A DNA stretch of 55,931 nucleotides, from positions 1 to 55,931 of IMG/VR virus record IMGVR_UViG_3300031918_000032; one strand, written 5' to 3'. The stretch is from a virus. The number at the start of each line of letters is the position of its first letter. Positions within the stretch are counted from its first letter, which is position 1. Shown in pieces: positions 1-55,931 of this stretch. A program made the position numbers and the translations under genes. Below the pieces are notes generated by a model. That model made no database searches. It had not been told where the DNA came from and worked only from the letters and a program-made list of their open reading frames with translations.

Positions 1-127
1 CAACGGCTACGGCAACGGCAACGGCTACGGCAACGGCAACGACAACGGCTACAGCTACGGCAACGGCTACGGCAACGGCTACGGCAACGGCAACGGCAAC
101 GACAACGGCAACGGCAACGGCTACGGC
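1..127 (+). repeat. GGC(T/A)AC hexamer array, left end of window
   Basis: Continuation of the array at 55764-55931. It contains two GAC and one AGC variant codons in place of GGC. The array is far more GC-rich than the surrounding sequence. Confidence 0.9.
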
Positions 128-133
128 TTTTAA
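2..133 (+). CDS. GYGN-repeat protein, C-terminal part (5' end lies across the contig ends)
   Basis: This is the open end of a Gly-Tyr/Gly-Asn repeat protein, 43 codons followed by TAA; the last residues are Gly-Phe. Its beginning is at 55713 at the other end of the window. Nearly every Gly is GGC, every Tyr TAC and every Asn AAC, so the DNA is a GGC(T/A)AC hexamer array. The rare deviations (Asp GAC, Ser AGC) are single G-to-A changes of the Gly codon. A strong terminator follows 16 bases after the stop. Function is unknown. The composition suggests a disordered, prion-like or structural filament protein, which is inference only. Confidence 0.75.
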   Translation, partial: NGYGNGNGYGNGNDNGYSYGNGYGNGYGNGNGNDNGNGNGYGF

Positions 134-149
134 TTACTACAAATTTTTT

Positions 150-184
150 AAAAGGCCATTACTTAATTGTAATGGCCTTTTTTA
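150..184 (+). terminator. Intrinsic terminator after the GYGN gene
   Basis: A perfect 13-bp stem (AAAAGGCCATTAC with its complement) closes a 6-nt loop and is followed by a run of T. It ends the plus-strand operon that starts near 55.37 kb. Confidence 0.9.
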
Positions 185-255
185 TTTTATGCACCAACCA
201 CTTAACCAAAATGATAATTTAAATCACCTATTACCGATAACCAATGTCATCTAAA

Positions 256-263
256 TATATTTG
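256..263 (+). promoter_or_regulatory. Bacteroidota-type -7 element (TATATTTG)
   Basis: It matches TAnnTTTG and sits about 60 bases before the ATG at 322. No clear TTG element lies 19-20 bases upstream, so it is weaker than the other promoters in this window. It would put the ATG at 244 upstream of the transcript start, which favours the start at 322. Confidence 0.45.
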
Positions 264-321
264 CATACTTAAATATATTTCAGTATCTTTGATTCATAGA
301 AACAAACAAATAATAAACGCC

Positions 322-693
322 ATGTTTACATTATCTGAAATAGCAACCGTCAACGATAAGATTTCGAAAGCCTGGATATTCTCAACCGGTGTAGAAGTTC
401 AGTTTCCATTTAACAAGGAACATTATTATTTCGTTCCTGAAGCTGAAGGAACCGGAGACTATACCCCTGAATTGATCCGTGGCGGTGTTAGGATGCTTAG
501 AGCTGGCAATTGTATTGCCTGTAATATATGGAGTGTCTCGAAAGAATGCCTATACCTAATTGTATCGTTCATGCGTCGGAGGTTAATGGTGGATAACGAG
601 TATGTGGTGGTTGTCATTGAATCAACTGGCGAAACATTAGAGTTTAACTCATTCAAAGATATTTGTCAGTATTTTAACCTTAAATTTAACTAA
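322..693 (+). CDS. Hypothetical protein
   Basis: A 123-residue protein that I do not recognise. An in-frame ATG at 244 exists, but it lies in AT-rich sequence upstream of the putative -7 element at 256-263, and the coding look begins at MFTLSEIATVND. The middle holds two Cys (NCIACN) and an MRRRL patch, and the C-terminus is hydrophobic/acidic. It is the first of three closely spaced plus-strand genes (322, 696, 864) that converge on the minus-strand fibre gene. Confidence 0.6.
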   Translation: MFTLSEIATVNDKISKAWIFSTGVEVQFPFNKEHYYFVPEAEGTGDYTPELIRGGVRMLRAGNCIACNIWSVSKECLYLIVSFMRRRLMVDNEYVVVVIESTGETLEFNSFKDICQYFNLKFN

Positions 694-695
694 TT

Positions 696-860
696 ATGAA
701 AATGTCAATATTGCGCGAAAGTGTACTTTTTGAAACAGGTGGTGAAGGCGAAAGATGGGAGTTGTTTGTGTTTGCTACGTTCTGTTATTACGGCGTGTTG
801 CCAGCTCATTCTATTGAGCATGATTTCGATGTTACAGTAGATTTCTTTAAATTGTTCTAA
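696..860 (+). CDS. Small hypothetical protein (54 aa)
   Basis: It starts MKMSILRESVLFETGGEGER and ends DFFKLF. It begins 2 bases after the preceding stop and ends 3 bases before the next start, so the three genes look like one transcript. The central part is hydrophobic and aromatic (LFVFATFCYYG). No family recognised. Confidence 0.55.
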   Translation: MKMSILRESVLFETGGEGERWELFVFATFCYYGVLPAHSIEHDFDVTVDFFKLF

Positions 861-863
861 ACT

Positions 864-1664
864 ATGAAAACCTTAACTTTAATTCTTGCATTAGTTATAT
901 CGGTTAATATGTCGGCTCAAAATGATCATATCAAATATGCCGCGTTCAATATTGTTTCGAGTAGTATTATCGGTGGTATTGGTTCCGGAATCCACCACAA
1001 AGAAAATGAAAGCTTTGGTAAGGCTTTCGTTAATGGCGCTTGGAAGGGGGCTATTTCGGGTAGCATTAATTCGGTTTCAAAAGAGATGTTACGCATTCAA
1101 TCGGAACGATATGATTTAGATTGGCGTTTGTGTTGGGGGTCGAAGATTGTAAATAGTGTATCAAATACTATGCTTTACAATGCTACTATGAACGAATCAA
1201 GTTTATTGAAACACTATTCTATCGATATTGGATTTATACGGCTTAGTACTGATTACACAGTGCAAATAGAGCCTATCTCTTTAGCTTGTTTTACTGGCAT
1301 ATTTTTTTCAGGAGGTAAGTTTGACGTATCAAAAAGTTTGACTATTGGGACACCTGTGTTTTTACAGCAAATGTTATCCACTTATGGTAAAACTTATGCT
1401 AATAATATAACTATTAACAACCAACAATATTACGTTAGGCATAATGGTAAATTATTATCATACACTCCAAATGTAATTTTACATGAACTTACTCACACTT
1501 ATCAAAGATTACAATACTCATCAATTAATAATTTTTTAACTATATATAATAAATATGAGAATATCAAGCCAATTCATAATGATTTATCTTCATTCGATAT
1601 ACTTTATTTATTAAATAAAACTTATTTTGAAAATGAAGCTATGTTTTATGGTAATAATAATTAA
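864..1664 (+). CDS. Secreted zincin-like putative metallopeptidase
   Basis: A 266-residue protein with a Sec signal peptide (about residues 1-18, ending SAQ). A Gly-rich small-residue segment near residues 28-45 looks membrane-interactive. The motif LHELTHTYQ around residues 206-214 is an HExxH zinc site, and a Glu in FENEAMF near the C-terminus (about residue 256) is a candidate third ligand. The family would be a zinc-dependent peptidase acting outside the cytoplasm. The substrate is unknown, and cleavage of host envelope or surface protein is only a guess. It ends in a 4-nt convergent overlap with the fibre gene. The last third is much more AT-rich than the first. Confidence 0.6.
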   Translation: MKTLTLILALVISVNMSAQNDHIKYAAFNIVSSSIIGGIGSGIHHKENESFGKAFVNGAWKGAISGSINSVSKEMLRIQSERYDLDWRLCWGSKIVNSVSNTMLYNATMNESSLLKHYSIDIGFIRLSTDYTVQIEPISLACFTGIFFSGGKFDVSKSLTIGTPVFLQQMLSTYGKTYANNITINNQQYYVRHNGKLLSYTPNVILHELTHTYQRLQYSSINNFLTIYNKYENIKPIHNDLSSFDILYLLNKTYFENEAMFYGNNN

Positions 1665-2617
1665 GGTATATACTGTATAGTTACCCAACCTCTATTGTAC
1701 GAAGTTGAATCAAAAGATGTAGAATCGAAGTACATTCCACTTTCTCTAGCTAATGCAATATTACTAGAATCAAGAAGTGACACTCCATTTATATATCCTG
1801 CTGATTTATAACTTCCTTCTGAAGATCCTATACTTACATTTAAATTAAGATATTCTGAATCATCATCACTTCTAACTATACAAGATATACTTCTAATTTT
1901 TTTATAATTAGATATTCCGTGTGCTACTGCCTTAGTGCTTGTAGAATCCATATTCCAATCACCAATATTTACAATTTTAGTCAATAATACATCTCCTAAA
2001 TCTTCAGACACCAACCCAGTACTCCCAACTTTTACGGTTTGGCCGGGGGTTAGGGTGGATTGAATATTAGGAATTTCATTAACAGTTATACCAATAAACG
2101 CTCCAGATTCTACTTCCCCATCTGTATTTATTGCTACTAATGCAGAATTATCCCAAGAAGGCCCTATTACTGGCACTTTGCCTATAGTAGATCCTTTCAT
2201 ACTGGTCATATTAAATCTATACTGATTCATAGCCCCCACAAACTGTGGCATACCTCCAACAACCGAATTACTCGCAATAGCATAATATACCCGATACGAA
2301 TTGTAAGCATTTCCGTCGCTATTAATCTTTGAGTACTCATCAACCAAGGAAGGCGCTAAATACTGATTTTCGGCCAATCCAGTGGCGCACAAATAAACAA
2401 CACCATTCATATAAACCACCCCGGCATTATAGGTATGGGCTCCACTATTGTAATCTAACCCTCGAAGTATCGCGAAGCCGTTGGAAGGTAAACCAAGGAT
2501 CAAATTAATCGCTTCATTCAGATTTTGAGTTGAATTCTGAATATCTGATACGAATAACGGATTACCTAAACCTACGTTTACAAGTCTATCGTTTGGGAAT
2601 GGAATTTTAGTTGACAT
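1661..2617 (-). CDS. Putative tail fibre / baseplate-distal protein
   Basis: A 318-residue protein starting STKIPFPNDRLVNVGLGNP. It is the last gene of the virion operon, immediately after the baseplate genes, where fibres usually lie. The N-terminal third looks like a baseplate-attachment region (short helical segment followed by GFAILRGLDYN). The C-terminal part is rich in Ser, Thr, Asp and beta-strand residues, as in receptor-binding domains. Assignment is from position and composition; no catalytic motif is visible. Confidence 0.55.
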   Translation of the reverse strand: MSTKIPFPNDRLVNVGLGNPLFVSDIQNSTQNLNEAINLILGLPSNGFAILRGLDYNSGAHTYNAGVVYMNGVVYLCATGLAENQYLAPSLVDEYSKINSDGNAYNSYRVYYAIASNSVVGGMPQFVGAMNQYRFNMTSMKGSTIGKVPVIGPSWDNSALVAINTDGEVESGAFIGITVNEIPNIQSTLTPGQTVKVGSTGLVSEDLGDVLLTKIVNIGDWNMDSTSTKAVAHGISNYKKIRSISCIVRSDDDSEYLNLNVSIGSSEGSYKSAGYINGVSLLDSSNIALARESGMYFDSTSFDSTSYNRGWVTIQYIP

Positions 2618-2627
2618 ATATTTTGTT

Positions 2628-3650
2628 TTAAATTACTGCTTCTATACTGACTAATTGAATATCGGCCCATACTTCGCCGTCGCCTGATGTCCAGTTTGAA
2701 AAGTTCCTATTAAGGGTTAATACTATTCTGCCAGTTGTACCCGTCGCCAATATTGTTAACATAGTGTATTCGTATGTGCCCGATACCGATTTGCTTTCAT
2801 TAACTGAAAATCCGGATTCTTTAAACCACTGAATAGTTAAAGAAGCTTTATTCGACGATACAGTAAATGTCAAAGTTAGCTTATATGTTGTATTTGGCAA
2901 TAATAACCCCTTTGGAATACTATTATAAGTATCAATCTGAACATATCCGTCTGGATGAACGTCTGGATTTAATACCATTTTACACCCTAACATCAAATTC
3001 TCAATATTACAATTAGCGTCCCGTCCGAATGTCGTAGCATCAAGTTTACTGAACTCAGCTATCCATCCGGTTGGATGTGTTACAAACGCAGTACCTGCAA
3101 CCCAACTTGCAAAATTGTCATAATAAAGCAATGGATTAGATGATACTATTCGATACAACACCCCTAATAGCCTAATTTGCTCAACTTCCGATATAAGTAA
3201 ACTTATTTGAGCAGTATCAATATACAGTGAATTAGGTACATGAATTGTTACAAGTGATGAGTTAATGGTTGTATCGTCAATATTTGAAGCCAAAACAATA
3301 CTTTCGCCCGCATCTATTTCAATGGCGAATACTGAGCTTTCACTCGCGTCTATCTCTGGAGCATATACGTAAACTTCAATACTTTGAGATATAATAATTC
3401 TATTTAATGTCGTATCGTATAAATAATTGAGCACATTTTGTAATTGGCTAATTTGCCACATACAATTTGCTATAAGTTTTTTACGAATCCTAAATACATC
3501 GAAATTAACAAATGGAGCTTGCAAAACATAAAGGCAGCAAATACAAAACTTATAGGTATATGATAATTCGCCGTGGACATTAGTCGAGTGATAAGCCCCC
3601 AATGTCTCGTACAACATTTTTGAATAGTCTATTTTCCTAAATATTGGCAT
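2628..3650 (-). CDS. Baseplate-associated protein with C-terminal jelly-roll-like domain
   Basis: A 340-residue protein whose 5' end overlaps the end of the J-like gene by 14 nt. The N-terminal part, with many Cys and aromatic residues, runs to about residue 110. A beta-rich linker follows. The last roughly 150 residues (from about 185) resemble a carbohydrate-binding jelly roll, with GYVQIDTY, LPNTTYKLTLTFTV and a closing VWADIQLVSIE. This would fit a baseplate or fibre-connecting protein that contacts surface glycans, which is inference. Confidence 0.45.
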   Translation of the reverse strand: MPIFRKIDYSKMLYETLGAYHSTNVHGELSYTYKFCICCLYVLQAPFVNFDVFRIRKKLIANCMWQISQLQNVLNYLYDTTLNRIIISQSIEVYVYAPEIDASESSVFAIEIDAGESIVLASNIDDTTINSSLVTIHVPNSLYIDTAQISLLISEVEQIRLLGVLYRIVSSNPLLYYDNFASWVAGTAFVTHPTGWIAEFSKLDATTFGRDANCNIENLMLGCKMVLNPDVHPDGYVQIDTYNSIPKGLLLPNTTYKLTLTFTVSSNKASLTIQWFKESGFSVNESKSVSGTYEYTMLTILATGTTGRIVLTLNRNFSNWTSGDGEVWADIQLVSIEAVI

Positions 3651-4416
3651 ACGTAAGATTTAAGGGCGTTCCATAATTGAAATATCCGGCGCTCAATTTA
3701 GTCGATCCACTGAAAGCAACGGTATCAATAGTGGTATTGGATAAGTAAACCGATAAAACCCCTGGGATATTAGTCACCATGTAGTTTTCAAAATAGTAAT
3801 TATAAAATACCCCGTTAAATTGAAACGTATCCCTAAGAGCTATCAACGCCGTTGCCCAATTGTTTTGAATGGTTGTTAAATCAAACGTTTTATTGTAGGT
3901 TATTAGCGCGTCAAAGACTAATATGTTTGGATCGTTGGATATTTTATTGACTGGTAACCCTAATATTTCGAAGTTGGCAAAATAGCTATCAAACGCGGCC
4001 TTTTTATCTGTTGGGAGCTTTGCCAGCAACCCAGTATCAGGATCAGTATAAGCAACCTTCAAAACAAGCGATGCGCTACTACCTGTAACCACTTCCTCGA
4101 ACGCGGCTTGTTTTATTATCTGTTTATTGGCGTCAATGGTCGCATAATACAGTTTTTTTGTGATTGGATCGACAATTAAATCTACGCCCTCTTGATACAT
4201 TAGGGCGTAGTCTGTATAATATTGTATGTGCCCGTAGTTTTTGTTAACAATTATATTAGTTATTAACAAGTATGTATTATTGAGCTCCGTTAGTGTATTG
4301 TCGATAGCCTGTCCAACCGCCTCAGCTATTTTGTTGACAATTGCCGCAATACTCCCACTATTAAGCTCAGGCATGCTCGCCCGGATATACGATATGATTG
4401 TGCTGAATGTATTCAT
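3637..4416 (-). CDS. Baseplate J-like protein
   Basis: A 259-residue protein. The N-terminal helical region, the central segment and the C-terminal pattern LSAGYFNYGTPLNLTYANI resemble the baseplate wedge family (P2 gpJ / Mu gp47). Order agrees: spike V-like, gp25-like W, LysM, two short genes, then J, then fibre. Its start codon shares bases with the stop of the upstream gene at 4416. At 259 residues it is shorter than many J proteins. Confidence 0.6.
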   Translation of the reverse strand: MNTFSTIISYIRASMPELNSGSIAAIVNKIAEAVGQAIDNTLTELNNTYLLITNIIVNKNYGHIQYYTDYALMYQEGVDLIVDPITKKLYYATIDANKQIIKQAAFEEVVTGSSASLVLKVAYTDPDTGLLAKLPTDKKAAFDSYFANFEILGLPVNKISNDPNILVFDALITYNKTFDLTTIQNNWATALIALRDTFQFNGVFYNYYFENYMVTNIPGVLSVYLSNTTIDTVAFSGSTKLSAGYFNYGTPLNLTYANI

Positions 4417-4784
4417 TATCTGTATGATGTTATTAAATCAATTCTCACATTTACAGCTCCACCGGAAGGTGTGAAGTATAACGTCGTAGCGCTTGGGAAA
4501 TATTGTTGTGTTGGTATAGGTAAATAAGATGATACTAATGAAGTATCTAGTATTTCATTGCCACCTAAAGATGTGCCTATTTTAATATCCGGAACTCCCG
4601 ATTGTGGCGTAACAAATATTTGTTCTACCCATGTATCCGCCGCAATACTTGCCGTGAAATTTGAACTTTGATTCGCATATTTAAGAGGCATTATAACACC
4701 GGCGTATAAATCCGAAGTCATTGAGTTTAACGCATTACGAACAGTAAGCCCACTGTCTCCATTATTTATGATTGTTCGAGCCAT
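4416..4784 (-). CDS. Baseplate-region protein made of a repeated beta domain
   Basis: A 122-residue protein. Residues about 38-122 form a domain with IKIGTSLGGNEI, then QYFPSATTLYF, then GGAVNVRIDLI. The same order of motifs occurs in the insertion of the gp36-like adaptor at 20593-21702 (IKIGTTEGGEEV, QYFAIETILYV, GGSVNMRIDIG). This points to a common beta-rich domain used in both head-neck and baseplate proteins. Function unknown. Confidence 0.6.
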   Translation of the reverse strand: MARTIINNGDSGLTVRNALNSMTSDLYAGVIMPLKYANQSSNFTASIAADTWVEQIFVTPQSGVPDIKIGTSLGGNEILDTSLVSSYLPIPTQQYFPSATTLYFTPSGGAVNVRIDLITSYR

Positions 4785-4793
4785 CTTCTAAAT

Positions 4794-4982
4794 TTAATCT
4801 ATCCATAATGAATCATCTTTCCAAACTCCGCCATCATCCCAGAATCCGGTATCTAATATCCAATTATTCCCAAAATTAGCAATAAAAACCGATATTATAG
4901 AATCTATGTTTGGTATATCCGAATTGTTATTCGATGGGTAACGCGTCGTAACTATTAAAACATTGTTCTGTATATCGGCCAT
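4794..4982 (-). CDS. Small baseplate-region hypothetical protein (62 aa)
   Basis: It ends in a Trp/Asp-rich tail (GFWDDGGVWKDDSLWID). It lies between the LysM protein and the beta-domain protein with 1-9 nt spacing. No family recognised; a structural minor protein is likely from position. Confidence 0.5.
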   Translation of the reverse strand: MADIQNNVLIVTTRYPSNNNSDIPNIDSIISVFIANFGNNWILDTGFWDDGGVWKDDSLWID

Positions 4983-4983
4983 G

Positions 4984-5445
4984 TTATGGTATTATTACTT
5001 TTTGCCCAACTCTTAGACTCGGCACCCAATCGGTAAAATCATTTGCCGTCAAAATAGCATCCCAATTATCAATCGTACCAGTGGCATTAATAACAACGTC
5101 TTTTATCGTTTCTCCGCCCCTAACAACATAATAATTAATGAATGACTTAACTGTATTATTTGGTGTATAATCGTACAGTACAGCGTTATTTAATATGTAT
5201 TCAATATTGACTATTGATGAAGATAGTACATTCGAGTCCGTAGCATTATTGGCAAGGTGTGTTTGTTGTATCCGCTGAATATTGGCATCGATTATGGCAG
5301 GCACGACCAATTCTTGCCCTGCCTTTAATTCAGGCACCCAATCGATATAACCATTTAGCTCTAATATGTCATTCCAGGCGTTTATCGATCCGCACGCATT
5401 TAAGCATACATCCCGTATTGATTCGCCAACCTTAACATTATACAT
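4984..5445 (-). CDS. Tail/baseplate protein with two LysM-like repeats
   Basis: A 153-residue protein from the ATG at 5445 (MYNVKVGES). An upstream ATG at 5472 would overlap the preceding gene more. Two LysM-like repeats lie at either end: YNVKVGESIRDVC to AGQELVVP (about residues 2-49) and YVVRGGETIKDVV to VGQKVIIP (about 106-153). Each has a W-P-xL motif before the last strand. In contractile phages, LysM proteins sit by the hub and link tape measure, tube or baseplate. Confidence 0.7.
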   Translation of the reverse strand: MYNVKVGESIRDVCLNACGSINAWNDILELNGYIDWVPELKAGQELVVPAIIDANIQRIQQTHLANNATDSNVLSSSIVNIEYILNNAVLYDYTPNNTVKSFINYYVVRGGETIKDVVINATGTIDNWDAILTANDFTDWVPSLRVGQKVIIP

Positions 5446-5746
5446 ACGATACTTTATTTGCAATAATAGCAACCTTATCCACTCCTAATTCAACAGTGAA
5501 ACTTGCCTGTGTAGCTCCGTCGGCCTTAACCTGGGTAACCCACCTATTCATTTCAAAATTAATAACCGGCACGGGACTATTAATTATCCTTTGCAATCCA
5601 ATTCCGTAGATAGGATTACGAAGGCTAAAACAATGAGCATCGCGTATTATTGCACCATTCTGAACCGATGGATTAGTCTCGAGTACAAAATCACCATTTT
5701 GAATTACCAAGTCCCTAGTTTCAGGGTCAAACTTTAAATCACCCAT
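5438..5746 (-). CDS. Baseplate wedge protein, gp25 / GpW-like
   Basis: A 102-residue protein with DLVIQNGDFVLET, a conserved-looking PSVQNG, then SLRNPIYGIGL and a C-terminal strand VDKVAIIANKVSYV. Length, motif order and position between the spike V-like and J-like genes fit the gp25-like baseplate wedge family. Confidence 0.65.
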   Translation of the reverse strand: MGDLKFDPETRDLVIQNGDFVLETNPSVQNGAIIRDAHCFSLRNPIYGIGLQRIINSPVPVINFEMNRWVTQVKADGATQASFTVELGVDKVAIIANKVSYV

Positions 5747-5748
5747 AG

Positions 5749-6348
5749 CTATTGTTTTATTTTTGTATTCTCTAAATCGGCCTTAACTGTCGGGGTTAAT
5801 TGTTGTGCGAACCAAGTAGCAGTTATAGCCTTTAACGCTGCCCCTCCATCCGTGGCTACTACAACCCACGACGAAAAAGCGGTTTTTAAAGCATTTATAT
5901 CATTTTCTAAGTTATTTAACTTGGTTACATTGGAGTCTATCTTAATCAATCCTCCCAATGATCCACCATTAAACACCCATCCATTAATATCGGCCTGCAA
6001 TGTTGTATTGCCTATTTTAACCAGTATTTTGTCGGATTGGTCTGTACTAAAAAGTTGGCAACGTTGAATATTATTATCGCGAAAGCATACCAAGCAATTA
6101 CTACCGACTTTAGGAATCTCAATTAAAGAAGCCTGTGCCCCTTGCAATACCTTTAACGGCACTTTATTTATTTTAGTCGCTGTTTCTGATCCGTCAGCAT
6201 TAGATGTATTGACCGTTACCACACATGTAAACTTAACCTCATCAACGGAGAATACAACCCCCTCCACAAGCATGGACGCGCGAGTCATCATCTTTCCAAA
6301 CTGGATAAATCCGTCGTGTATGCTTTTTTCTGCGCTATCGTTATCCAT
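5749..6348 (-). CDS. Baseplate spike / assembly protein V-like
   Basis: About 199 residues from the ATG at 6348 (MDNDSAEK); an upstream ATG at 6369 is also possible. An N-terminal helix is followed by an OB-fold-like section (EGVVFSVDEVKFTCVVTV, VPLKVLQG, IEIPKVGSNCLVCF). Further strands include LVKIGNTTLQADINGWVFNGG. This is the pattern of phage baseplate protein V (central spike). Neighbours W and J support it. Confidence 0.65.
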   Translation of the reverse strand: MDNDSAEKSIHDGFIQFGKMMTRASMLVEGVVFSVDEVKFTCVVTVNTSNADGSETATKINKVPLKVLQGAQASLIEIPKVGSNCLVCFRDNNIQRCQLFSTDQSDKILVKIGNTTLQADINGWVFNGGSLGGLIKIDSNVTKLNNLENDINALKTAFSSWVVVATDGGAALKAITATWFAQQLTPTVKADLENTKIKQ

Positions 6349-7633
6349 TTTGATCATCAAGATATGCAAGCTTTAACTTGCGGTGAAACCCGTTTTCGTT
6401 AATTGTTAAACTTTGCGAAGTTACAACATAATTGCCATTTCGTTCAGGATAACGCATATCATAATATTGCGCCTTCCAAAATAACTCACAATATGGATAT
6501 AAATAAGCTGTTATGTCACCGGTGTATCTATCCTGGTGAAACTTTTGCAAAGCTTCCTGTGCTAGTGTATTGTAATTTTCTGGTACCGTTTTACCTCCGA
6601 CTAAAATGTCTTTTCCCTTTTTTACGTTGTAGAAAAATACTTCCCTTAGCTTCCCGTTCTCGTCTCCAATCTCGAATGAGTCCTTGGTGCCATTTTCTTT
6701 TATAAAATAGGCTTTTACTTTTATGCGTAAAAATACAGAGTTAGCACCTTTGGTTTTTGTATGCTGTAGATTAGTTGTTTGTAATCCTGATGTGATAACA
6801 TTTACGTCTGTTTTAAATGTTACTACGCTTAGGGTATTACTTGCTACGTTTACATACAACTTATTACCATTCAATGAAATATTTAACCCCAACTCTTTTT
6901 TGAACCATTCCAGGACAGCCGCCGGGGACATCTGAACAAACGAAATATCTACCAGTGTCATATCAAACATTGGCTCACTTAACTCAACATCCGGAAAACT
7001 GGTTCCGTTCTCACCATTCCAAATGGCAATATTGTAATTAACCGTATCAATTACATCCTGTATTAATTCTTTGAACGCTACTTTAGTATATGATACTCCT
7101 ATTCCCGATGCTGTTTTAGGCTTCTTTGGGATTTTACCCTTTGAGTTTTTCTTTGCAACAGTAATTATTTTACTTCCATATATACCTATATTAAACCAAT
7201 ATATGTAATCTAAACACTTAATCTTTATTGGAGTACTCTCATAAAAATCATAAATAAAACCATCGAAAACGGGCAAATACCCGTCATTATCTGAACCAGT
7301 TTCATTTTCATAGCCTTCGTATTTGGCCTTGATTACAATATGATCACCTGTATTGAAATAATATCGTGTAGGTGCAGTTATATAGCCATTATTGGCCTGG
7401 TTAACGTCAATCTGTGGATCTGGGTCACCAGGAGTAGGGGATTGATTAGTATTATTATTGTATGCAATGCGAACATTCGAAGGTAATAATATATCACAAT
7501 ACGAACCAATTTGATTAGCATCGTTATTAGTTTGGATGCTAACAATGTTTTGGTTAATACCAACTTCATGTACTATGGTATCATTGATAATTACCTTTGC
7601 ATGAGCTATGACATATATACCATTTACACTCAT
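6341..7633 (-). CDS. Tail hub protein, gpD-like
   Basis: A 430-residue protein between tape measure/DUF6046-like and spike V. It has the ordering of gpD/gp44-type hubs: an N-terminal beta barrel, a second barrel with a Lys/Pro/Gly-rich loop (KKNSKGKIPKKPKTAS), then a domain beginning SPAAVLEWFKKELGLNISL. The final beta section ends GFHRKLKLAYLDD. The start codon overlaps the upstream stop at 7633. Confidence 0.65.
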   Translation of the reverse strand: MSVNGIYVIAHAKVIINDTIVHEVGINQNIVSIQTNNDANQIGSYCDILLPSNVRIAYNNNTNQSPTPGDPDPQIDVNQANNGYITAPTRYYFNTGDHIVIKAKYEGYENETGSDNDGYLPVFDGFIYDFYESTPIKIKCLDYIYWFNIGIYGSKIITVAKKNSKGKIPKKPKTASGIGVSYTKVAFKELIQDVIDTVNYNIAIWNGENGTSFPDVELSEPMFDMTLVDISFVQMSPAAVLEWFKKELGLNISLNGNKLYVNVASNTLSVVTFKTDVNVITSGLQTTNLQHTKTKGANSVFLRIKVKAYFIKENGTKDSFEIGDENGKLREVFFYNVKKGKDILVGGKTVPENYNTLAQEALQKFHQDRYTGDITAYLYPYCELFWKAQYYDMRYPERNGNYVVTSQSLTINENGFHRKLKLAYLDDQNG

Positions 7634-8091
7634 TATACTTTAACAATTAATGATTGCGTTTGACTCGAACTATTGTACATCTCTAAGCACTTTAATGAAC
7701 ATGGCAAATTAGTATTCCCACGAATAGTTGAGAATGTGATACCTTTTACAATCACATCCATTATGCCTAATTTATTTAGAAAAGTATTCTTGCATGTTAT
7801 TACCTGGTCGATATTCCATACGTTTGTGATAATATCATAAGCGGCATTGTTAGGAAATATATACTTACTAACTGCGTTTAGCTCCCGAATATTAAATTCA
7901 AAATTAATATCAAATGGTTTACGCGACACCCTTTCGAATACAGCGGCACCATCTAATATCTTGCTTTCCGCAATAACCTTTTCGCCGTTAAGGCCAATAA
8001 TAACATCGATCGGTAAATCTATTCCGTTAAGGCTTACAGACGAAGGTATATTCGTATAATCAACATCTAATCTAGTTTGAAAAAAAGCCAT
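7633..8091 (-). CDS. Tail protein, DUF6046-like
   Basis: A 152-residue protein immediately downstream of the tape-measure gene. Features are LNGIDLPIDVIIGLNGEKVIAE, RKPFDINFEFNIRE and IMDVIVKGITFSTIRGNTN. The sequence resembles proteins of Bacteroides Mu-like prophages that I recall as DUF6046; the name should be checked. Position corresponds to the tail-tip or hub-adaptor slot. Confidence 0.5.
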   Translation of the reverse strand: MAFFQTRLDVDYTNIPSSVSLNGIDLPIDVIIGLNGEKVIAESKILDGAAVFERVSRKPFDINFEFNIRELNAVSKYIFPNNAAYDIITNVWNIDQVITCKNTFLNKLGIMDVIVKGITFSTIRGNTNLPCSLKCLEMYNSSSQTQSLIVKV

Positions 8092-8093
8092 AG

Positions 8094-9689
8094 TTACATT
8101 GTTGATCCTTGTGACATACTGAGATTATTGATAATTCTAAGCATCATTTCAACGCTCATAGGAGCCTTCGAAACAATATCCATTCCGTTCCCTCCTGGTA
8201 CGTTTACTTCCATTAATGCTTTATGAAAATCAATTTTTATTACTTTGGCCTCCCCTAATCCGCCGGAAGCCCCGGAAAGATTTGAGGTATTTATTGCGCT
8301 TTGAGCTAATCCACCGGCGCCAATTTTTCCAGCTTCACCTTTTGCACCTTCTTTTGATTCTCCACCTAATCCGACTAACCCGCCAAATTTAAACTGAGAA
8401 TTTTTACCTTTTTCTCCGCCTTTTTTCCACGCATCGGCCCAACCAGTTATAAAGTCATTCTTGAAATCATTGGTAAACTTCTTTGAATCATCCCTAAGTT
8501 TTGACCAATTGCCGGTAAATATATCGCCTATAATAGTGCCAAGGTTCATAAAATAATGAATCATACCCATTACGTACTTTATGACAACTTCCCATATACC
8601 ACCCATTGCAACCCTAAAGCCTTCGCATTTATCCCAAAGTATAGCTATAGCGGCAACAAGTGCAACTATGGCCACAATTATAGCTCCTATGGGGTTTAGT
8701 GTCATAGCCGTATTTACTAACCATTGAGCGGCAGCCCAAAGTTTTGTTCCAACAGTTACAATGCCTAAGTACCCTGCATATACCCCTAATGCAGCACCTA
8801 TGACTATTATTATTTCTTTAAAAATATAAGCACCCTCACTGCCTCCCTCAATCCAATGTTTAAAATCTTTTGCTAACCCAACTACTGCGTTAAAAGCCGG
8901 GATTAAACTCACTAAAAATTTAGAAGCAAGCTCCCCAACAGTCATTTTAAATTCACCCAAAGTTTTAGCAGCCATTTTTAATTTACCTTCGTCTGTTTTA
9001 GTCATAGCCTTAGCTAGGCCCCCGAACTCAGTACCAAGCTCTTTTAATATTACCTCTTGCGCTTTTGCAACTTGTCCAGTTTCCATAAACTTAGTTATGG
9101 TTTCTTTTTGTTGATCTGAAAACACAACACCTTGGCGCTGTAACCTTGTCATACCTTTCAGTGGATCATTCAAAGCCTTACCAAGAGTATTAGCAGCTTC
9201 TGGCAACTCCATTTTAAAACGAGTTGCGAAATCGGCCACTGCGGGAATAGACTTATTAAATATTTCTCCTCTAATAGCCGTAAATGTTAATAGCATAGAT
9301 TGTGCATCCATAATTGATGCCCGACCAAATAATGTTTGCCCACTTAATTTCTTAGCTTCAGTAGTTAATTCTTCCAACGAAAGCCCTCCGGCATGACCTG
9401 TAGAAACTAACGCAGATTCTACTTTAGCAACGCTTTCCTCCATTTTGTCGAAAGCCTCTTTTGATGATTTAATAAATTCAAAACCTGCAAAAATAGAACC
9501 CAATCCTAAGGCTCCCATGGCAAGATTTTTAAATTCACTACCTAAATGACCAATACCTTCACCTATCTTTGAAAACGAGTTATGTATTTCTTTTGCTTTC
9601 TCATTAACATGCTCAGCGGCGCTTTCAATTTGTTTGAAACCGGATATTGTATTTCCTTCTACATTTATTTGAAATGCGTATGCTGCCAT
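8094..9689 (-). CDS. Tail tape measure protein
   Basis: A 531-residue protein. Typical elements are a predicted coiled coil at 20-100, the TMP-style segment VESALVSTGHAGGLSLEEL, then LQRQGVVFSDQQKETI, and two hydrophobic stretches around residues 285-350 (VIGAALGVYAGYLGIV; IGAIIVAIVALVAAIAILW). A Gly/Lys/Glu-rich C-terminus follows. Its ATG overlaps the stop of the frameshifted chaperone. It is short for a TMP, implying a short tail. Confidence 0.85.
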   Translation of the reverse strand: MAAYAFQINVEGNTISGFKQIESAAEHVNEKAKEIHNSFSKIGEGIGHLGSEFKNLAMGALGLGSIFAGFEFIKSSKEAFDKMEESVAKVESALVSTGHAGGLSLEELTTEAKKLSGQTLFGRASIMDAQSMLLTFTAIRGEIFNKSIPAVADFATRFKMELPEAANTLGKALNDPLKGMTRLQRQGVVFSDQQKETITKFMETGQVAKAQEVILKELGTEFGGLAKAMTKTDEGKLKMAAKTLGEFKMTVGELASKFLVSLIPAFNAVVGLAKDFKHWIEGGSEGAYIFKEIIIVIGAALGVYAGYLGIVTVGTKLWAAAQWLVNTAMTLNPIGAIIVAIVALVAAIAILWDKCEGFRVAMGGIWEVVIKYVMGMIHYFMNLGTIIGDIFTGNWSKLRDDSKKFTNDFKNDFITGWADAWKKGGEKGKNSQFKFGGLVGLGGESKEGAKGEAGKIGAGGLAQSAINTSNLSGASGGLGEAKVIKIDFHKALMEVNVPGGNGMDIVSKAPMSVEMMLRIINNLSMSQGSTM

Positions 9690-9925
9690 TATATGCTATT
9701 TTTATGATCCAAATATGGAGCGTGAAGTAATTTAAGATATTCAGAAAGCATTATATTGTAATTAAGGTATTCATCTACTCCCATATTCTCTAATTCTTCG
9801 CCTGTTACATTAAGAAAAGCCCGGAAAAGTGTCTTTTGATAAAAAACAGGATTCCGGGCTAATAAATTATTCTTCGCCTGTTCAGGCTGTTCGTTAAGCT
9901 CTGTTAGCTCAGCTTGAATTTCGAA
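9689..9925 (-). CDS. Tail assembly chaperone, -1 frameshift extension (gpGT-like)
   Basis: A 78-codon frame without its own start. It begins in the -1 frame at the run of seven T (minus strand; 9924-9930) near the end of the chaperone gene. It ends TAA sharing a base with the TMP start. The translation reads FEIQAELTELNEQPEQ and continues to YLKLLHAPYLDHKNSI. Lambda gpG/gpGT and Mu gp41/42 use a -1 shift at the same place in gene order. It explains the otherwise empty 9690-9903. Confidence 0.8.
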   Translation of the reverse strand, partial: FEIQAELTELNEQPEQAKNNLLARNPVFYQKTLFRAFLNVTGEELENMGVDEYLNYNIMLSEYLKLLHAPYLDHKNSI

Positions 9926-10296
9926 AAAAAGGGTGAGAATTGTTCTTTAAACAGCCACATGCCGAACTCAAGTAATGCAATTGAATCGCTAAGAAACTCC
10001 TTCTTATCATTTTCGGTAAATGAAGGGGTAGGGATCAATAGTATATTAATAGCCTTTACGGTTATATCATACAATCCATCCGAACTAATACCTACTGAAT
10101 CTGATTCACCTTTTTCTTTTTCGAGGCCCTCAAATAAGCTAATTAATTTAAAGTGAAGTTTATGCTGTAACTTATCAGTACGCGATAATTCCTTGAAAGT
10201 AGCGACTTTAGTTACTACATTCTCAACCGTATCGGTTCCTTCATCATTAAGCCCCCACGAAATATATGATACTTCTTTTTCGAATGTTTTTTCCAT
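9904..10296 (-). CDS. Tail assembly chaperone, short form (gpG-like)
   Basis: A 130-residue acidic, helical protein located between tube and tape measure. It starts MEKTFEKEVSYISWGLN and ends SPFFSKFKLS. Within the last codons lies CCC TTT TTT T, where a -1 slip opens the 78-residue extension at 9689-9925. Such pairs chaperone the tape measure during tail assembly. Start overlaps the upstream stop at 10296. Confidence 0.75.
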   Translation of the reverse strand: MEKTFEKEVSYISWGLNDEGTDTVENVVTKVATFKELSRTDKLQHKLHFKLISLFEGLEKEKGESDSVGISSDGLYDITVKAINILLIPTPSFTENDKKEFLSDSIALLEFGMWLFKEQFSPFFSKFKLS

Positions 10297-10727
10297 TAGA
10301 TACCAGCCGCTCCTATCGACTCGAATGAAAGGGTTATAATTGATCGTTTATCTTTAGCTTTTACTGATCCATCGTGAGATGAAAAAACACAGCTTTTGAA
10401 AATCTTAACCAAGGTACCGCTGAATGTCACAATTGAAATAGTAACATCAGTCATCTGAGTAGCAAACACGCATCCCAACGAAGCTAAGATTATCTCAAGT
10501 TCACCAGCCTCCATGCTTATCTTACCTGGATATGTCGAGGTATTACTCTTCAATCCTTGTGGTTCGTCTGTACCAATTACATGGATGTATTCTGTTTCTT
10601 TTTTGGCACCGTAATCGAATGACTCAACTATGTTAAGCGGAATAGTGGCCTTTAACCCACTAGGTCCACTCGCTGACAAAGCAAGCTTGTAGTCAGACGA
10701 GGTGTAAATTATTGCGTTTAAATTCAT
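10296..10727 (-). CDS. Tail tube protein-like
   Basis: A 143-residue beta-rich protein directly downstream of the sheath. It contains TEYIHVIGTDEPQGLKSNTS and ends RSIITLSFESIGAAGI. Size, composition and position (sheath, tube, chaperone, TMP) fit the tail tube of Mu-like myophages. Confidence 0.65.
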   Translation of the reverse strand: MNLNAIIYTSSDYKLALSASGPSGLKATIPLNIVESFDYGAKKETEYIHVIGTDEPQGLKSNTSTYPGKISMEAGELEIILASLGCVFATQMTDVTISIVTFSGTLVKIFKSCVFSSHDGSVKAKDKRSIITLSFESIGAAGI

Positions 10728-10740
10728 AACTATTTATTTT

Positions 10741-12273
10741 TTAAACAAATTGAATCGTTCCGGTTGCGCTTCCTGTAATCGGTGTGCCATTGATGGTTAA
10801 TGTATATACCCAATTAACTGTGTTAGCTCCATTCTTAATACCAGACAAAGCAAGCGAACCACTAGATATATCCCCAACAGTATTAGGTGCCACCGGAATA
10901 ATCAACGGATCGATATACGTTGTTGAAAATTCCTGTTGTTTGGCCGAGGTGAAAGATAAAGCTACCTGATTTGTTTTAACATCGATCGGGACATTCTTGC
11001 CCATTAACTGAGTTATAAACCCTAGCAAATCAGAACTTAGTCTATTAGCCACCCTATTAAACTCTTGAGTTGATAATGGTTTTGTTGCCAAATCACATGT
11101 TGCTCCATCGTTCCAGTATAGCCCAGACTGATTAAACCATGTCCTAAGGAACATATACTGTTTATCCCCTAATGAATTGACATCAGAAGCAAATAATTTG
11201 GTTGCATCCTGGCTGTTATAAGCCGTTACAATTCCGCCGGTAAATGCTGTTTGACCTGTTACTGCTGTAAACGTTGTTCCGGAAGCGTAAATAATGCTAT
11301 TGTATGTTATAGGACCATACAGAACTTGGTAAGTTGTACCTACAACAACAGTACCGGTGGCAGTAAGGTCAACTACACTTGTAGAAGTACCTGTAAAACC
11401 TAATGTTCCGGCAATAACAGTAAATACGTCACCTATTGAATAGGTAGCACCATTATACGTTACAGGGCCATTAACAACCATATAAACATGAGCGGCGGTT
11501 AAATTGGTTCCTTGTGCTATTGTTGTTCCCAATATTGGAACCGTTACGCCATTGGTAAGATAAGCCGTATCCAACGCTATGGGACCATCATCAACTTCTC
11601 CGAATCCGTGACCGATAGATATTCTCGCAAATCTTCCAAGCGCGGCGCCTATTGCGGAAACACCATTTGATTTAGAACCGGTAATACACAATGATACCGA
11701 CGGAGCTAATTTAGATGCCATACTTTGCAAGGTAGTTGCCGTTGCAGTGGAAGACATATTATAACCGTCGATAATAGCCGAAAACGAATAACCTTCTGGG
11801 AACATTGCTACCTGTGTAGCTTGTAAGGCGGTGATAGTAGAAATTACTTCGGTTGGAAAATCGTTTGCGCTCTGAGTAGTGGTAGGTGGATTAAATCCTA
11901 ACCCTATCATCTTAGCTCTTTTGGTGGCATCCGTAAGCATTGTACCACGGATAAGGTTTTTAAATGTAGTTCCGACAACGTATGTATTAAAGACATTAGT
12001 AGTTGCAGTAACCACTAACCATAAATACGCACCGTCTCCAGCTTCGTTATAAAATTCTTTTGCTTGTTGATATACCGACAAACTATTTACATAATCATAA
12101 TCGGGAGTTATACCAAGTGTAGCAAGATCGGATGCCTTTGAGCATAAATACGCAGTATCTAACGTAAGTATACTTGTAGCAATCCCTTTAATTACCATCA
12201 TCATCACACCATCTGAAGAACTAGCTATGCCAGTTGGCGTATTGATTACAGTTGTATCTATGGTATGTCTCAT
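10741..12273 (-). CDS. Tail sheath protein with internal repeat insertion
   Basis: A 510-residue protein. The N-terminal and C-terminal halves (VYQQAKEFYNEAGDGAYLWL; LRTWFNQSGLYWNDGATC; NRVANRLSSDLLGFITQLMG) fit DUF2586-type sheaths of Mu-like phages, so the tail is contractile. Between about residues 253 and 350 two similar units occur, YMVVNGPVTYNGATYSIGD and YQVLYGPITYNSIIYASGT, each followed by FT...G...GFTG or AFTG. They look like a duplicated decoration domain inserted into the sheath. A terminator hairpin lies just upstream at 12288-12318. Confidence 0.8.
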   Translation of the reverse strand: MRHTIDTTVINTPTGIASSSDGVMMMVIKGIATSILTLDTAYLCSKASDLATLGITPDYDYVNSLSVYQQAKEFYNEAGDGAYLWLVVTATTNVFNTYVVGTTFKNLIRGTMLTDATKRAKMIGLGFNPPTTTQSANDFPTEVISTITALQATQVAMFPEGYSFSAIIDGYNMSSTATATTLQSMASKLAPSVSLCITGSKSNGVSAIGAALGRFARISIGHGFGEVDDGPIALDTAYLTNGVTVPILGTTIAQGTNLTAAHVYMVVNGPVTYNGATYSIGDVFTVIAGTLGFTGTSTSVVDLTATGTVVVGTTYQVLYGPITYNSIIYASGTTFTAVTGQTAFTGGIVTAYNSQDATKLFASDVNSLGDKQYMFLRTWFNQSGLYWNDGATCDLATKPLSTQEFNRVANRLSSDLLGFITQLMGKNVPIDVKTNQVALSFTSAKQQEFSTTYIDPLIIPVAPNTVGDISSGSLALSGIKNGANTVNWVYTLTINGTPITGSATGTIQFV

Positions 12274-12287
12274 TTGTAGGATAAATT

Positions 12288-12318
12288 AAAAAGGCTAGCC
12301 GTTTGACTAGCCTTTTTT
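12288..12318 (-). terminator. Bidirectional hairpin terminator before the sheath gene
   Basis: An 11-bp stem (AAAAAGGCTAG and complement) with an 8-nt loop and T-runs on both sides. It separates the 12321-12764 gene from the sheath gene and would reduce read-through or set mRNA ends. Confidence 0.85.
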
Positions 12319-12320
12319 GG

Positions 12321-12764
12321 TTAATTTTCTGTTTTTACTCCAGGCTTACGGCCTCTTCGCACTGTTTCAGTTTCAGGCTCCAACTCTTCAATCTCGTCTT
12401 CTAAGAAGAAATTGTTATTGGCCTTAGCTAATTCAGGCTTAGTAGTATCCTGTATTTCCTTGTTGGCATTATGGTAGAACTCGCTTAATATGTCTTCAGG
12501 ACACGTTGGAGCTGCGTCACCTTTTTTATAAATGGCCCTGAATTTAGCCCGGCTTATAACCTCGGCTTTATTTACTTCGTAGCCGGCGTTGAATGATTTG
12601 TGATAATCCGACCCGGTTAAAGCGTCTGACCCTGCAAACATAGCTCCATCGCCATGAATTATTACCGTATCGAATTTGTTTAGTAAGCTTTTAACACGAC
12701 TAACGTGAATATTGCTTATATTGAAGTTAGTATCCGATACTCTTAAAGTTTGTTCTCTTGCCAT
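12321..12764 (-). CDS. Virion-module hypothetical protein (147 aa)
   Basis: A polar protein lying between the exported protein and the sheath terminator. It contains VSRVKSLLNKFDTVIIHGDG and an acidic then basic tail (EEIEELEPETETVRRGRKPG). Head-completion or neck role is possible from position only. Confidence 0.55.
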   Translation of the reverse strand: MAREQTLRVSDTNFNISNIHVSRVKSLLNKFDTVIIHGDGAMFAGSDALTGSDYHKSFNAGYEVNKAEVISRAKFRAIYKKGDAAPTCPEDILSEFYHNANKEIQDTTKPELAKANNNFFLEDEIEELEPETETVRRGRKPGVKTEN

Positions 12765-12772
12765 ACAATTAT

Positions 12773-13306
12773 TTATTTTTGAACTCTGATTGAACCGTAA
12801 TAAATTGGTTTATAATAACCTTTCTTTGTTCCTGATGTGGGGCCATTCGAAATAAATCGTATTCCAATATACTGGCTTTCAAAATAAGCGGTATCTCGAA
12901 GGAAACTAATCTCTCGGCCTTTATTGGCAATGGTGGCATTATTGATAGACGTGGTATCCAGTAGTAAAGAATATGCGCTCTGGGTTTTCCCTTTAGTTAT
13001 CTGTCTCCAATTCTGAATACCATCAACAGACTGCCAATATGTCAACTGCGTAGTTGTGTCTCGACTACCTGGCTTTTTATGAAGTAAAGAAATGTAAGGC
13101 TTTACAAATGCGTCATGGTTAATGACAATCTTGTAAAACAAGGTATCGCCATTGGTAACGGTATCAGTAAAATTAGGGTTAATAGGTAGGATTGTGCCTG
13201 CCGAAATAGCGCTAAGTGTTTTTACTTTGCTTGCAATCTTTGGAACCTGAGCCATAACGGCAACGCCGATCATCAGGATCAATAATAAACTGAATAATTT
13301 TTTCAT
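12773..13306 (-). CDS. Exported protein within the head/tail module
   Basis: A 177-residue protein with a clear signal peptide (KKLFSLLLILMIGVAVMAQ) and a beta-rich mature part containing FYKIVINHDAFVKPYISLLHKK. A Sec-exported product between capsid and sheath genes is unusual. It may be an envelope or superinfection protein, or a surface decoration with a retained leader. Not recognised. Confidence 0.6.
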   Translation of the reverse strand: MKKLFSLLLILMIGVAVMAQVPKIASKVKTLSAISAGTILPINPNFTDTVTNGDTLFYKIVINHDAFVKPYISLLHKKPGSRDTTTQLTYWQSVDGIQNWRQITKGKTQSAYSLLLDTTSINNATIANKGREISFLRDTAYFESQYIGIRFISNGPTSGTKKGYYKPIYYGSIRVQK

Positions 13307-13330
13307 CGTTGTTTTATTTTTTAAGAGTTA

Positions 13331-13351
13331 AGCCCGGCATTACACCGGGCT
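13331..13351 (-). terminator. Hairpin after the capsid gene
   Basis: A 7-bp GC-rich stem (AGCCCGG/CCGGGCT) just downstream of the capsid stop at 13361. There is no good U-run on the minus strand, so it could be an mRNA-stabilising or processing hairpin rather than a terminator. Confidence 0.4.
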
Positions 13352-13360
13352 ATACTGTTT

Positions 13361-15919
13361 TTATGCACCAGCCTGAACAGGTGTACCGTATGAGTAAACT
13401 TGAACACCGGTATAATCAGAACGTAAAGCTCTTGTACCGATCCTCATATCCATGCTCATCTTAAACCCGTAGTTGGTTGGGTCTTGAACAAAGAATACGT
13501 CGATCTGACCAAGGCCAATACCTACCTGCGAAGATACCAGTGATAAACCAGCGCTCTGAGTTGTTGTAGGTACAATTACACCATCAGCATTAGTATCGAT
13601 CATGGTGTTACCGGCAGGATCGTAAGCCAATACACGGCTTCTTTCGAATAGTGATGTGTGTTTGATCTTCTGAACTTCTGCACCGCTTTCATTAATCCAA
13701 CGGGTTAACAGCGATTGAGTCTGTTTGTCCTGCGAGATATACGAGTCCATAACAGGATCAAGAACCAATATCGGGCGTTCAGCGTTAAGGTCGAAGTTCT
13801 TTTGTTTAAAGAATTGTTCGAGCCTTAGGATATCGTTAAACCCTGGCTTGGTTAATGTGCCGTTGAATGCGGGATTGAAATAGAACGAGTCTGCACCATT
13901 CGATCCAGTACCTACGGTAAAAGAACTTGGCTGAGTGTTGTCGATAGGTCCGCCGGTTTTAATTACGGGTTGACTATTGGCAAGCGCACCAGCTCCGAGT
14001 GTATACAGCAAATCGTCGCCTACCTTTGCTTCCAACTTCATTAATCCTTGTGCCCAACCGGAAGCCTGTTGATCATAGCGTAATTGTGCCATGTGGTAAG
14101 GAGTCCAACGCATTGGTTGTAAGAAATAAGGAGTAAGCGATAATCCAACAGCGGTGTCGTCATTGGTGTAATCGGCTGGGGTTGTTGGCTGCGTTCCGCG
14201 ATAGATTGCAGGATCAGCGGTGATGTTTGTCCAGATGATACCGTAATTGCGGGCAGTCTGTTGTACACCAAATACCGGGATGTCATTTTTCCAACTTTCT
14301 GAAGGAAACAGCTTATAGATGATAAGCGGCAACCATTCAACAGCGATTGTGTCGAGTGACGAAAAATCACCAGCAGTCGAAAGGGTTGTTCTGGTTTCGG
14401 ATTGTCCGGTTCTGAAATTGATACCATCGATACGATTGGAGTTCAAACGGGCGGAAACTTCTTTAAAGTCGATACCAGTTCTTGCAGCAACGCGGGGATC
14501 GGCGCTCAATAAGCCCTGACGAAGTACGTTCATCCCTCCATCGTTGGCCGACATGTGGAAACGAGTTTTTTCGATAATTGCGCGGTACTTAGGATCGGAC
14601 AAAATGGAGTTTAATACCATCTTATAGTCGTCTAAGCTTTTGCCATCATTTGTTCCGTTGAAAATACGATTCATAACTCTCGAACCTTCACCTTCACCTT
14701 TGCGGGTTTCGGCCTGAAGTTTAGAGAACGAAACATTTTCGCCAAATGATATGCGTTGTGTTCCGGGAGCGGCTGCAAGATTCAACCCAGCAAGCTCCTC
14801 TTGGGTTTTCTTAATGGGTTTAACAGTCATGTGTGCATTGTTTTTCGATTCTTCGGCCTTAGGTTTTTCTTCGGCTTCTTTCTTTTCTTTTACTTCAGAA
14901 GCTTTTTTCGAAGTTTCTTCGGTTGCTTCATAATCGGCAGCTTCTTTACAAGCGGATTCGGCTTCTTCTTTTGCTTTGTCGTACGCTACTTTAAACTTAG
15001 ATTTTTCTTCTTCGTCTTCGGCATCATCGTACTTCGCTTTTGCTTCTTTTACTTTCCGTACAGCTTCTTCAGCTTTCTTGGCTTTGGCTTCAGCTTCTGC
15101 GGATAGACCTGTCGGCTTTTCCTGGGTTGCTATATCCTTTTTAGGAGCCTCTACAATTGGGGTGTCACCATACTCGCCTTCCGGGTGGGCAAACTTTGCA
15201 GTCATGCCGATAAGGTTATCCAACCATTTTGGTAATCCTGTTGATTCTTTTTTAGTCGCTAAAACAACGTGGTTGCTTTTGTCGACATCGGGCTGCGCTG
15301 CGGGTTGCTCTTGCGACTTTTCAGCCACAGCAGCAGGTATAACAGCGGCAGTTTCTTTTTCTACTTTTTCTTCTGCCATTTCTGTAATTGTTTGTGATTC
15401 GATTTTTGATTTTAATGTTATAATATTTTCGTGTATCTTATTAGCTTCTTCATTCTTAAAAATAACGCTTAGATTAACTTTTTCGGCTTCTAATATAGCA
15501 TCCTCGGTAACAGCTTCAGGGTTACTTGGCAATGTGGGTAGGGATATTTCGTAAATGAGAAACTTTTCACAAGTCATCATTCCGTTATCATCCTTTTTAT
15601 AATCGCCGGTCATTTGTTCTTTAGCCCAAACAGCCTGACCGCCGACAGAAGACGAACGAAGGAACCCCTTTTCATACATTTCGGCAGCAATCTTACTTTC
15701 TTCTGTTATTTTGTGAAATACAGGGAGTCCTGACCATTGGTTATTTTCGAACTTAATATCTGTCATTAATCCGATTGCAAAAGATTCCCAATCGTGCGAG
15801 CGTAAAATAACAGGGTTGAGTTTGTATCTCGAAAAATCAAAGGTATCATTTGGGATGATAGAACCTTGATCATTAGGGCATTCATTCGAAAAAACTATTC
15901 TCTTTTGCTCTGAACTCAT
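13361..15919 (-). CDS. Protease-scaffold-major capsid fusion protein
   Basis: About 852 residues from ATG 15919 (MSSEQKRIVFSNEC); a TTG at 15940 only adds seven residues. Residues 1-180 look like an HK97-type prohead protease, with NPVILRSHDWE (His) and GFLRSSSVGGQ (Ser). About 180-370 is a highly charged Glu/Lys/Ala coiled region with the character of a scaffold (delta) domain. From about 380 to the end is a major capsid protein, including GMNVLRQGLLSADPRVAART and AVEWLPLIIYKLFPSESW. The fusion would coordinate assembly, with the protease releasing itself and the scaffold. An outward promoter-like CAAAAATA lies at 15938-15945. Confidence 0.85.
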   Translation of the reverse strand: MSSEQKRIVFSNECPNDQGSIIPNDTFDFSRYKLNPVILRSHDWESFAIGLMTDIKFENNQWSGLPVFHKITEESKIAAEMYEKGFLRSSSVGGQAVWAKEQMTGDYKKDDNGMMTCEKFLIYEISLPTLPSNPEAVTEDAILEAEKVNLSVIFKNEEANKIHENIITLKSKIESQTITEMAEEKVEKETAAVIPAAVAEKSQEQPAAQPDVDKSNHVVLATKKESTGLPKWLDNLIGMTAKFAHPEGEYGDTPIVEAPKKDIATQEKPTGLSAEAEAKAKKAEEAVRKVKEAKAKYDDAEDEEEKSKFKVAYDKAKEEAESACKEAADYEATEETSKKASEVKEKKEAEEKPKAEESKNNAHMTVKPIKKTQEELAGLNLAAAPGTQRISFGENVSFSKLQAETRKGEGEGSRVMNRIFNGTNDGKSLDDYKMVLNSILSDPKYRAIIEKTRFHMSANDGGMNVLRQGLLSADPRVAARTGIDFKEVSARLNSNRIDGINFRTGQSETRTTLSTAGDFSSLDTIAVEWLPLIIYKLFPSESWKNDIPVFGVQQTARNYGIIWTNITADPAIYRGTQPTTPADYTNDDTAVGLSLTPYFLQPMRWTPYHMAQLRYDQQASGWAQGLMKLEAKVGDDLLYTLGAGALANSQPVIKTGGPIDNTQPSSFTVGTGSNGADSFYFNPAFNGTLTKPGFNDILRLEQFFKQKNFDLNAERPILVLDPVMDSYISQDKQTQSLLTRWINESGAEVQKIKHTSLFERSRVLAYDPAGNTMIDTNADGVIVPTTTQSAGLSLVSSQVGIGLGQIDVFFVQDPTNYGFKMSMDMRIGTRALRSDYTGVQVYSYGTPVQAGA

Positions 15920-15937
15920 TTGAATAAAAAGTTTTAA

Positions 15938-15945
15938 CAAAAATA
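15938..15945 (-). promoter_or_regulatory. Possible minus-strand -7 element before the capsid gene
   Basis: On the minus strand this reads TATTTTTG, a TAnnTTTG match about 20 bases before the capsid ATG. No matching TTG element is clear. It lies back to back with the plus promoter at 15948-15978. Confidence 0.35.
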
Positions 15946-15947
15946 TA

Positions 15948-15978
15948 CTTGTTTATTAGTATGATTTTAGTATATTTG
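15948..15978 (+). promoter_or_regulatory. Plus-strand Bacteroidota promoter
   Basis: CTTG at 15948-15951, a 19-nt spacer, then TATATTTG at 15971-15978. The predicted start is about 15985, twelve bases before the HTH gene's ATG at 15997. Confidence 0.75.
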
Positions 15979-15996
15979 TGCCATAACTATAATTTT

Positions 15997-16194
15997 ATGT
16001 ATCTAAACGGAGAAAAATTAAAGCAATTGCGCCATAGTAAAAAGTTATCTCGGTTTCAATTATCCCTCGACGTTGATTTGTCCCCCCGGACTATACAATA
16101 TATCGAAGAGCGCAACCATAGATGCGGCGTAACATTGGATACAGCTATTAAACTTTCTAAATTCTTTGAGGTAACTGTGGAGGAGTTGATATGA
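15997..16194 (+). CDS. Small XRE-family HTH regulator
   Basis: A 65-residue helix-turn-helix protein: LNGEKLKQLRHSKKLSRFQL, then DLSPRTIQYIEERNHRCGV, then a short helix ending VTVEELI. The ATG at 15997 is preferred because a TTG start at 15949 lies upstream of the promoter. It is transcribed opposite to the virion operon, so it may control the divergent capsid promoter. Its stop overlaps the next small gene (ATGA). Confidence 0.8.
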   Translation: MYLNGEKLKQLRHSKKLSRFQLSLDVDLSPRTIQYIEERNHRCGVTLDTAIKLSKFFEVTVEELI

Positions 16195-16289
16195 TACATA
16201 CTTTGTTATATTATTTTTGGCATATTTTACCTATTGTTTTAGGAATTTTGTTTGCAAAATGGCTATTTAACAAAATTAACAGGCATTAA
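16191..16289 (+). CDS. Small single-span membrane protein (32 aa)
   Basis: Starts MIHTLLYYFWHILPIVLGIL and ends KINRH. One hydrophobic span is followed by a basic tail. The ATGA overlap with the HTH gene suggests coupled translation. Function unknown. Confidence 0.5.
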   Translation: MIHTLLYYFWHILPIVLGILFAKWLFNKINRH

Positions 16290-16322
16290 CATAAATACGG
16301 AGGACTCCTAAATTATCTTAAT

Positions 16323-16436
16323 ATGCAAAAGTTTGAATATTATTTTATAAAAGCTGAAATAGAACGTGAAAAAAACTTGACCCTGATGGGTTTTATTTAT
16401 ATGGTCGTATGCTACCTAAAAATTATGAACAATTAA
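16323..16436 (+). CDS. Small protein (37 aa), unshifted frame
   Basis: Reads MQKFEYYFIKAEIEREKNLT and stops at 16436. The last half looks non-coding in this frame, while the -1 frame from the A-run at 16369-16375 remains open to 16525. See the shifted product listed separately. Confidence 0.4.
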   Translation: MQKFEYYFIKAEIEREKNLTLMGFIYMVVCYLKIMNN

Positions 16437-16525
16437 AAGCAGAATACTTACGCAATGGAGGCATTTATATTGAACCATTAATTGTTCCATATAATTTCAC
16501 TCCACATATACGTAATCCAAGATAG
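16323..16525 (+). pseudogene. Small gene read through a -1 shift at A_AAA_AAC, or frameshifted
   Basis: The heptamer A_AAA_AAC at 16370-16376 is in phase for -1 slippage. After the shift the protein continues EKKLDPDGFYLYGRMLPKN and ends PHIRNPR, about 67 residues in total. This has a much better protein look than the unshifted end. It is either programmed frameshifting, a real decayed gene, or a missing A in a homopolymer. Function unknown. Confidence 0.5.
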
Positions 16526-16586
16526 GACATTCAGTTTTGTTTTCTATAGTTACCCGCGTTCCTGTTAACCAGACAGGCGCGGTTTT

Positions 16587-17120
16587 TTATTGGAATACTA
16601 CCGTACCTGTAGCCGTGCCTCCGGAAGCTAATACAATATCATTCGAGCTATTGGTGTTTTGATCAAAAGCAATAGAATTGAAATTAATGGTTCTACCCAT
16701 TACTATGTTGTCATCATTTACCAAATCCTGAGCCTTGTTACTGCCCTGGAACGTTAACCTAAACCCATAGCTTGAAGTTAAATTAACCATTTCCTGAGTA
16801 GTCCATTTCTCGTTCTCAAAGTAATTGCGCACCGTATCGGTAATGTCGAGTAGCGAAGTAGCGTAACCATTGTCACTATCATTATACGCATTTGGTTCAT
16901 AGTTATAAACACTAAGCGAAAAATTAAGGTCAAACCGGGTTATCCCATTCCCTGGTAAGCGTCCCGATTCCGAATCATCACCAATCTCAATTATACATAA
17001 AGGCATATCGTAAACTTTTTCCGAGTCTAATTGAGTGTCAAGTATGACTGTTGCATTCATATCCAAAAATAGATATTTACATTCTTCTACAATCGCGTGT
17101 ACGATGTCTCCGAGTATCAT
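16587..17120 (-). CDS. Tail terminator / connector-like protein
   Basis: A 177-residue protein starting MILGDIVHAIVEECKYLFLD. It contains KVYDMPLCIIEIGDDSESGR, NFSLSVYNYEPNAY and NIVMGRTINFNSIAFDQN. It lies between the virion morphogenesis gene and the capsid gene. The DMPLCIIE-type strand followed by a dynamic-range beta section resembles tail-terminator proteins (Mu gp37 region). Start overlaps the small upstream gene by ATGA. Confidence 0.45.
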   Translation of the reverse strand: MILGDIVHAIVEECKYLFLDMNATVILDTQLDSEKVYDMPLCIIEIGDDSESGRLPGNGITRFDLNFSLSVYNYEPNAYNDSDNGYATSLLDITDTVRNYFENEKWTTQEMVNLTSSYGFRLTFQGSNKAQDLVNDDNIVMGRTINFNSIAFDQNTNSSNDIVLASGGTATGTVVFQ

Positions 17121-17278
17121 AATAGTGTTATTTGTGTGTTCGTATTCCTATTTTTGCTCAATTCAATACAAGCAATTGTCTTATCAAAAGACTTTGTTTT
17201 TACGAAATATTCTTTTACCATGCTTACAGGTATCTCGTATATATTGGCAATGGCAGCTATTATCTTTTCAGTTTTCAT
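17117..17278 (-). CDS. Small HTH-like protein (53 aa)
   Basis: Reads MKTEKIIAAIANIYEIPVSM and ends NTQITLL. It overlaps both neighbours by ATGA (17278/17275 and 17120/17117), which strongly supports that it is translated. The segment IYEIPVSMVKEYFVKTKSFD resembles a short DNA-binding helix pair such as that of DnaA-like or chromosomal initiator proteins, but the match is weak. Confidence 0.65.
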   Translation of the reverse strand: MKTEKIIAAIANIYEIPVSMVKEYFVKTKSFDKTIACIELSKNRNTNTQITLL

Positions 17279-17850
17279 TTCCAGTCCTCCATTATTTTGT
17301 TAACCTCAAAATATATTTTCTTTGTAATAGCCGAAACCATCTTTTCATTTGGCCCCTCACTAGGCGTTGGCATAAACTTACGCGCCGGGGTATTGGTTGT
17401 ATTCTTACCCCACTTGCCAGTACCGCCTTCGTTCATTTTCTTTGCATAAGTGTGTGCCTCTTGTAACGCTCCGGCCTTCTTTGTATTCGGCATTACTCCA
17501 ATTATAACCTCATCGCCTGATTTATCATAAGTTATTGAATCTCGAAGGTTGCCAGTCTGTACAAGTATTGGACGCTTCGACGAAACTACAGAACCTTTAT
17601 ACGGATTCTTGTACTTTGACTTCTTTTCTAAAACTGGTGTCCGGTACGCGCTGGTTCGGTTGTAGTCGTATGCCGTATCGGTTACCTTAGCCCTGACAGC
17701 CCAACCCGCCGGATTTGATTTGACGAAATTAGACTTAATAATACGCACGCATTCAGTACCTATAATATCAGGCATCTTTTCGGTCATTATTTTAATGGCC
17801 TTTTCTTTGCGGCGTATGTCTCGTATAAGATCAACTAACGTTTTCCCCAT
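17275..17850 (-). CDS. Phage virion morphogenesis protein (Mu gpG / P2 gpS-like)
   Basis: A 191-residue protein: IMTEKMPDIIGTECVRIIKS at the N-terminus, then SNPAGWAVRAK, PILVQTGNLRDSITYD and TPARKFMPTPSEGP. The order 'NF...W..R' then 'LxxTGxLxxSI' then 'PARxFxP' is that of the Phage_tail_S/virion morphogenesis family, which helps tail-head joining. The gpF-like neighbour agrees. Confidence 0.75.
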   Translation of the reverse strand: MGKTLVDLIRDIRRKEKAIKIMTEKMPDIIGTECVRIIKSNFVKSNPAGWAVRAKVTDTAYDYNRTSAYRTPVLEKKSKYKNPYKGSVVSSKRPILVQTGNLRDSITYDKSGDEVIIGVMPNTKKAGALQEAHTYAKKMNEGGTGKWGKNTTNTPARKFMPTPSEGPNEKMVSAITKKIYFEVNKIMEDWK

Positions 17851-17948
17851 TCGTTTATGGAAGCAATAATTGTTTCAACTAAAAGCACCATTATTATAAT
17901 TATAAATATTACCATTGTTATAAACCAAATTATTCCTTCCATAATCAT
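17835..17948 (-). CDS. Small membrane protein (37 aa)
   Basis: Starts MIMEGIIWFITMVIFIIIIM and ends INEWGKR. It has a single transmembrane span. ATGA overlap with the 17945 stop and overlap with the downstream start support translation. Unknown role. Confidence 0.55.
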   Translation of the reverse strand: MIMEGIIWFITMVIFIIIIMVLLVETIIASINEWGKR

Positions 17949-18337
17949 TGTATTAATATTAAACCTTTTCTATACCTATTAACCAAGCTGGCAGTTACTC
18001 CGAATGCGTTAATAACCTTCCCGTCCTTAGTTTGGCAAATATACGAAATATTAGACCCAAACAGGATATAATTACGCATGGTTACAATCTGTTTCTTTGG
18101 ATCATCCCAGTACGACCATATTTCAGACGGGTTAGTTAATGTTTCAGGTAGATTATCTAACCCTCGCCTGTTTTTAATGAGGTTAAATGAATGATTGTTG
18201 AAAAATATGTTCGATAGGGTTTCTTTATTTTGGAAAATAATATTTCCTTTCGTATCGGTATGGTATTTCTCGCGCCACGTATCAACTATCTTAATTGCTT
18301 CGTGCGTATTTGGGTTGGTGTCGTTGAGTTTTTCCAT
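17945..18337 (-). CDS. PBECR-like nuclease/toxin domain protein
   Basis: A 130-residue protein directly after the gpF-like gene. The C-terminal part NLPETLTNPSEIWSYWDDPK, then MRNYILFGSNISYICQTKDG and NAFGVTASLVNRYRKGLIL resembles the phage Barnase-EndoU-ColicinE5/D-RelE-like (PBECR) domains known fused or next to Mu gpF head proteins. Those are predicted RNases, perhaps injected or internal. Catalytic residues cannot be confirmed by eye. Confidence 0.5.
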   Translation of the reverse strand: MEKLNDTNPNTHEAIKIVDTWREKYHTDTKGNIIFQNKETLSNIFFNNHSFNLIKNRRGLDNLPETLTNPSEIWSYWDDPKKQIVTMRNYILFGSNISYICQTKDGKVINAFGVTASLVNRYRKGLILIQ

Positions 18338-19158
18338 TAGTCTAAATCAAATAAGTTTGCGTTACCTTTATTCGCATTACTGAATACACTCGAATAACTA
18401 CTATCATTTGGTAATGTTCCTTGCTTGCCTGGATTAAATCGAAAGTTTTCGCCTACGTATGGTTTACCAGTCTTAGGATCATTCTCATTTAAATAATCTG
18501 ATCCTTTTGACACTTCTTTATTTTCTTCTTTCAAATAAAGATCATCTACTGGTTCACTGTGACATCTACAATTCCAGTCACAAATTGGGTGTACCGCATC
18601 GCCTTCAGAGTCTCCTATTTTGAATACTAGCCCCTCCAATGCTGCGTGTTCCGGCCTTACGTTACCGTCGTTCTCGGTAATGTATACCCAGTACGGATAT
18701 AAGTCTTTAGTTCTTTCCATTTTCCGGAATACTTCGCCTTGTATTGCATCTCGCTTACATACGTCAATCTCGACACGAAGCCATTGATCGTTATTAATGG
18801 TTGTTATTTCGCTGGCTTTTTCTTTGAACTCTTTAATTGATTTCGTTGTATGTACTAGTTCTTGCATAGCTTTCGTTTCACTCAAATCTTTGGCCGCTGA
18901 AAATTGATAAGCATTAAGCATATATCTTTCATGCCATGCAGTATCGCCAAACGCTTCGAATGTCGTTTTAATGGAAGTATTGAGGGCTATTTCTTTAAAA
19001 AACTCTGCATTGTAAGCCGCGTAAATATCTATGCTTATAACGGTTTTATTGGGATTGTTCCAAACAAACTCAATCTTTTCATCGGTAATATTTTGGGGTA
19101 TAATCTTTTTAGGATTAACCTTTAAATTGACATATTCCCTACCAATTAGTATATGTCT
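18337..19158 (-). CDS. Minor head protein, Mu gpF-like (5' part reached only by a -1 shift from the portal frame)
   Basis: The first ATG in frame is at 18921 (MLNAYQFSAAKD), giving 194 residues. The frame stays open 79 codons further, to the ten-A run (19158-19167) inside the portal 3' end, with no ATG, GTG or TTG. That upstream part has good protein character (FVWNNPNKTVISIDIYAAYN; TFEAFGDTAWHERY). The C-terminal part YWVYITENDGNVRPEHAALE, then VHPICDWNCRCHSEP is typical of gpF head morphogenesis proteins. Either a portal-gpF product is made by -1 slippage at A10, a non-standard start is used, or the A count is wrong. Confidence 0.7.
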   Translation of the reverse strand, partial: RHILIGREYVNLKVNPKKIIPQNITDEKIEFVWNNPNKTVISIDIYAAYNAEFFKEIALNTSIKTTFEAFGDTAWHERYMLNAYQFSAAKDLSETKAMQELVHTTKSIKEFKEKASEITTINNDQWLRVEIDVCKRDAIQGEVFRKMERTKDLYPYWVYITENDGNVRPEHAALEGLVFKIGDSEGDAVHPICDWNCRCHSEPVDDLYLKEENKEVSKGSDYLNENDPKTGKPYVGENFRFNPGKQGTLPNDSSYSSVFSNANKGNANLFDLD

Positions 19159-20591
19159 TTTTTTTTTAATGCATCGAATACCGATCGGTTGGGCTTAGCT
19201 ATCGAAACAGATAACGATTCAGTATCATTAACTGGTATTTTAACGGGTTCCGGCGCTTCTTGTATATCTTCTGCATCGAGGCCATATTTGATAAAAAACT
19301 TAGCAGTTAATTGCAATTTATTTTCCGTAGCAGACTTTGACAACGCCGAAATTTCTTCAATATCAAATTCCTTGGTTCTATTTATATCGAACTTAAATTC
19401 TTTTGGGAAGTCTTTATAAAACATTGGCAGTTTACGCGCAAAATCGGCTGTATCGTTAAGTACGGCTAACACCTCTTCATTACGTGCGCGGATAACCGTT
19501 TCAAGTTTATCCATGTGGACTCCGCCCAATCCTTTTGTTCCGAATTTACCCGCATCGCCTGTAAGAGTGCCTCCGAGAATCATCTCGCGAACTTCATTCT
19601 TGCCGTCCGCGTTAAATTCTTGGTAAATCTTATGAGCGCCTTGCTTTGCGTTAGTGTCTTTTGAGTCTACTATAAGCGACGTTTGTATATTACCATTCTG
19701 ATCGGTAACGTATGGAGTAAGCAATGTTTTTGATGGGTCCATATTGGCGGCGTAATTTTCCGCTTCCAATCTATATGGATTAATCATATCGTTCTCATTA
19801 TTCACGGCACCATCAACAGCAGGGTACTGAATGGTAAGCAATGGAAATGCCAAACGTTTACCGGCCTGAATCCAATTCATAGAATTAAGATTCTGCTGTA
19901 TAAACATCCTAGTAATTGGTTGCATCCACCCTAAGAAAGATTCGTAATTAGTAGATGGCTGTACGAATAATAGATTTGGTGTCTTAAAAAAATCCACACC
20001 GTCAGAGAAGTTATATGTCGATTGTTTCAACAGCCTATTGATAGGGTCGAGCTGTTGCATTGGATATTTATAAATCTTATTGTTTAAAGGGTCGAAGTTT
20101 ATCCCGGTAAATCCCCAAAATTTAGCAAACAGTATTTCCTTACGCAATTCAACAAACCAACGCTGTGAACATATTTCGCTGGTTATATCATCCATCCTAT
20201 TACCTTTCATGTCAGTAACGAATACCGGTATTTGAGTTAACCCGTCACCCAAGGCATTGAATAAAGATTGCACAAAAGGACTTGATTCGTACACCCATGA
20301 TACGAGTGTGGAATAGGATATAGGGAATCCCATCTTAATAGCCTGATCACACGCAGCCCTCCACGAAGATAAATCCCATTCAATATAGTAGTTGTTTGGG
20401 AACATCTGAGAAATTTGGGTCAACCCAGACGCTTTAGGCATCATGAATGGATTAACGCCTGGATGTGTACCGGTGGCAGGTTTTGAATTTACATTTCCCT
20501 GCCCATAACCACCACCACCTATTGCAAGCTTAGTATTGTATTGGGCTTGTAACGCCGCTCTTCTTTCTCTTCTGGATTCTGATGCTGGCAT
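19146..20591 (-). CDS. Portal protein, Mu gp29-like (DUF935 type)
   Basis: A 481-residue protein. It has ISYSTLVSWVYESSPFVQSL, a mid-region KLLFV-type and KEILFAKFWGFTGINFDPLN, then GKNEVREMILGGTLTGDAGK. Helices with LETVIRARNEEVLAVLNDTA follow. The 'ILGGTLTG' segment and order terminase, adaptor, portal, gpF match Mu-like portals. Its last codons (FDALKKKDIY) contain ten A in a row, where the gpF frame can be entered by a -1 shift. Confidence 0.8.
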   Translation of the reverse strand: MPASESRRERRAALQAQYNTKLAIGGGGYGQGNVNSKPATGTHPGVNPFMMPKASGLTQISQMFPNNYYIEWDLSSWRAACDQAIKMGFPISYSTLVSWVYESSPFVQSLFNALGDGLTQIPVFVTDMKGNRMDDITSEICSQRWFVELRKEILFAKFWGFTGINFDPLNNKIYKYPMQQLDPINRLLKQSTYNFSDGVDFFKTPNLLFVQPSTNYESFLGWMQPITRMFIQQNLNSMNWIQAGKRLAFPLLTIQYPAVDGAVNNENDMINPYRLEAENYAANMDPSKTLLTPYVTDQNGNIQTSLIVDSKDTNAKQGAHKIYQEFNADGKNEVREMILGGTLTGDAGKFGTKGLGGVHMDKLETVIRARNEEVLAVLNDTADFARKLPMFYKDFPKEFKFDINRTKEFDIEEISALSKSATENKLQLTAKFFIKYGLDAEDIQEAPEPVKIPVNDTESLSVSIAKPNRSVFDALKKKDIY

Positions 20592-20592
20592 A

Positions 20593-21702
20593 TTATCCTA
20601 ATGTTCTGAAATTACTATTTACTACTTCATTGTTGCCTCGTAATGGTTGAGGTGTTTGGTATAAATCAAGATTAATATCTCTTTTTTTGATCTTAATAAT
20701 ATTCGTATCCGCCCAGTCGAATAATCCTATCAATTGCTTATTGTCACCGGCTAATGAACCAAGTATATTACGAATAGCAAATATTGACAGCAACTTAACT
20801 AAATACGCGTTACGTAGTGGCTTTGGCGAAGGGGTGGGAGCGACGAAGTTATACCCTATATCAATTCGCATGTTAACTGACCCGCCGGAAATAGTTACGT
20901 ATAATATCGTTTCAATGGCAAAATATTGAATCAACAATGGAATTATAGCGTTACTCACCAAAACCTCAGCTACCACTTCTTCGCCTCCCTCAGTTGTGCC
21001 GATCTTGATTGACGGTGTTGATAGTAGTATATTAGGGAATATCTGATATATATAAGAATTGGCCGGAATGCTTATTGTGAATGCATCCGATTTATTTTGT
21101 AAACCAATAACACTAATAGGAGGCATTGACACGCCACTATTTGCGCTTAATTCAATATCTACATTCCCGTTAATGATATGAAAATACAAAACAGTATCGG
21201 TTGCGAATATTTTATTTACCCAAAACACAAGCCCGTTATCGCTTACATTCCGGATTGTCATAATGTCATTACCGTTTAATGTTGTACCTACGGTTACCGC
21301 CGGGGATATGTCGATTATAGATCCCATAATTGGCGACAATATGCCATTGCTGATAAGTTGCATTACATTGTTATTGACATCACCATCAATCTCAACTTTG
21401 ATAGGGCTATTCCATCGGAAGTAAATACGGCTTATGTATGTTCCGGCAACAATATTAACCTGATGTTGTCCGGTTTTATCCTTAATAATCTGATTGGCGT
21501 TTGAAATCTCTTTATTGATATCGTAGCGTGTACATAGCTCACCTTTTACCTCATCGTATGCCATATCGCAACCTGACTTTAAAAGGTCTGGGAATTTTTC
21601 GTAAACGGAGGTAAGTAACTGAATTGGGCAGAACTGTAACAAGTCTTGACCATTAATATATCCAAAGTTAAGTTGGGCTAATTGATCTTTGGTGATTGCC
21701 AT
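20593..21702 (-). CDS. gp36-like (DUF1320) adaptor with ~200-residue inserted beta domains
   Basis: A 369-residue protein. Residues 1-70 (DLLKSGCDMAYDEVKGELC, TRYDINKE) and the last 75 (RNAYLVKLLSIFAIRNILGS, GLFDWADTNIIKIKKRDINL) together resemble DUF1320/Mu gp36, a head-tail adaptor normally about 140-150 residues. Between them sit at least two related units: VGTTLNGNDIM to NGNVDIELS (about 140-190) and IKIGTTEGGEEV to GGSVNMRIDIG (about 215-275). A shorter third section precedes them. The same unit forms the protein at 4416-4784. Confidence 0.6.
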   Translation of the reverse strand: MAITKDQLAQLNFGYINGQDLLQFCPIQLLTSVYEKFPDLLKSGCDMAYDEVKGELCTRYDINKEISNANQIIKDKTGQHQVNIVAGTYISRIYFRWNSPIKVEIDGDVNNNVMQLISNGILSPIMGSIIDISPAVTVGTTLNGNDIMTIRNVSDNGLVFWVNKIFATDTVLYFHIINGNVDIELSANSGVSMPPISVIGLQNKSDAFTISIPANSYIYQIFPNILLSTPSIKIGTTEGGEEVVAEVLVSNAIIPLLIQYFAIETILYVTISGGSVNMRIDIGYNFVAPTPSPKPLRNAYLVKLLSIFAIRNILGSLAGDNKQLIGLFDWADTNIIKIKKRDINLDLYQTPQPLRGNNEVVNSNFRTLG

Positions 21703-21724
21703 GTATAATTTTATTGCTACTCAG

Positions 21725-21732
21725 CAAAATTA
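21725..21732 (-). promoter_or_regulatory. Possible -7 element for the virion operon
   Basis: On the minus strand it reads TAATTTTG, 23 bases before the adaptor ATG at 21702. No convincing TTG at 19-20 bases, so tentative. Confidence 0.3.
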
Positions 21733-21734
21733 TG

Positions 21735-21765
21735 TTTGTTTTGTGTTAATATTTTGGTACATTTG
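21735..21765 (+). promoter_or_regulatory. Plus-strand Bacteroidota promoter
   Basis: TTTG at 21735-21738, a 19-nt spacer and TACATTTG at 21758-21765. It precedes the plus-strand gene at 21791 by about 25 bases. Confidence 0.75.
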
Positions 21766-21790
21766 TGCTATAATTAACGCAACTTAAATT

Positions 21791-22105
21791 ATGGAAGCAA
21801 AAGAATTAAGAATTGGGAATTGGGTTAAATTAGATAGTGGAACCGAAACCATAATCAGAGGTGGCGGGATTAATGCTATTGAAATGCAACAATTACGCGT
21901 TGAACCAATCCCCTTAACCGAAGAATGGCTATTGAAGTTTGGATTCTATAAATCAAATGTAACAGCACGAATTGATCTATACCCTGAAGATGATGGAGTA
22001 TATTTTTACTTTAATATTGATCCCGCAAAACGTGTAAAAATTGAATACGTACATCAACTTCAAAACCTTTTTTTTGCGCTTACCGGTGAAGAATTAACAA
22101 TTTAA
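21791..22105 (+). CDS. Small conserved Bacteroidota phage protein (EWLLKFGF / YVHQLQNL type)
   Basis: A 104-residue protein: MEAKELRIGNWVKLDSGTET, then IPLTEEWLLKFGF, and the ending IEYVHQLQNLFFALTGEEL. I recognise this motif order from many small proteins of Bacteroidota phages and mobile elements, whose function is unknown. It stands alone with its own promoter between oppositely oriented packaging genes, so it is a moron-like insertion. Confidence 0.75.
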   Translation: MEAKELRIGNWVKLDSGTETIIRGGGINAIEMQQLRVEPIPLTEEWLLKFGFYKSNVTARIDLYPEDDGVYFYFNIDPAKRVKIEYVHQLQNLFFALTGEELTI

Positions 22106-22174
22106 AGTTGACACGCTTACACAACCTAAATACTGAAAGTTAATATTACGTTTTACTTAATAAATTAAACTAAT

Positions 22175-22414
22175 ATGAAAACAAATAAAGACTCAAAAGG
22201 CAATATAATAGACTGGGACGTTTTTTATTCTGAGCTTGAATCGGATCGTGCAGATAAGGAATTTAGCCAATATGCCCACTTCAAAGGTCCTACATTAGAA
22301 TGTAATGTTAGACCTTTGGTTAACGGTCTTTACTCCACCAGGCACAAGAACCTTAAACCTATTCACAAACTGGTTAAATTCTTTGTTAAATGCCTGAACT
22401 ATAAAATCTTTTAG
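22175..22414 (+). CDS. Hypothetical protein overlapping the terminase 3' end
   Basis: 79 residues, starting MKTNKDSKGNIIDWDVFYSE. The first 40 residues lie outside the terminase gene and look protein-like (acidic, IIDWDVFYSELESDRADKEF). The rest is antisense to the last 120 nt of the large terminase and may be chance extension. It may be a truncated gene disrupted when the terminase end was placed here. Confidence 0.4.
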   Translation: MKTNKDSKGNIIDWDVFYSELESDRADKEFSQYAHFKGPTLECNVRPLVNGLYSTRHKNLKPIHKLVKFFVKCLNYKIF

Positions 22415-23701
22415 GGTGTCCGTAAGATGCCCGTTTGGTTCAAAGCTAACCTTTGTCTTTGGGTTAGTTTCCCGTTTCTTTAAAATACTTCCGTCTTTGT
22501 CCTGCTTTGTCTCTATATAGTCATTAATAGACTTCTTGCAATGTTCACCTATTTCTATTTCAGAAAATGTAAGCGTACCGTCAAATATAGCATTAACAAA
22601 GTCTCCGATTAATGATACAGACGGAGCATGTCCTAAAAACTTATCTTCAATAACAAACCCTTGCTTTTTAATTGAGTCTACAAATATCTGATAGAACGAA
22701 CGTTTATCATCATCAATGTTATTCCTGTTCTTAGTCGATCTATCCCCGTACATGAATACTCGTTGATTATACCCGATACTACGAAGCCAATTAGCAACCT
22801 GTTCACCGGCCTTACGAGCTGTATTGTATGGGTCTATGGCAGGTAATTCGTTTATTTGTCGAATAATCCATTTATCGTTAACCTTTAGCAACTGCCAACA
22901 CGTCACAGCTATATATGGATCGACGTTCGAGTCTATCGATATATGTATTGTTGATTCAGAATTGTACTTAACCGGCTTAACATGCTTATCAATCTCGAAA
23001 CCTTTCAAAAACTCACCACCTGTTTTTAGTTGAACATCCCAGTTGCCTTCGACAAATACCTCATACTCATACCTAGGTAGATTCTTCAATGATTCTACAT
23101 ATTCGGCAGGTAGATGCGGGTTGTCCGTAATCTTTGCCGGGATATATATCCACTTTTCTTTTAACTCTCCTTTTCTCCACGGATTATATACAAGTTCTTT
23201 AACCCATCCATTGGTAGGATTGCAAGTGGCCAATATTATTGGATGAGGCACATATTTAGCGCCGGTAATAATCCATGACCCAGCACGCTCAAAACACTTA
23301 TACAAAGTTTGTTGCTGACACTCATTTATCTCTTCTAACAAGAAACCATTAACTTCTAATCCTTTAAATGAGTCTAAATCGGGGTCTTTTTGTATATTCT
23401 CACCTTTAAATAATATTGTCGATCCGTTATGATGCGTATACTCATAAGGGTTTTGCTTCAATTTACCCCGTGGCGCCAATTTTAAAAATGAGGGTATAGT
23501 AGTTGTCCTTAACCTATCGGTATTCTCTCTAACTACGCACCACCGCGAACCAGGGAATACCTCACACATTACCAATAACGAACAAAGACCCCACCAAGTT
23601 TTTCCACCTCGGATAGAGCCTCCATACATAATGAAATTGTACTTTTCCGATTGTAAAGCTTCAAACGCTTCCTGTTGCCTGGGGGTGAAGTCTATTACCA
23701 T
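22295..23701 (-). CDS. terL: Terminase large subunit
   Basis: A 468-residue packaging motor. The ATPase shows Walker A GGSIRGGKTWWG (about 28-39) and Walker B GFLLEEINE (about 119-127); a coupling-like segment LATCNPTNGWVK follows. The nuclease domain begins HISIDSNVDP (about 247) with a later Asp in GHLTDTLKDF (about 438). The T-rich Arg finger region is not certain. It overlaps the small subunit by 1 nt. Mu gp28-like gene order follows. Confidence 0.9.
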   Translation of the reverse strand: MVIDFTPRQQEAFEALQSEKYNFIMYGGSIRGGKTWWGLCSLLVMCEVFPGSRWCVVRENTDRLRTTTIPSFLKLAPRGKLKQNPYEYTHHNGSTILFKGENIQKDPDLDSFKGLEVNGFLLEEINECQQQTLYKCFERAGSWIITGAKYVPHPIILATCNPTNGWVKELVYNPWRKGELKEKWIYIPAKITDNPHLPAEYVESLKNLPRYEYEVFVEGNWDVQLKTGGEFLKGFEIDKHVKPVKYNSESTIHISIDSNVDPYIAVTCWQLLKVNDKWIIRQINELPAIDPYNTARKAGEQVANWLRSIGYNQRVFMYGDRSTKNRNNIDDDKRSFYQIFVDSIKKQGFVIEDKFLGHAPSVSLIGDFVNAIFDGTLTFSEIEIGEHCKKSINDYIETKQDKDGSILKKRETNPKTKVSFEPNGHLTDTLKDFIVQAFNKEFNQFVNRFKVLVPGGVKTVNQRSNITF

Positions 23702-24150
23702 TATACTTCTATCTCTTTATCGCCCCAACGTATAATAGTGGTTTGAATCTTTTCTCCTCCGCTGGTTATGTCCGCCTTTATAGATTCGCCATACTTCCTA
23801 GGCTTAAGCTTTGATGCAATCCATTTCCTTGCATCAACTCTCAATCTTGACCGGCTTATGTATTCCTTATTCTCCACCTCAACCGGCTCACCATTGCGAA
23901 CAACGATAACCTTATCCTGTGAAGAGTCGTCGGCTATTTCTATGGTTTCCTCGGCCATAAAGTCGGCTTGCCAGTCCTTTCCGCGCGCGTACATCTCTGA
24001 AAACTTTTCATCTTCAATTAGCCATTTATACACAGTAGATGGAGAAACTTCCAATTCTTTACAAATTGATGCCAAACTACGCGATGTTGTAGATGTAATG
24101 TCTACAATTTTATCCGCAATTTCCTGATCAAATTTAGATGGCCTTCCCAT
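23701..24150 (-). CDS. terS: Terminase small subunit
   Basis: A 149-residue DNA-binding protein. An N-terminal helix-turn-helix (LASICKELEVSPSTVYKWL) is followed by FSEMYARGKDWQADFMAEET and the ending KPRKYGESIKADITSGGEKI. This is the usual pattern for small terminases that recognise the packaging site. Overlaps the large subunit start at 23701. Confidence 0.85.
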   Translation of the reverse strand: MGRPSKFDQEIADKIVDITSTTSRSLASICKELEVSPSTVYKWLIEDEKFSEMYARGKDWQADFMAEETIEIADDSSQDKVIVVRNGEPVEVENKEYISRSRLRVDARKWIASKLKPRKYGESIKADITSGGEKIQTTIIRWGDKEIEV

Positions 24151-24470
24151 TACTTCAAATATTCGTCAATTACTCTTTTATCCAATGCTTTTTTAATCAT
24201 ATCAATAGTTTTTGAAGTCATAAGCTTATCGGGTGTTACCCTTATCAGGCACCAACCAAGTATAGCGGCTTCATTGTATTTATCCATATCAGCAATAAAA
24301 CCTTTGCCTCTTGTGTGCCTTCCCTGAGTGTACGCACCACCTTCAACTTCTATCGCAATCATGGCCTCTGGAATGCAATAATCAAAACGCCATTTCCTTG
24401 TTGGGTGAAAGGCGTATTCTTTGACTACTTTCATGCCTGTTTCGGCTTCGATTGTTTTGCAAAAAAACAT
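24150..24470 (-). CDS. PD-(D/E)XK-like endonuclease
   Basis: A 106-residue protein: WRFDYCIPEAMIAIEVEGGA, TQGRHTRGKGFIADMDKYNE, then GWCLIRVTPDKL. The Asp in FDY, the Glu in IEVEGG and the GRH..G segment are the pattern of a small restriction-like nuclease often found next to phage terminases. It may help packaging, resolve branches, or degrade DNA; unresolved. Confidence 0.6.
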   Translation of the reverse strand: MFFCKTIEAETGMKVVKEYAFHPTRKWRFDYCIPEAMIAIEVEGGAYTQGRHTRGKGFIADMDKYNEAAILGWCLIRVTPDKLMTSKTIDMIKKALDKRVIDEYLK

Positions 24471-24568
24471 TTTACAAAGTTAACCGTTTTGTTGACATTA
24501 CCGATATGGTTATTCACCAGATGGAGGTTTGCCTCACCTTTTTCGATGTCAATTTTAATTTGTTCCAT
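24431..24568 (-). CDS. Small hypothetical protein (45 aa)
   Basis: Starts MEQIKIDIEKGEANLHLVNN, overlaps the nuclease 5' end by 40 nt, and begins just after the lysozyme stop. The acidic helix and NNHIGNVNKTVNFVK pattern looks protein-like. Unknown. Confidence 0.45.
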   Translation of the reverse strand: MEQIKIDIEKGEANLHLVNNHIGNVNKTVNFVKCFFAKQSKPKQA

Positions 24569-24572
24569 GTTA

Positions 24573-25007
24573 TTAATTAGTTAAATGTTTCCTTACTCGT
24601 TCCCAATACCCAATAACCCCGACTTTACTTCTCCATCGTGGGCCACCATTCCAAAGCTTAGCCGCTATTTCGATATCGCGTGTCGGGTTCCAATGCGATT
24701 GTATTACCTGGAATATCATGAGCGATTTACTTATGTTGAAACAATCCAACGTGTCGAATAGTTCTCGGCCGAGTATTCTGTTTGCTTCCCTTACCATAAT
24801 TGGGCGAATCTGAAGACACCCGCGCGCTTTTTCTGATCGGTTAATGGTGTCCGGATTATTTTCCGATTCTACCTTTGCCATGGCCTTTATTAAATCGTTC
24901 CATTCATCATACACAGGCGTTATTTCAATATGTTTTACCGGCACTGGCATTACCTTAGTATTAATGCAAATTAATGCAAACAAGGTTATTGATATAGCTT
25001 TTTTCAT
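24573..25007 (-). CDS. Lysozyme-like / lytic transglycosylase endolysin
   Basis: A 144-residue protein with an N-terminal signal sequence (KKAISITLFALICINTK). An SLT-like active region follows: LIKAMAKVESENNPDTINR, the Glu in KVESEN being the likely catalytic acid, then GCLQIRPIMVREAN. Export by Sec would place it in the periplasm. It is separate from the lysis genes at 46-48 kb. Its start overlaps the membrane gene at 25004. Confidence 0.7.
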   Translation of the reverse strand: MKKAISITLFALICINTKVMPVPVKHIEITPVYDEWNDLIKAMAKVESENNPDTINRSEKARGCLQIRPIMVREANRILGRELFDTLDCFNISKSLMIFQVIQSHWNPTRDIEIAAKLWNGGPRWRSKVGVIGYWERVRKHLTN

Positions 25008-25144
25008 GATTCGTTTTCTTTTGCTCGGTCTCTCTCGACAAGAAAGAATACGATTCCGACACCAATTAATACTATACCAGCTAATCCACCAGCGATGACA
25101 AGTATGTCAATAAATGCTGTTTTGAAGTCTAAATACGGTTCCAT
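25004..25144 (-). CDS. Small membrane protein, holin-like candidate (46 aa)
   Basis: Starts MEPYLDFKTAFIDILVIAGG; a Gly-rich span (LAGIVLIGVGIVFFLVE) is followed by a charged tail. ATGA overlap with the lysozyme gene suggests a linked role such as pinholin or a small envelope protein; function not shown. Confidence 0.6.
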   Translation of the reverse strand: MEPYLDFKTAFIDILVIAGGLAGIVLIGVGIVFFLVERDRAKENES

Positions 25145-25167
25145 TAGTTATAGTTATTTGGTCTAAT

Positions 25168-25419
25168 TTATCTTAATTCGCTAATATTTACAAAATTACA
25201 TCTATTTGCGTAAACCTCCCAAATGTACACCGAAACCGAATCGCCACTAAAATGTAATACTTGTACATCTTCATCGCCCCACTTGTAAATTTTAAATTGA
25301 ACAAGTTTGATAGGCTTTTGTTTTGGCCGGTCAAGTTTTTTTACAATTGGTTCGGTACATGATAGGAGTAACAGTACCGCTACTAGTGTTAATAATCCGT
25401 TCCAATCGTAATGCTTCAT
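25168..25419 (-). CDS. Small lipoprotein
   Basis: An 83-residue protein with a lipobox (VAVLLLLSC, Cys at about 21) after a short basic start. The mature part has VQFKIYKWGDEDVQVLHFSG. Possibly an outer-membrane partner in lysis or exclusion. Its start overlaps the upstream gene by ATGA. Confidence 0.6.
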   Translation of the reverse strand: MKHYDWNGLLTLVAVLLLLSCTEPIVKKLDRPKQKPIKLVQFKIYKWGDEDVQVLHFSGDSVSVYIWEVYANRCNFVNISELR

Positions 25420-25580
25420 TTAAATAGGCTTATTTCGTGTTCTACTTCGTCATTCGATAAATCGTAAACTATTTGGAATATTAAGCTATATGTGTCAACA
25501 TGCTCCATTATCCATTTAGATTTCTCTTGATTAGTCATTTTTAAAACTAATTCCTTTAAAGTAGTTTGCTTTTCGTTCAT
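25416..25580 (-). CDS. Small hypothetical protein (54 aa)
   Basis: Starts MNEKQTTLKELVLKMTNQEK. A helical, acidic protein at the head of the late operon, 130 nt downstream of a strong promoter. ATGA overlap with the lipoprotein gene supports translation. Confidence 0.6.
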   Translation of the reverse strand: MNEKQTTLKELVLKMTNQEKSKWIMEHVDTYSLIFQIVYDLSNDEVEHEISLFK

Positions 25581-25600
25581 TTCAGTTAATTTTAGTTTAA

Positions 25601-25641
25601 ATAGCCGGGCTTATCCAGATTCCTGGCACCCGGCTATCGTT
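25601..25641 (-). ncRNA. Leader hairpin before the 25416-25580 gene
   Basis: A 9-bp stem (ATAGCCGGG/CCCGGCTAT) with an inner CCAG/CTGG stem lies in the 5' leader, just before the ATG. A smaller hairpin lies at about 25660-25676. No U-run follows. Related in layout, though not clearly in loop pairing, to the three leader RNAs at 34, 36.7 and 55 kb. Confidence 0.4.
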
Positions 25642-25715
25642 TGCCTCTTTCGAGTCGACTAAATCACAATCCTTGATCACAATAAAGCCATTAATTTAAT
25701 TTGTAAAAGTGAATA

Positions 25716-25747
25716 CAAATGTACGTTTTATTCGGGAGAATCGCAAA
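25716..25747 (-). promoter_or_regulatory. Minus-strand Bacteroidota promoter, probable late-operon promoter
   Basis: On the minus strand: TTTG (25747-25744), a 20-nt spacer, TACATTTG (25723-25716). It reads toward the lipoprotein, lysozyme, terminase and virion genes. Confidence 0.8.
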
Positions 25748-25955
25748 TTTTAAAGGCATGAAGTTTACACCAACTACGTTTAAGTACTTTAAAATTACCA
25801 ACATTGCACCTATACTCGCTTTATTTTATGTATACGTGTGAGCTATATTTACTTTTAACCTCTTCTTTTTTTAAAGAAAACGATTCGCAGTTTTGACAAC
25901 ATGGAACATCTTTAGTGTACCCCTGATTTTCTTTAGCATCTGATTGTTTTGACAT
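25728..25955 (-). pseudogene. Cys-rich small protein interrupted by an in-frame TAA
   Basis: From ATG 25955 the frame gives MSKQSDAKENQGYTKDVPCC and then QNCESF. It reaches TAA at 25821-25823 (residue 45) and continues in the same frame as SEYRCNVGNFKVLKRSWCKL then HAFKICDSPE to 25728. The two halves together give a CC-x2-C ... C-x10+-C pattern seen in small phage zinc proteins. So the TAA is a nonsense mutation, a readthrough site, or an error. A short 44-residue product is also possible. Confidence 0.6.
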
Positions 25956-25977
25956 AATTTTTAATTTTAGTTAATAT

Positions 25978-26349
25978 TCAAATTTTATCGCTATACACTT
26001 CTCTCAATCCAACCCTCAAATACTTTTCCTTAGTCTCAATCAACTCCCTCCATTGCTTTTTACCAGTTTCTGGCAGACTATTAAACGCTTTTTCGCAAAG
26101 GAAAGCCTTACATCCCAACGATTGGATTGAGCAGCCTACGGTCGTATTGTTGGAGCAAACCTGGCAACATCCGTTATTAGTTCCTTCGAGTCGGTTTACC
26201 TGGCATGTTTTGTTTTGCCATTGGCAAGGGTCGTATTGAGTTATTAAGTCAGAAAATTCATCAAACAACTTATAGTACATTAATTGTTTAATTTGATTAT
26301 GACAATCAAGTTTAAACGTTAAGTCTTGCAATGTAAATGGTGAGTTCAT
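25978..26349 (-). CDS. Cys-rich hypothetical protein (123 aa)
   Basis: Ten or so Cys residues cluster in the centre (QWQNKTCQVNRLEGTN, CCQVCSN, CSIQSLGCKAFLCEKA), a metal-binding or disulfide pattern. The ending is helical. Known small phage Cys-rich proteins resemble this. ATGA overlap upstream. Function unknown. Confidence 0.6.
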   Translation of the reverse strand: MNSPFTLQDLTFKLDCHNQIKQLMYYKLFDEFSDLITQYDPCQWQNKTCQVNRLEGTNNGCCQVCSNNTTVGCSIQSLGCKAFLCEKAFNSLPETGKKQWRELIETKEKYLRVGLREVYSDKI

Positions 26350-26561
26350 GGCTTATATTCTTTACGTTTGATTTTCTTGCAAAAATTAATTATACCGATG
26401 CATTGAGGACAATTAACCTTGCGATTAGTCACGATAGAAACTTCAATGCCCATAGATTTATCTCCTCCGGTTTCTAATCCACACAATGTGTAGTTATTTA
26501 CTAAAGTATCTATGTGTACATTAAAATTTTCAACAGTTTTTATTTTTACGTGAATTGCCAT
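26346..26561 (-). CDS. Small hypothetical protein with CxxC (71 aa)
   Basis: Contains NNYTLCGLETGGD and a CPQCIG pair near residue 52, then a basic tail (KKIKRKEYKP). Possible zinc-binding. Sits 15 nt downstream of the metallopeptidase-like gene. Confidence 0.55.
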   Translation of the reverse strand: MAIHVKIKTVENFNVHIDTLVNNYTLCGLETGGDKSMGIEVSIVTNRKVNCPQCIGIINFCKKIKRKEYKP

Positions 26562-26576
26562 TATTTATTTATCTCT

Positions 26577-26855
26577 TTATTTTTTTGTCGTTTCAAATTG
26601 ATGTAGCAATAATGCAAAATTTTGTACGAACTTATCGTTTCCAGATAATGCGTCTTCTCCCATACTCTCAAGTATTGCATGAACTACTTCATGATATATA
26701 GTTTGATCAACTAAACTTTTATCAATCCATTTATCATAAATAGATATTAGTGATTTTGGAAATTCGCATAATCCAAGAAGCTTTAAATCATCTAATCGGG
26801 ATCTATCTTCTTTAACAGTCCATTTTATTCCTCCGAGTGTAAATTCGTGTATCAT
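26577..26855 (-). CDS. Small HExxH putative metallopeptidase
   Basis: A 92-residue protein with TIYHEVVHAILESMG (HEVVH, about residues 55-59), the zinc site of a minimal peptidase fold. The start MIHEFTLGGIKWTVKED and the C-terminal helix FVQNFALLLHQF resemble short phage zincins. Substrate unknown. Overlaps the upstream gene by ATGA. Confidence 0.6.
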   Translation of the reverse strand: MIHEFTLGGIKWTVKEDRSRLDDLKLLGLCEFPKSLISIYDKWIDKSLVDQTIYHEVVHAILESMGEDALSGNDKFVQNFALLLHQFETTKK

Positions 26856-27298
26856 TTCTTCACCTCCTTAGATTCCACAAACTTTTCCCACAATTCGGCA
26901 CATGTTAACACTATTGGCTCATCCCTGTGAAACCATTGATATTTTAAATATGGTTCCTGTACCGGGACGTACCGGCGTTCATAGTTGTTGTCGTTAACCC
27001 AATTTAGAAACTCCATTGCAATTTCTTTTTTACGTTCGTCATTGTATTCCAGGACATCCAAATTACCATCCTGCAAATAACACGAATCTTCATCGGCCGT
27101 AACACATCCTTCCCAACCACAATTAGCCATACATGTTGCCTTGTCTCCGTCTTGAGCATAAACCATACCGTATTTGTCATCTTCGGCCCAACATGGCGAT
27201 AATATCTTAACTTCATCACCGCAATAAGGGCATGATTCGAGTTGGAAATCTTTCCATCGTTTTTCTTTATGATATTTAATATCTGTTTCCATAATCAT
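26852..27298 (-). CDS. Lar-like zinc-ribbon protein
   Basis: 148 residues with CPYCGDEVKIL, a spacer, then KATCMANCGWEGCV: the C-x2-C ... C-x3-C ribbon typical of Lar-type restriction-alleviation proteins. The C-terminal part with WFHRDEPIVLTCAELWEKF is extra. Restriction alleviation is only suggested by the ribbon. Confidence 0.5.
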   Translation of the reverse strand: MIMETDIKYHKEKRWKDFQLESCPYCGDEVKILSPCWAEDDKYGMVYAQDGDKATCMANCGWEGCVTADEDSCYLQDGNLDVLEYNDERKKEIAMEFLNWVNDNNYERRYVPVQEPYLKYQWFHRDEPIVLTCAELWEKFVESKEVKK

Positions 27299-27301
27299 AG
27301 T

Positions 27302-27496
27302 TTAAAATGGTAACCTAATACCTTGTTTTGATTCCTTTATCTTTGGCCAATCCTTTGCAATCTTTTCCCGTATAGCGTCTCTAATAAACTGTGCAATATT
27401 GACATCGTAATCCTTTAGTTTAGCTAAACTTTTAGCTTGTACTTCGGTAATCATAAGTTTATATGTTACAGTATATTTATACGGTTTTATGGCCAT
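27302..27496 (-). CDS. Small ribbon-helix-helix-like protein
   Basis: 64 residues: YKYTVTYKLMITEVQAKSLA, then NIAQFIRDAIREKIAKDW. A strand followed by two helices fits a small RHH DNA-binding fold. The last gene before the cassette-like region. Confidence 0.5.
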   Translation of the reverse strand: MAIKPYKYTVTYKLMITEVQAKSLAKLKDYDVNIAQFIRDAIREKIAKDWPKIKESKQGIRLPF

Positions 27497-27558
27497 AATT
27501 ATTGCGTATATATATTGTTAGAAAACATTAAAACGATTTTCTAACAAAGTATATAAAT

Positions 27559-27648
27559 AATGGTGGTGTGGAGTCGAACCACCTACTCGAAGTCTCACCT
27601 GAAATATAGGACTCGAACCTATTACTCGAAGTATCACCGAACCACCAC
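27559..27648 (-). tRNA. tRNA-Ser(CGA)-like
   Basis: On the minus strand a 7-bp acceptor (GTGGTGG/CCACCAT, one G-U), a 3-bp D stem, an anticodon arm ATAGG-TTCGAGT-CCTAT (anticodon CGA), a 22-nt variable region holding a small stem (ACT-TCG-AGT) and a T arm with TTCGACT. The long variable arm agrees with the serine anticodon. Odd points: discriminator base U, one mismatch in the T stem, and the anticodon arm itself looks like a T arm, so it may instead be a tandem of two tRNA 3' halves. Confidence 0.5.
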
Positions 27649-27748
27649 TATTCATATACTAATCCGTTAGTAGCAAGCGGGGGAAGTGCTTCGATTTAAA
27701 CTTTCTGCGTAATTGAAAGAAAAATAAAAGCCCCGCCCGCTTCGGTTT

Positions 27749-28465
27749 TTACAAAACCGTTTGAGAAACGTAACTACTCGAAATCTCTAAGCACTTTTCA
27801 ACTTTGCTTAAATCAAATTGGCTGTCATTATTTGACCTTACATGGGTTTCCATATCAATCCAAATTTCTGTTTCGCCAACTTTTGATTCAATAAGTTTAA
27901 TTTGTGCCTCAATATTTTCGGGCGAAATTCCACCAGCATAACCGCATTTTATATTTTGTAATGGTTCTGGCCATTCGTTTGGCAAAACTCCTGCACCTCC
28001 AGAAGTGTCAAATAAAGCGGAACAATTAACGCCAGCTTTTGAAACTGATTCGATTATGCTGTTATTTACATCATCGAATTGAAAAATGAACTCTTTATCT
28101 TTTTGCTCCAAAAGAAGGTGTATAAAATCAATGCTTTTATTATGAGGAATGCCATGAAAATTAATCTGAACACGGTCAAACATATTCCATAGCTCACCAA
28201 GTTCTTTTATGGCTAAATCAGAGCCTAAACATAAATCTCGAACATACTTCCCACATAAATGACATGAAAGTTTAATTTCTGGATGGTCTTTTTTAACCAA
28301 TTCCAGTCTTTTAATCCATTCCATGCTCGGAAATCTATTAGCTCCAAAATGTTTTTGAGAAACCAATATACCCCATTCAACAAATGGAAACTTGTCATTT
28401 AAGACTATTAAAACCGATGGGCTTATGCTATCATCTGGCCCAGTAATTGTTACTCTTGTAATCAT
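27749..28465 (-). CDS. TrpF-like TIM-barrel protein
   Basis: A 238-residue protein beginning MITRVTITGPDDSISPSVLI. It contains FPFVEWGILVSQKHFGANRF, then LSCHLCGKYVRDLCLGSDLA and IKCGYAGGISPENIEAQIKL, and ends in a helix. The repeating strand/helix pattern and GYAGGISPEN resemble phosphoribosylanthranilate isomerase-like barrels that occur in mobile cassettes. Not an obvious phage gene, and trp biosynthesis is not implied. It is flanked by structured intergenic DNA. Confidence 0.5.
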   Translation of the reverse strand: MITRVTITGPDDSISPSVLIVLNDKFPFVEWGILVSQKHFGANRFPSMEWIKRLELVKKDHPEIKLSCHLCGKYVRDLCLGSDLAIKELGELWNMFDRVQINFHGIPHNKSIDFIHLLLEQKDKEFIFQFDDVNNSIIESVSKAGVNCSALFDTSGGAGVLPNEWPEPLQNIKCGYAGGISPENIEAQIKLIESKVGETEIWIDMETHVRSNNDSQFDLSKVEKCLEISSSYVSQTVL

Positions 28466-28735
28466 AATTTATAAGTATTTAAAGTTAAAAATTCAAAATC
28501 CCAACCCTTCGCTTTTATTTTTTGTGCTTCGTGGCAGCCGTGTAAGGTAAAAACCGCCAGCTACTAACACGCAATAAAAAACAAAAGGGTGTTATCTGTA
28601 ATTCAAGCGTGGTAGTTGTCTGTAAGGTTTGTAACGTGGGATAAGAAATCGGTATTTAATCCCTTTCGTTTCTTATTGCCATCGTTATAAGCAAGGCAAA
28701 AAAGCCCGCAGGCAATTTTACCTTGCTTTGTAATT
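28466..28735 (-). other. Structured intergenic region with degenerate cassette-start copy
   Basis: No ORF with a start is evident. On the minus strand there is a GCAAGG/CCTTGC hairpin with a T-run (28692-28726) that could end the 28736 gene, and an ATAAGAAA/TTTCTTAT hairpin (about 28640-28677). After the motif TATAACGATGGC (28678-28689) a frame reads LQTLQTTTLELQ, a degraded relative of the shared LQTGTK starts at 31.0 and 45.1 kb. Confidence 0.4.
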
Positions 28736-29794
28736 TTATAGCCCGCTCGATTTTTCACGTATGAAAACAGAAACTTTTGAAAGTAGTATTTTCACATCAG
28801 ATAAAATCTTCTGCGCTTCTTCGCTTTTTATTTCAGGAATTGCGAGATTATCTATATTTCTCGCAATTTCAAGCAATTTTTCTTTGTCAGGTGCATTCTT
28901 TGCTTTCTTTTCTGCTGCTTCTTTTGCTTTGCGTTCATTTTCTTTTTTATCGGCTTCGGCTTTTAATTCAGCTTCTAATTTATCTTTTTCGGCTTTTGCT
29001 TTGTCGGCTGCAATTTTAGCGGCTTCCCGTTCAGCTTTTAATTTTCGGTCAGCTTCTTCACGTTCTTTTTTCGCATCTTCTTCAATCTTTTTTCGTTCGG
29101 CTTCGGCTTTAGCTCTTTCATCTGCAAGTTGTTTTTCTTTTGCTTCGGCTTCGGCTTTTAATCGTTCATTTTCTTTGCGTATTCTTTCTCGCTCTGCAAT
29201 TTCGGCTTTTTCTTTTTCAACGCGTTCGGCTTCGGCTTTCTTTTCAGCTTCTAATTTATCATTAAAAGCCTTTTCAATCCCTGCAAAAAACATTTCAAAA
29301 GTTTCATCGCTCATGCCTTCAAATTCAGTACGAGCCATTTCGGGAGCAACTTTTGCAACCTTTAACATTCTTTGTTGCACTTTCAACTCTTTTTGTTCAG
29401 CCTCAAAACGTTCTTTGGTTTCTTCTTTCCAACGTGCATTTTCTTCAATTTCTTTTGTTAAAATTTGCATCGTTTGTTTTGCTTTTAACCAAAGAGAATC
29501 TTCGGTCTTGTAGCTTAACATTTGTTGTTGGACATCGGCTCTTTTTGCATCAAATGTTTTTTCGGCTTCCAATCTTACTTGCCTTACTCCAAGTCTTATT
29601 GTATTTGCAAGCTTCATGTTTACCTTGTCATTTGCATCTGTTACGGTTACGCTATCCAATTGTTCACGCATTTTTGCAACTCCATTAAAAACATGGTTTA
29701 AAACGGTTTGTACTTCGTTTCTTTTTTCAACCGATACGTTTTTTGCTATTTCGGCAACTTCGCTCGGCAATACTACTACTAATTGATTTTCCAT
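28736..29794 (-). CDS. Coiled-coil phage protein, DUF1351-like
   Basis: A 352-residue protein with an N-terminal helical domain (LPSEVAEIAKNVSVEKRNEV; NTIRLGVRQVRLEAEKTFDA), a long Glu/Lys/Ala coiled coil (about 120-300), and a C-terminal helical domain ending FIREKSSGL. This layout is common for phage proteins next to single-strand annealing or nuclease genes. The gene lies directly downstream of the group II intron. Confidence 0.6.
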   Translation of the reverse strand: MENQLVVVLPSEVAEIAKNVSVEKRNEVQTVLNHVFNGVAKMREQLDSVTVTDANDKVNMKLANTIRLGVRQVRLEAEKTFDAKRADVQQQMLSYKTEDSLWLKAKQTMQILTKEIEENARWKEETKERFEAEQKELKVQQRMLKVAKVAPEMARTEFEGMSDETFEMFFAGIEKAFNDKLEAEKKAEAERVEKEKAEIAERERIRKENERLKAEAEAKEKQLADERAKAEAERKKIEEDAKKEREEADRKLKAEREAAKIAADKAKAEKDKLEAELKAEADKKENERKAKEAAEKKAKNAPDKEKLLEIARNIDNLAIPEIKSEEAQKILSDVKILLSKVSVFIREKSSGL

Positions 29795-29848
29795 TGTATA
29801 TTTAGTTTTAAAAATTAAAATTCAAAAAAATGCCAAGCTTATAATCGA

Positions 29849-30507
29849 GTAGGCTGCCGTGAGGCTATTGCCTCACGGTGAACCTCTCACACCACGCAGC
29901 GTACGGGTCTCGTACTGCGCGGTTCGTTAGGTACCAGCACCATTGCTCTTTACACCAATGATACCTCTGTCTTTATTTAGGATAAGGCTAGCAAACTCGA
30001 AGTTTGAACCTCCTTATCGAATTGGAGACAACCTAACGTTCAGCCCTTCTCCCCTGGTAGTATCTGAATATTCTTTGTCGGGTAGCCCGGCTAATACGGT
30101 TCGCTTGTACGCCACGATCACACCTTTCGGTTTATACTTATTCAGACTTGCCAATGATTACTATGGCTTCTGCTGACCTCTGTATGCCTAGTAGAACGAA
30201 ACTAGATACAGATCTCCCCCGGTAAGAGCTTTTCCCTTCTGTCTATTCCTGTCGGATCTACATACCTGCCCTTTTGTATTCTTAGGGCTTCACAAAGATG
30301 TGCTTGCTCACCCAGACAAATATGCCTCCTATCCGCCGGACTGGGACCACATAGTAGCTCCTCCCAGTCCTACCTGTTCGTCAGTACAGACTTTTGCCGT
30401 TTGGCTGCCTTCAGTGCTTACCTCACGATAAACCACCTGGCCACTTGCTAATGCTTTGGACACGACTCCACGCATAAGGGACTTGCACCCTCTGGAAAAA
30501 TACACAC
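29849..30507 (-). mobile_element. Group II intron without an ORF
   Basis: Minus strand. The 5' end GTGTGTATTTTTCC at 30507 fits GUGYG. Domain I shows the typical GGGTGCAAGTCCC. Domain V lies near 29885-29930 with a paired CCGCGCAG / CTGCGTGG stem, a two-base bulge and an upper stem, followed by GGTGTGAGAGG. Domain VI (CCGTGAGG/CCTCACGG) comes next and the intron ends near CCTAC (29849) or CTCGAT a few bases on. No reverse transcriptase/maturase frame is present, so splicing would need a host protein or be self-catalysed. Boundaries are uncertain by some bases, or by 100 at the 5' side. Confidence 0.75.
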
Positions 30508-30568
30508 TTGTTGATTAGCCCTTTGCTAAGTTGAAAGTTAATTTGTACTTTTCGACTTTTTCAAGAGC

Positions 30569-30667
30569 TTACAACAAGTGTGCGCTCCTGCTCATGCAGG
30601 GCGCACACATCGGCTCATAACCAATAGCGGTTTCTGTGGTAGTTTGTAACTTTTTTTCTCGTTTCAT
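30569..30667 (-). CDS. Truncated or tiny LQT-start ORF (32 aa)
   Basis: Starts MKREKKLQTTTETAIGYEPM and ends MSRSAHLL. The start resembles NLQTGTKTAITYD of the 44879-45166 gene, so this is probably a decayed cassette copy. It contains a strong hairpin (GTGTGCGC/GCGCACAC) next to the intron insertion site. Confidence 0.35.
   Translation of the reverse strand: MKREKKLQTTTETAIGYEPMCAPCMSRSAHLL
30573..30608 (-). repeat. Strong hairpin upstream of the intron
   Basis: An 8-bp stem GTGTGCGC/GCGCACAC with an inner CTGC/GCAG stem, followed by TTGTTG. The next 11 bases (30573-30583) are the inverse of 30503-30513 at the intron 5' end. It could be part of the intron target (some group II introns insert near terminator stems) or of the intron itself. 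Confidence 0.4.
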
Positions 30668-30740
30668 ATTTTGTTGTATTTTGATTGTTTCGTTCTTCGT
30701 ATTCCGCTACTGGTCATAGCCGTAGCCGTTAGCACCAATA

Positions 30741-31034
30741 TTAAAACTCCTGCACATTGAATAAGTACATTGGAATTAATCGAGCGCTAATAAAGTGTTC
30801 ACCTAAGCAATCTAATTGCATTATAGTTCTTAATTTATCATCCATTTCGATTGAATAAACAAATTTTCCGTACTCTTTTGCAATTTCAATATCTTCGGTG
30901 AAATAAGTTTCAGATGCCATATACCTATCATTTATTTTTATGGGCGAACCATGAAATAAAATACTGGTGCTAACATCGTGTATAAAACATGGCTGTTTAG
31001 TGCCAGTTTGTAAGTTTGTATCTCGTTCAGCCAT
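30741..31034 (-). CDS. Hypothetical protein with shared NLQTGTK start (97 aa)
   Basis: Starts MAERDTNLQTGTKQPCFIHD. The first 13 residues match those of the 44879-45166 protein (MNEETNLQTGTK) through an identical 24-nt stretch, while the rest is unrelated. The body (SPIKINDRYMASETYFTEDI; FVYSIEMDDKLR) resembles small domains that handle ADP-ribose or toxins (ART-like 'YFTED...A..Y'), but I cannot confirm it. Confidence 0.55.
   Translation of the reverse strand: MAERDTNLQTGTKQPCFIHDVSTSILFHGSPIKINDRYMASETYFTEDIEIAKEYGKFVYSIEMDDKLRTIMQLDCLGEHFISARLIPMYLFNVQEF
30996..31019 (-). repeat. 24-nt direct repeat, copy 1
   Basis: Identical to 45131-45154 and placed at the same site just after the start codon, encoding TNLQTGTK. 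The surrounding sequences differ, as expected for a cassette boundary or recombination site. Confidence 0.85.
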
Positions 31035-31090
31035 TTGCTGTAATTTGACAGGTTATCACTCGTATTCAGCCACGTTTCTTAGCCCCATCG

Positions 31091-31276
31091 TTACTTATTC
31101 GTATAATACTTCCCTGAATTATCAACATTAACCTGAATACTCCAAAATAACACTACAATGTCAATATCAATAGCCCAATCAGCAAATGGTGTTTGATTGT
31201 CAAATCCTATCGAAATGTGTGGAGTTGAAAATGTGTATGTTTTTCTAAAGTAAAAATTTATGGTAATGTTTTTCAT
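31091..31276 (-). CDS. Small hypothetical protein (61 aa)
   Basis: A beta-rich, aromatic protein: ITINFYFRKTYTFSTPHISI, WAIDIDIVVLFWSIQVNV. Overlaps the upstream gene by ATGA. Unknown. Confidence 0.5.
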   Translation of the reverse strand: MKNITINFYFRKTYTFSTPHISIGFDNQTPFADWAIDIDIVVLFWSIQVNVDNSGKYYTNK

Positions 31277-31509
31277 GGCTTATATCGAATAACTATATTA
31301 GACATAGAACTTATTTCAAATACAATGTTTCCGTTTTTGTAACCACGATAAACTATAATCGTAAGTTCACAATACGCGCCAAACCCTAATGATTTAACTT
31401 CTTCTTTAATTTCATCGACTTTATTACTTTCCATCACCATGCCAGAAATCGAATAATATGTCGAATCCTGTCCCCACCCAATTTCAATTGATTCTATTAT
31501 TTTATCCAT
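31273..31509 (-). CDS. Small hypothetical protein (78 aa)
   Basis: Starts MDKIIESIEIGWGQDSTYYS; ends SMSNIVIRYKP. It follows a promoter at 31529-31560 by about 15 bases and is the head of a short downstream operon. No family recognised. Confidence 0.55.
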   Translation of the reverse strand: MDKIIESIEIGWGQDSTYYSISGMVMESNKVDEIKEEVKSLGFGAYCELTIIVYRGYKNGNIVFEISSMSNIVIRYKP

Positions 31510-31528
31510 AGTTTTAATTATTACCCGA

Positions 31529-31560
31529 CAAATGTACGTTAAAATAATTTAGCATACAAG
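31529..31560 (-). promoter_or_regulatory. Minus-strand Bacteroidota promoter
   Basis: On the minus strand: CTTG (31560-31557), a 20-nt spacer, TACATTTG (31536-31529). It reads into the small genes and cassette region below 31.5 kb, allowing expression independent of the replication genes. Confidence 0.75.
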
Positions 31561-31577
31561 GGAAATGTGAATTATTT

Positions 31578-33062
31578 TCAAAAAGGCGCTTCTCCGTTCT
31601 CGTCAAATCCTTTGTTTGGCTCAAGTCGGGAGTTGGGGTCGATTGGATTGGGGTTTGTTTGTATGGGTAACGATTCGGTGAAATTGTTATCATCCCAATC
31701 ATAAATGGCCGTGTATGAATCATTGAACTTGAAATTAATAGTTCCTACCTGCCCCTCACGTTGCTTTTCCAGTATACAATCACACCTCCCATTAAGTAAT
31801 TCATGCGTATCCGGGTCTTCCATAATACCGTACTTTTCTGGTACATGAGTAAATATAACTAGGTCGGCATCTTGTTCAATAGCTCCCGACTCCCTAAGGT
31901 CTGATAATTGGGGCTTCTTTATAGCCCTAGATTCGACAGACCTATTAAGCTGGGATAAAGCAATTATTGGTATATCTAATTCTAATGCACATAGTTTAAG
32001 TTTTCTGGAAATAGCGGACACCTCCTGCTCTCTATTCCCTTTCCCATTGCTATCATCAGAAGACAATTGTATATAATCAATGATAGCCAAATCGCATAAT
32101 CCCTTTTTGTGCAAAGCTTTTATTTTGGCTACAATCCTATTGACGTTTTTCGGCTTATCATCTATAGATATTTTTAAATCCCAAAGTCTCTGTATTGCTT
32201 TGTCAAGATTAACCCAATCTGATCCACTTATATTCCCTGATCTGAAATCATCAGAGTTTACACCCGATTCGCCTACGATAATTCTATTAGCTAAACTAAC
32301 ATCCGACATTTCTAATGTAAACATGGCCGGTTTATATCCACTTAATGCAGAAGTTTTAGCACATCCCAAAGCCCATGCCGTTTTACCCATTCCTGGCCGG
32401 CCGGCGATAACTATAAATTGTTTCGGTTGCCATCCACAAGTCCATTTTGTTAATTTCAACAGTGGAGTAGGTATCCCGATATATTTGCCCTCCATAAATA
32501 ATATTTCTCGCTTCTTAGCTGCTTCAATAGTTTCCTTCATTAACTCAATCCATGTTTTTTGCCCATTTACATGTACCGAATTTGAATTTATATTGTCGAG
32601 CTGGGTATTTATACTGTCTAATATGTCCAAAGTGTCTACAGAGTCATCAAATGACTGTTGTTGTATTTCACTTGAAATTCTGATGAGTTCGCGCCGGGTA
32701 AATTTTTCAGAAAGTATTAGCGAATGATATTCTATATTTGACGCTGAAGCTACTTTATTAGTAAGTTGTGCTATGTAGTAAGGCCCCCCAACCTCATCTA
32801 AACATTCATTTTTACGTAATATTTCAGAAACGGTCATCAAATCAATTTGTTTACCTTTTAATGAAAGTTCTAATATCCCGGAGTAAATTTTCTGATGAAC
32901 ATCCTTATAAAACATTTCCGGCCTTATTGACCCTGAAATTTGCAAAATAGCATCATTCTCTAACATCAACGCTCCCAGTATAGCCTCTTCGATATCTATC
33001 GCCTGAGGTGGTATTTTGTCGGCATAATCTAATGTAGAAGTAATATTTTTAGTGTTTTTCAT
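31578..33062 (-). CDS. dnaB: Replicative DNA helicase, DnaB-type
   Basis: A 494-residue protein: N-terminal domain (PPQAIDIEEAILGALMLEND) and C-terminal RecA fold with Walker A AGRPGMGKTAWAL (about 218-230), Walker B LAIIDYIQL, the switch IIALSQLNRSVESR and the arginine-finger-like SDLRESGAIEQDAD. It unwinds DNA at the phage fork. The tail after about 450 is Asn/Pro-rich and ends GEAPF. Overlaps the organiser gene by ATGA. Confidence 0.9.
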   Translation of the reverse strand: MKNTKNITSTLDYADKIPPQAIDIEEAILGALMLENDAILQISGSIRPEMFYKDVHQKIYSGILELSLKGKQIDLMTVSEILRKNECLDEVGGPYYIAQLTNKVASASNIEYHSLILSEKFTRRELIRISSEIQQQSFDDSVDTLDILDSINTQLDNINSNSVHVNGQKTWIELMKETIEAAKKREILFMEGKYIGIPTPLLKLTKWTCGWQPKQFIVIAGRPGMGKTAWALGCAKTSALSGYKPAMFTLEMSDVSLANRIIVGESGVNSDDFRSGNISGSDWVNLDKAIQRLWDLKISIDDKPKNVNRIVAKIKALHKKGLCDLAIIDYIQLSSDDSNGKGNREQEVSAISRKLKLCALELDIPIIALSQLNRSVESRAIKKPQLSDLRESGAIEQDADLVIFTHVPEKYGIMEDPDTHELLNGRCDCILEKQREGQVGTINFKFNDSYTAIYDWDDNNFTESLPIQTNPNPIDPNSRLEPNKGFDENGEAPF

Positions 33063-33832
33063 TTCAAAATCTTTGATGATGCACTGTTTTTAACTTGACT
33101 ATAGTTTTGTAGTTCATTACTTCTTGGCTTCCATACTTGGTTTACTTTGTCGGTCAAAGAATGATTAAATGTCGCTTTCCAGTCAATATCTACAGTTCTT
33201 TTACCCCTCTTGTTTTTCCACCCCTTCTCGGTAGCCCAGAAATCTAAACAAGCTTTGTATATAGTTTTCTTTATGTCTAAGTTTGGATGAAATGATTCCC
33301 GTTCGGATATGTATTCAGGTGTTAATATTTCTTTGTATGATTTGTTAAGGTTTGCTTTGTATGTTTCGAAATCGGTTTTCCATGTTTTAATTGTATCCTT
33401 TTCTTTACTCTTATCTTCTCTATTCTCCTCTACTAGCGAGGAATTCGGATCGCATTGCGATAATTTTGCGATAGTGTTCCACCTTTTTTCATTACCTGCT
33501 TTGCCGGCTATAGAACGTTTAATTCTGTTATCTTCAAGCATTTTCATTCTTTCTACAAGGCTTTCAGAATAAAAAAACTCATCATTTTCGATCACAAATA
33601 AACCGTAGTTTTGTACGACTGCTTTTATTTTTTCAGTCGATGTATTGAATCTTCTTGCAATAGCTGGTAGCAGAATTATTGGGTATTTATAGTCTGGCTG
33701 GTCGCGTAATGTTTCTACCAATACCCAGAAAATACCATAACCTTCCAATCCCAATTGTTCGATCAAAAGAACGCATTTAGGATCATCCTTTGAATTGCTA
33801 TCGTGAGAAAAATAATAAGCGTCTTTCTTCAT
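33059..33832 (-). CDS. Replisome organiser / DUF4373 (Lin1244-like) domain protein
   Basis: A 257-residue protein. The N-terminal domain (KKDAYYFSHDSNSKDDPKCV; LGLEGYGIFWVLVETLRDQP; FYSESLVERMKMLED) is the DUF4373/Lin1244 type seen in Bacteroidota phage initiators. A linker follows, and a basic C-terminus resembles helicase-loader partners. Next to DnaB, it probably recruits the helicase to the origin. Confidence 0.75.
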   Translation of the reverse strand: MKKDAYYFSHDSNSKDDPKCVLLIEQLGLEGYGIFWVLVETLRDQPDYKYPIILLPAIARRFNTSTEKIKAVVQNYGLFVIENDEFFYSESLVERMKMLEDNRIKRSIAGKAGNEKRWNTIAKLSQCDPNSSLVEENREDKSKEKDTIKTWKTDFETYKANLNKSYKEILTPEYISERESFHPNLDIKKTIYKACLDFWATEKGWKNKRGKRTVDIDWKATFNHSLTDKVNQVWKPRSNELQNYSQVKNSASSKILK

Positions 33833-33834
33833 AA

Positions 33835-34212
33835 CTAAATAAATATTTGTCCAATCCTATTTGCTTCCATCTTCATTGAGTTTATTCTTTCTGATAACTT
33901 AGTAGCATATTCCAATGAATACGTATTATCATAATAAGTAATCTCTCTGGTTTTAGGAAATGAAACTTTACATATATATCTAACATTCCTGTCACCTTGT
34001 TGATTTGATTCTTCATACGGATCAATAATTTCAGCAATCCTAGGCATAGGGTAAAATTTAATATCGTTATGCTTATATAGTAATATTAATATAACTTTTT
34101 TATATGAAACCCATCCCAATATGTCAAATGCCATTAATTGGTGTTGATTGGCTACTAAAACCTGACTCATTATAGAGTTGGTTATTTTAATTTTCTTTAG
34201 TTCTACTATCAT
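33835..34212 (-). CDS. Hypothetical protein with structured RNA leader (125 aa)
   Basis: Not recognised. MIVELKKIKITNSIMSQVLV, then FYPMPRIAEIIDPYEE and a helical C-terminus. It is directly preceded by the kissing-loop RNA element at 34222-34330 (promoter at 34338-34345). Confidence 0.55.
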   Translation of the reverse strand: MIVELKKIKITNSIMSQVLVANQHQLMAFDILGWVSYKKVILILLYKHNDIKFYPMPRIAEIIDPYEESNQQGDRNVRYICKVSFPKTREITYYDNTYSLEYATKLSERINSMKMEANRIGQIFI

Positions 34213-34221
34213 GGCTTTAAA

Positions 34222-34330
34222 ATAAAAAACCCGTCTTAGTTATCCTTTCATCTGTGTGCGCAGAATCCAGGTACTAAAACGGGTTGGTTTTTATTAATTC
34301 TGTCATTGGCCGCACAACCGATCACAGAAT
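34222..34330 (-). ncRNA. Kissing-loop leader RNA 1
   Basis: Minus strand. 5' hairpin: ATTCTGT/ACAGAAT outer stem and an inner stem, loop TTGTGCGG (34310-34317). 3' hairpin: AACCCGT.. stem (34273-34285 with 34228-34240), an inner TCTG/CAGA stem with loop CGCACA (34255-34260), then a run of T. Loop 1 TGTGCG is complementary to loop 2 CGCACA. A G-U in the long stem occurs only if the minus strand is the RNA. Just upstream of the 34212 start. Confidence 0.6.
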
Positions 34331-34337
34331 TGCATTA

Positions 34338-34345
34338 CAAAGATA
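34338..34345 (-). promoter_or_regulatory. -7 element for kissing-loop RNA 1
   Basis: Minus strand TATCTTTG. It lies 8 bases before the first hairpin. There is no good TTG at 19-20 bases. Confidence 0.45.
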
Positions 34346-34351
34346 GTTAAA

Positions 34352-34489
34352 TTATCGATTCGGGCTACACTTAAGGCATAAATATTCACCAGTAGGTAAC
34401 GAATAATCACTACCCCAAACTTGCAATATTATTACAAATTGTTTTCCACATTGGCAAGTATAAGGGAGTGATATTACGGTGTATTTCAT
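34352..34489 (-). CDS. Small zinc-ribbon-like protein (45 aa)
   Basis: Starts MKYTVISLPYTCQCGKQFVI; later GEYLCLKCSPNR. The CxC ... CxxC pattern suggests a metal ribbon. Its start shares a base with the stop of the helicase-methyltransferase gene. Confidence 0.6.
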   Translation of the reverse strand: MKYTVISLPYTCQCGKQFVIILQVWGSDYSLPTGEYLCLKCSPNR

Positions 34490-36684
34490 TAGAATAATTT
34501 CAACTGCCCTTTTTCTTCCATCGCAGCCGTATGATTGCGCTTATTCAATTCAAAGTAACTTTCTTTAAGCTCTATTGAAATAGATTTACGTCCCATCTTC
34601 AATGCCTGGTAGCCTTCTGATCCAATACCGCCGAATGGACTGAATACTGTTTCGCCTTCGTTGGAGTATAGTAATATAATACGCTCAATGGTATCAAGCT
34701 GTAAAGGGCAAATATGTTTTTCATCTTCATTTGCCCGACCTTCGCGATAGTTAAGGGTACGCGAATAATCGATGTCATACCATACCGGCGAAGCAATTTT
34801 TTGCCACAAATCAACGGGTATATGGGTATTAGTTATCGGTACTTCATTATCTCCGGCGTTACGGAAAAACAAAATGTAATCCGGAATGCCTACGCGCGAC
34901 ATTGAACTGTCTTTCTTAACTTGCTTGTGAAGTAATCCTAGTGCTTTGGTACGTTGCATCTCAATAACCGGGTCTTTCCAAATGGTTGCGCGGCTATGGT
35001 AAATAAATCCGCAATCTTGAAACCATTTAACCAACATGCCTGAAAAATCTCTTAACCCAATATATCCTTCTTTGCCTTTTTGGATTGGCAAATCCATGCA
35101 ATGAACCGCGCATATTCTGCCAGGTTTCAAGATCCTGGCAAGTTCAGGTATTAAGAATTTGAAATGTTGCTCGAATTGATCGTAATTAAGCGAATTACCC
35201 ATATCTTCCACGTGGTTTGAATATGTGTATAATTCTGAGAATGGAGGCGAAAATACGACCAAATCGGCTTCGTTTTTTTTTAACTCTTTTGATTTCTGGA
35301 CACAATCACCATTCATCAAATGGTACGTGTCGTTTTTAATATCGGTTGATTCCATTGAAAAATTAGTTATTAAGTTGTTAATATTTTTGTTAACCGCCTT
35401 AGTCATCTCAAGTTGCATATTTCTAAATGACGCATGTTTATCTTTCTGAATTTTCAAGACATTTATCATTCTGTCGGTGGAAATCATCCAACATGTGACC
35501 TTTCTTTTTTGCCCAAATCGCCAACTTCTACGCATTGCCTGGTATGATTTTTCAAAACTAAAGTCTATAGAATTAAAAATCTGATAGCAACAATTTTGAT
35601 AATTCATTCCTTGGCTGGCAATAGATTCTTTTGTGATTAGTATTTTAAAGTCACCATGCGCGAACCCCAAAAGATCGGTTTCTTTTTTCTCATTAGAATC
35701 GGAACCCTGAACATTTCGACAATCAAACCCAAGTAATTTAAGATGATTGTAAATGTTCTTTGCCTCTTCATTTTGCTTTGTCCAAATTATTATTGACTCA
35801 GCGAATCCAATGCTTTTTACGATCTCGGTTGTTTGCCAGATACGCTCTTTTTCTGTTTCGCGAAGACTTGAATTGTAATCGGTTGCATTTACAGCTAAAC
35901 CAGAAAACAACATCCCTTCTGGTAGTTCTGTTTTTACCTGCTTTTCGATTATTTCAAGTTCTGGCAAATCGAATCCTGTCATATCGAATCCTATATCCCG
36001 CGGGTGAGAATACATAATCGCCCACGTGCTTACAAATTCGTAAAATTTACTTACAGAATGACCTTTTAACCTCCATTTTTGAGTCTCTCCGGCATCGTGG
36101 ACAAAGAACATAGCTAGCATTTCAGTGAAGCTCATAACGTCCAAAAATTCGGAATGATTACCTAATTCCATTGGGTCGTTAGGGGATGGAGTAGCGGAAA
36201 AACAAAACTTATACGGAGTAGTTTTGAAAGTATCGATAAGTAATGTTCTGTATTTCCCGGTTTCATTCTTTAAAATAGAGCTTTCATCCAAAATTATACA
36301 CCCATACTTAGAACAATCAATATTTTCGACTTGCTCATAATTGGCTATTTGAATTAAGCTCGTATGGTTGTTAATTATTGCGCGTTCGACCATATACCCA
36401 AACTCAACACCTTTCTCAATTGTCTGGCCGGTTACTGCCAACGGTGCCAATATTAACGATGGTTTACCGGTATGTTTTGATACTTGATCGGCAATATCTA
36501 ATTGCATAGGAGTTTTACCGGTTCCTGTATCGCCAAAAATAGCGTACTTACCAGCCTTCAATGCTCGTTTATTGACAAACTTTTGAAATTCGAAAAGCTT
36601 TGGGTTTAATTGTGATTCGTCAATATCGAACCCGGATAAGATTACTTGCTTTTCTTTTTGCTTTAAAAAATCTACATACTCCAT
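34489..36684 (-). CDS. Helicase-DNA methyltransferase fusion
   Basis: A 731-residue protein. Residues 1-430 form an SF2 (SNF2-like) helicase: GDTGTGKTPMQLDIA (Walker A, about 51-65), IILDESS, SATPSPNDP and a C-lobe with ITKESIASQGMNYQNC. From about 450 comes a methyltransferase: VVFSPPFSELY (about 476-486, catalytic SPPF in place of DPPY) and a SAM site FSPFGGIGSEG (about 681-691). The order puts it among beta-class N4/N6 enzymes. Likely modifies phage DNA or translocates and modifies; the specificity is unknown. The 5' end is preceded by a kissing-loop RNA and promoter (36701-36791). Confidence 0.8.
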   Translation of the reverse strand: MEYVDFLKQKEKQVILSGFDIDESQLNPKLFEFQKFVNKRALKAGKYAIFGDTGTGKTPMQLDIADQVSKHTGKPSLILAPLAVTGQTIEKGVEFGYMVERAIINNHTSLIQIANYEQVENIDCSKYGCIILDESSILKNETGKYRTLLIDTFKTTPYKFCFSATPSPNDPMELGNHSEFLDVMSFTEMLAMFFVHDAGETQKWRLKGHSVSKFYEFVSTWAIMYSHPRDIGFDMTGFDLPELEIIEKQVKTELPEGMLFSGLAVNATDYNSSLRETEKERIWQTTEIVKSIGFAESIIIWTKQNEEAKNIYNHLKLLGFDCRNVQGSDSNEKKETDLLGFAHGDFKILITKESIASQGMNYQNCCYQIFNSIDFSFEKSYQAMRRSWRFGQKRKVTCWMISTDRMINVLKIQKDKHASFRNMQLEMTKAVNKNINNLITNFSMESTDIKNDTYHLMNGDCVQKSKELKKNEADLVVFSPPFSELYTYSNHVEDMGNSLNYDQFEQHFKFLIPELARILKPGRICAVHCMDLPIQKGKEGYIGLRDFSGMLVKWFQDCGFIYHSRATIWKDPVIEMQRTKALGLLHKQVKKDSSMSRVGIPDYILFFRNAGDNEVPITNTHIPVDLWQKIASPVWYDIDYSRTLNYREGRANEDEKHICPLQLDTIERIILLYSNEGETVFSPFGGIGSEGYQALKMGRKSISIELKESYFELNKRNHTAAMEEKGQLKLF

Positions 36685-36700
36685 AATTAGTTAAAATTAA

Positions 36701-36779
36701 AAACCCCGAATCAAGGCTCTCACACACTTGACCGGGGTTTATGGTTATAAAACCAATTTCTTTACCGGTGAGAGTCGGT
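36701..36779 (-). ncRNA. Kissing-loop leader RNA 2
   Basis: Minus strand. First hairpin ACCG-ACTCTCAC-CGGT (36779-36764). Linker with TTGGTTTTATAACCAT. Second hairpin AAACCCCG... (36740-36727 with 36715-36701), loop TGTGTGAGAGC (36726-36716), then T-run. Loop 1 CTCTCAC pairs with loop 2 GTGAGAG (7 bp). The linker resembles that of RNA 3 (ATGGTT..A.ACCAAT.TCTTTAC on the plus strand). Confidence 0.7.
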
Positions 36780-36783
36780 AGAA

Positions 36784-36791
36784 CAAATGTA
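36784..36791 (-). promoter_or_regulatory. -7 element for kissing-loop RNA 2
   Basis: Minus strand TACATTTG, five bases before the first hairpin. The upstream TTG element is weak. Confidence 0.5.
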
Positions 36792-36798
36792 ATGAAAT

Positions 36799-37167
36799 TT
36801 ATTTGCTTTTCATCAAAGAGTTAATTTCTTTTTCAATTTTTACCATCTTTAATTTAAATGTCGGTTCCGTTTGAATCCTATTATCCACCTGACGAATACC
36901 ATACAAAACATTGCAATGGGAACTGCTTACGAAATGCTTACCAATAGATGATAGAGTCTGTTTCCAATTAAACTGCTTCCATCGGATGTATTTATTAGCG
37001 CACCACATCGCGACAAATCGTATCTCGACGTAATCAGGCTTTTTAATAGGATCGGTAAAGGCTTGGTAAGGCATGTCAAATGATTTGCACACAATCTGTT
37101 TTATCGATTCAACGGTTATCGGTCGAGGTTCGTCAATTTCGATACCTGGAAATGAATATGGACTCAT
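36799..37167 (-). CDS. DnaA C-terminal (domain IV)-like initiator
   Basis: About 122 residues from ATG 37167, or 130 from 37191. ITVESIKQIVCKSFDMPYQA, a central KPDYVEIRFVAMWCANKYIR, and the closing SSSHCNVLYGIRQVDNR resemble the DnaA box-binding domain without its ATPase. It probably recognises an origin. The 37167 start directly follows the upstream stop. Confidence 0.7.
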   Translation of the reverse strand: MSPYSFPGIEIDEPRPITVESIKQIVCKSFDMPYQAFTDPIKKPDYVEIRFVAMWCANKYIRWKQFNWKQTLSSIGKHFVSSSHCNVLYGIRQVDNRIQTEPTFKLKMVKIEKEINSLMKSK

Positions 37168-37168
37168 G

Positions 37169-37420
37169 TTACCAAGCCATTGAATTTTCACGACTATCTA
37201 AAAACTTCTTGACACGCTCGTCTTTGTTTTGATTTTTCGATATTAAAATCTGCGTGTTGTGTTTGTCTCCGATATTAACATAATGGCCGCTTAACTCTCG
37301 TTTGTGTTGTTTGGCGCGTGCTTTGATGATAAAGGCCGTATCACGTTCCTTTTCTTTGACTTTTTCCACGATTGCCATAGGGACGTAAATGTCTTTTGGC
37401 TCTTCTTTTTTAGCTTTCAT
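37169..37420 (-). CDS. Small basic hypothetical protein (83 aa)
   Basis: Lys/Glu-rich: MKAKKEEPKDIYVPMAIVEK, KARAKQHKRELSGHYVNIG and KNQNKDERVKKFLDSREN. Overlaps the 37417 gene by ATGA. Nucleic-acid binding is plausible from the charge only. Confidence 0.55.
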   Translation of the reverse strand: MKAKKEEPKDIYVPMAIVEKVKEKERDTAFIIKARAKQHKRELSGHYVNIGDKHNTQILISKNQNKDERVKKFLDSRENSMAW

Positions 37421-37563
37421 TTTGTTACAGTTAATTTATTAAACATAATTATTTTATACTTTTTTGACTCTATGTCAAATATTTCAACGTAACCCATTGA
37501 ATAAACATCAGTGATGATACATATTCGGTTGCGAAGTCGGCTTGATGGATACCAGCATTGCAT
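37417..37563 (-). CDS. Small hypothetical protein (48 aa)
   Basis: Starts MQCWYPSSRLRNRICIITDV, then YVEIFDIESKKYKIIMFNKL. Stop overlaps the next start (ATGA) and the start follows the upstream stop closely, so translation is likely. Confidence 0.55.
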   Translation of the reverse strand: MQCWYPSSRLRNRICIITDVYSMGYVEIFDIESKKYKIIMFNKLTVTK

Positions 37564-37564
37564 T

Positions 37565-37726
37565 TTAAAAAGGTAAGTAAACTTTTAAATCAAACTCCTC
37601 AGATGTCATCCCATTAACCCAATACTTATGCAATTCAAATATATCATATCGGGATACTTGACAAAATTTATCAAGTTCGGATAGCCATATTTGAAAGTCG
37701 AGGGTCGTTTCGAGTATTTGTGACAT
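37565..37726 (-). CDS. Small hypothetical protein (53 aa)
   Basis: Starts MSQILETTLDFQIWLSELDK; ends EFDLKVYLPF. TAATG overlap with the 37726 stop. Unknown. Confidence 0.55.
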   Translation of the reverse strand: MSQILETTLDFQIWLSELDKFCQVSRYDIFELHKYWVNGMTSEEFDLKVYLPF

Positions 37727-38082
37727 TATTCTGAAATTTTATTCTCTAAAAATTGATCATAAAAATAATTAATTTGAGATTGTAATTTACCCATTAACTC
37801 CCTAGTAACCCTTCCTTTAGAAAATTTATCATGTTCATGAAAATTAATACTAGGAAAATGTATCGTAAACTCAAACGTTGCCCCGTCGTCTTTCCCCCAG
37901 CCTCCTAATGTTTCACTTTTTTCGCTAAGTTTACGACCATACGTAATATATGCCGGCTCTACTTCTTCCAATGCTTTTATATCAATACCAATACTATTCC
38001 AAGTATCTAAACAATATATACTTGTTGCATGTTTTTCCAATACAAACGGCACTGCTTCTTTTTTTAATCTATATTTTTTCAT
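37726..38082 (-). CDS. Hypothetical protein (118 aa)
   Basis: Starts MKKYRLKKEAVPFVLEKHAT; contains LSEKSETLGGWGKDDGATFE; ends FYDQFLENKISE. The operon neighbours are replication and recombination genes. A structured region at 38104-38210 lies before its start. Confidence 0.55.
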   Translation of the reverse strand: MKKYRLKKEAVPFVLEKHATSIYCLDTWNSIGIDIKALEEVEPAYITYGRKLSEKSETLGGWGKDDGATFEFTIHFPSINFHEHDKFSKGRVTRELMGKLQSQINYFYDQFLENKISE

Positions 38083-38103
38083 AATGTTAAATTTTAATTA
38101 TTA

Positions 38104-38210
38104 TCACCCCACATAGGAATCGAACCTACATTTAACAGTCCAGTTGAGGCGTCGCTATTGGTATCGACCCCGAATAACGAGTAACCAATCGCTATGGTCG
38201 GCGACAATGG
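38104..38210 (-). ncRNA. Structured region with tRNA-Asn(GTT)-like remnant and kissing hairpins
   Basis: Minus strand. Near the 3' side: a T arm (GTAGG-TTCGATT-CCTAT, 38129-38113) and a loop CTGTTAA (38138-38132) with a 5' stem CTGGA, as in tRNA-Asn(GTT), but the 3' anticodon strand is missing, so this is a remnant. Upstream: GTCGC-CGACCATA-GCGAT (38205-38188) with an 8-nt loop and CGTTATT...AATAGCG (38179-38153). Loop CGACC (38200-38196) pairs with GGTCG (38169-38165). Confidence 0.4.
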
Positions 38211-38217
38211 TTGTGTT

Positions 38218-38631
38218 TTAAAAATGACTCGCCACTTGTTCGGCAAGTTCTTGGTTTGTTACGTTAATCATCTGAGCTACTTTTTCGACAATCTTATTGT
38301 AAAGGATGCCGAATGTATAGTCGTCAGGTACGCTTTCGTAAGATATTGAATCAGGAATAAAATTAGCACTTCCATCTTCTAGGTAAATTATCTTACAATG
38401 TCCTATTGCGATTAGTACTCTTGCTTTGTAGTGTTCTAAGCACTCACATTGAGTTTGATTTTCGAAGCCTATAGAAAGTACCTTGAAAGCTTTTTTGTGA
38501 AGCTCGTAGTTACGTTGGCGTTCTGTTTTAGCCGTTACGATATTGCCTTGCGCTACTTTTTTAGACAACTCATAATCTTCATCATAAGCCGGTTTGAACC
38601 AAACGCCACTTTTTACTAATTTAAATTCCAT
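38218..38631 (-). CDS. DUF1367-like / NinB-region phage protein
   Basis: 137 residues: FKLVKSGVWFKPAYDEDYEL, RQRNYELHKKAFKVLSIGFE, then CECLEHYKARVLIAIGHCKI, PDSISYESVPDDYTFGILYN. This order (R-N...H-K..F.L..., D...I.Y) is that of DUF1367 in phage recombination modules. The role is unknown. Confidence 0.6.
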   Translation of the reverse strand: MEFKLVKSGVWFKPAYDEDYELSKKVAQGNIVTAKTERQRNYELHKKAFKVLSIGFENQTQCECLEHYKARVLIAIGHCKIIYLEDGSANFIPDSISYESVPDDYTFGILYNKIVEKVAQMINVTNQELAEQVASHF

Positions 38632-38720
38632 TACTTCAGCAGTTTTTTGATAACCTCGTTTACCTTGACTTGCTTATCCTGGCTTTTAATGGCTGTGGAT
38701 ATACGGGACTTTGGTTTCAT
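38631..38720 (-). CDS. Tiny protein (29 aa)
   Basis: Reads MKPKSRISTAIKSQDKQVKV and ends VIKKLLK. Start ATGA-overlaps the upstream gene and its stop overlaps the next start, which favours real translation. Strongly basic. Confidence 0.5.
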   Translation of the reverse strand: MKPKSRISTAIKSQDKQVKVNEVIKKLLK

Positions 38721-38953
38721 AAGCTATTTACCAATTGATCGCGACTATTAAATACAAGTTCTTCAGCAAATATGTCGGGTGAATAAGAAGTTGAGTCTTC
38801 TACTTTAACATAATATCGATTCAAAAAAACCTCAATACCAGATTCATTTATTGACCAATCAACCCAGATACTTTTGATAATACCTTTTTTTGCTTTGTTA
38901 TTGTCTAAAACCCATACTAAATCGTTAGGCTTAAATTTTGTGATTGTTTCCAT
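38717..38953 (-). CDS. Small SH3-like hypothetical protein (78 aa)
   Basis: Starts METITKFKPNDLVWVLDNNK; then KKGIIKSIWVDWSI. The 'GD.VW.....' strand pattern is that of short SH3-like phage proteins. Function unknown. Confidence 0.6.
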   Translation of the reverse strand: METITKFKPNDLVWVLDNNKAKKGIIKSIWVDWSINESGIEVFLNRYYVKVEDSTSYSPDIFAEELVFNSRDQLVNSL

Positions 38954-38989
38954 TTTGTAGTTAAATTAAATTATTACTTTATTATTTGT

Positions 38990-39076
38990 TTAATATGTGC
39001 TATGAATACATAGTTGATCCTTTAATGTGTTACGGTACACTTTGAGAGTTCCGGTTTTGGTTATTTCTCCTTGCAT
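38990..39076 (-). CDS. Possible tiny protein (28 aa)
   Basis: MQGEITKTGTLKVYRNTLKD then QLCIHSTY. It starts near the end of the 39088 gene. Weak evidence. Confidence 0.3.
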   Translation of the reverse strand: MQGEITKTGTLKVYRNTLKDQLCIHSTY

Positions 39077-39087
39077 GGTACTTTGTA

Positions 39088-39285
39088 TTACCAATTAATA
39101 ATCGCATTTTGCATCCACTTAATATTGTATTCTCTATATTCTTCAATAACAAATGCACCATGCCCGTCTTCATGTGATATTGAAAGGTTATATTTCTTCG
39201 ATAACCGGTCAATATCTTTTAGAAACTTTGCTTGTTTCGAAGGTGTTTTAACCATTTTCCTTTCTATTTTATTCCACATTTCCAT
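39088..39285 (-). CDS. Small hypothetical protein (65 aa)
   Basis: Starts MEMWNKIERKMVKTPSKQAK, then SISHEDGHGAFVIEEY and NIKWMQNAIINW. The pattern 'HEDGHGAFVIE.Y...N..W...A' is seen in small phage proteins without known function. A promoter at 39311 lies just upstream. Confidence 0.65.
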   Translation of the reverse strand: MEMWNKIERKMVKTPSKQAKFLKDIDRLSKKYNLSISHEDGHGAFVIEEYREYNIKWMQNAIINW

Positions 39286-39310
39286 GACTTAGTTTTTTAG
39301 TTTAACAATA

Positions 39311-39342
39311 CAAATATACTCCAATTAAATTTAGTAAACAAT
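39311..39342 (-). promoter_or_regulatory. Minus-strand Bacteroidota promoter
   Basis: On the minus strand: ATTG (39342-39339), 20-nt spacer, TATATTTG (39318-39311). It follows the SSB gene and serves the genes below 39.3 kb. Confidence 0.7.
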
Positions 39343-39389
39343 AGTAAACTTAAAATAATTGTAATATATTATATTGTGTTGATTGTTAA

Positions 39390-39800
39390 TTAAAAAGGTA
39401 ATCCGTCGCCACTATCTTGATCATCAAAAGGCTTTTCATTTTCAGTATTAGCCGGTGCCGAACTTGTTGATTCTGATTTATTGCCTAACATCTCAAGTTT
39501 ATCAACAAGTATCGAAGTCTTATAGTGTTTCACCCCGTCTTTGTCGTCCCAATTTTCATAGACAATTTTACCTTCGACATAAATCTTACTACCTTTTTTT
39601 AACCACTTTTCGGCTATCTCTGCCAATGGTGACCACATCTTAATATTGTGCCATTGGGTTTCGGTTTTTCTTTCGCCGTTTTTATCCTTGTGAAATTCGG
39701 ATGTTGCCAGAGTAAATGTAGCGATTGCCTTTTCGCCTACTTTCTTTAGTTCCGGGTCTTGACCACAAAATCCTAATAAATTTGCTTTATTTACTCCCAT
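39390..39800 (-). CDS. ssb: Single-stranded DNA-binding protein
   Basis: A 136-residue OB-fold protein: GVNKANLLGFCGQDPELKKV, then ETQWHNIKMWSPLAEIAEKW, KGSKIYVEGKIVYENW. The acidic tail ends DGLPF, in place of the usual DDIPF, which contacts repair and replication proteins. The gene lies next to the annealing protein. Confidence 0.9.
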   Translation of the reverse strand: MGVNKANLLGFCGQDPELKKVGEKAIATFTLATSEFHKDKNGERKTETQWHNIKMWSPLAEIAEKWLKKGSKIYVEGKIVYENWDDKDGVKHYKTSILVDKLEMLGNKSESTSSAPANTENEKPFDDQDSGDGLPF

Positions 39801-39808
39801 AAATTTAA

Positions 39809-40330
39809 TTATTTATTTTTTATAAATTGTCCTAAACAATTCCTACTTATAGGTTTGTTTAGTCTATGAAATCTTAAATGATCAGATATTGTCATTAGCA
39901 TTAAATTTTCAATTCTATTATCTGATCTATTTTCGTTAATATGGTGTACTACTTCATTTTTTAAAATTTTCCTACCTATGGATTGTTTCATAATAACTAT
40001 ATGCTCTGATTTACCTTTGTTTTCACCTCTTGTTATTTCGAAATACCCATATGGTTTTAATGATTTACCTATTGCGCTTCGTTTACCTCTTTCTATCGCG
40101 CTTTTTCTTATGTTTTCCTTCCATTTTTCGCTGAATATTCTTTTTTTACCTTTTAAATGTAGCCCAAATTTAGGCCTTGCAATCTCCATTGCTTCGACCC
40201 TACTTCGCATAATGCCTAAAATTATTAATTTTTTCCTTACTGCCGAATATGAGATATTATATATTTTACTTATTTCTTTAGAACTTAGTTTTTTATTAAT
40301 ATATAAATCAATTAAATTAGAATCATCCAT
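39809..40330 (-). CDS. HNH homing endonuclease with HTH
   Basis: A 173-residue protein. An HTH part (SSKEISKIYNISYSAVRKKL) and a basic linker are followed by HNH: NEVVHHINENRSDNRIENLM, then ISDHLRFHR. It sits between SSB and a recombination gene, the usual place of free-standing phage homing endonucleases. Confidence 0.75.
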   Translation of the reverse strand: MDDSNLIDLYINKKLSSKEISKIYNISYSAVRKKLIILGIMRSRVEAMEIARPKFGLHLKGKKRIFSEKWKENIRKSAIERGKRSAIGKSLKPYGYFEITRGENKGKSEHIVIMKQSIGRKILKNEVVHHINENRSDNRIENLMLMTISDHLRFHRLNKPISRNCLGQFIKNK

Positions 40331-40341
40331 TGTTTGCCATG

Positions 40342-40830
40342 TTATTTTTTTTGTGTTTTAATTTTTACTTTGTCAACTTTTAGAAATGGTTCGGAGTACG
40401 TTGCAATAGCAGCCTCAATAATTTCGCCAGTATTTACGTCAGCAATGCCATTTTCCTGGCTTTTACCAGTTTCAAATTGACCAATCAAATCTTCACCAAA
40501 TCCTTGTTTTGTTTGTAACTGGTAGGCAGCTTTGGCGCGTGTTTCAATTTCAGCCAATTCCGACTTTTTTTCTTGCCACAATTGGATATGGTCGTACTTC
40601 TATGTCGTTTTTTGCTGTTTTGCAATAGTGTACCCAAACTTAACCGTTTTATTATCTTGCTCTAATTCGACAAGGCGTAAGGCCGATTTTGTAATGGCTT
40701 TTTTTGATTCGCTTACAAACTCTTCAAACTCTTTTAGCTCGATGTAAGCTTGTAGTTCGTTTATTTCTCCACTTTCGGCCTGCATCCTTAATTGTTCAAT
40801 CTCTTCGTACATTTTCTTTGTAAGTCCCAT
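40342..40830 (-). pseudogene. Coiled-coil recombination-module protein split by an in-frame TAG
   Basis: The frame from ATG 40830 (MGLTKKMYEEIEQLRMQAES) runs to TAG at 40600-40602 after KQQKTT, and continues in the same frame as KYDHIQLWQEKKSELAEIE to 40342. The continuous sequence has the order of a known short phage coiled-coil protein (helical part, KFGYTIAKQ, then YDHI.LW..KK..L.EIE..AKAAYQ). So the TAG interrupts one gene of about 162 residues: nonsense mutation, suppression, or error. Confidence 0.65.
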
Positions 40831-40832
40831 GA

Positions 40833-41465
40833 TTACGATATCCCCTCTTTAGTTAATGTTACCTTCATTTCATTTACCGCCTTTTTAAATTCAGTTTCTT
40901 TCTGGAAAACAGGATTATCTTTCCATAGTTTTTCGAGGTCGGTAATTGATTTGCATTCTTTGGCGAGTTGACAGGCGGTTAATAATGTTGCGGTATATTC
41001 TGCGCGTTCTTTTTGCTCTGCCGTTTTAGCCGCCGTTTCTAATATAGGAATGTATTTTGAACCTGAATAAATAGCCCCACCTATACCCAACTGTTTACAC
41101 GCAACACTTAGTGCATCGGTAATGGCCATTTTGTAACACTCGTCAGAAATATGAATACCAGCCGTTTCTTTGGTCATCATTTTGGATCCACCAATGCCGG
41201 GTATTTTATCAGACCACTTGTCGCCGTCTTTAATGTATAGTCCAATTTGAGCGAATACAACTCTTTCGGTCAAACAATCTTCGAACCATAAATTTTCGAT
41301 CTCATACTTCCATCCAATTCCACAAAACCCAAAATATTCAGTTAAAATTGATATTCTCCATTGTGGGTTAATATCTGACATGCCTTTTAATCGACCGGCT
41401 TGTATTGATTTTATCGCCCAATCCGGGGGAGATTCTACCTTTTTTACAAATTCTTTTGCGTCCAT
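40833..41465 (-). CDS. Single-strand annealing protein, Erf/Rad52-like
   Basis: A 210-residue protein: PPDWAIKSIQAGRLKGMSDI, then GIGWKYEIENLWFE, SDKIPGIGGSKMMTKETAGI and the signature ISDECYKMAITDALSVACKQ, LGIGGAIYSGSKY. This is the pattern of Sak3/DUF1071 and Erf-like recombinases, which promote strand annealing. The lysine-rich C-terminus is helical. Confidence 0.7.
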   Translation of the reverse strand: MDAKEFVKKVESPPDWAIKSIQAGRLKGMSDINPQWRISILTEYFGFCGIGWKYEIENLWFEDCLTERVVFAQIGLYIKDGDKWSDKIPGIGGSKMMTKETAGIHISDECYKMAITDALSVACKQLGIGGAIYSGSKYIPILETAAKTAEQKERAEYTATLLTACQLAKECKSITDLEKLWKDNPVFQKETEFKKAVNEMKVTLTKEGIS

Positions 41466-41469
41466 AATC

Positions 41470-41592
41470 TTAATTTTTTTGTTTAAACTCTTTATGCTGA
41501 TTAAATTTATTTGACCAATCCCATATTGAATGAGATATGGCTAGTACTATTGCGCCTAGGATGATTAATCCTGTTATTGCTAGTGTATCCAT
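41470..41592 (-). CDS. Small membrane protein (40 aa)
   Basis: Starts MDTLAITGLIILGAIVLAIS, then HSIWDWSNKFNQHKEFKQKN. One transmembrane span. Lies between recombination genes with a short spacing. Confidence 0.55.
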   Translation of the reverse strand: MDTLAITGLIILGAIVLAISHSIWDWSNKFNQHKEFKQKN

Positions 41593-41594
41593 GG

Positions 41595-42020
41595 TTATTG
41601 TTTTATTGGTTTTGATTGCCACACCTTACGTATTGTCGGGAATCGGATATTAATATAGTGTTCGATTTGTTTACCGATATTATACCGTGGCGAAACATCC
41701 CCCTTAATAATCCTGGTTAGATGCGCGTAGTTGGTAATACCTATAATTCGCATTAACTCGGCCTTTACTTCGTCGTGGTAAGCCTGAGGGATGTATTTAA
41801 ATGCCATTTCGAGAGAATATTCGTTTGCCGGCTCTTCCGATTCGATTTCTTTTTGGCGTTCCCTTAAAGCTGCCTCGAATTCATTGTAGTTATTAAGCCG
41901 TTCGGTAAGGATATTGATGTCCATAAACGAATCAGCCGGTAAAGTGTTTAATTCGGCACAACCTATTTGAGTTAATAGATTGTCAATTTTTTCGGTGTAA
42001 GTTTTAATTAGCTTGTCCAT
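41595..42020 (-). CDS. Hypothetical protein with C-terminal helical domain (141 aa)
   Basis: Starts MDKLIKTYTEKIDNLLTQIG. Its C-terminal part (YHDEVKAELMRIIGITNYAH; LTRIIKGDVSPRYNIGKQIE) resembles a winged-helix or HTH-like region with an ISPR(K)-type turn. Regulatory or replication role possible. Confidence 0.55.
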   Translation of the reverse strand: MDKLIKTYTEKIDNLLTQIGCAELNTLPADSFMDINILTERLNNYNEFEAALRERQKEIESEEPANEYSLEMAFKYIPQAYHDEVKAELMRIIGITNYAHLTRIIKGDVSPRYNIGKQIEHYINIRFPTIRKVWQSKPIKQ

Positions 42021-42026
42021 AATTGG

Positions 42027-42494
42027 TTACTTAATATTATTACAAATGTAAATAATGCGATCAACTATTTGTATTTTAACATTTTTATTATTAAATTTCA
42101 GTAAATTAATACCTAAGCATTCATTTATTTCAATAATTACAAAATTTTGTATTTTTTTGTTAAAATTAATATCCAATGATATATGAGTTCCTAAATGGTC
42201 TTTAAACGGCCCATAAAATTTATTTAATTGTATTAATTGCATAAACTTATGAGATGACCCCCTAGACTTATTATCTAAATTTAATAGGCCATTAACTACG
42301 TAATACCCATATTTTGTGATAAATTCATTTTCTTGTACGCATCCGAATAAGTCTAACAAAGAAGATTTATTTTCTTTAAAAATATTACAACACGTTCCAA
42401 TAATATCAGAATAATTTTTAGGTAATTTACCATTATTTAACATCATTTTTTGATGCCATTCTGTTAAATGTTGTTTTTTTAATAAATCTTCCAT
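42027..42494 (-). CDS. Hypothetical protein (155 aa)
   Basis: The start at 42494 (MEDLLKKQHLTEWHQKMMLN) is chosen over 42536 since the upstream residues look like leader DNA. It contains FGPFKDHLG-type and HISLDINFNKKIQNFVIIEI. A -7 element TATCTTTG lies at 42515-42522. Not recognised. Confidence 0.55.
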   Translation of the reverse strand: MEDLLKKQHLTEWHQKMMLNNGKLPKNYSDIIGTCCNIFKENKSSLLDLFGCVQENEFITKYGYYVVNGLLNLDNKSRGSSHKFMQLIQLNKFYGPFKDHLGTHISLDINFNKKIQNFVIIEINECLGINLLKFNNKNVKIQIVDRIIYICNNIK

Positions 42495-42579
42495 AATTAT
42501 CGTTTTTGTTACATCAAAGATAATACAATAATTCAATATTGATACTTATTTTGTAGTTTATTTTTACTTTAAATGTAAG

Positions 42580-42981
42580 TTATTCATTAACCCATTGAAG
42601 TAACTGTTTTATAAATTCTGCAAATTCGTTACCATTAATACGTAAACGCCCACAATCTAGTCTAACGTCTGAATCACATTGAAACCATGCCCCCCTAATC
42701 GAACCGCCCCACGATAACTTATCGCTTAAAAATGGCATATTAACCATTGTTAAGTAGTTTATTTTGTGGTAACTAATTGATATATACTCGTAAGTTTCTT
42801 TATCTAAGATGCATTCTAAAACTTCGATCATTTCACCAGCAAAATATTCACTCATTTCACTATCGTACGTGGTAAAATCAAATATTACGTCGCCTAAAAA
42901 TTGTAACTTAGACTCCGGTGGACATTCATCTTCTTGCCAAAACTTATATAGTTCGTCAAGTTCTTTTTTAAAATCGCTCAT
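42580..42981 (-). CDS. Hypothetical protein (133 aa)
   Basis: Starts MSDFKKELDELYKFWQEDEC. Middle: MIEVLECILDKETYEYISIS; end: FAEFIKQLLQWVNE. Acidic, helix-rich, no recognised family. Confidence 0.55.
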   Translation of the reverse strand: MSDFKKELDELYKFWQEDECPPESKLQFLGDVIFDFTTYDSEMSEYFAGEMIEVLECILDKETYEYISISYHKINYLTMVNMPFLSDKLSWGGSIRGAWFQCDSDVRLDCGRLRINGNEFAEFIKQLLQWVNE

Positions 42982-42982
42982 T

Positions 42983-43162
42983 TTATTGATTAGTTAAAGT
43001 AAATAATATACCATTGTCACCAAGCATCCTGTGGGTGACATAGAAATCATTTTTTTGGGTCTTTTGAATGTCGCCAAAATCGATGTATTTCGAACTGAAA
43101 TAGGTATCAACTGACACTTCTAACTCCTTAATGTTAATTACGCATGCTTCTACGGGTATCAT
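42983..43162 (-). CDS. Small hypothetical protein (59 aa)
   Basis: Starts MIPVEACVINIKELEVSVDT; contains KYIDFGDIQKTQKNDFYVTH. Fills a gap between 42580 and 43173 and looks protein-like. Unknown. Confidence 0.55.
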   Translation of the reverse strand: MIPVEACVINIKELEVSVDTYFSSKYIDFGDIQKTQKNDFYVTHRMLGDNGILFTLTNQ

Positions 43163-43172
43163 GGCTTTGAAT

Positions 43173-43397
43173 TTAAAAGGTTAATACTGATTCGTGAACC
43201 TGCCCGGCATCCTTACAAATACGATGCACTCCGTCACGGATAACACACGGAAAAACGTTTTCGGTAAACAACTCATCGTTACCATAAAACTCAACAATAC
43301 TACCCGTGGCTTTTTCGATGCCTACACTTGAGCCGAAATGATTTTGCGCGGCTATGATTGCATCAATGATCGAGTCAAATACTGGTAGGTTATGCAT
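43173..43397 (-). CDS. Small hypothetical protein (74 aa)
   Basis: Starts MHNLPVFDSIIDAIIAAQNH and contains FPCVIRDGVHRICKDAGQVH. Overlaps the upstream gene by 8 nt. Not recognised. Confidence 0.55.
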   Translation of the reverse strand: MHNLPVFDSIIDAIIAAQNHFGSSVGIEKATGSIVEFYGNDELFTENVFPCVIRDGVHRICKDAGQVHESVLTF

Positions 43398-43548
43398 GAT
43401 TGGAGGTGTTACCAGTTAATACTTGAAGATAATTCAAACTTTCTTGAGATAATTTCATAATATATTTTGCGTGTTCAGCGGTCAATTTTGCAGTTTCGAA
43501 GTTTTCAATTGCCGAGATACATTTTGCGGTAATGTCTAAATTTTTCAT
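43390..43548 (-). CDS. Small helical protein (52 aa)
   Basis: Starts MKNLDITAKCISAIENFETA, then KLTAEHAKYIMKLSQESLNY. Highly helical; overlaps the next gene by 8 nt. Unknown. Confidence 0.6.
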   Translation of the reverse strand: MKNLDITAKCISAIENFETAKLTAEHAKYIMKLSQESLNYLQVLTGNTSNHA

Positions 43549-43562
43549 GGCTTTAATATTTA

Positions 43563-43633
43563 AAGGTTTAAAATAGCCCCTACGGCTTTCGCTTTCGGGG
43601 CAAACCCGCCTAGAACTTCGCGGGTAAACTAAG
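43563..43633 (-). ncRNA. Intergenic hairpin pair
   Basis: On the minus strand two GC-rich hairpins follow the 43638 gene: AACCCGCTTAG/CTAGGCGGGTT and GCCCC/GGGGC. They are not terminated by a U-run. They could shield the upstream mRNA end. Confidence 0.4.
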
Positions 43634-43637
43634 CGGG

Positions 43638-43877
43638 TTATTTTCTTGCTGTTTTAGCCCAATCAATTTTATTGCCAAGTATACCAATTCTTCCATGAGC
43701 GCCGGACTGGAAAGTTACTTTATTTGCAGGTATCCATTTACCGGATTCTAATATGTCGTCAATTTTTACAACATGAAAATAAGAAGATTTAAATGTCGAC
43801 TTAACGATAGAAGCCATGTGCGTAAACCCTTTTTCCTTTAATTCTGTTGCTTTTGCAATAATTTTTGAAGTTTTCAT
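43638..43877 (-). CDS. Hypothetical protein (79 aa)
   Basis: Starts MKTSKIIAKATELKEKGFTH; contains FHVVKIDDILESGKWIPANK. Preceded by a full promoter at 43921-43952 and a palindrome. Not recognised. Confidence 0.6.
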   Translation of the reverse strand: MKTSKIIAKATELKEKGFTHMASIVKSTFKSSYFHVVKIDDILESGKWIPANKVTFQSGAHGRIGILGNKIDWAKTARK

Positions 43878-43920
43878 TTTGCGAAGTTTTTTACAAAAGC
43901 TTTATTGCTTTTTGTTGAAT

Positions 43921-43952
43921 CAAAGATACTGCAATATTCTTTAGTGTGCAAA
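43921..43952 (-). promoter_or_regulatory. Minus-strand Bacteroidota promoter
   Basis: On the minus strand: TTTG (43952-43949), 20-nt spacer, TATCTTTG (43928-43921). Reads toward 43638-43877. Confidence 0.75.
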
Positions 43953-43959
43953 TATATTT

Positions 43960-43977
43960 AGGTGATCTTTATCACCT
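43960..43977. promoter_or_regulatory. Palindromic operator candidate
   Basis: A perfect inverted repeat AGGTGAT-N4-ATCACCT lies 7 bases upstream of the -33 element. Its size and place suit a dimeric HTH regulator such as the XRE protein at 45411. Confidence 0.55.
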
Positions 43978-43990
43978 TTTACCGATGATA

Positions 43991-44188
43991 CTAATCAACG
44001 CTTGTAATTCCGTTAGCATTCACCAAGTCTTTATATTCGATAAATGCGTTTAGTTGGCTTTCGGCTTCTATCTTATCGGGCTTGCATGTTCTGAAACCAC
44101 ACTTTGGGCAAACAAGCCATTTGTTTTCGTGTCCCAATTTCTTTGATTGAGGGATAAGTTTTACTACGCAGTCTGGGCAGTATTCCAT
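43991..44188 (-). CDS. Small zinc-ribbon protein (65 aa)
   Basis: Starts MEYCPDCVVKLIPQSKKLGH, then KWLVCPKCGFRTCKPD: two CxxC pairs about 24 residues apart. Function unknown; likely nucleic acid or protein contact. Confidence 0.65.
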   Translation of the reverse strand: MEYCPDCVVKLIPQSKKLGHENKWLVCPKCGFRTCKPDKIEAESQLNAFIEYKDLVNANGITSVD

Positions 44189-44228
44189 ATTTATTAGGTT
44201 TAAAATTTAAAACTGTGACTATATACTG

Positions 44229-44552
44229 TTATAAGCAATTTTCACGGCAGAACTTGCCAAATCCGTTAACAAGATATAAATACCCTTCTATCTCAAAAAA
44301 TATTGTGTATTTGTCGCCACTTGCAATGTGAAACCTTCTTATTTTATTTCCTAGTGGCAATTGATGAGCTAAATATTTGGAATAAGGATTCATTTTTTTA
44401 TCCCATGCTCTAAGTTTTTTATGTGTTACGTGCTTACCTGGATATAGCCCATTTTCTAAAACAGTATATATTATTTTCGTCCAATAAATAAAACTGCTTA
44501 TAATACGGCCTATATTCAACCACCGTTTTCGTGCTAATTTTAAGTTTTTCAT
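44229..44552 (-). CDS. Hypothetical protein (107 aa)
   Basis: Basic N-terminus (KNLKLARKRWLNIGRIISSF), then GKHVTHKKLRAWDKKMNPYS and YTIFFEIEGYLYLVNGF. Its 3' end and following bases (TATAACAGTATATAG) resemble the end of the 44879 gene (GATAACAATATATAG). Confidence 0.55.
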   Translation of the reverse strand: MKNLKLARKRWLNIGRIISSFIYWTKIIYTVLENGLYPGKHVTHKKLRAWDKKMNPYSKYLAHQLPLGNKIRRFHIASGDKYTIFFEIEGYLYLVNGFGKFCRENCL

Positions 44553-44621
44553 ATCTATTTAATTTTTGTGCTTAAAGATAATTAATACCTCCGAATCGGT
44601 GGCTAAACATAGCCCAATTCG

Positions 44622-44819
44622 TTAGGCAACATAAAGAGACCAGCCCGTTTCATATATTGGAGAAGTTCGCCATTTCCAAAATTCGTATTCATCACATCGC
44701 ACACCATATTCTAATAAGATTTCGTCACCTTCCATGGTTACCCATTCATCGGGTGTGAAATATTTGTGCGTTACTTTTTTGCCTTCGCGCATTGCTTGTA
44801 TTGCCTCGTCTTTTGTCAT
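44622..44819 (-). CDS. Small conserved phage protein (65 aa)
   Basis: Starts MTKDEAIQAMREGKKVTHKY; then FTPDEWVTMEGDEILLEYGV and EFWKWRTSPIYETGWSLYVA. I recognise this motif order from many Bacteroidota phage genes. The first part resembles DUF2829-like short proteins, a family that includes anti-Thoeris Tad2, but the link is weak. Confidence 0.6.
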   Translation of the reverse strand: MTKDEAIQAMREGKKVTHKYFTPDEWVTMEGDEILLEYGVRCDEYEFWKWRTSPIYETGWSLYVA

Positions 44820-44878
44820 GTATAAGTTATTGATTAATTATAGTGTTTTATGGCCATAAAATATGCAACTATATATTG

Positions 44879-45166
44879 TTATCGGCAATACTTACCGCAC
44901 ACCTGACAATGTCCGTTAAATGAATCAACATCGTGTTTATGTTCAGCAATTGGTATTAATTCTGATAGTAATACTTCTTTATCGTAATTGTGCCAATACC
45001 CTGCAAATTTTAGTCTGATTATTGCTTTGTCGCCTTTTACTTCTTTTAGTTCAACATTACGTTTGTTAGCAGGATAATAAACTTGACAAGGAAGTACATC
45101 CGATAACAACGTGTCATACGTTATAGCCGTTTTAGTGCCAGTTTGTAAGTTTGTTTCTTCGTTCAT
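44879..45166 (-). CDS. Hypothetical protein with shared NLQTGTK start (95 aa)
   Basis: Starts MNEETNLQTGTKTAITYDTL. The beginning is encoded by the 24-nt repeat also found at 30996. The body has a beta-rich KDEVKGDKAIIRLKFAGYWH-like section and ends SFNGHCQVCGKYCR with a CxxC. Function unknown. Confidence 0.55.
   Translation of the reverse strand: MNEETNLQTGTKTAITYDTLLSDVLPCQVYYPANKRNVELKEVKGDKAIIRLKFAGYWHNYDKEVLLSELIPIAEHKHDVDSFNGHCQVCGKYCR
45131..45154 (-). repeat. 24-nt direct repeat, copy 2
   Basis: Identical to 30996-31019. Encodes TNLQTGTK at the N-terminus of the 44879-45166 protein. Both copies are preceded by TAACG-type boundaries (31088-31093; 45224-45230). Confidence 0.85.
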
Positions 45167-45227
45167 AATTTTATGTTATTTGATAAGTTTGTACTCGTAA
45201 ATCGGCTCCAACGCATACACGCATCCG

Positions 45228-45392
45228 TTAATTATGCATCTTATATAAGCAATACATAGCCCAAATACTCCAGGTCATTGCCAGTATAAACACTGGCATG
45301 TTAAAATATTGCGTAAGTAATTTGTTAATAATAACTAGAATCCATTGCAATCCTGCTATTACTAAGGCTATAATTAATAAATTTGTCCACAT
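45228..45392 (-). CDS. Two-span small membrane protein (54 aa)
   Basis: Starts MWTNLLIIALVIAGLQWILV, then a second span VFILAMTWSIWAMYCLY. It is placed before the cassette boundary at 45224-45230. Unknown. Confidence 0.55.
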   Translation of the reverse strand: MWTNLLIIALVIAGLQWILVIINKLLTQYFNMPVFILAMTWSIWAMYCLYKMHN

Positions 45393-45410
45393 AGTTATGA
45401 ATTTAAATTG

Positions 45411-45626
45411 TTATTCCGGATTCAACCCAGAAAACTTCAAATACTCCACATAAGTTAATATCTGTTCGATGCCTGGGTTATTAGTCCCGTTTTCGATGGA
45501 TATTACAGTCTGCTCGACAAACCCAATTGCTTTAGCTACTTTTTTTCTGCCCGGTAATCCTAATTCTTCGCGTCTAGCTCTGAGTATTTGGCCTAATTTT
45601 ACCCGTGCGTCTGTGTGTTTTGTCAT
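45411..45626 (-). CDS. XRE-family HTH regulator (71 aa)
   Basis: ARVKLGQILRARREELGLPG, then KKVAKAIGFVEQTVISIENG and IEQILTYVEYLKFSGL: a classic lambda-repressor-like HTH. Candidate for the palindrome at 43960. Confidence 0.8.
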   Translation of the reverse strand: MTKHTDARVKLGQILRARREELGLPGRKKVAKAIGFVEQTVISIENGTNNPGIEQILTYVEYLKFSGLNPE

Positions 45627-45668
45627 TTATTTTGGTTTAAATTGTTAATGTTTTTAAGTATAACTATT

Positions 45669-46007
45669 TTAGTGTGCATTTAAAGACACCCACAGCGATA
45701 GTGTCACACGCTTTCTCATTGGCATTTCAGTGTCACGAGTTTCTAAGGTTACAAATCCTTCTTTGTCAATTTCGTTTATAAGGTCAACGAGTAGTTTTTG
45801 TTTGATTCGCATTATATCAATTCCTCCACCAATTTCAGCGGTTGCGTAGTATTGTTCAAAACGTAGTTGAGTAGCTTTGATATTTGGTATTTCCCCCAAA
45901 TAATGCTTATAAAGTACATTTTTACCGTACTTTTTCTGTTTATTAAAAAAACGCACGTTAACGATGCGTAATCGTAATGCCTTTAATGCTTCGATGATAG
46001 TTTTCAT
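45669..46007 (-). CDS. Hypothetical protein (112 aa)
   Basis: Starts MKTIIEALKALRLRIVNVRF; contains TAEIGGGIDIMRIKQKLLVD. The end repeats TRDTEMPMRKRVTLSLWVSL. No recognised family. Confidence 0.5.
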   Translation of the reverse strand: MKTIIEALKALRLRIVNVRFFNKQKKYGKNVLYKHYLGEIPNIKATQLRFEQYYATAEIGGGIDIMRIKQKLLVDLINEIDKEGFVTLETRDTEMPMRKRVTLSLWVSLNAH

Positions 46008-46143
46008 GTATTTTAAAATTTAGTTTTTCAAAAAAAGTAATTGTAGGCGTAGTGCCTACGCGTGACATTAAACTTACAATGCAAATTAACTAAATTATTT
46101 TGACGTTACCAAACAAATACTACTTTATTTTTTAGTTAAAATG

Positions 46144-46176
46144 AAAAACCCTGCGCATCATCTCGACGGGCAGGGT
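46144..46176 (-). terminator. Intrinsic terminator after the lysis gene
   Basis: On the minus strand, a 7-bp stem ACCCTGC/GCAGGGT with extra inner pairing is followed by TTTTTC. It lies about 55 nt after the 46232 stop. Confidence 0.75.
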
Positions 46177-46231
46177 AAACTACTAACTACTAATAATTGT
46201 GGAATGTTTTGAGTTGTAAAGTATTGCTTTA

Positions 46232-46609
46232 CTACTGGACTATTAAGGTCGTATATTTGGTGTTTATGATTGTTTCGCGTATTTGTCGTGGCATTATAAC
46301 GCATCCATGGGAAGCGGTTCCCGGTTTTGCAATACTATCCCCGTGCATAAAGAACGCACTGCGTCCAAACATTATATTATGATGGTTAGGTATTAAAGGT
46401 ATAGATAATGGTCCTATTTGAGGGCTATCTATTGGAGTCCCGAATGTATATTCGCCTATAGGAATGCATCCTAACCCTTTTACATTTTGTTTTGAAGGGT
46501 CATTTTTAAAATCACCATAGCCGCTATAACCGGTTGCGAGTATTACTCCCGACTTCGTAGTTAATTCTCCTGTGGATTGTTTGTAAAATAGCTGTTTAGT
46601 TTCGGTCAT
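46232..46609 (-). CDS. Tlde1/DUF2778-like L,D-transpeptidase-fold peptidase
   Basis: A 125-residue protein: GLGCIPIGEYTFGTPI, then FGRSAFFMHGDSIAKPGTAS and HGCVIMPRQIRETI. The His of HGD and the Cys of SHGC are the pattern of the Tlde1-like (DUF2778) cell-wall enzymes that cut or crosslink peptidoglycan peptides. Next to spanin and holin genes it is a probable lysis enzyme. No signal peptide. Confidence 0.65.
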   Translation of the reverse strand: MTETKQLFYKQSTGELTTKSGVILATGYSGYGDFKNDPSKQNVKGLGCIPIGEYTFGTPIDSPQIGPLSIPLIPNHHNIMFGRSAFFMHGDSIAKPGTASHGCVIMPRQIRETIINTKYTTLIVQ

Positions 46610-46640
46610 TATATTTTGTTTGATGCAAAGATAATCTAAA

Positions 46641-47192
46641 TTATGGTAATATCATTTTCTTAATTACCGGCCACCCGATGACACCCAGCAGGAGCAAAAT
46701 AATTAACCCGCCCGATATAACAATCCATTTGTATTTCTTCAGCGCCTCTTGTTGGATCAAATACCCCTGCCTGTAAAATTGGTCTACCTTGGTTGTATTG
46801 ATCATAATGGTACGGTTAACACTATCTTTTAGCGCCTTTATGCTGTCGTCCTTAATTCGAAGGATAAGACTAAAATTATCCCGATCCATCGAAATAGATT
46901 GAAAATATTTAGCGTTCTGGTTTAACAATTGGTTTATTTGATAATTGTATTGTGCCCATGCTTTAGTCGAGTCTGGACATGGCCGAGTAACATTGCCGGT
47001 TATAAATATGGTATCGCCAGGTAATGCTATATAATATGGAGTAAATACCTCTTTTACCGTGGTATCTGATTTCGTTTCGATAGTTGGAGGGGTAAGGCAC
47101 TTTGAACAGTGATACGCCTGGGAACATCCGGAAAGGTAGCATATCAATATGAATGCTGCAATAATCAATAATAGCGATACAATAGCTTTCAT
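46641..47192 (-). CDS. Single-protein spanin candidate (u-spanin-like)
   Basis: A 183-residue protein: N-terminal lipobox (FILICYLSGC, Cys about 23), a periplasmic helix-rich stretch (about 70-150) and a C-terminal membrane span (WIVISGGLIILLLLGVIGWP). An outer-membrane lipid anchor plus inner-membrane anchor in one chain is the topology of u-spanins, which fuse the envelope membranes at lysis. Confidence 0.6.
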   Translation of the reverse strand: MKAIVSLLLIIAAFILICYLSGCSQAYHCSKCLTPPTIETKSDTTVKEVFTPYYIALPGDTIFITGNVTRPCPDSTKAWAQYNYQINQLLNQNAKYFQSISMDRDNFSLILRIKDDSIKALKDSVNRTIMINTTKVDQFYRQGYLIQQEALKKYKWIVISGGLIILLLLGVIGWPVIKKMILP

Positions 47193-47196
47193 GTAA

Positions 47197-47607
47197 TTAG
47201 TTTTTAATAGTTAAATGGCCGGTTAAAATTAATCCTTCAATATTACTCATAAGCTCATTGCTTCGCTCAATTGTAGTATGTATCTCTTCGTATCGTTCGT
47301 CGTTAAGCTTTGTATAATTGTCGTATCTATCATGATCCGATCTCTCGTGAGTGTCGAGCTTAGAATGTAAGCTTTGTTTTATTTCCATAATGTCATCTTT
47401 AATTCCTTTTACAGTGTCTATAGGAATTTGTTTGTATTTGTCTATTAATAATTTACTTACATACGTAACGGCACTTATTACAATGGTTAATAATGCTATC
47501 CTAACTTCTACTGTGTAGTATATCATCGAATATACAAACAACCCAATAAGCCCAACAACAGCGATAACCGCAAATAATACTCCTAAATGGTAAAGATTCT
47601 TAGCCAT
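47197..47607 (-). CDS. Membrane protein with coiled coil, holin-like (136 aa)
   Basis: Two membrane spans (LYHLGVLFAVIAVVGLIGLF; VRIALLTIVISAVTYVSKLL) and a long charged coiled coil (about 60-125). A holin or holin-regulator role in the lysis region is plausible. Confidence 0.5.
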   Translation of the reverse strand: MAKNLYHLGVLFAVIAVVGLIGLFVYSMIYYTVEVRIALLTIVISAVTYVSKLLIDKYKQIPIDTVKGIKDDIMEIKQSLHSKLDTHERSDHDRYDNYTKLNDERYEEIHTTIERSNELMSNIEGLILTGHLTIKN

Positions 47608-48044
47608 AACGTCTTAATTTTAATCGATAATTTATTTAGTATTAATGTAAATTCTTCCCAGTTTAGGTATGTAATAATCAATATAATGCCGAATGATAAA
47701 AAGAAACCTATCATTCTTTGATTGCACCATGAAGGCGATTTAGTCCCGGCGTATATTAACCCGACAATCTGCACAATTGTTTTTTGTATGCAATATAAAA
47801 TATCGGTTAAGATTAACGTCTTTATTATTTTGGTAGAAGTGTAGTAGAGTATAACCAGTTCGAGTATAATTATATGAATATGCCCATTCTCTTTAACAAG
47901 AAAATTCCATCCGGGCATAGGATACCCTTTACTCGTGGTTTGGCAAAAACGCATGTAAATGATTTCCACGACGAAATAAGCTAACAAAAAGATAGTAAAC
48001 ACCTTATTCTTAGCGATAAATTGTGATATTTTTTCAACTAACAT
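47583..48044 (-). CDS. Multi-span membrane protein (153 aa)
   Basis: About four spans (VFTIFLLAYFVVEIIYMRFC; HIIILELVILYYTST; MIGFFLSFGIILIITYLNW). The lysis setting makes a holin or antiholin possible. Overlaps the next gene by 25 nt. Confidence 0.5.
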   Translation of the reverse strand: MLVEKISQFIAKNKVFTIFLLAYFVVEIIYMRFCQTTSKGYPMPGWNFLVKENGHIHIIILELVILYYTSTKIIKTLILTDILYCIQKTIVQIVGLIYAGTKSPSWCNQRMIGFFLSFGIILIITYLNWEEFTLILNKLSIKIKTLWLRIFTI

Positions 48045-48199
48045 AATGGTGGTGGGGGGTCAGCTGGAGGATCGCCTCCGCCGGTTTCGTTTGTCGTGTA
48101 TATTGGCTGGTATAATTCGTATATTGGTTCGTACAGCGGCTCAAATTCGCTTACCAATATATCCGGCATTTTAAGTAATTCTTCAATTTCTGTAATCAT
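48038..48199 (-). CDS. Small acidic protein with Pro-rich tail (53 aa)
   Basis: Starts MITEIEELLKMPDILVSEFE; repeats PLYEPIYELYQPIYTTNET; ends GGGDPPADPPPPLC. The 'P.YE.IY' periodicity is unusual. Overlaps the 48044 start. Unknown. Confidence 0.55.
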   Translation of the reverse strand: MITEIEELLKMPDILVSEFEPLYEPIYELYQPIYTTNETGGGDPPADPPPPLC

Positions 48200-48215
48200 G
48201 GCTTAGAATGTTAAT

Positions 48216-48251
48216 TACCCTCGCGTTGGATCGACCCGTAACGCGAGGGTA
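48216..48251 (-). terminator. Hairpin after the holin gene
   Basis: A 12-bp stem (TACCCTCGCGTT and complement), loop of 12, without a clear U-run. It separates the 48259 stop from the 48199 start. Confidence 0.55.
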
Positions 48252-48258
48252 AAGTTAA

Positions 48259-48483
48259 TTACTTTGATTCTGTTTTAGCAACTTCGCCGGTGGAATTTGT
48301 AAAGAAATTCTTTCCGAGATAAGCTAAAGCAGCAGCAAGCGCAATCGTTCCGATCTGTTTCCAGTCGAATGTCAACGAACCGGCCTGTAAGCTGGTTGTT
48401 ATTACTCCAATTACTGCTGATCCAACAGAAACTAAAAGACCTTTTGCTAAGTCTTTAAGGTTTAATGTTCCAAAATTTGACAT
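48259..48483 (-). CDS. Holin-like protein (74 aa)
   Basis: Two short hydrophobic segments (LVSVGSAVIGVITTSL; IGTIALAAALAYLGKNF) with a charged tail (GEVAKTESK), typical of small phage holins. Its position directly before the membrane protein genes supports this. Confidence 0.6.
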   Translation of the reverse strand: MSNFGTLNLKDLAKGLLVSVGSAVIGVITTSLQAGSLTFDWKQIGTIALAAALAYLGKNFFTNSTGEVAKTESK

Positions 48484-48498
48484 AATACTATTTTTAAT

Positions 48499-48780
48499 TT
48501 AACTTACTACAAAAATTGTTAACGCCTTGCCAGCGTTTACATACGCTTGACGAAGATCGGCCAGCTCGGTACTTCCGTTGATATATGAACCATTAGCGTT
48601 AATAGTCAATACCTGGTCGGTGGTAGGCGGGAATGTCGCGTAAAATCTACCCATAGCCCGGAGAAGATCAAGAGATAAGTCTTTTTTCAAAGTCTCGGAA
48701 ATCTCGTCCACCGTTGCAATTTGTGAAGCCACCAGACTCTGAGTCTGAATAAGGCTTGCTTTGATTTGTGCGGGGGTCAT
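48499..48780 (-). CDS. Hypothetical protein (93 aa)
   Basis: Starts MTPAQIKASLIQTQSLVASQ; contains LLRAMGRFYATFPPTTDQVL. Helical; overlaps the upstream gene by ATGA. Possibly a tail-related or lysis-accessory protein. Confidence 0.5.
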   Translation of the reverse strand: MTPAQIKASLIQTQSLVASQIATVDEISETLKKDLSLDLLRAMGRFYATFPPTTDQVLTINANGSYINGSTELADLRQAYVNAGKALTIFVVS

Positions 48781-49127
48781 TCTTGTTCTACTATTACTCC
48801 GTTAGGGTCAGTTACGCCAGCTTCAGTCATTTTATTGAGCATATCTTGCTTCGATACACTTGTAATAATACATGCATACGCGTTTATACCATTGGGAGTC
48901 TCTGGTGTTACCGAACCTGGAATCTTGACATCTCCCGTAATGTCAAGAATTTCTACACTTGAGTTGCTTACTTTATACTGTACTACCTCTTTAGTAGTAC
49001 GATCGTAAGCGCAGTACCATATCGGGGCTGCGTCTGAACCTTGAATTGTTTGAGGCATTTTATTTGAATTTAAGTTAATGAAACTATTTGATAATAAAAA
49101 TACTAATATTAATGTTAAATTTCTCAT
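48777..49127 (-). CDS. Hypothetical protein, possible signal peptide (116 aa)
   Basis: Starts MRNLTLILVFLLSNSFINLN (possible signal) or internally at MPQTIQGSDAAPIWYCAYDR. It contains QYKVSNSSVEILDITGDVKI and INAYACIITSVSKQ. ATGA overlap at 49124 favours the first start. Unknown. Confidence 0.5.
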   Translation of the reverse strand: MRNLTLILVFLLSNSFINLNSNKMPQTIQGSDAAPIWYCAYDRTTKEVVQYKVSNSSVEILDITGDVKIPGSVTPETPNGINAYACIITSVSKQDMLNKMTEAGVTDPNGVIVEQE

Positions 49128-50686
49128 GGGTGTAGATATACTGATAATAATTTTCCGGTTGATGCAAATATAGATTGAAGATTGACCAAATCAGTATTAC
49201 TATTACCTCCTGTCGGCCTAGAATTAGTGCCTCCGCTTAACTCAATTGTCAATCCTGCTGTTGGCGTATGTGTCGAATACCACGCATTGAGTTTGGCGAA
49301 AATGGCATCAACATAGACCGTATTTAATGCGCAATTGTGGAAGTCTACTGTCGTGAACTGCCTATTTATCGTAGGCAATGACAATGTCGTTAATCCGGTA
49401 TTCGAATAACCTCTAAGTGTCGTTGATAAATTGGATAGTCCTGATATATCTAAGGATGTTAATGAATTAGAATATGCGTCATATTGGGCTATATCTAACG
49501 AATGTGTAGGATTTGTTATTGAGGTTATTGATGGAATACCTGTAATTACAACATTTGTCAACAATACACTACTAGATAAATCTATTGAGGTAAATGTTAA
49601 GGATGATCCCGATAATGCGATATATGTTAATTTTGAAAACCCAGATGTTGAACCTCCTATTGTATTACCGTTGCCGCTAACGAGAATGTTAGTGGCGTTA
49701 GTCCAGTTAGAGACTACGCCACCTACAGTGTTGGTATCACCTGCAATAAAAAAGTAGCTGGAAATAGGCATATTTGAGCATATGCCGGAGTAAGCTGTGG
49801 GGGTTGTCCCTAATGGGGAATAGAAAGAAGTTATATGGGTTAAATTAGTAAGTGAACCTGAAAATGGATTGCCCTGGTTGTAAAATATTGTGAGATTTAC
49901 CCACCCTGATATATCTGCTGTTAACCCCCAGTTTTTGTAAAGAGAACAATTAACTAGATTTACTAGGTTTGTGCCATCGCCTGTTACTGTACTTTTACTA
50001 GCATTTATTGATAATATAGTCAGTCCAGTATTATTAGTTATATCAACACTAAAGGCTAGGTTACTCCCCGTAACACTAATGATAGTCATACCTGAGCTTG
50101 GTAATATACCAGTTATAGCACCATTAGTATTCAATAAAAGTTGCGCTAGATTAGGTAAGTTACTTAACGACCCAACCATAGGTAAATTGCCATTAGTGCT
50201 GGAAAAGTATACAAGTGTGCTACTTATATTGTTTATGTTTAAAGACAGTCCAATACCATTTGCCAAACTTAACTCCAGTAAATTAGTTAGTAAGGATATG
50301 CATGTAAAATTACCTAAATTAATTGCTACAGAAGTACACTCAAATCGCAGTATTCCGTCCAAGTTACCTGTAATAGTAATAGGGAAAGTTTGGTTTTTTA
50401 AAGAATAGCTTGAGGCATATGGTGTGTTGGAGGTTGCAGATGCTGTACTTGTTTTCCCATCTCCCCAATTAATAACAACAGATTTACCAGTAGACATTCT
50501 GAGAATCAAAGTAACCTGCGAGTTAGTAGCTCCCTGACTTGAGTAAATTATAAACCCAGAAGAAGCACGTACAAGTTTTCCGTTAGCTCTTAATAACTTA
50601 CTGTTAACATTCTTTAATGGTTGAGCCTCTACTAATGAGAAGCTCAACACAGTAAGTAAAAGTATTCCAATTATTCTTTTAATCAT
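49124..50686 (-). CDS. Exported leucine-rich-repeat-like surface protein
   Basis: About 520 residues from ATG 50686 (MIKRIIGILLLTVLSFSLVE, signal peptide). Many leucine-rich repeat units follow with LTxLxLS... and xNLxxLxxxxN patterns from about residue 100 to 480 (LLELSLANGIGLSLNINNIS; NSLTSLDISGLSNLSTTL). Two such genes in a row with signal sequences suggest an exported adhesin or receptor-binding protein. An upstream ATG at 50728 exists but lacks a signal. Confidence 0.55.
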   Translation of the reverse strand: MIKRIIGILLLTVLSFSLVEAQPLKNVNSKLLRANGKLVRASSGFIIYSSQGATNSQVTLILRMSTGKSVVINWGDGKTSTASATSNTPYASSYSLKNQTFPITITGNLDGILRFECTSVAINLGNFTCISLLTNLLELSLANGIGLSLNINNISSTLVYFSSTNGNLPMVGSLSNLPNLAQLLLNTNGAITGILPSSGMTIISVTGSNLAFSVDITNNTGLTILSINASKSTVTGDGTNLVNLVNCSLYKNWGLTADISGWVNLTIFYNQGNPFSGSLTNLTHITSFYSPLGTTPTAYSGICSNMPISSYFFIAGDTNTVGGVVSNWTNATNILVSGNGNTIGGSTSGFSKLTYIALSGSSLTFTSIDLSSSVLLTNVVITGIPSITSITNPTHSLDIAQYDAYSNSLTSLDISGLSNLSTTLRGYSNTGLTTLSLPTINRQFTTVDFHNCALNTVYVDAIFAKLNAWYSTHTPTAGLTIELSGGTNSRPTGGNSNTDLVNLQSIFASTGKLLSVYLHP

Positions 50687-50717
50687 TTTCTTTGGATTTT
50701 CAATTATACATTGATGA

Positions 50718-53700
50718 TTACATACCATAAATCAATTCAGCCAAAATATTACTACCGAGTACTTGAATATTACCCGCACTAGGTACTTGAGTAACACTAC
50801 CATAAATCTTTATAACGTCTCCAGCATTGGCCGTATAATAAACAACAGGACATTCAACTAACCCATAAAATAGAGTTGCTGTTGTGGATGCTTCCAAGGG
50901 TAAGTTAGGAGTTGACCCATTTGTAATTGATATTTGAGGAATGTTAGTTTTCTTAATGAAAAATTTAATAGTTTGTCCTGACGCTTCAGTTGCTCCTGAG
51001 TAACTAACATAACACTTTCCTGTGATCTTATAAGTGCCTGCTACAGATAATGTAACAGTTGCAGGAGTACCAGTGTAATTAATAATGGTATCTGATGCAG
51101 TCATGTTGTAAGTACCTGTACTGTAACTCTGGAAGTAAGTACCGTAAGGGATTGCTGTTGCTTGCTTAAGAAGTGCAGTCATTGTCTGTATAGCACTGTC
51201 TGGGCTAGTTGCAAGTGTGGTGAACTTTGCAGCTTCAACATTGCCGGTAGAGTCAATTTTCATCCGAGTTACAGGCGCATGGAAAGTTGTACCTGTTGTG
51301 CCGGAAGAGGCGGTTTGGAAAAACATGGATGAACCACCAATACCTCGGGAGCCTCCGGTGACAAAGTAAAGATCACCGCCTCTTTTGTTTGTTGCATCTG
51401 CTGAGCAATTACCAGAATTGATTAGGAGGTTTTGACCTACTGTATTAGAAGTTGTAGTTGGTTCCAGACCTAAGGTTCTGGAGACAGAACCAGTAAATGA
51501 GAAATCCTTTGTTGGAGTTGACTGAGAGCCTATATTAAGTTTAAGACCTGAAATAAACCCATTTCCTGAGATGAGGTTATAGTTTGCCATTATATTAGTG
51601 TTAACAAACAGAGAACCACCCATTGTTGTAGTAAAGTCAAATCTGGGTAGTGTGAATATACCCAGATTTGACTTGTTTAATATAATGGCATCTTGTCCAT
51701 TATTAACTTTTATTGGTGAGTTTACATTCAGATTACCGTTTACTGTTAAATCACCAGTATTGTTAGATAGCTGGATTATACTTATTCCAGTAATGACTGC
51801 ACGAACTCCCGTAGCAGAAGGTGTAATTAGTATGGAATTAGTTGCTGTTGCTGTTATATAGTCCGTATATGTGATTGCGGAAGATATTGTAGTACCATAC
51901 CCTGTTATGATACTTGTACCGGGTGATCCTATAGTCCAACTCAAAGTTCCACCAGAGATACTCCCAACAACAATCGTAACTCTATAAGTATAACCAGCTC
52001 TGATTCCGGGAAGTGTTGCAGTGGTAACTGTACCTAAACCATCAGAAGTTTTTGCAATGGCATTAGGAGAGGTTTGATAAACCCAACCTGTACCTAATGT
52101 CCAATTTGGAGTAACGAGAGCTGGAGCAAGTTGAGTGCTATCTGTTGCATTAATTATCAAGTTACCTCCTATTGAAGAGGTTCCAACAGTTATGTTTTTA
52201 ACTACTCCAGTACTAAGACCATAAGAAGTCTGTACCTTTGTTAGGGTATCATTACTAAACTGTTTAACTGTCTTAACTTTACGGTTAAGTGTATCACCGA
52301 CGATTAGCTGCTTATCATTGGTGACATTACCTAACCCAACCATTGTAGCCGTAATACCTCCGACATTGCCGGTAAAGGTTGGTGATGCAATCGGTGCCTT
52401 AGTAACTATCTGATTATGTAATTTTGTCGTATCGCCAGTTAACGATGATTTCTTGTAATATTTGGTCGTGTCGGATAAATTACCTATTATGTTTTGTTTA
52501 GTTATAATTTGATTATGCAACTTGATACTATCAGCCCGCGCACTTGCTTTTGTTTGGTACTTAAATATAGTATCTGCCAATATTGTAATAGCTGGTACTG
52601 ATGTCGGGTTAGACACGGTTCCGCTAAATCCGTTCGCAGTAACTACCGATACCTGAGTAACCGTACCACCGCTACTACCAGCGATTACGATATTACCAGC
52701 GCCGACCAAAGAATTGCCGTTTATAGTCTTAATGTTAGTCCCTGAGACTAAAACGTCCTGTTTATTAGCATACCTTGTTGTGTCTCGAGCTTTCAAATTG
52801 TATGCTGGTGCAGCCGTTGCGATAGGATCAGTTTCTAGTGCTGACAATTGCGACCATACCGGGTTAGTTCCATCCGATTTAACCACATAGTTTGTTTTGC
52901 CGCTCTGACTTGGTAGTAATGCATTCAATGCCGCCGTGGCTGTTGTCTGACCTGTACCTCCACTTGCAATTGGCAACGTACCGGTAACACTATTTGCTAA
53001 ATTAACCTGAGTAAAATTCTTTGATCCGTTCCAAAATTGAGTAGTTGTACCGGTTGTTATCGCGGGTTCCTTACCAGCCAAAGCCGAATTTAAAAGGCTA
53101 TTACTCCCGGGTGTCCCGGTTAAGTCTGCGAATCCAACGTCAGACCAATTAAGTGATGTTGTTCCACTTTTTAAAAATTTACCATTTGAATAAGCTGGTA
53201 TCCCAACATCAGTAGGCAATCCCAAAATATTCCCAGTTCGTCCAAATACCGATTGTACCGGGGAGTTGTTTGGGTATAAAAAAATAACCCAGTTGCTTAA
53301 TGTAGATGATGGTAATGCTGCTAAAATATAGGAAGTTGTATCATCATGTCGCATAGATATATCACCAACATACCTACTGCCACTTAACATTTGCGCCTGG
53401 CTTGTATCTTGATATGTATGACTTGTTATTAAAGATGGCAAGAATCTGACTGGTATTAAAGTATCTGTACCAAGTCCTACATATCCATTTGGCCTGTTTT
53501 TATGGGCGATGTTCTCCGGGGTATATCCTAAGTTATTTCCTAAACTTGCAATCTTTGAAGGGCTTAACCATACACGCGATACTCCGTTGCCGACGCTGAT
53601 AGAATCACATCGGATTGTGTCAGATACGGTAAGATATTTTCGAATAAGTACATAATTCTGAAAATCATATACCTGTGTGGGTTTAATAGTTTGGCCGAAA

Positions 53701-53747
53701 GATATTATCGGTAATAATAGAAAGAATTCTATAAAATATTTCCTCAT
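50718..53747 (-). CDS. Exported tail-fibre-like protein (1009 aa)
   Basis: An N-terminal signal peptide (RKYFIEFFLLLPIISFG), then fibre-type repeats: SVFGRTGNILGLPTDVG, FWNGSKNFTQVNLAN, SGGTGQTTATAALNALLPSQ, KQDVLVSGTNIKTINGNSLV and GNVGGITATMVGLGNV. The C-terminal part resembles a TNF/C1q-like head (TIKFFIKKTNIPQISITN; YYTANAGDVIKIYGSVTQVP). A Sec signal on a tail-fibre protein is unusual: it may be a surface decoration of the host or have a retained leader. A -7 element TATATTTG lies at 53767-53774. Confidence 0.65.
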   Translation of the reverse strand: MRKYFIEFFLLLPIISFGQTIKPTQVYDFQNYVLIRKYLTVSDTIRCDSISVGNGVSRVWLSPSKIASLGNNLGYTPENIAHKNRPNGYVGLGTDTLIPVRFLPSLITSHTYQDTSQAQMLSGSRYVGDISMRHDDTTSYILAALPSSTLSNWVIFLYPNNSPVQSVFGRTGNILGLPTDVGIPAYSNGKFLKSGTTSLNWSDVGFADLTGTPGSNSLLNSALAGKEPAITTGTTTQFWNGSKNFTQVNLANSVTGTLPIASGGTGQTTATAALNALLPSQSGKTNYVVKSDGTNPVWSQLSALETDPIATAAPAYNLKARDTTRYANKQDVLVSGTNIKTINGNSLVGAGNIVIAGSSGGTVTQVSVVTANGFSGTVSNPTSVPAITILADTIFKYQTKASARADSIKLHNQIITKQNIIGNLSDTTKYYKKSSLTGDTTKLHNQIVTKAPIASPTFTGNVGGITATMVGLGNVTNDKQLIVGDTLNRKVKTVKQFSNDTLTKVQTSYGLSTGVVKNITVGTSSIGGNLIINATDSTQLAPALVTPNWTLGTGWVYQTSPNAIAKTSDGLGTVTTATLPGIRAGYTYRVTIVVGSISGGTLSWTIGSPGTSIITGYGTTISSAITYTDYITATATNSILITPSATGVRAVITGISIIQLSNNTGDLTVNGNLNVNSPIKVNNGQDAIILNKSNLGIFTLPRFDFTTTMGGSLFVNTNIMANYNLISGNGFISGLKLNIGSQSTPTKDFSFTGSVSRTLGLEPTTTSNTVGQNLLINSGNCSADATNKRGGDLYFVTGGSRGIGGSSMFFQTASSGTTGTTFHAPVTRMKIDSTGNVEAAKFTTLATSPDSAIQTMTALLKQATAIPYGTYFQSYSTGTYNMTASDTIINYTGTPATVTLSVAGTYKITGKCYVSYSGATEASGQTIKFFIKKTNIPQISITNGSTPNLPLEASTTATLFYGLVECPVVYYTANAGDVIKIYGSVTQVPSAGNIQVLGSNILAELIYGM

Positions 53748-53766
53748 TTAAACTACATTTTATTTG

Positions 53767-53774
53767 CAAATATA
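53767..53774 (-). promoter_or_regulatory. -7 element before the fibre gene
   Basis: Minus strand TATATTTG, 20 bases before the ATG at 53747; no clear TTG element at 19-20 bases. Confidence 0.4.
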
Positions 53775-53794
53775 GCTTAAATTTCAATACCATA

Positions 53795-54103
53795 TTATAT
53801 GGTGTTCTTTTTTGCAGATCGGATATTTGTTTTGTCGTGTTCGCGATGACATGACCGGCATAGTATTTTGATATTGTCAACGTCCCAAGCCAACTCGCTA
53901 CGGCCTGACTTCTGGCATTCATCGACGCTTATTACGTGGGCGCAATCTAAAGTACTTTCGTGTTCTTTGGCAAATCCTTCGCAAAAATTGTACCCGTAGT
54001 CGTTTATCTGTTGCTCTAACTTCTGATGTTTGGCACCTTTTACTTTGGTGTCGATATATGTTTTACTTACACGTTCGTTTTTGGATGTTCTGTAATGGTT
54101 CAT
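53795..54103 (-). CDS. HNH endonuclease
   Basis: A 102-residue protein: LDCAHVISVDECQKSGRSEL, then VDNIKILCRSCHREHDKTNI. The CxH ... N ... CxxCH pattern is a Cys-coordinated HNH. N-terminus basic. It may nick DNA during packaging or act as homing nuclease. Confidence 0.8.
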   Translation of the reverse strand: MNHYRTSKNERVSKTYIDTKVKGAKHQKLEQQINDYGYNFCEGFAKEHESTLDCAHVISVDECQKSGRSELAWDVDNIKILCRSCHREHDKTNIRSAKKNTI

Positions 54104-54330
54104 TTTGCAGTTAATTTTGTTCTTAATCCTAATAACATCTTTCCGTGTTCGTACTTCGCTTTTTCGTTGGCCTTTAATTCGGCTTTGGTCATATCGCTTT
54201 TTAATCGCGGGCGGAATTGGATGTAATCATAAACCCATACTTTAGTACCTTTTTCGCTAGTCACATTCATCGATCCTAATGTTTTACAAATTGACGCAAA
54301 ACATTTGTATTTTTCTTTTCCCTCTTTCAT
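54100..54330 (-). CDS. Small hypothetical protein (76 aa)
   Basis: Starts MKEGKEKYKCFASICKTLGS; contains VYDYIQFRPRLKSDMTKAEL. Basic, helical. Overlaps the HNH start by ATGA. Unknown. Confidence 0.5.
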   Translation of the reverse strand: MKEGKEKYKCFASICKTLGSMNVTSEKGTKVWVYDYIQFRPRLKSDMTKAELKANEKAKYEHGKMLLGLRTKLTAK

Positions 54331-54333
54331 AGC

Positions 54334-54519
54334 TTAAAGTTGTTCGTCATGAGAGTATGCTAAATTCTCTAATCTTCGCGCGCATTCGCTAAATTGCTTC
54401 TCTCCGTATGCTGGCGATTGTTCATTCTGTTCGCGTACTATGTTTTCGGCTTTCATTCCTTCAATTTCTGCCTGAACCGATAATACTAAAGCTAATCTTC
54501 TTACGTCATTGCTTTCCAT
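54334..54519 (-). CDS. Small helical protein (61 aa)
   Basis: Starts MESNDVRRLALVLSVQAEIE; ends CARRLENLAYSHDEQL. Adjacent to the 54100 gene. Unknown. Confidence 0.5.
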   Translation of the reverse strand: MESNDVRRLALVLSVQAEIEGMKAENIVREQNEQSPAYGEKQFSECARRLENLAYSHDEQL

Positions 54520-54569
54520 ACTCTTAAAATATTAGTTAAAGTTAATGAATATTAATTTATTATGTGAAA

Positions 54570-54638
54570 TTATGAATAGGTCGCAATATCCCTAAGTATC
54601 CGTTGCCTATTCTCCTTCGATTTACCCTCTTTTATCAT
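54570..54638 (-). CDS. Possible tiny protein (22 aa)
   Basis: MIKEGKSKENRQRILRDIAT then YS. Its start ATGA-overlaps the GIY-YIG gene stop. Basic. Weak evidence. Confidence 0.35.
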   Translation of the reverse strand: MIKEGKSKENRQRILRDIATYS

Positions 54639-55195
54639 CTTAATATTGGCAAGCTGTAATCGTATTTGACAAATCCATGCTTTTTAACAATTGTCAATAT
54701 GTCTTTACTCCCAAGATCAAACCATTCACCTCGTATTCTATTTTTAGAATATTGTTTATGTAGTACCATTTCAATATCCAGGTCTAAGTAAAATAGTGTT
54801 TTTATTTTAGGTATTTGACCCGATAATGTTTTTTCTCTAAATTTAACATTCCCAGATTTACCAATCTTATATAATTTAGATATTTCATCATACATTATAT
54901 ATGTTTTATACTGAATGTCCTTTTTATGAAAATGCATATTATTTATAGCATCAATGAACAGATTAGTTATTTTTTCATTACATATAATTTTATTTGTAAT
55001 TACATTAACATATTCTTCAGTTATATACACATACGAACTAATTAATTCCGATTTATTCCAATCTGCATTTATAAAAAAGTTATCTTGAATGTGAAAATAT
55101 TCTTCCTTACCTATGACTATGTTTTCCTTAACATCTGATTTAACATACTCAGATAATAATACCTTAACCGAATCAATCCTTTTTACTATATTCAT
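54635..55195 (-). CDS. GIY-YIG (T5orf172 / MUG113-like) protein
   Basis: A 186-residue protein. C-terminal domain: YIMYDEISKLYKIGKSGNVK, FREKTLSGQIPKIKTLFYLD, then LHKQYSKNRIRGEWFDLGSK. The order Y-x-M...YKIG-S...R...TL...LH..F...GEWF is that of the T5orf172 GIY-YIG nuclease family. The N-terminal 95 residues are not recognised. Preceded by kissing-loop RNA 3 and a full promoter. Confidence 0.75.
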   Translation of the reverse strand: MNIVKRIDSVKVLLSEYVKSDVKENIVIGKEEYFHIQDNFFINADWNKSELISSYVYITEEYVNVITNKIICNEKITNLFIDAINNMHFHKKDIQYKTYIMYDEISKLYKIGKSGNVKFREKTLSGQIPKIKTLFYLDLDIEMVLHKQYSKNRIRGEWFDLGSKDILTIVKKHGFVKYDYSLPILR

Positions 55196-55208
55196 TTTAC
55201 TAAATTTA

Positions 55209-55291
55209 AAAACCCCGTCCAGTGATGCGAGGCACTGAACAGGGTTTTATGGTTTTTACACCAATATCTTTACGTGTTCTCGCATAAACAC
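55209..55291 (-). ncRNA. Kissing-loop leader RNA 3
   Basis: Minus strand. First hairpin GTGTT-TATGCGAG-AACAC (55291-55274). Linker with TTGGTGTAAAAACCAT. Second hairpin: a 16-bp stem (55248-55233 with 55224-55209, G-U pairs only in minus RNA), loop CCTCGCAT (55232-55225), then TTTTT. Loop 1 ATGCGAG pairs with loop 2 CTCGCAT (7 bp). The predicted transcription start (about 55290) is at the first hairpin, and the ATG follows 14 bases later. Confidence 0.7.
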
Positions 55292-55295
55292 AATG

Positions 55296-55326
55296 CAAAG
55301 GTAAAAAATAATATTAAAAAAGCAAA
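55296..55326 (-). promoter_or_regulatory. Minus-strand Bacteroidota promoter for RNA 3
   Basis: On the minus strand: TTTG (55326-55323), 19-nt spacer, TACCTTTG (55303-55296). Divergent from the plus promoter at 55333-55364. Confidence 0.8.
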
Positions 55327-55332
55327 GAAAAA

Positions 55333-55364
55333 TTTGTACGCTAAATAATATTACAGTACATTTG
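55333..55364 (+). promoter_or_regulatory. Plus-strand Bacteroidota promoter for the GYGN operon
   Basis: TTTG (55333-55336), 20-nt spacer, TACATTTG (55357-55364), 35 bases before the ATG at 55399. Confidence 0.8.
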
Positions 55365-55398
55365 TGCAATAATTATAAACAAATTTAATACTCATATT

Positions 55399-55725
55399 AT
55401 GGAAACAGAAATCGACAAGATTATTATCAAAGGAATTACTTACGTTCCTGAATCATCCGTTAAAAAAGAATTTGACGGAGATGTTAAAATTGTAGTGCTT
55501 CAGCGCGGTTGGATATACATAGGTGTATTCGAGAGAACTGGCAATGATTGTAAATTGCATAATGCTTACAATATCCGTTCGTGGGGTACAACTAAAGGAT
55601 TACCCGAATTAGTTCATGGCCCTACTAGCTCAACTAAACTGGACAAATGTGAAGGTACTGTTGAGTTCGATTGGTTAACCGTCATACATACTATTACTGT
55701 TAATAAAGACAAATGGAAGCTTTAA
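55399..55725 (+). CDS. WGTTKGL-motif protein (DUF6948-like), partner of the GYGN gene
   Basis: A 108-residue beta-rich protein. VLQRGWIYIGVFERTGNDCK, NAYNIRSWGTTKGLPELVHG, then PTSSTKLDKC. I recall this motif order from a widespread small family in phages and plasmids (Pfam name DUF6948, to be checked), and I recall short Gly-rich proteins beside some members. Its 3' end overlaps the GYGN gene by 13 nt, so they are coupled. Function unknown; no catalytic residues are evident. Confidence 0.7.
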   Translation: METEIDKIIIKGITYVPESSVKKEFDGDVKIVVLQRGWIYIGVFERTGNDCKLHNAYNIRSWGTTKGLPELVHGPTSSTKLDKCEGTVEFDWLTVIHTITVNKDKWKL

Positions 55726-55931
55726 GAATAGCGGCTAATTTCGAAGATAGCCAAAATACTCACGGCTACGGCTACGGCTACGGCAACGGCAACGGCTACG
55801 GCAACAGCTACGGCAACGGCTACGGCAACGGCAACGGCTACGGCTACGGCAACGGCTACGGCAACGGCTACGGCTACGGCTACGGCTACGGCAACGGCTA
55901 CGGCAACGGCAACGGCTACGGCAACGGCAAA
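55713..55931 (+). CDS. GYGN-repeat protein, N-terminal part
   Basis: The reading frame starts MEALRIAANFEDSQNTH and then runs as Gly-Tyr/Gly-Asn dipeptides to the end of the window. The first 17 residues are non-repetitive. The start lies inside the end of the preceding gene (13-nt overlap), so the two are probably translationally coupled and driven by the promoter at 55333-55364. The final codon reads AAA where the pattern expects AAC, and joining it to base 1 shifts the frame, so the array is not fully assembled. At least 116 codons are visible in the two halves. All-GGC glycine codons are out of line with the AT-rich codon use of the other genes. Confidence 0.75.
   Translation, partial: MEALRIAANFEDSQNTHGYGYGYGNGNGYGNSYGNGYGNGNGYGYGNGYGNGYGYGYGYGNGYGNGNGYGNGK
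55764..55931 (+). repeat. GGC(T/A)AC hexamer array, right end of window
   Basis: A tandem hexamer array in coding frame, with T or A at one position as nearly the only variation. It continues at 1-127. Because it reaches both window ends, its true length cannot be read here. Confidence 0.9.

Follow-up and report, generated by a model that had tools for sequence, protein, structure and literature searches.

An apparently undescribed class of kissing-loop leader RNAs in Bacteroidota phages

A class of leader RNA, in which the loops of two hairpins are complementary to each other, recurs in phages of Bacteroidota and is almost certainly real and conserved. Its members have a common structure with compensating loops, act as sense RNA, carry a U-tract behind the second hairpin and lie just ahead of a start codon; the class is apparently new to description. 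Three copies, E1 to E3, lie in the window, that is, the whole 55,931-nt stretch of IMG/VR virus record IMGVR_UViG_3300031918_000032 analyzed here. The initial annotation had read E1 as a kissing-loop leader RNA, one of three, and this reading is supported by the recurrence of the class, with compensating loops, in dozens of unrelated phages.

E1 is arranged on the minus strand in the order -7 box, P1, linker, P3, T-run and ATG (Table 1). Both hairpins, with their complementary loops TGTGCG and CGCACA, are present, and every part ascribed to them was confirmed, including the T-run that ends the second hairpin and the flanking -7 element and start codon. The upstream box matches the Bacteroidota -7 consensus TAnnTTTG. 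P3 of E1 has 20 pairs and a predicted energy of -25.4 kcal/mol (RNAfold). The same architecture with different but compensating loops, previously placed at about 36.7 and 55.2 kb, corresponds to E2 (36.8 kb) and E3 (55.3 kb), both of which have the small hairpin P2 as an extra. E1 is indeed the most divergent of the three, with a loop pairing of 6 bp vs. 7 in the others, a longer P1 that is interrupted, and a P3 that contains an internal loop. The isolated loop-loop duplexes of E1, E2 and E3 have energies of -7.6, -9.2 and -8.9 kcal/mol, respectively, and all three elements show the GC-rich stem followed by a U-tract that is the sequence criterion of an intrinsic terminator.

Table 1. Features of the three leader elements and their downstream genes, in window coordinates.
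Element	Feature	Position	Strand	Basis
E1	Whole element, ATG at 34212	34345-34212	-	
E1	-7 promoter box TATCTTTG	34338-34345	-	read from sequence
E1	Hairpin P1, loop TTGTGCGG, kissing TGTGCG (34316-34311)	34296-34331	-	sequence and detector
E1	Terminator-like hairpin P3 with internal loop, kissing CGCACA (34260-34255)	34230-34283	-	sequence, RNAfold, detector
E1	U-tract TTTTTT (34229-34224) and A/U-rich spacer toward ATG	34218-34229	-	sequence
E1	Downstream gene, 125 aa, no family match	33835-34212	-	family search
E2	Whole element, ATG at 36684; loops CTCTCAC/GTGAGAG, 7 bp	36791-36684	-	
E2	-7 box TACATTTG	36784-36791	-	sequence
E2	Hairpin P1, loop ACTCTCAC	36763-36781	-	sequence
E2	Small hairpin P2 TTGGTTTTATAACCA	36742-36756	-	identical letters in phage contig L235
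E2	Hairpin P3, loop with GTGAGAG, then TTTTT	36703-36738	-	sequence
E2	Downstream gene, helicase/DNA methyltransferase fusion, 731 aa	34489-36684	-	family search
E3	Whole element, ATG at 55195; loops ATGCGAG/CTCGCAT, 7 bp	55303-55195	-	
E3	-7 box TACCTTTG; TTTG 19 nt upstream (55326-55323)	55296-55303	-	sequence
E3	Hairpin P1, loop TATGCGAG	55274-55291	-	sequence
E3	Small hairpin P2 TTGGTGTAAAAACCA	55250-55264	-	sequence
E3	Hairpin P3, loop CCTCGCAT, then TTTTT	55211-55246	-	sequence
E3	Downstream gene, GIY-YIG-type (MUG113/T5orf172) protein, 186 aa	54635-55195	-	family search

A detector that asked for a TAnnTTTG box, P1, a T-run after P3, loops sharing 6 or more complementary bases and an ATG no more than 30 nt away returned exactly three matches in the 56-kb window, namely E1, E2 and E3; in 400 dinucleotide shuffles of the window, the mean was 0.11 matches and the largest number 2. 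All three real elements, and no shuffled match, had a P3 of -20 kcal/mol or lower. Among loci collected without prior selection on the loops, 21 elements (dereplicated) combined a strong P3 with 7 or more loop pairs, compared with 0, 1 and 0 under three controls (complement, reverse and swapped alphabet, respectively) that retained all real hairpins and promoters and altered only the pairing rule. The detector had been adjusted by eye to the earliest members, and the controls were run at identical settings.

The same anatomy with compensating loops is present in the Flavobacterium phages FCV-3 (two copies), FCL-2 and snusmum9-1 (three copies), and the anatomy is also found in Cellulophaga phage phi18:3, Bacteroides phage B40-8 and many IMG/VR contigs. 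IMG/VR was scanned with a pattern in which P1, GTAG[AGTNGNNS]CTAC, is followed by SNNCNACY, leaving three loop positions free on both sides; only these free positions count as evidence, because the other pairs are dictated by letters that the pattern fixes. Among the matches listed, all three free positions were complementary in 63 of 64 dereplicated elements, and two of the three in the remaining one. In an alignment of 57 elements among the matches listed, the loop-loop helix was 99.7% paired and strictly Watson-Crick, all four variable loop-loop pairs had changed on both sides with no one-sided changes, and the covariation score of the whole structure was 0.508, against 0.145 for shuffles and at most 0.151 for slid versions. 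The variable pairs took four Watson-Crick types at columns 8 and 11, three at column 10 and two (GC and CG) at column 12. In the outer P3, G-U cells far exceeded A-C cells among the matches listed (49 vs. 3, or 41 vs. 9 under symmetric scoring), which indicates that selection acts on the sense-strand RNA of the gene; the three apical P3 pairs had no G-U excess (2 to 7, among the matches listed). In addition, contigs with several copies carry loops that differ between copies (26 contigs, some redundant), which is suggestive of pairing in cis.

Across the class, the -7 box lies directly upstream of P1, the loop of which is mostly 7-10 nt long. The linker is A-rich and AAAAATATTA-like, with several positions at least 90% conserved, and P3 runs from an outer stem, often through an internal loop (UGAU/UGA, or AGUA/GAA, which by eye resembles loop E), to a short apical stem that carries the kissing loop. 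The U-tract was not part of the scan pattern, and T occupied positions 1-5 after P3 in 84, 92, 89, 85 and 71% of cases, respectively, among the matches listed; in one subgroup (GGGCATTAACTTTT, e.g., L237 and L238) the tract is interrupted. The ATG follows 4-24 nt past the P3 stem in the subfamily, among the matches listed.

Members of the class keep their loop pairing, and E1's own lineage yielded no homologues. Because bait, homologue and E1-specific pattern searches found no close homologue of E1 (P0001 as bait gave no relatives and the E1-specific pattern no matches), its own loop pairing rests on architecture, and its probable membership of the class rests on the shared architecture, its six loop pairs and two sisters in the same genome. 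A sequence pattern derived from E2 and E3 retrieved mostly unrelated terminators, yet it yielded L015 and L024; similarly, a loosely chosen GTAG pattern retrieved mainly unrelated DNA, but also two members on the opposite strand. The covariance model R1, which is specific for a P1 of GTAG..CTAC and covers one subfamily, had no match in the window, and E1 to E3 therefore belong to other branches. No single model of the whole class was obtained because the divergent members align poorly (MAFFT). In 148 Bacteroidota genomes, R1 gave one weak match, L353 (G013:C29:18593-18651; 33.9 bits over 59 nt), and a narrow pattern, which like R1 covers one subfamily only, matched 0 of 395 genomes.

None of the 4227 families of Rfam 15 reached its gathering threshold at E1, E2, E3 or the leaders of the tested relatives, in searches at gathering and permissive thresholds (E3 at gathering only). 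The candidates TEG147 and rli38 were far under threshold, overlapped the terminator-like hairpin and were taken as chance. No description of such an RNA was found in the open-access papers searched, and absence from Rfam and papers does not prove that nobody has seen the class.

Several other RNA elements were observed. Phage contig L254, which also bears a kissing-loop leader, carries a DUF805b RNA at 2119-2151 (-) (RF02914, 39.5 bits, over gathering), and the phage contig L308 has a weak permuted-tmRNA match at 581-749 (+), with 46.6 bits (gathering 47) and several adjoining tRNA genes. In L109 (9924-9997, +), a hairpin loop GGTGCAAGC has 9 bases complementary to those in the loop of the terminator hairpin that comes next, and a Shine-Dalgarno-like AAAGGAGG precedes an ATG in the contig; this may be an instance of the same device outside Bacteroidota, or a coincidence. 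In the window itself, positions 30227-30432 (-) match the Rfam group II intron D1-D4-3 (62.9 bits, E 2.9e-10) and contain no long minus-strand ORF; we read this as a group II intron carried by the phage, which may lack a reverse transcriptase of its own.

Among 55 downstream proteins of the subfamily, all among the matches listed, HNH_3 was found in 22, NUMOD4 in 20 and GIY-YIG in 3, and others were primases, helicases, a DNA methylase and replication-type proteins. The leaders of the window precede genes for a protein without a family match (E1), a helicase-methylase (E2) and a GIY-YIG-type protein (E3). The possibility that the leader is tied to its own gene was rejected, since helicase-methylase homologues occur both with it (L125, L015 and snusmum9-1) and without it; the homologue in L122 is 84% identical and has no leader within 150 nt upstream, and others likewise lack one.

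We read the element as a cis-acting 5' leader RNA, the transcription of which would begin a few bases upstream of P1. P1, the A-rich linker and P3 fold, and the loops of P1 and P3, whose pairing is under strong selection in the class, join in a kissing helix of 6-9 bp that may lock P3 shut. P3 may act as an intrinsic terminator and, at about 10 nt from the ATG, may also block ribosomes; by default, potentially harmful genes for DNA processing and homing endonucleases would be expressed at a low level, perhaps until a factor of the phage or host, or the timing of infection, relieves the block. Judged from sequence, we give such a kissing-locked attenuator just about an even chance. Attenuation appears to be the likeliest role because P3 has a strong U-tract behind it and lies some 10 nt ahead of the ATG. 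Against it, the interrupted U-tract of the GGGCATTAACTTTT subgroup is poor for intrinsic termination, no shared alternative antiterminator fold was seen among the members read, and the internal loops of P3 exceed the needs of a plain terminator. Leader attenuators with intrinsic terminators likewise place a terminator-like hairpin between promoter and gene, whereas here no shared antiterminator was seen and the terminator-like hairpin has its loop paired with that of a hairpin upstream. Intramolecular loop-loop pairing in a leader is also found in kissing-loop riboswitch domains such as the purine riboswitch; by contrast, no three-way junction or ligand pocket was seen here, the partner is the terminator-like hairpin itself, and for a riboswitch there is neither a candidate pocket or ligand nor a metabolite common to the downstream genes.

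Alternatively, the leader may serve translation or mRNA stability, which we consider doubtful. The kissing fold would shield the 5' end and leave the A/U-rich start region open, or block the ribosome, and the U-tract would serve initiation rather than termination. P3 does end about 10 nt before the ATG, within the ribosome footprint, and some U-tracts are interrupted, but T rather than A is favored directly past the stem, which is the signature of an intrinsic terminator, and the ATG itself lies outside the stems in the members read. Homing-endonuclease mRNAs of T4-type phages are restrained by structures at the start site, as for I-TevI, Aeh1 mobE and T4 segB, where these hold expression down (PMC3014915), and the leader is similar in placing an RNA structure at the start of a homing-endonuclease gene. 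However, those structures bury the ribosome-binding site, whereas here the AUG lies behind P3 and two hairpins kiss; unlike them, the leader also precedes other kinds of genes.

It is unlikely that the leader is an antitermination RNA, the kissing fold of which would bind the elongation complex, as with the HK022 putRNA, and let polymerase past P3 and later terminators. The element is promoter-proximal and structured, occurs in several copies per phage at different promoters, and has a conserved linker and, in some P3, the loop-E-like AGUA/GAA internal loop; but it itself ends in a U-tract, and we know of no factor or polymerase contact. To our knowledge, putRNA lacks both the loop-loop pairing and the terminal U-tract of the leader, the sequences being compared through Rfam only. 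HK022 put suppresses pausing and termination, and such cis RNAs are known in phages (PMC9378689); put resembles the leader as a promoter-proximal, cis-acting structured phage RNA. A trans-acting short RNA or RNA dimer, in which the terminated leader would pair with loops of other copies, is very improbable: complementary loops of 6-9 bases suit intermolecular kissing too, but the two loops of each copy match each other, and the differing loops of same-contig copies point to cis pairing. The c4 antisense RNA (RF01695) of phages P1/P7, which acts as antisense (PMC2864571), also exerts phage RNA control via short complementary stretches, whereas here both partners lie within one leader. A DNA-level element or chance repeat is already disfavored and hardly credible: the strictly Watson-Crick loop helix is as expected of a DNA inverted repeat, but the G-U excess in outer P3 among the matches listed, the constant order of promoter, P1, P3, U-tract and ATG, and the pairing-rule controls all speak against it.

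Returning to the attenuator, we suggest tentatively, and at somewhat less than even chances, that loop-loop pairing of a 5' hairpin with a terminator hairpin sets terminator strength, and that the leaders form a new class of phage regulatory RNA, with a private loop code per copy, that serves across Bacteroidota phages as an insertable module for genes of DNA processing and homing. Gene control at the RNA level in these phages is little known, and the class described here is widespread, at least 64 dereplicated IMG/VR elements coming from one subfamily alone, and has exceptionally clean tertiary covariation. As it occurs in the cultured phages FCL-2, FCV-3, snusmum9-1, phi18:3 and B40-8, its mechanism is directly testable, and the leader may be usable in Bacteroides and Flavobacterium as an orthogonal part for gene control.

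Follow-up and report, generated by a model that had tools for sequence, protein, structure and literature searches.

The 3' end of a viral contig raises the question whether a small protein gene and the gene overlapping it, which consists almost only of Gly-Tyr and Gly-Asn dipeptides, belong together, and what such a pair may do for a phage. The contig, here called the window, is the whole stretch of 55,931 nt that was analysed. It is a complete IMG/VR record and represents a 55.9-kb phage with a Mu-like portal, a DUF2586 sheath and a tape measure. The window also encodes, at 34489–36684, a large protein in which an SNF2/helicase-like N-terminus is joined to an N6/N4 DNA methylase domain. As set out below, the two genes look like one functional unit, a conserved two-part system.

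The gene pair in the window

All elements described by an earlier, sequence-only reading of the locus are present: a promoter, the WGTTKGL protein (gene 1), a 13-nt overlap with the start of gene 2 inside gene 1, a GY/GN frame continuing over the contig ends and a terminator (Table 1). The gene 1 ORF includes NAYNIRSWGTTKGL, and that of gene 2 reads MEALRIAANFEDSQNTHGYGYGYGNGNG... up to the contig end. Bacteroidota promoters follow the consensus TTTG-N19-21-TAnnTTTG, and a pattern scan found 10 such sites in the window compared with 1.7 expected by shuffling. As the following gene is served by a promoter of its own, the pair is its own transcription unit.

Table 1. Features of the two-gene unit and its surroundings (window positions).
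Feature	Position	Strand	Evidence
Bacteroidota-type promoter, TTTG-N20-TACATTTG	55333..55364	+	Pattern scan; first ATG 34 nt downstream
Gene 1, DUF6948-like small protein, 108 aa, WGTTKGL motif, predicted Sm/LSm-like fold	55399..55725	+	Pfam, AF2, Foldseek, homologues
Gene 2, (Gly-X)n gene, 5' part: leader MEALRIAANFEDSQNTH, then GY/GN dipeptides	55713..55931	+	ORF reading
39-nt repeat of window 1-39, probable overlap of contig ends	55892..55930	+	Sequence identity
(Gly-X)n gene, 3' part, frame unchanged, ending ...GNGNGYGF and stop	1..133	+	ORF reading
Intrinsic terminator, hairpin and T tract, closing the two-gene unit	150..181	+	dG -19.1 kcal/mol, z -5.3
Next Bacteroidota-type promoter, serving the following gene	260..291	+	Pattern scan

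When the window ends are joined, the frame closes to a (Gly-X)n protein of 103 aa with 20 [G/S]Y[G/S] motifs. The identity of the ends over 39 nt implies a circular or circularly permuted genome; inside random simulated arrays, the chance of such an overlap is about 2%. Circular closure of the array is likely but not proven. Synteny with relatives gave no support for it, as they have the pair and almost no neighbouring gene in common with the window. Other IMG/VR contigs also often start or stop within a Gly-X array (L003, L015, L025, L030-L032, L059, L110 and others). The repeat breaks short-read assemblies, so that some records labelled linear may belong to circular phages.

Conserved pairing and coupling of the two genes

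According to the sequence-only reading, other phages should also have the small protein next to a Gly-rich dipeptide gene, as a conserved pair. A homologue search with tabulation of the downstream genes, the check proposed at the time, bears this out, with a co-occurrence far above that in control windows. A (Gly-X)n gene is located ≤500 nt downstream of the DUF6948 homologue in 253 of 269 loci, but in only 2 of 4812 control windows; the homologues were fetched by protein similarity and the control windows drawn from the same DNA. Composition shuffles yielded 0 arrays. Searching with the small protein alone, regardless of the repeat, gave 50 viral loci (set a), and the repeat gene follows immediately in almost all of them; it is missing at L052, where the match is partial and covers 36 aa. 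For the reverse test, contigs were picked solely by the DNA pattern (GGCNAC)5 and scanned with an HMM iterated from set a. This revealed 87 DUF6948-like ORFs among 14,812 six-frame ORFs, 80 of them with a same-strand array downstream (79 of these at 2–416 nt). For the divergent subfamilies A3–A5 the seeds, unlike those of set a, were taken from array-bearing contigs; the 240 loci have the array downstream in 221 cases and only upstream in one, while six are cut by the contig end and 12 are without an intact array. About 10 of these 12 keep degenerate Gly-rich repeats as judged by eye.

It is practically certain that the gene pair is conserved. The pairing is obligate and was found in several hundred unrelated bacterial viruses, with hosts among the Bacteroidota, Pseudomonadota, Chlorobiota and Actinomycetota. 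Cultured phages with the pair are Rheinheimera phage barba, Pectobacterium phage Koroua and relatives, Iodobacter phage PhiPLPE, Vibrio phage IKEMa6-1, Chlorobiaceae phage CV-1-33 and Eggerthella phage PMBT5. In the complete genomes of barba, Koroua, PhiPLPE, PMBT5 and CV-1-33 the arrays are intact and internal, which excludes the assembly artefact that the sequence-only reading had considered. Among the papers searched, none mentions DUF6948 or such a gene pair, and the two genes are not taken up in those on Rheinheimera phages. The sequence-only reading missed four points described below: that gene 1 has a predicted Sm/LSm-like fold, that the pair is often set among replication and recombination genes, that the arrays are hypervariable and that the codon set changes from phage to phage.

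In L070, L076, L114, L129 and L158 the whole pair, the DUF6948 gene or the array gene is present twice in tandem, which indicates that the unit duplicates. A record of Neisseria gonorrhoeae (L425, 2.17 Mb), chromosome-sized yet filed as a plasmid, has a DUF6948-like match at three genome sites, presumably prophages, with a Gly-X gene downstream at the one site read.

The start of the array gene overlaps or touches the stop of gene 1 in 36/44, 66/68, 71/76 and 69/76 loci of four subfamilies. In subfamily A3, the array ATG is at offset -10 in 59 of 68 loci, and the codon for a Trp conserved at the C terminus contributes to it. Among 395 DUF6948 ORFs, a single natural fusion of gene 1 with gene 2 was found (L068); two other ORFs flagged as fusions merely read through the repeat upstream. 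The leader preceding the repeat is conserved in relatives with synonymous changes (seven synonymous and three nonsynonymous among 17 codons between the window and L003). Its sequence depends on the subfamily. The NFEDSQ-type motif [FGNY][ED][DEN][SNA][QHL] is present in 29 of 40 A1 leaders and in none from A3–A5, A4 leaders carry F/L-x-P-V/I, and a 'GAC' leader module of about 50 aa, 'DVLDAGACIDGV', is restricted to A5. At A5 loci (L358, L361, L378 and others) the Gly-X protein opens with this module in the form VTVxDVLDAGACxDGVxxFV..., for which there was no Pfam match above the cut-off. Subfamily specificity of the leader fits docking on its own partner. The proposal of the sequence-only reading, that the small protein may bind, cap or assemble the repeat, fits these data, with indirect support from the L068 fusion and from leader motifs that track the partner subfamily.

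Predicted fold of gene 1 and composition of the array

The gene 1 protein is at the edge of the Pfam family DUF6948 (PF22253; E 0.0013, 19.2 bits, below the gathering cut-off of 27 bits), the entry for which, as shown, is silent on a repeat partner. Within one continuous family of 98 relatives, 47 match PF22253 at E ≤ 0.01 (best 1.1e-31). The subfamilies are linked by iterated HMM, and the BFVD fold matches of gene 1 include named DUF6948 proteins. Nothing informative on the window proteins came from PADLOC, NCBIfam or PHROGs.

An AlphaFold2 model of the gene 1 protein, computed from the 98-sequence alignment, is all-beta with a pLDDT of 89. Its best PDB matches in Foldseek are Sm/LSm-like: 3by7, an Sm-like protein from a metagenome and the closest solved structure, with related chains, followed by archaeal SmAPs and Lsm1-7. 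A separate model for L117 from a divergent subfamily (pLDDT 91) has Sm/LSm chains as nearly all of its top 50 matches, with TMt up to 0.74. For both models, the Sm/LSm matches reach a probability of 1.00, but TMq is only about 0.5. The likeness to Sm, LSm and Hfq proteins thus lies in the predicted fold of two divergent subfamilies. The difference is in sequence: none of the 98 members matches an LSM/Hfq Pfam profile at E ≤ 0.01, and the Sm1/Sm2 signatures, including the Sm1 Asp/Asn, are not evident in gene 1; both points, like the low TMq, count against the mechanism proposed below. There was also no PDB sequence match at E ≤ 1. Given the missing profile support, we rate the Sm-like fold of gene 1 as probable and no higher.

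The second position of the Gly-X dipeptides is narrowly restricted. Over 7,872 dipeptides from 239 arrays, X is Tyr in 41%, Asp in 24%, Ser in 17% and Asn in 12%; His (CAC) is one transition from Tyr, yet accounts for 0.8%. With rising genome GC, Asn drops from 25% to 4% and Asp and Ser increase, Tyr remaining steady at 36–44%. The order of X is near random (YY adjacency 1335 versus 1365 ± 21). The median array protein has 94 aa and 14 [G/S]Y[G/S] motifs, as computed from 227 complete genes. One Gly codon covers more than 90% of the glycines in 201 of the 239 arrays (GGC in 169, GGG in 15, GGT in 14, GGA in 3), the third base of X is mostly C in 180 arrays and T in 27, and synonymous sites hardly vary within an array, the window having GGC-NAC throughout. 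As the codon set shifts between phages with the Gly-X pattern kept, selection acts on the protein and not on a DNA motif. The maintained feature is composition, neither order nor DNA motif. The sequence-only reading had found that almost all variation is between T and A at a single codon position; this is correct for the window array (Y/N with rare S and D) but does not extend to the relatives, where G (Asp) and TCC (Ser) are common.

The arrays are hypervariable. Rheinheimera isolates with flanks identical except for one SNP have arrays that differ by 6- and 12-nt units and by Y/N switches. Arrays of related Pectobacterium phages range from 53 to 89 aa, with near-identical DNA immediately downstream. 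Array turnover is fast, occurs by whole units and is always in frame. Judged from isolate variation alone, the gain and loss of whole 6-nt units together with Y/N-like switches is unlike the adenine-specific substitutions of a diversity-generating retroelement, where a reverse transcriptase copies them from a template repeat.

In public annotation the repeat is 'hypothetical' or, in PMBT5, an 'adsorption protein'. In CV-1-33 it is annotated in a wrong frame (MAMAMALAM), the true frame being MDGINYGYGDGDGSG; the same kind of annotation conceals a Gly-X protein at 2760-3020 of L176 and 1258-1830 of L434. Matches of arrays to TrAA12, ser_rich and Serglycin-type models were discarded as low-complexity noise, and that of Rfam isrG, an Hfq-binding RNA, to the array antisense (27.5 bits, gathering cut-off 100) as a repeat artefact. 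In the gut phages L433 (MT835900.1) and L435 (MT836871.1) and in a Monoglobus plasmid (L426), the Gly-X part of the downstream gene is no more than a short stretch, and behind it lies a folded domain (FAHGxTLxEA...WHHxLTGSC...GR...YGGDxIRK) that had no Pfam or PHROG match. A relative in Riemerella phages is annotated 'ribonuclease inhibitor'. The domain may hint at the attachment partner of the tail.

Genomic setting and possible function

The pair is often located among genes for replication and recombination. In a PHROG scan of 123 neighbouring proteins (A1, A3, A4), Erf and Sak4 annealing proteins, RecE, DnaB and primase lead, and DNA polymerase, SSB and UvsX were also found; RusA is among the neighbours. 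The cultured genomes agree with this setting. None of the other window genes is conserved beside the pair, which indicates that the pair moves as a cassette.

We tentatively favour, at somewhat less than an even chance, an Sm-like scaffold with a separate FUS-like tail that would undergo multivalent self-association near phage nucleic acid. In this mechanism gene 1, from the DUF6948 superfamily, would supply a small beta-barrel of Sm/LSm(Hfq)-like fold. Gene 2, whose translation is coupled to that of gene 1, would provide the subfamily-specific leader and a disordered Gly-X copolymer in which Tyr takes about 40% of the X positions and Asp, Ser and Asn the others, with the leader docking the product onto the Sm-like protein. 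Its many G-Y-G 'stickers' might then make the complex associate with itself and form, on the nucleic acid of the phage, a condensate or gel-like assembly that acts early in infection and often beside replication/recombination genes. We infer from the data above that the two proteins may bind each other and that the pair may oligomerize, bind nucleic acid and condense.

Motifs of the [G/S]Y[G/S] class drive assembly of the FUS low-complexity domain. The array resembles this domain in its dense GYG motifs spaced by polar residues and differs from it in having no Gln, in the strict alternation of Gly and in being a phage protein. The proposed system would also resemble an Sm or Hfq protein whose tail is Gly-rich and of low complexity, the difference being that core and tail would be separate co-translated subunits. 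The nearest functional precedent is Acinetobacter Hfq, where an Sm core has a disordered GGFGGQ-repeat tail which tunes RNA binding and the length of which matters (PMC11617691). Acinetobacter Hfq is, however, one polypeptide with Phe/Gln repeats, whereas the phage system consists of two overlapping genes with Tyr/Asp/Asn/Ser dipeptides.

Some observations count against the scaffold-and-tail mechanism. Basic residues make up less than 1% of the array, with almost no Arg or Lys, so that nucleic-acid contact, if any, must come from gene 1. The window pair stands alone among genes of unknown function with no replication genes alongside, and in some phages (L132, L134, L434, L433, L435) the array is upstream of DUF6948 or fused to an extra folded domain. 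More doubtful is the broader reading of a widespread phage system in which the Sm-like scaffold would recruit a hypervariable Gly-Tyr/Gly-polar random copolymer into a condensate around replicating or recombining DNA or RNA and which, taken jointly, would correspond in bacterial viruses to Sm/LSm granules, with a FUS-like tail that can be detached.

A role in counter-defence or host takeover, with the polymer or the Sm-like protein sequestering or inhibiting a host or defence protein and hypervariability reflecting an arms race, is unlikely. The small cassette has unrelated neighbours from phage to phage, arrays differ between near-identical isolates, and PADLOC defence models gave no match at E ≤ 0.1, so that the pair is not itself a known defence system. 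The narrow chemical composition and near-random order are, however, unlike a surface evolving towards a specific target, and the pairing is almost invariant across phyla, often within replication/recombination modules. Many Bacteroidota are without Hfq, which argues against simple poisoning of the host protein. Strict Gly-X alternation is silk-like, and a structural material, in which gene 1 would chaperone or cap chains stacked as beta-sheet or gel for use in virion, adhesion or lysis, would agree with the label of the Eggerthella copy. That label rests on a database name only, the common setting is not a structural one and the leaders have, by eye, neither secretion signal nor membrane segment; we regard this explanation as improbable. 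The chances of a toxin–antitoxin-like pair, with a harmful, aggregation-prone polymer neutralized by the coupled small protein, are slimmer still: two small overlapping genes in obligate pairing would suit it, but the repeat gene comes second, its position and number of copies are not constant (L070, L114 and L129 have extra arrays) and such extreme variability is unusual for a toxin.

The protein might instead be incidental and the repeat work as DNA or RNA (a repeat bound by a protein, a decoy, or an element for packaging or regulation). The near-constant synonymous sites within one array, as in the window, speak for this, but the protein pattern is kept by phages that use GGG, GGT, GGA or GGC with NNC or NAT, changes in the leader are mainly synonymous and His is rare. 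The differences in codon set largely refute this as a general explanation, and we give it very little credence. Free gain and loss of 6-nt units would be expected from a neutral or selfish slippage repeat without function; against this stand the obligate partner, the gene overlap, the conserved leader and an X composition restricted over 239 distinct arrays. On composition, overlap and pairing we reject neutral slippage, with hardly any probability left to it.

A pair that is obligate in hundreds of phages, whose hosts belong to four or more bacterial phyla, must have an important role, although both genes are annotated as 'hypothetical' and at times in a wrong frame or under a misleading name. 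The arrays amount to a library of Gly-Tyr copolymers from nature, hundreds in number and selected for composition, not sequence, which would allow direct tests of sticker–spacer ideas on low-complexity proteins in a genetically simple phage. Should condensation be confirmed, the pair would represent such a system in minimal form, with two phage genes.
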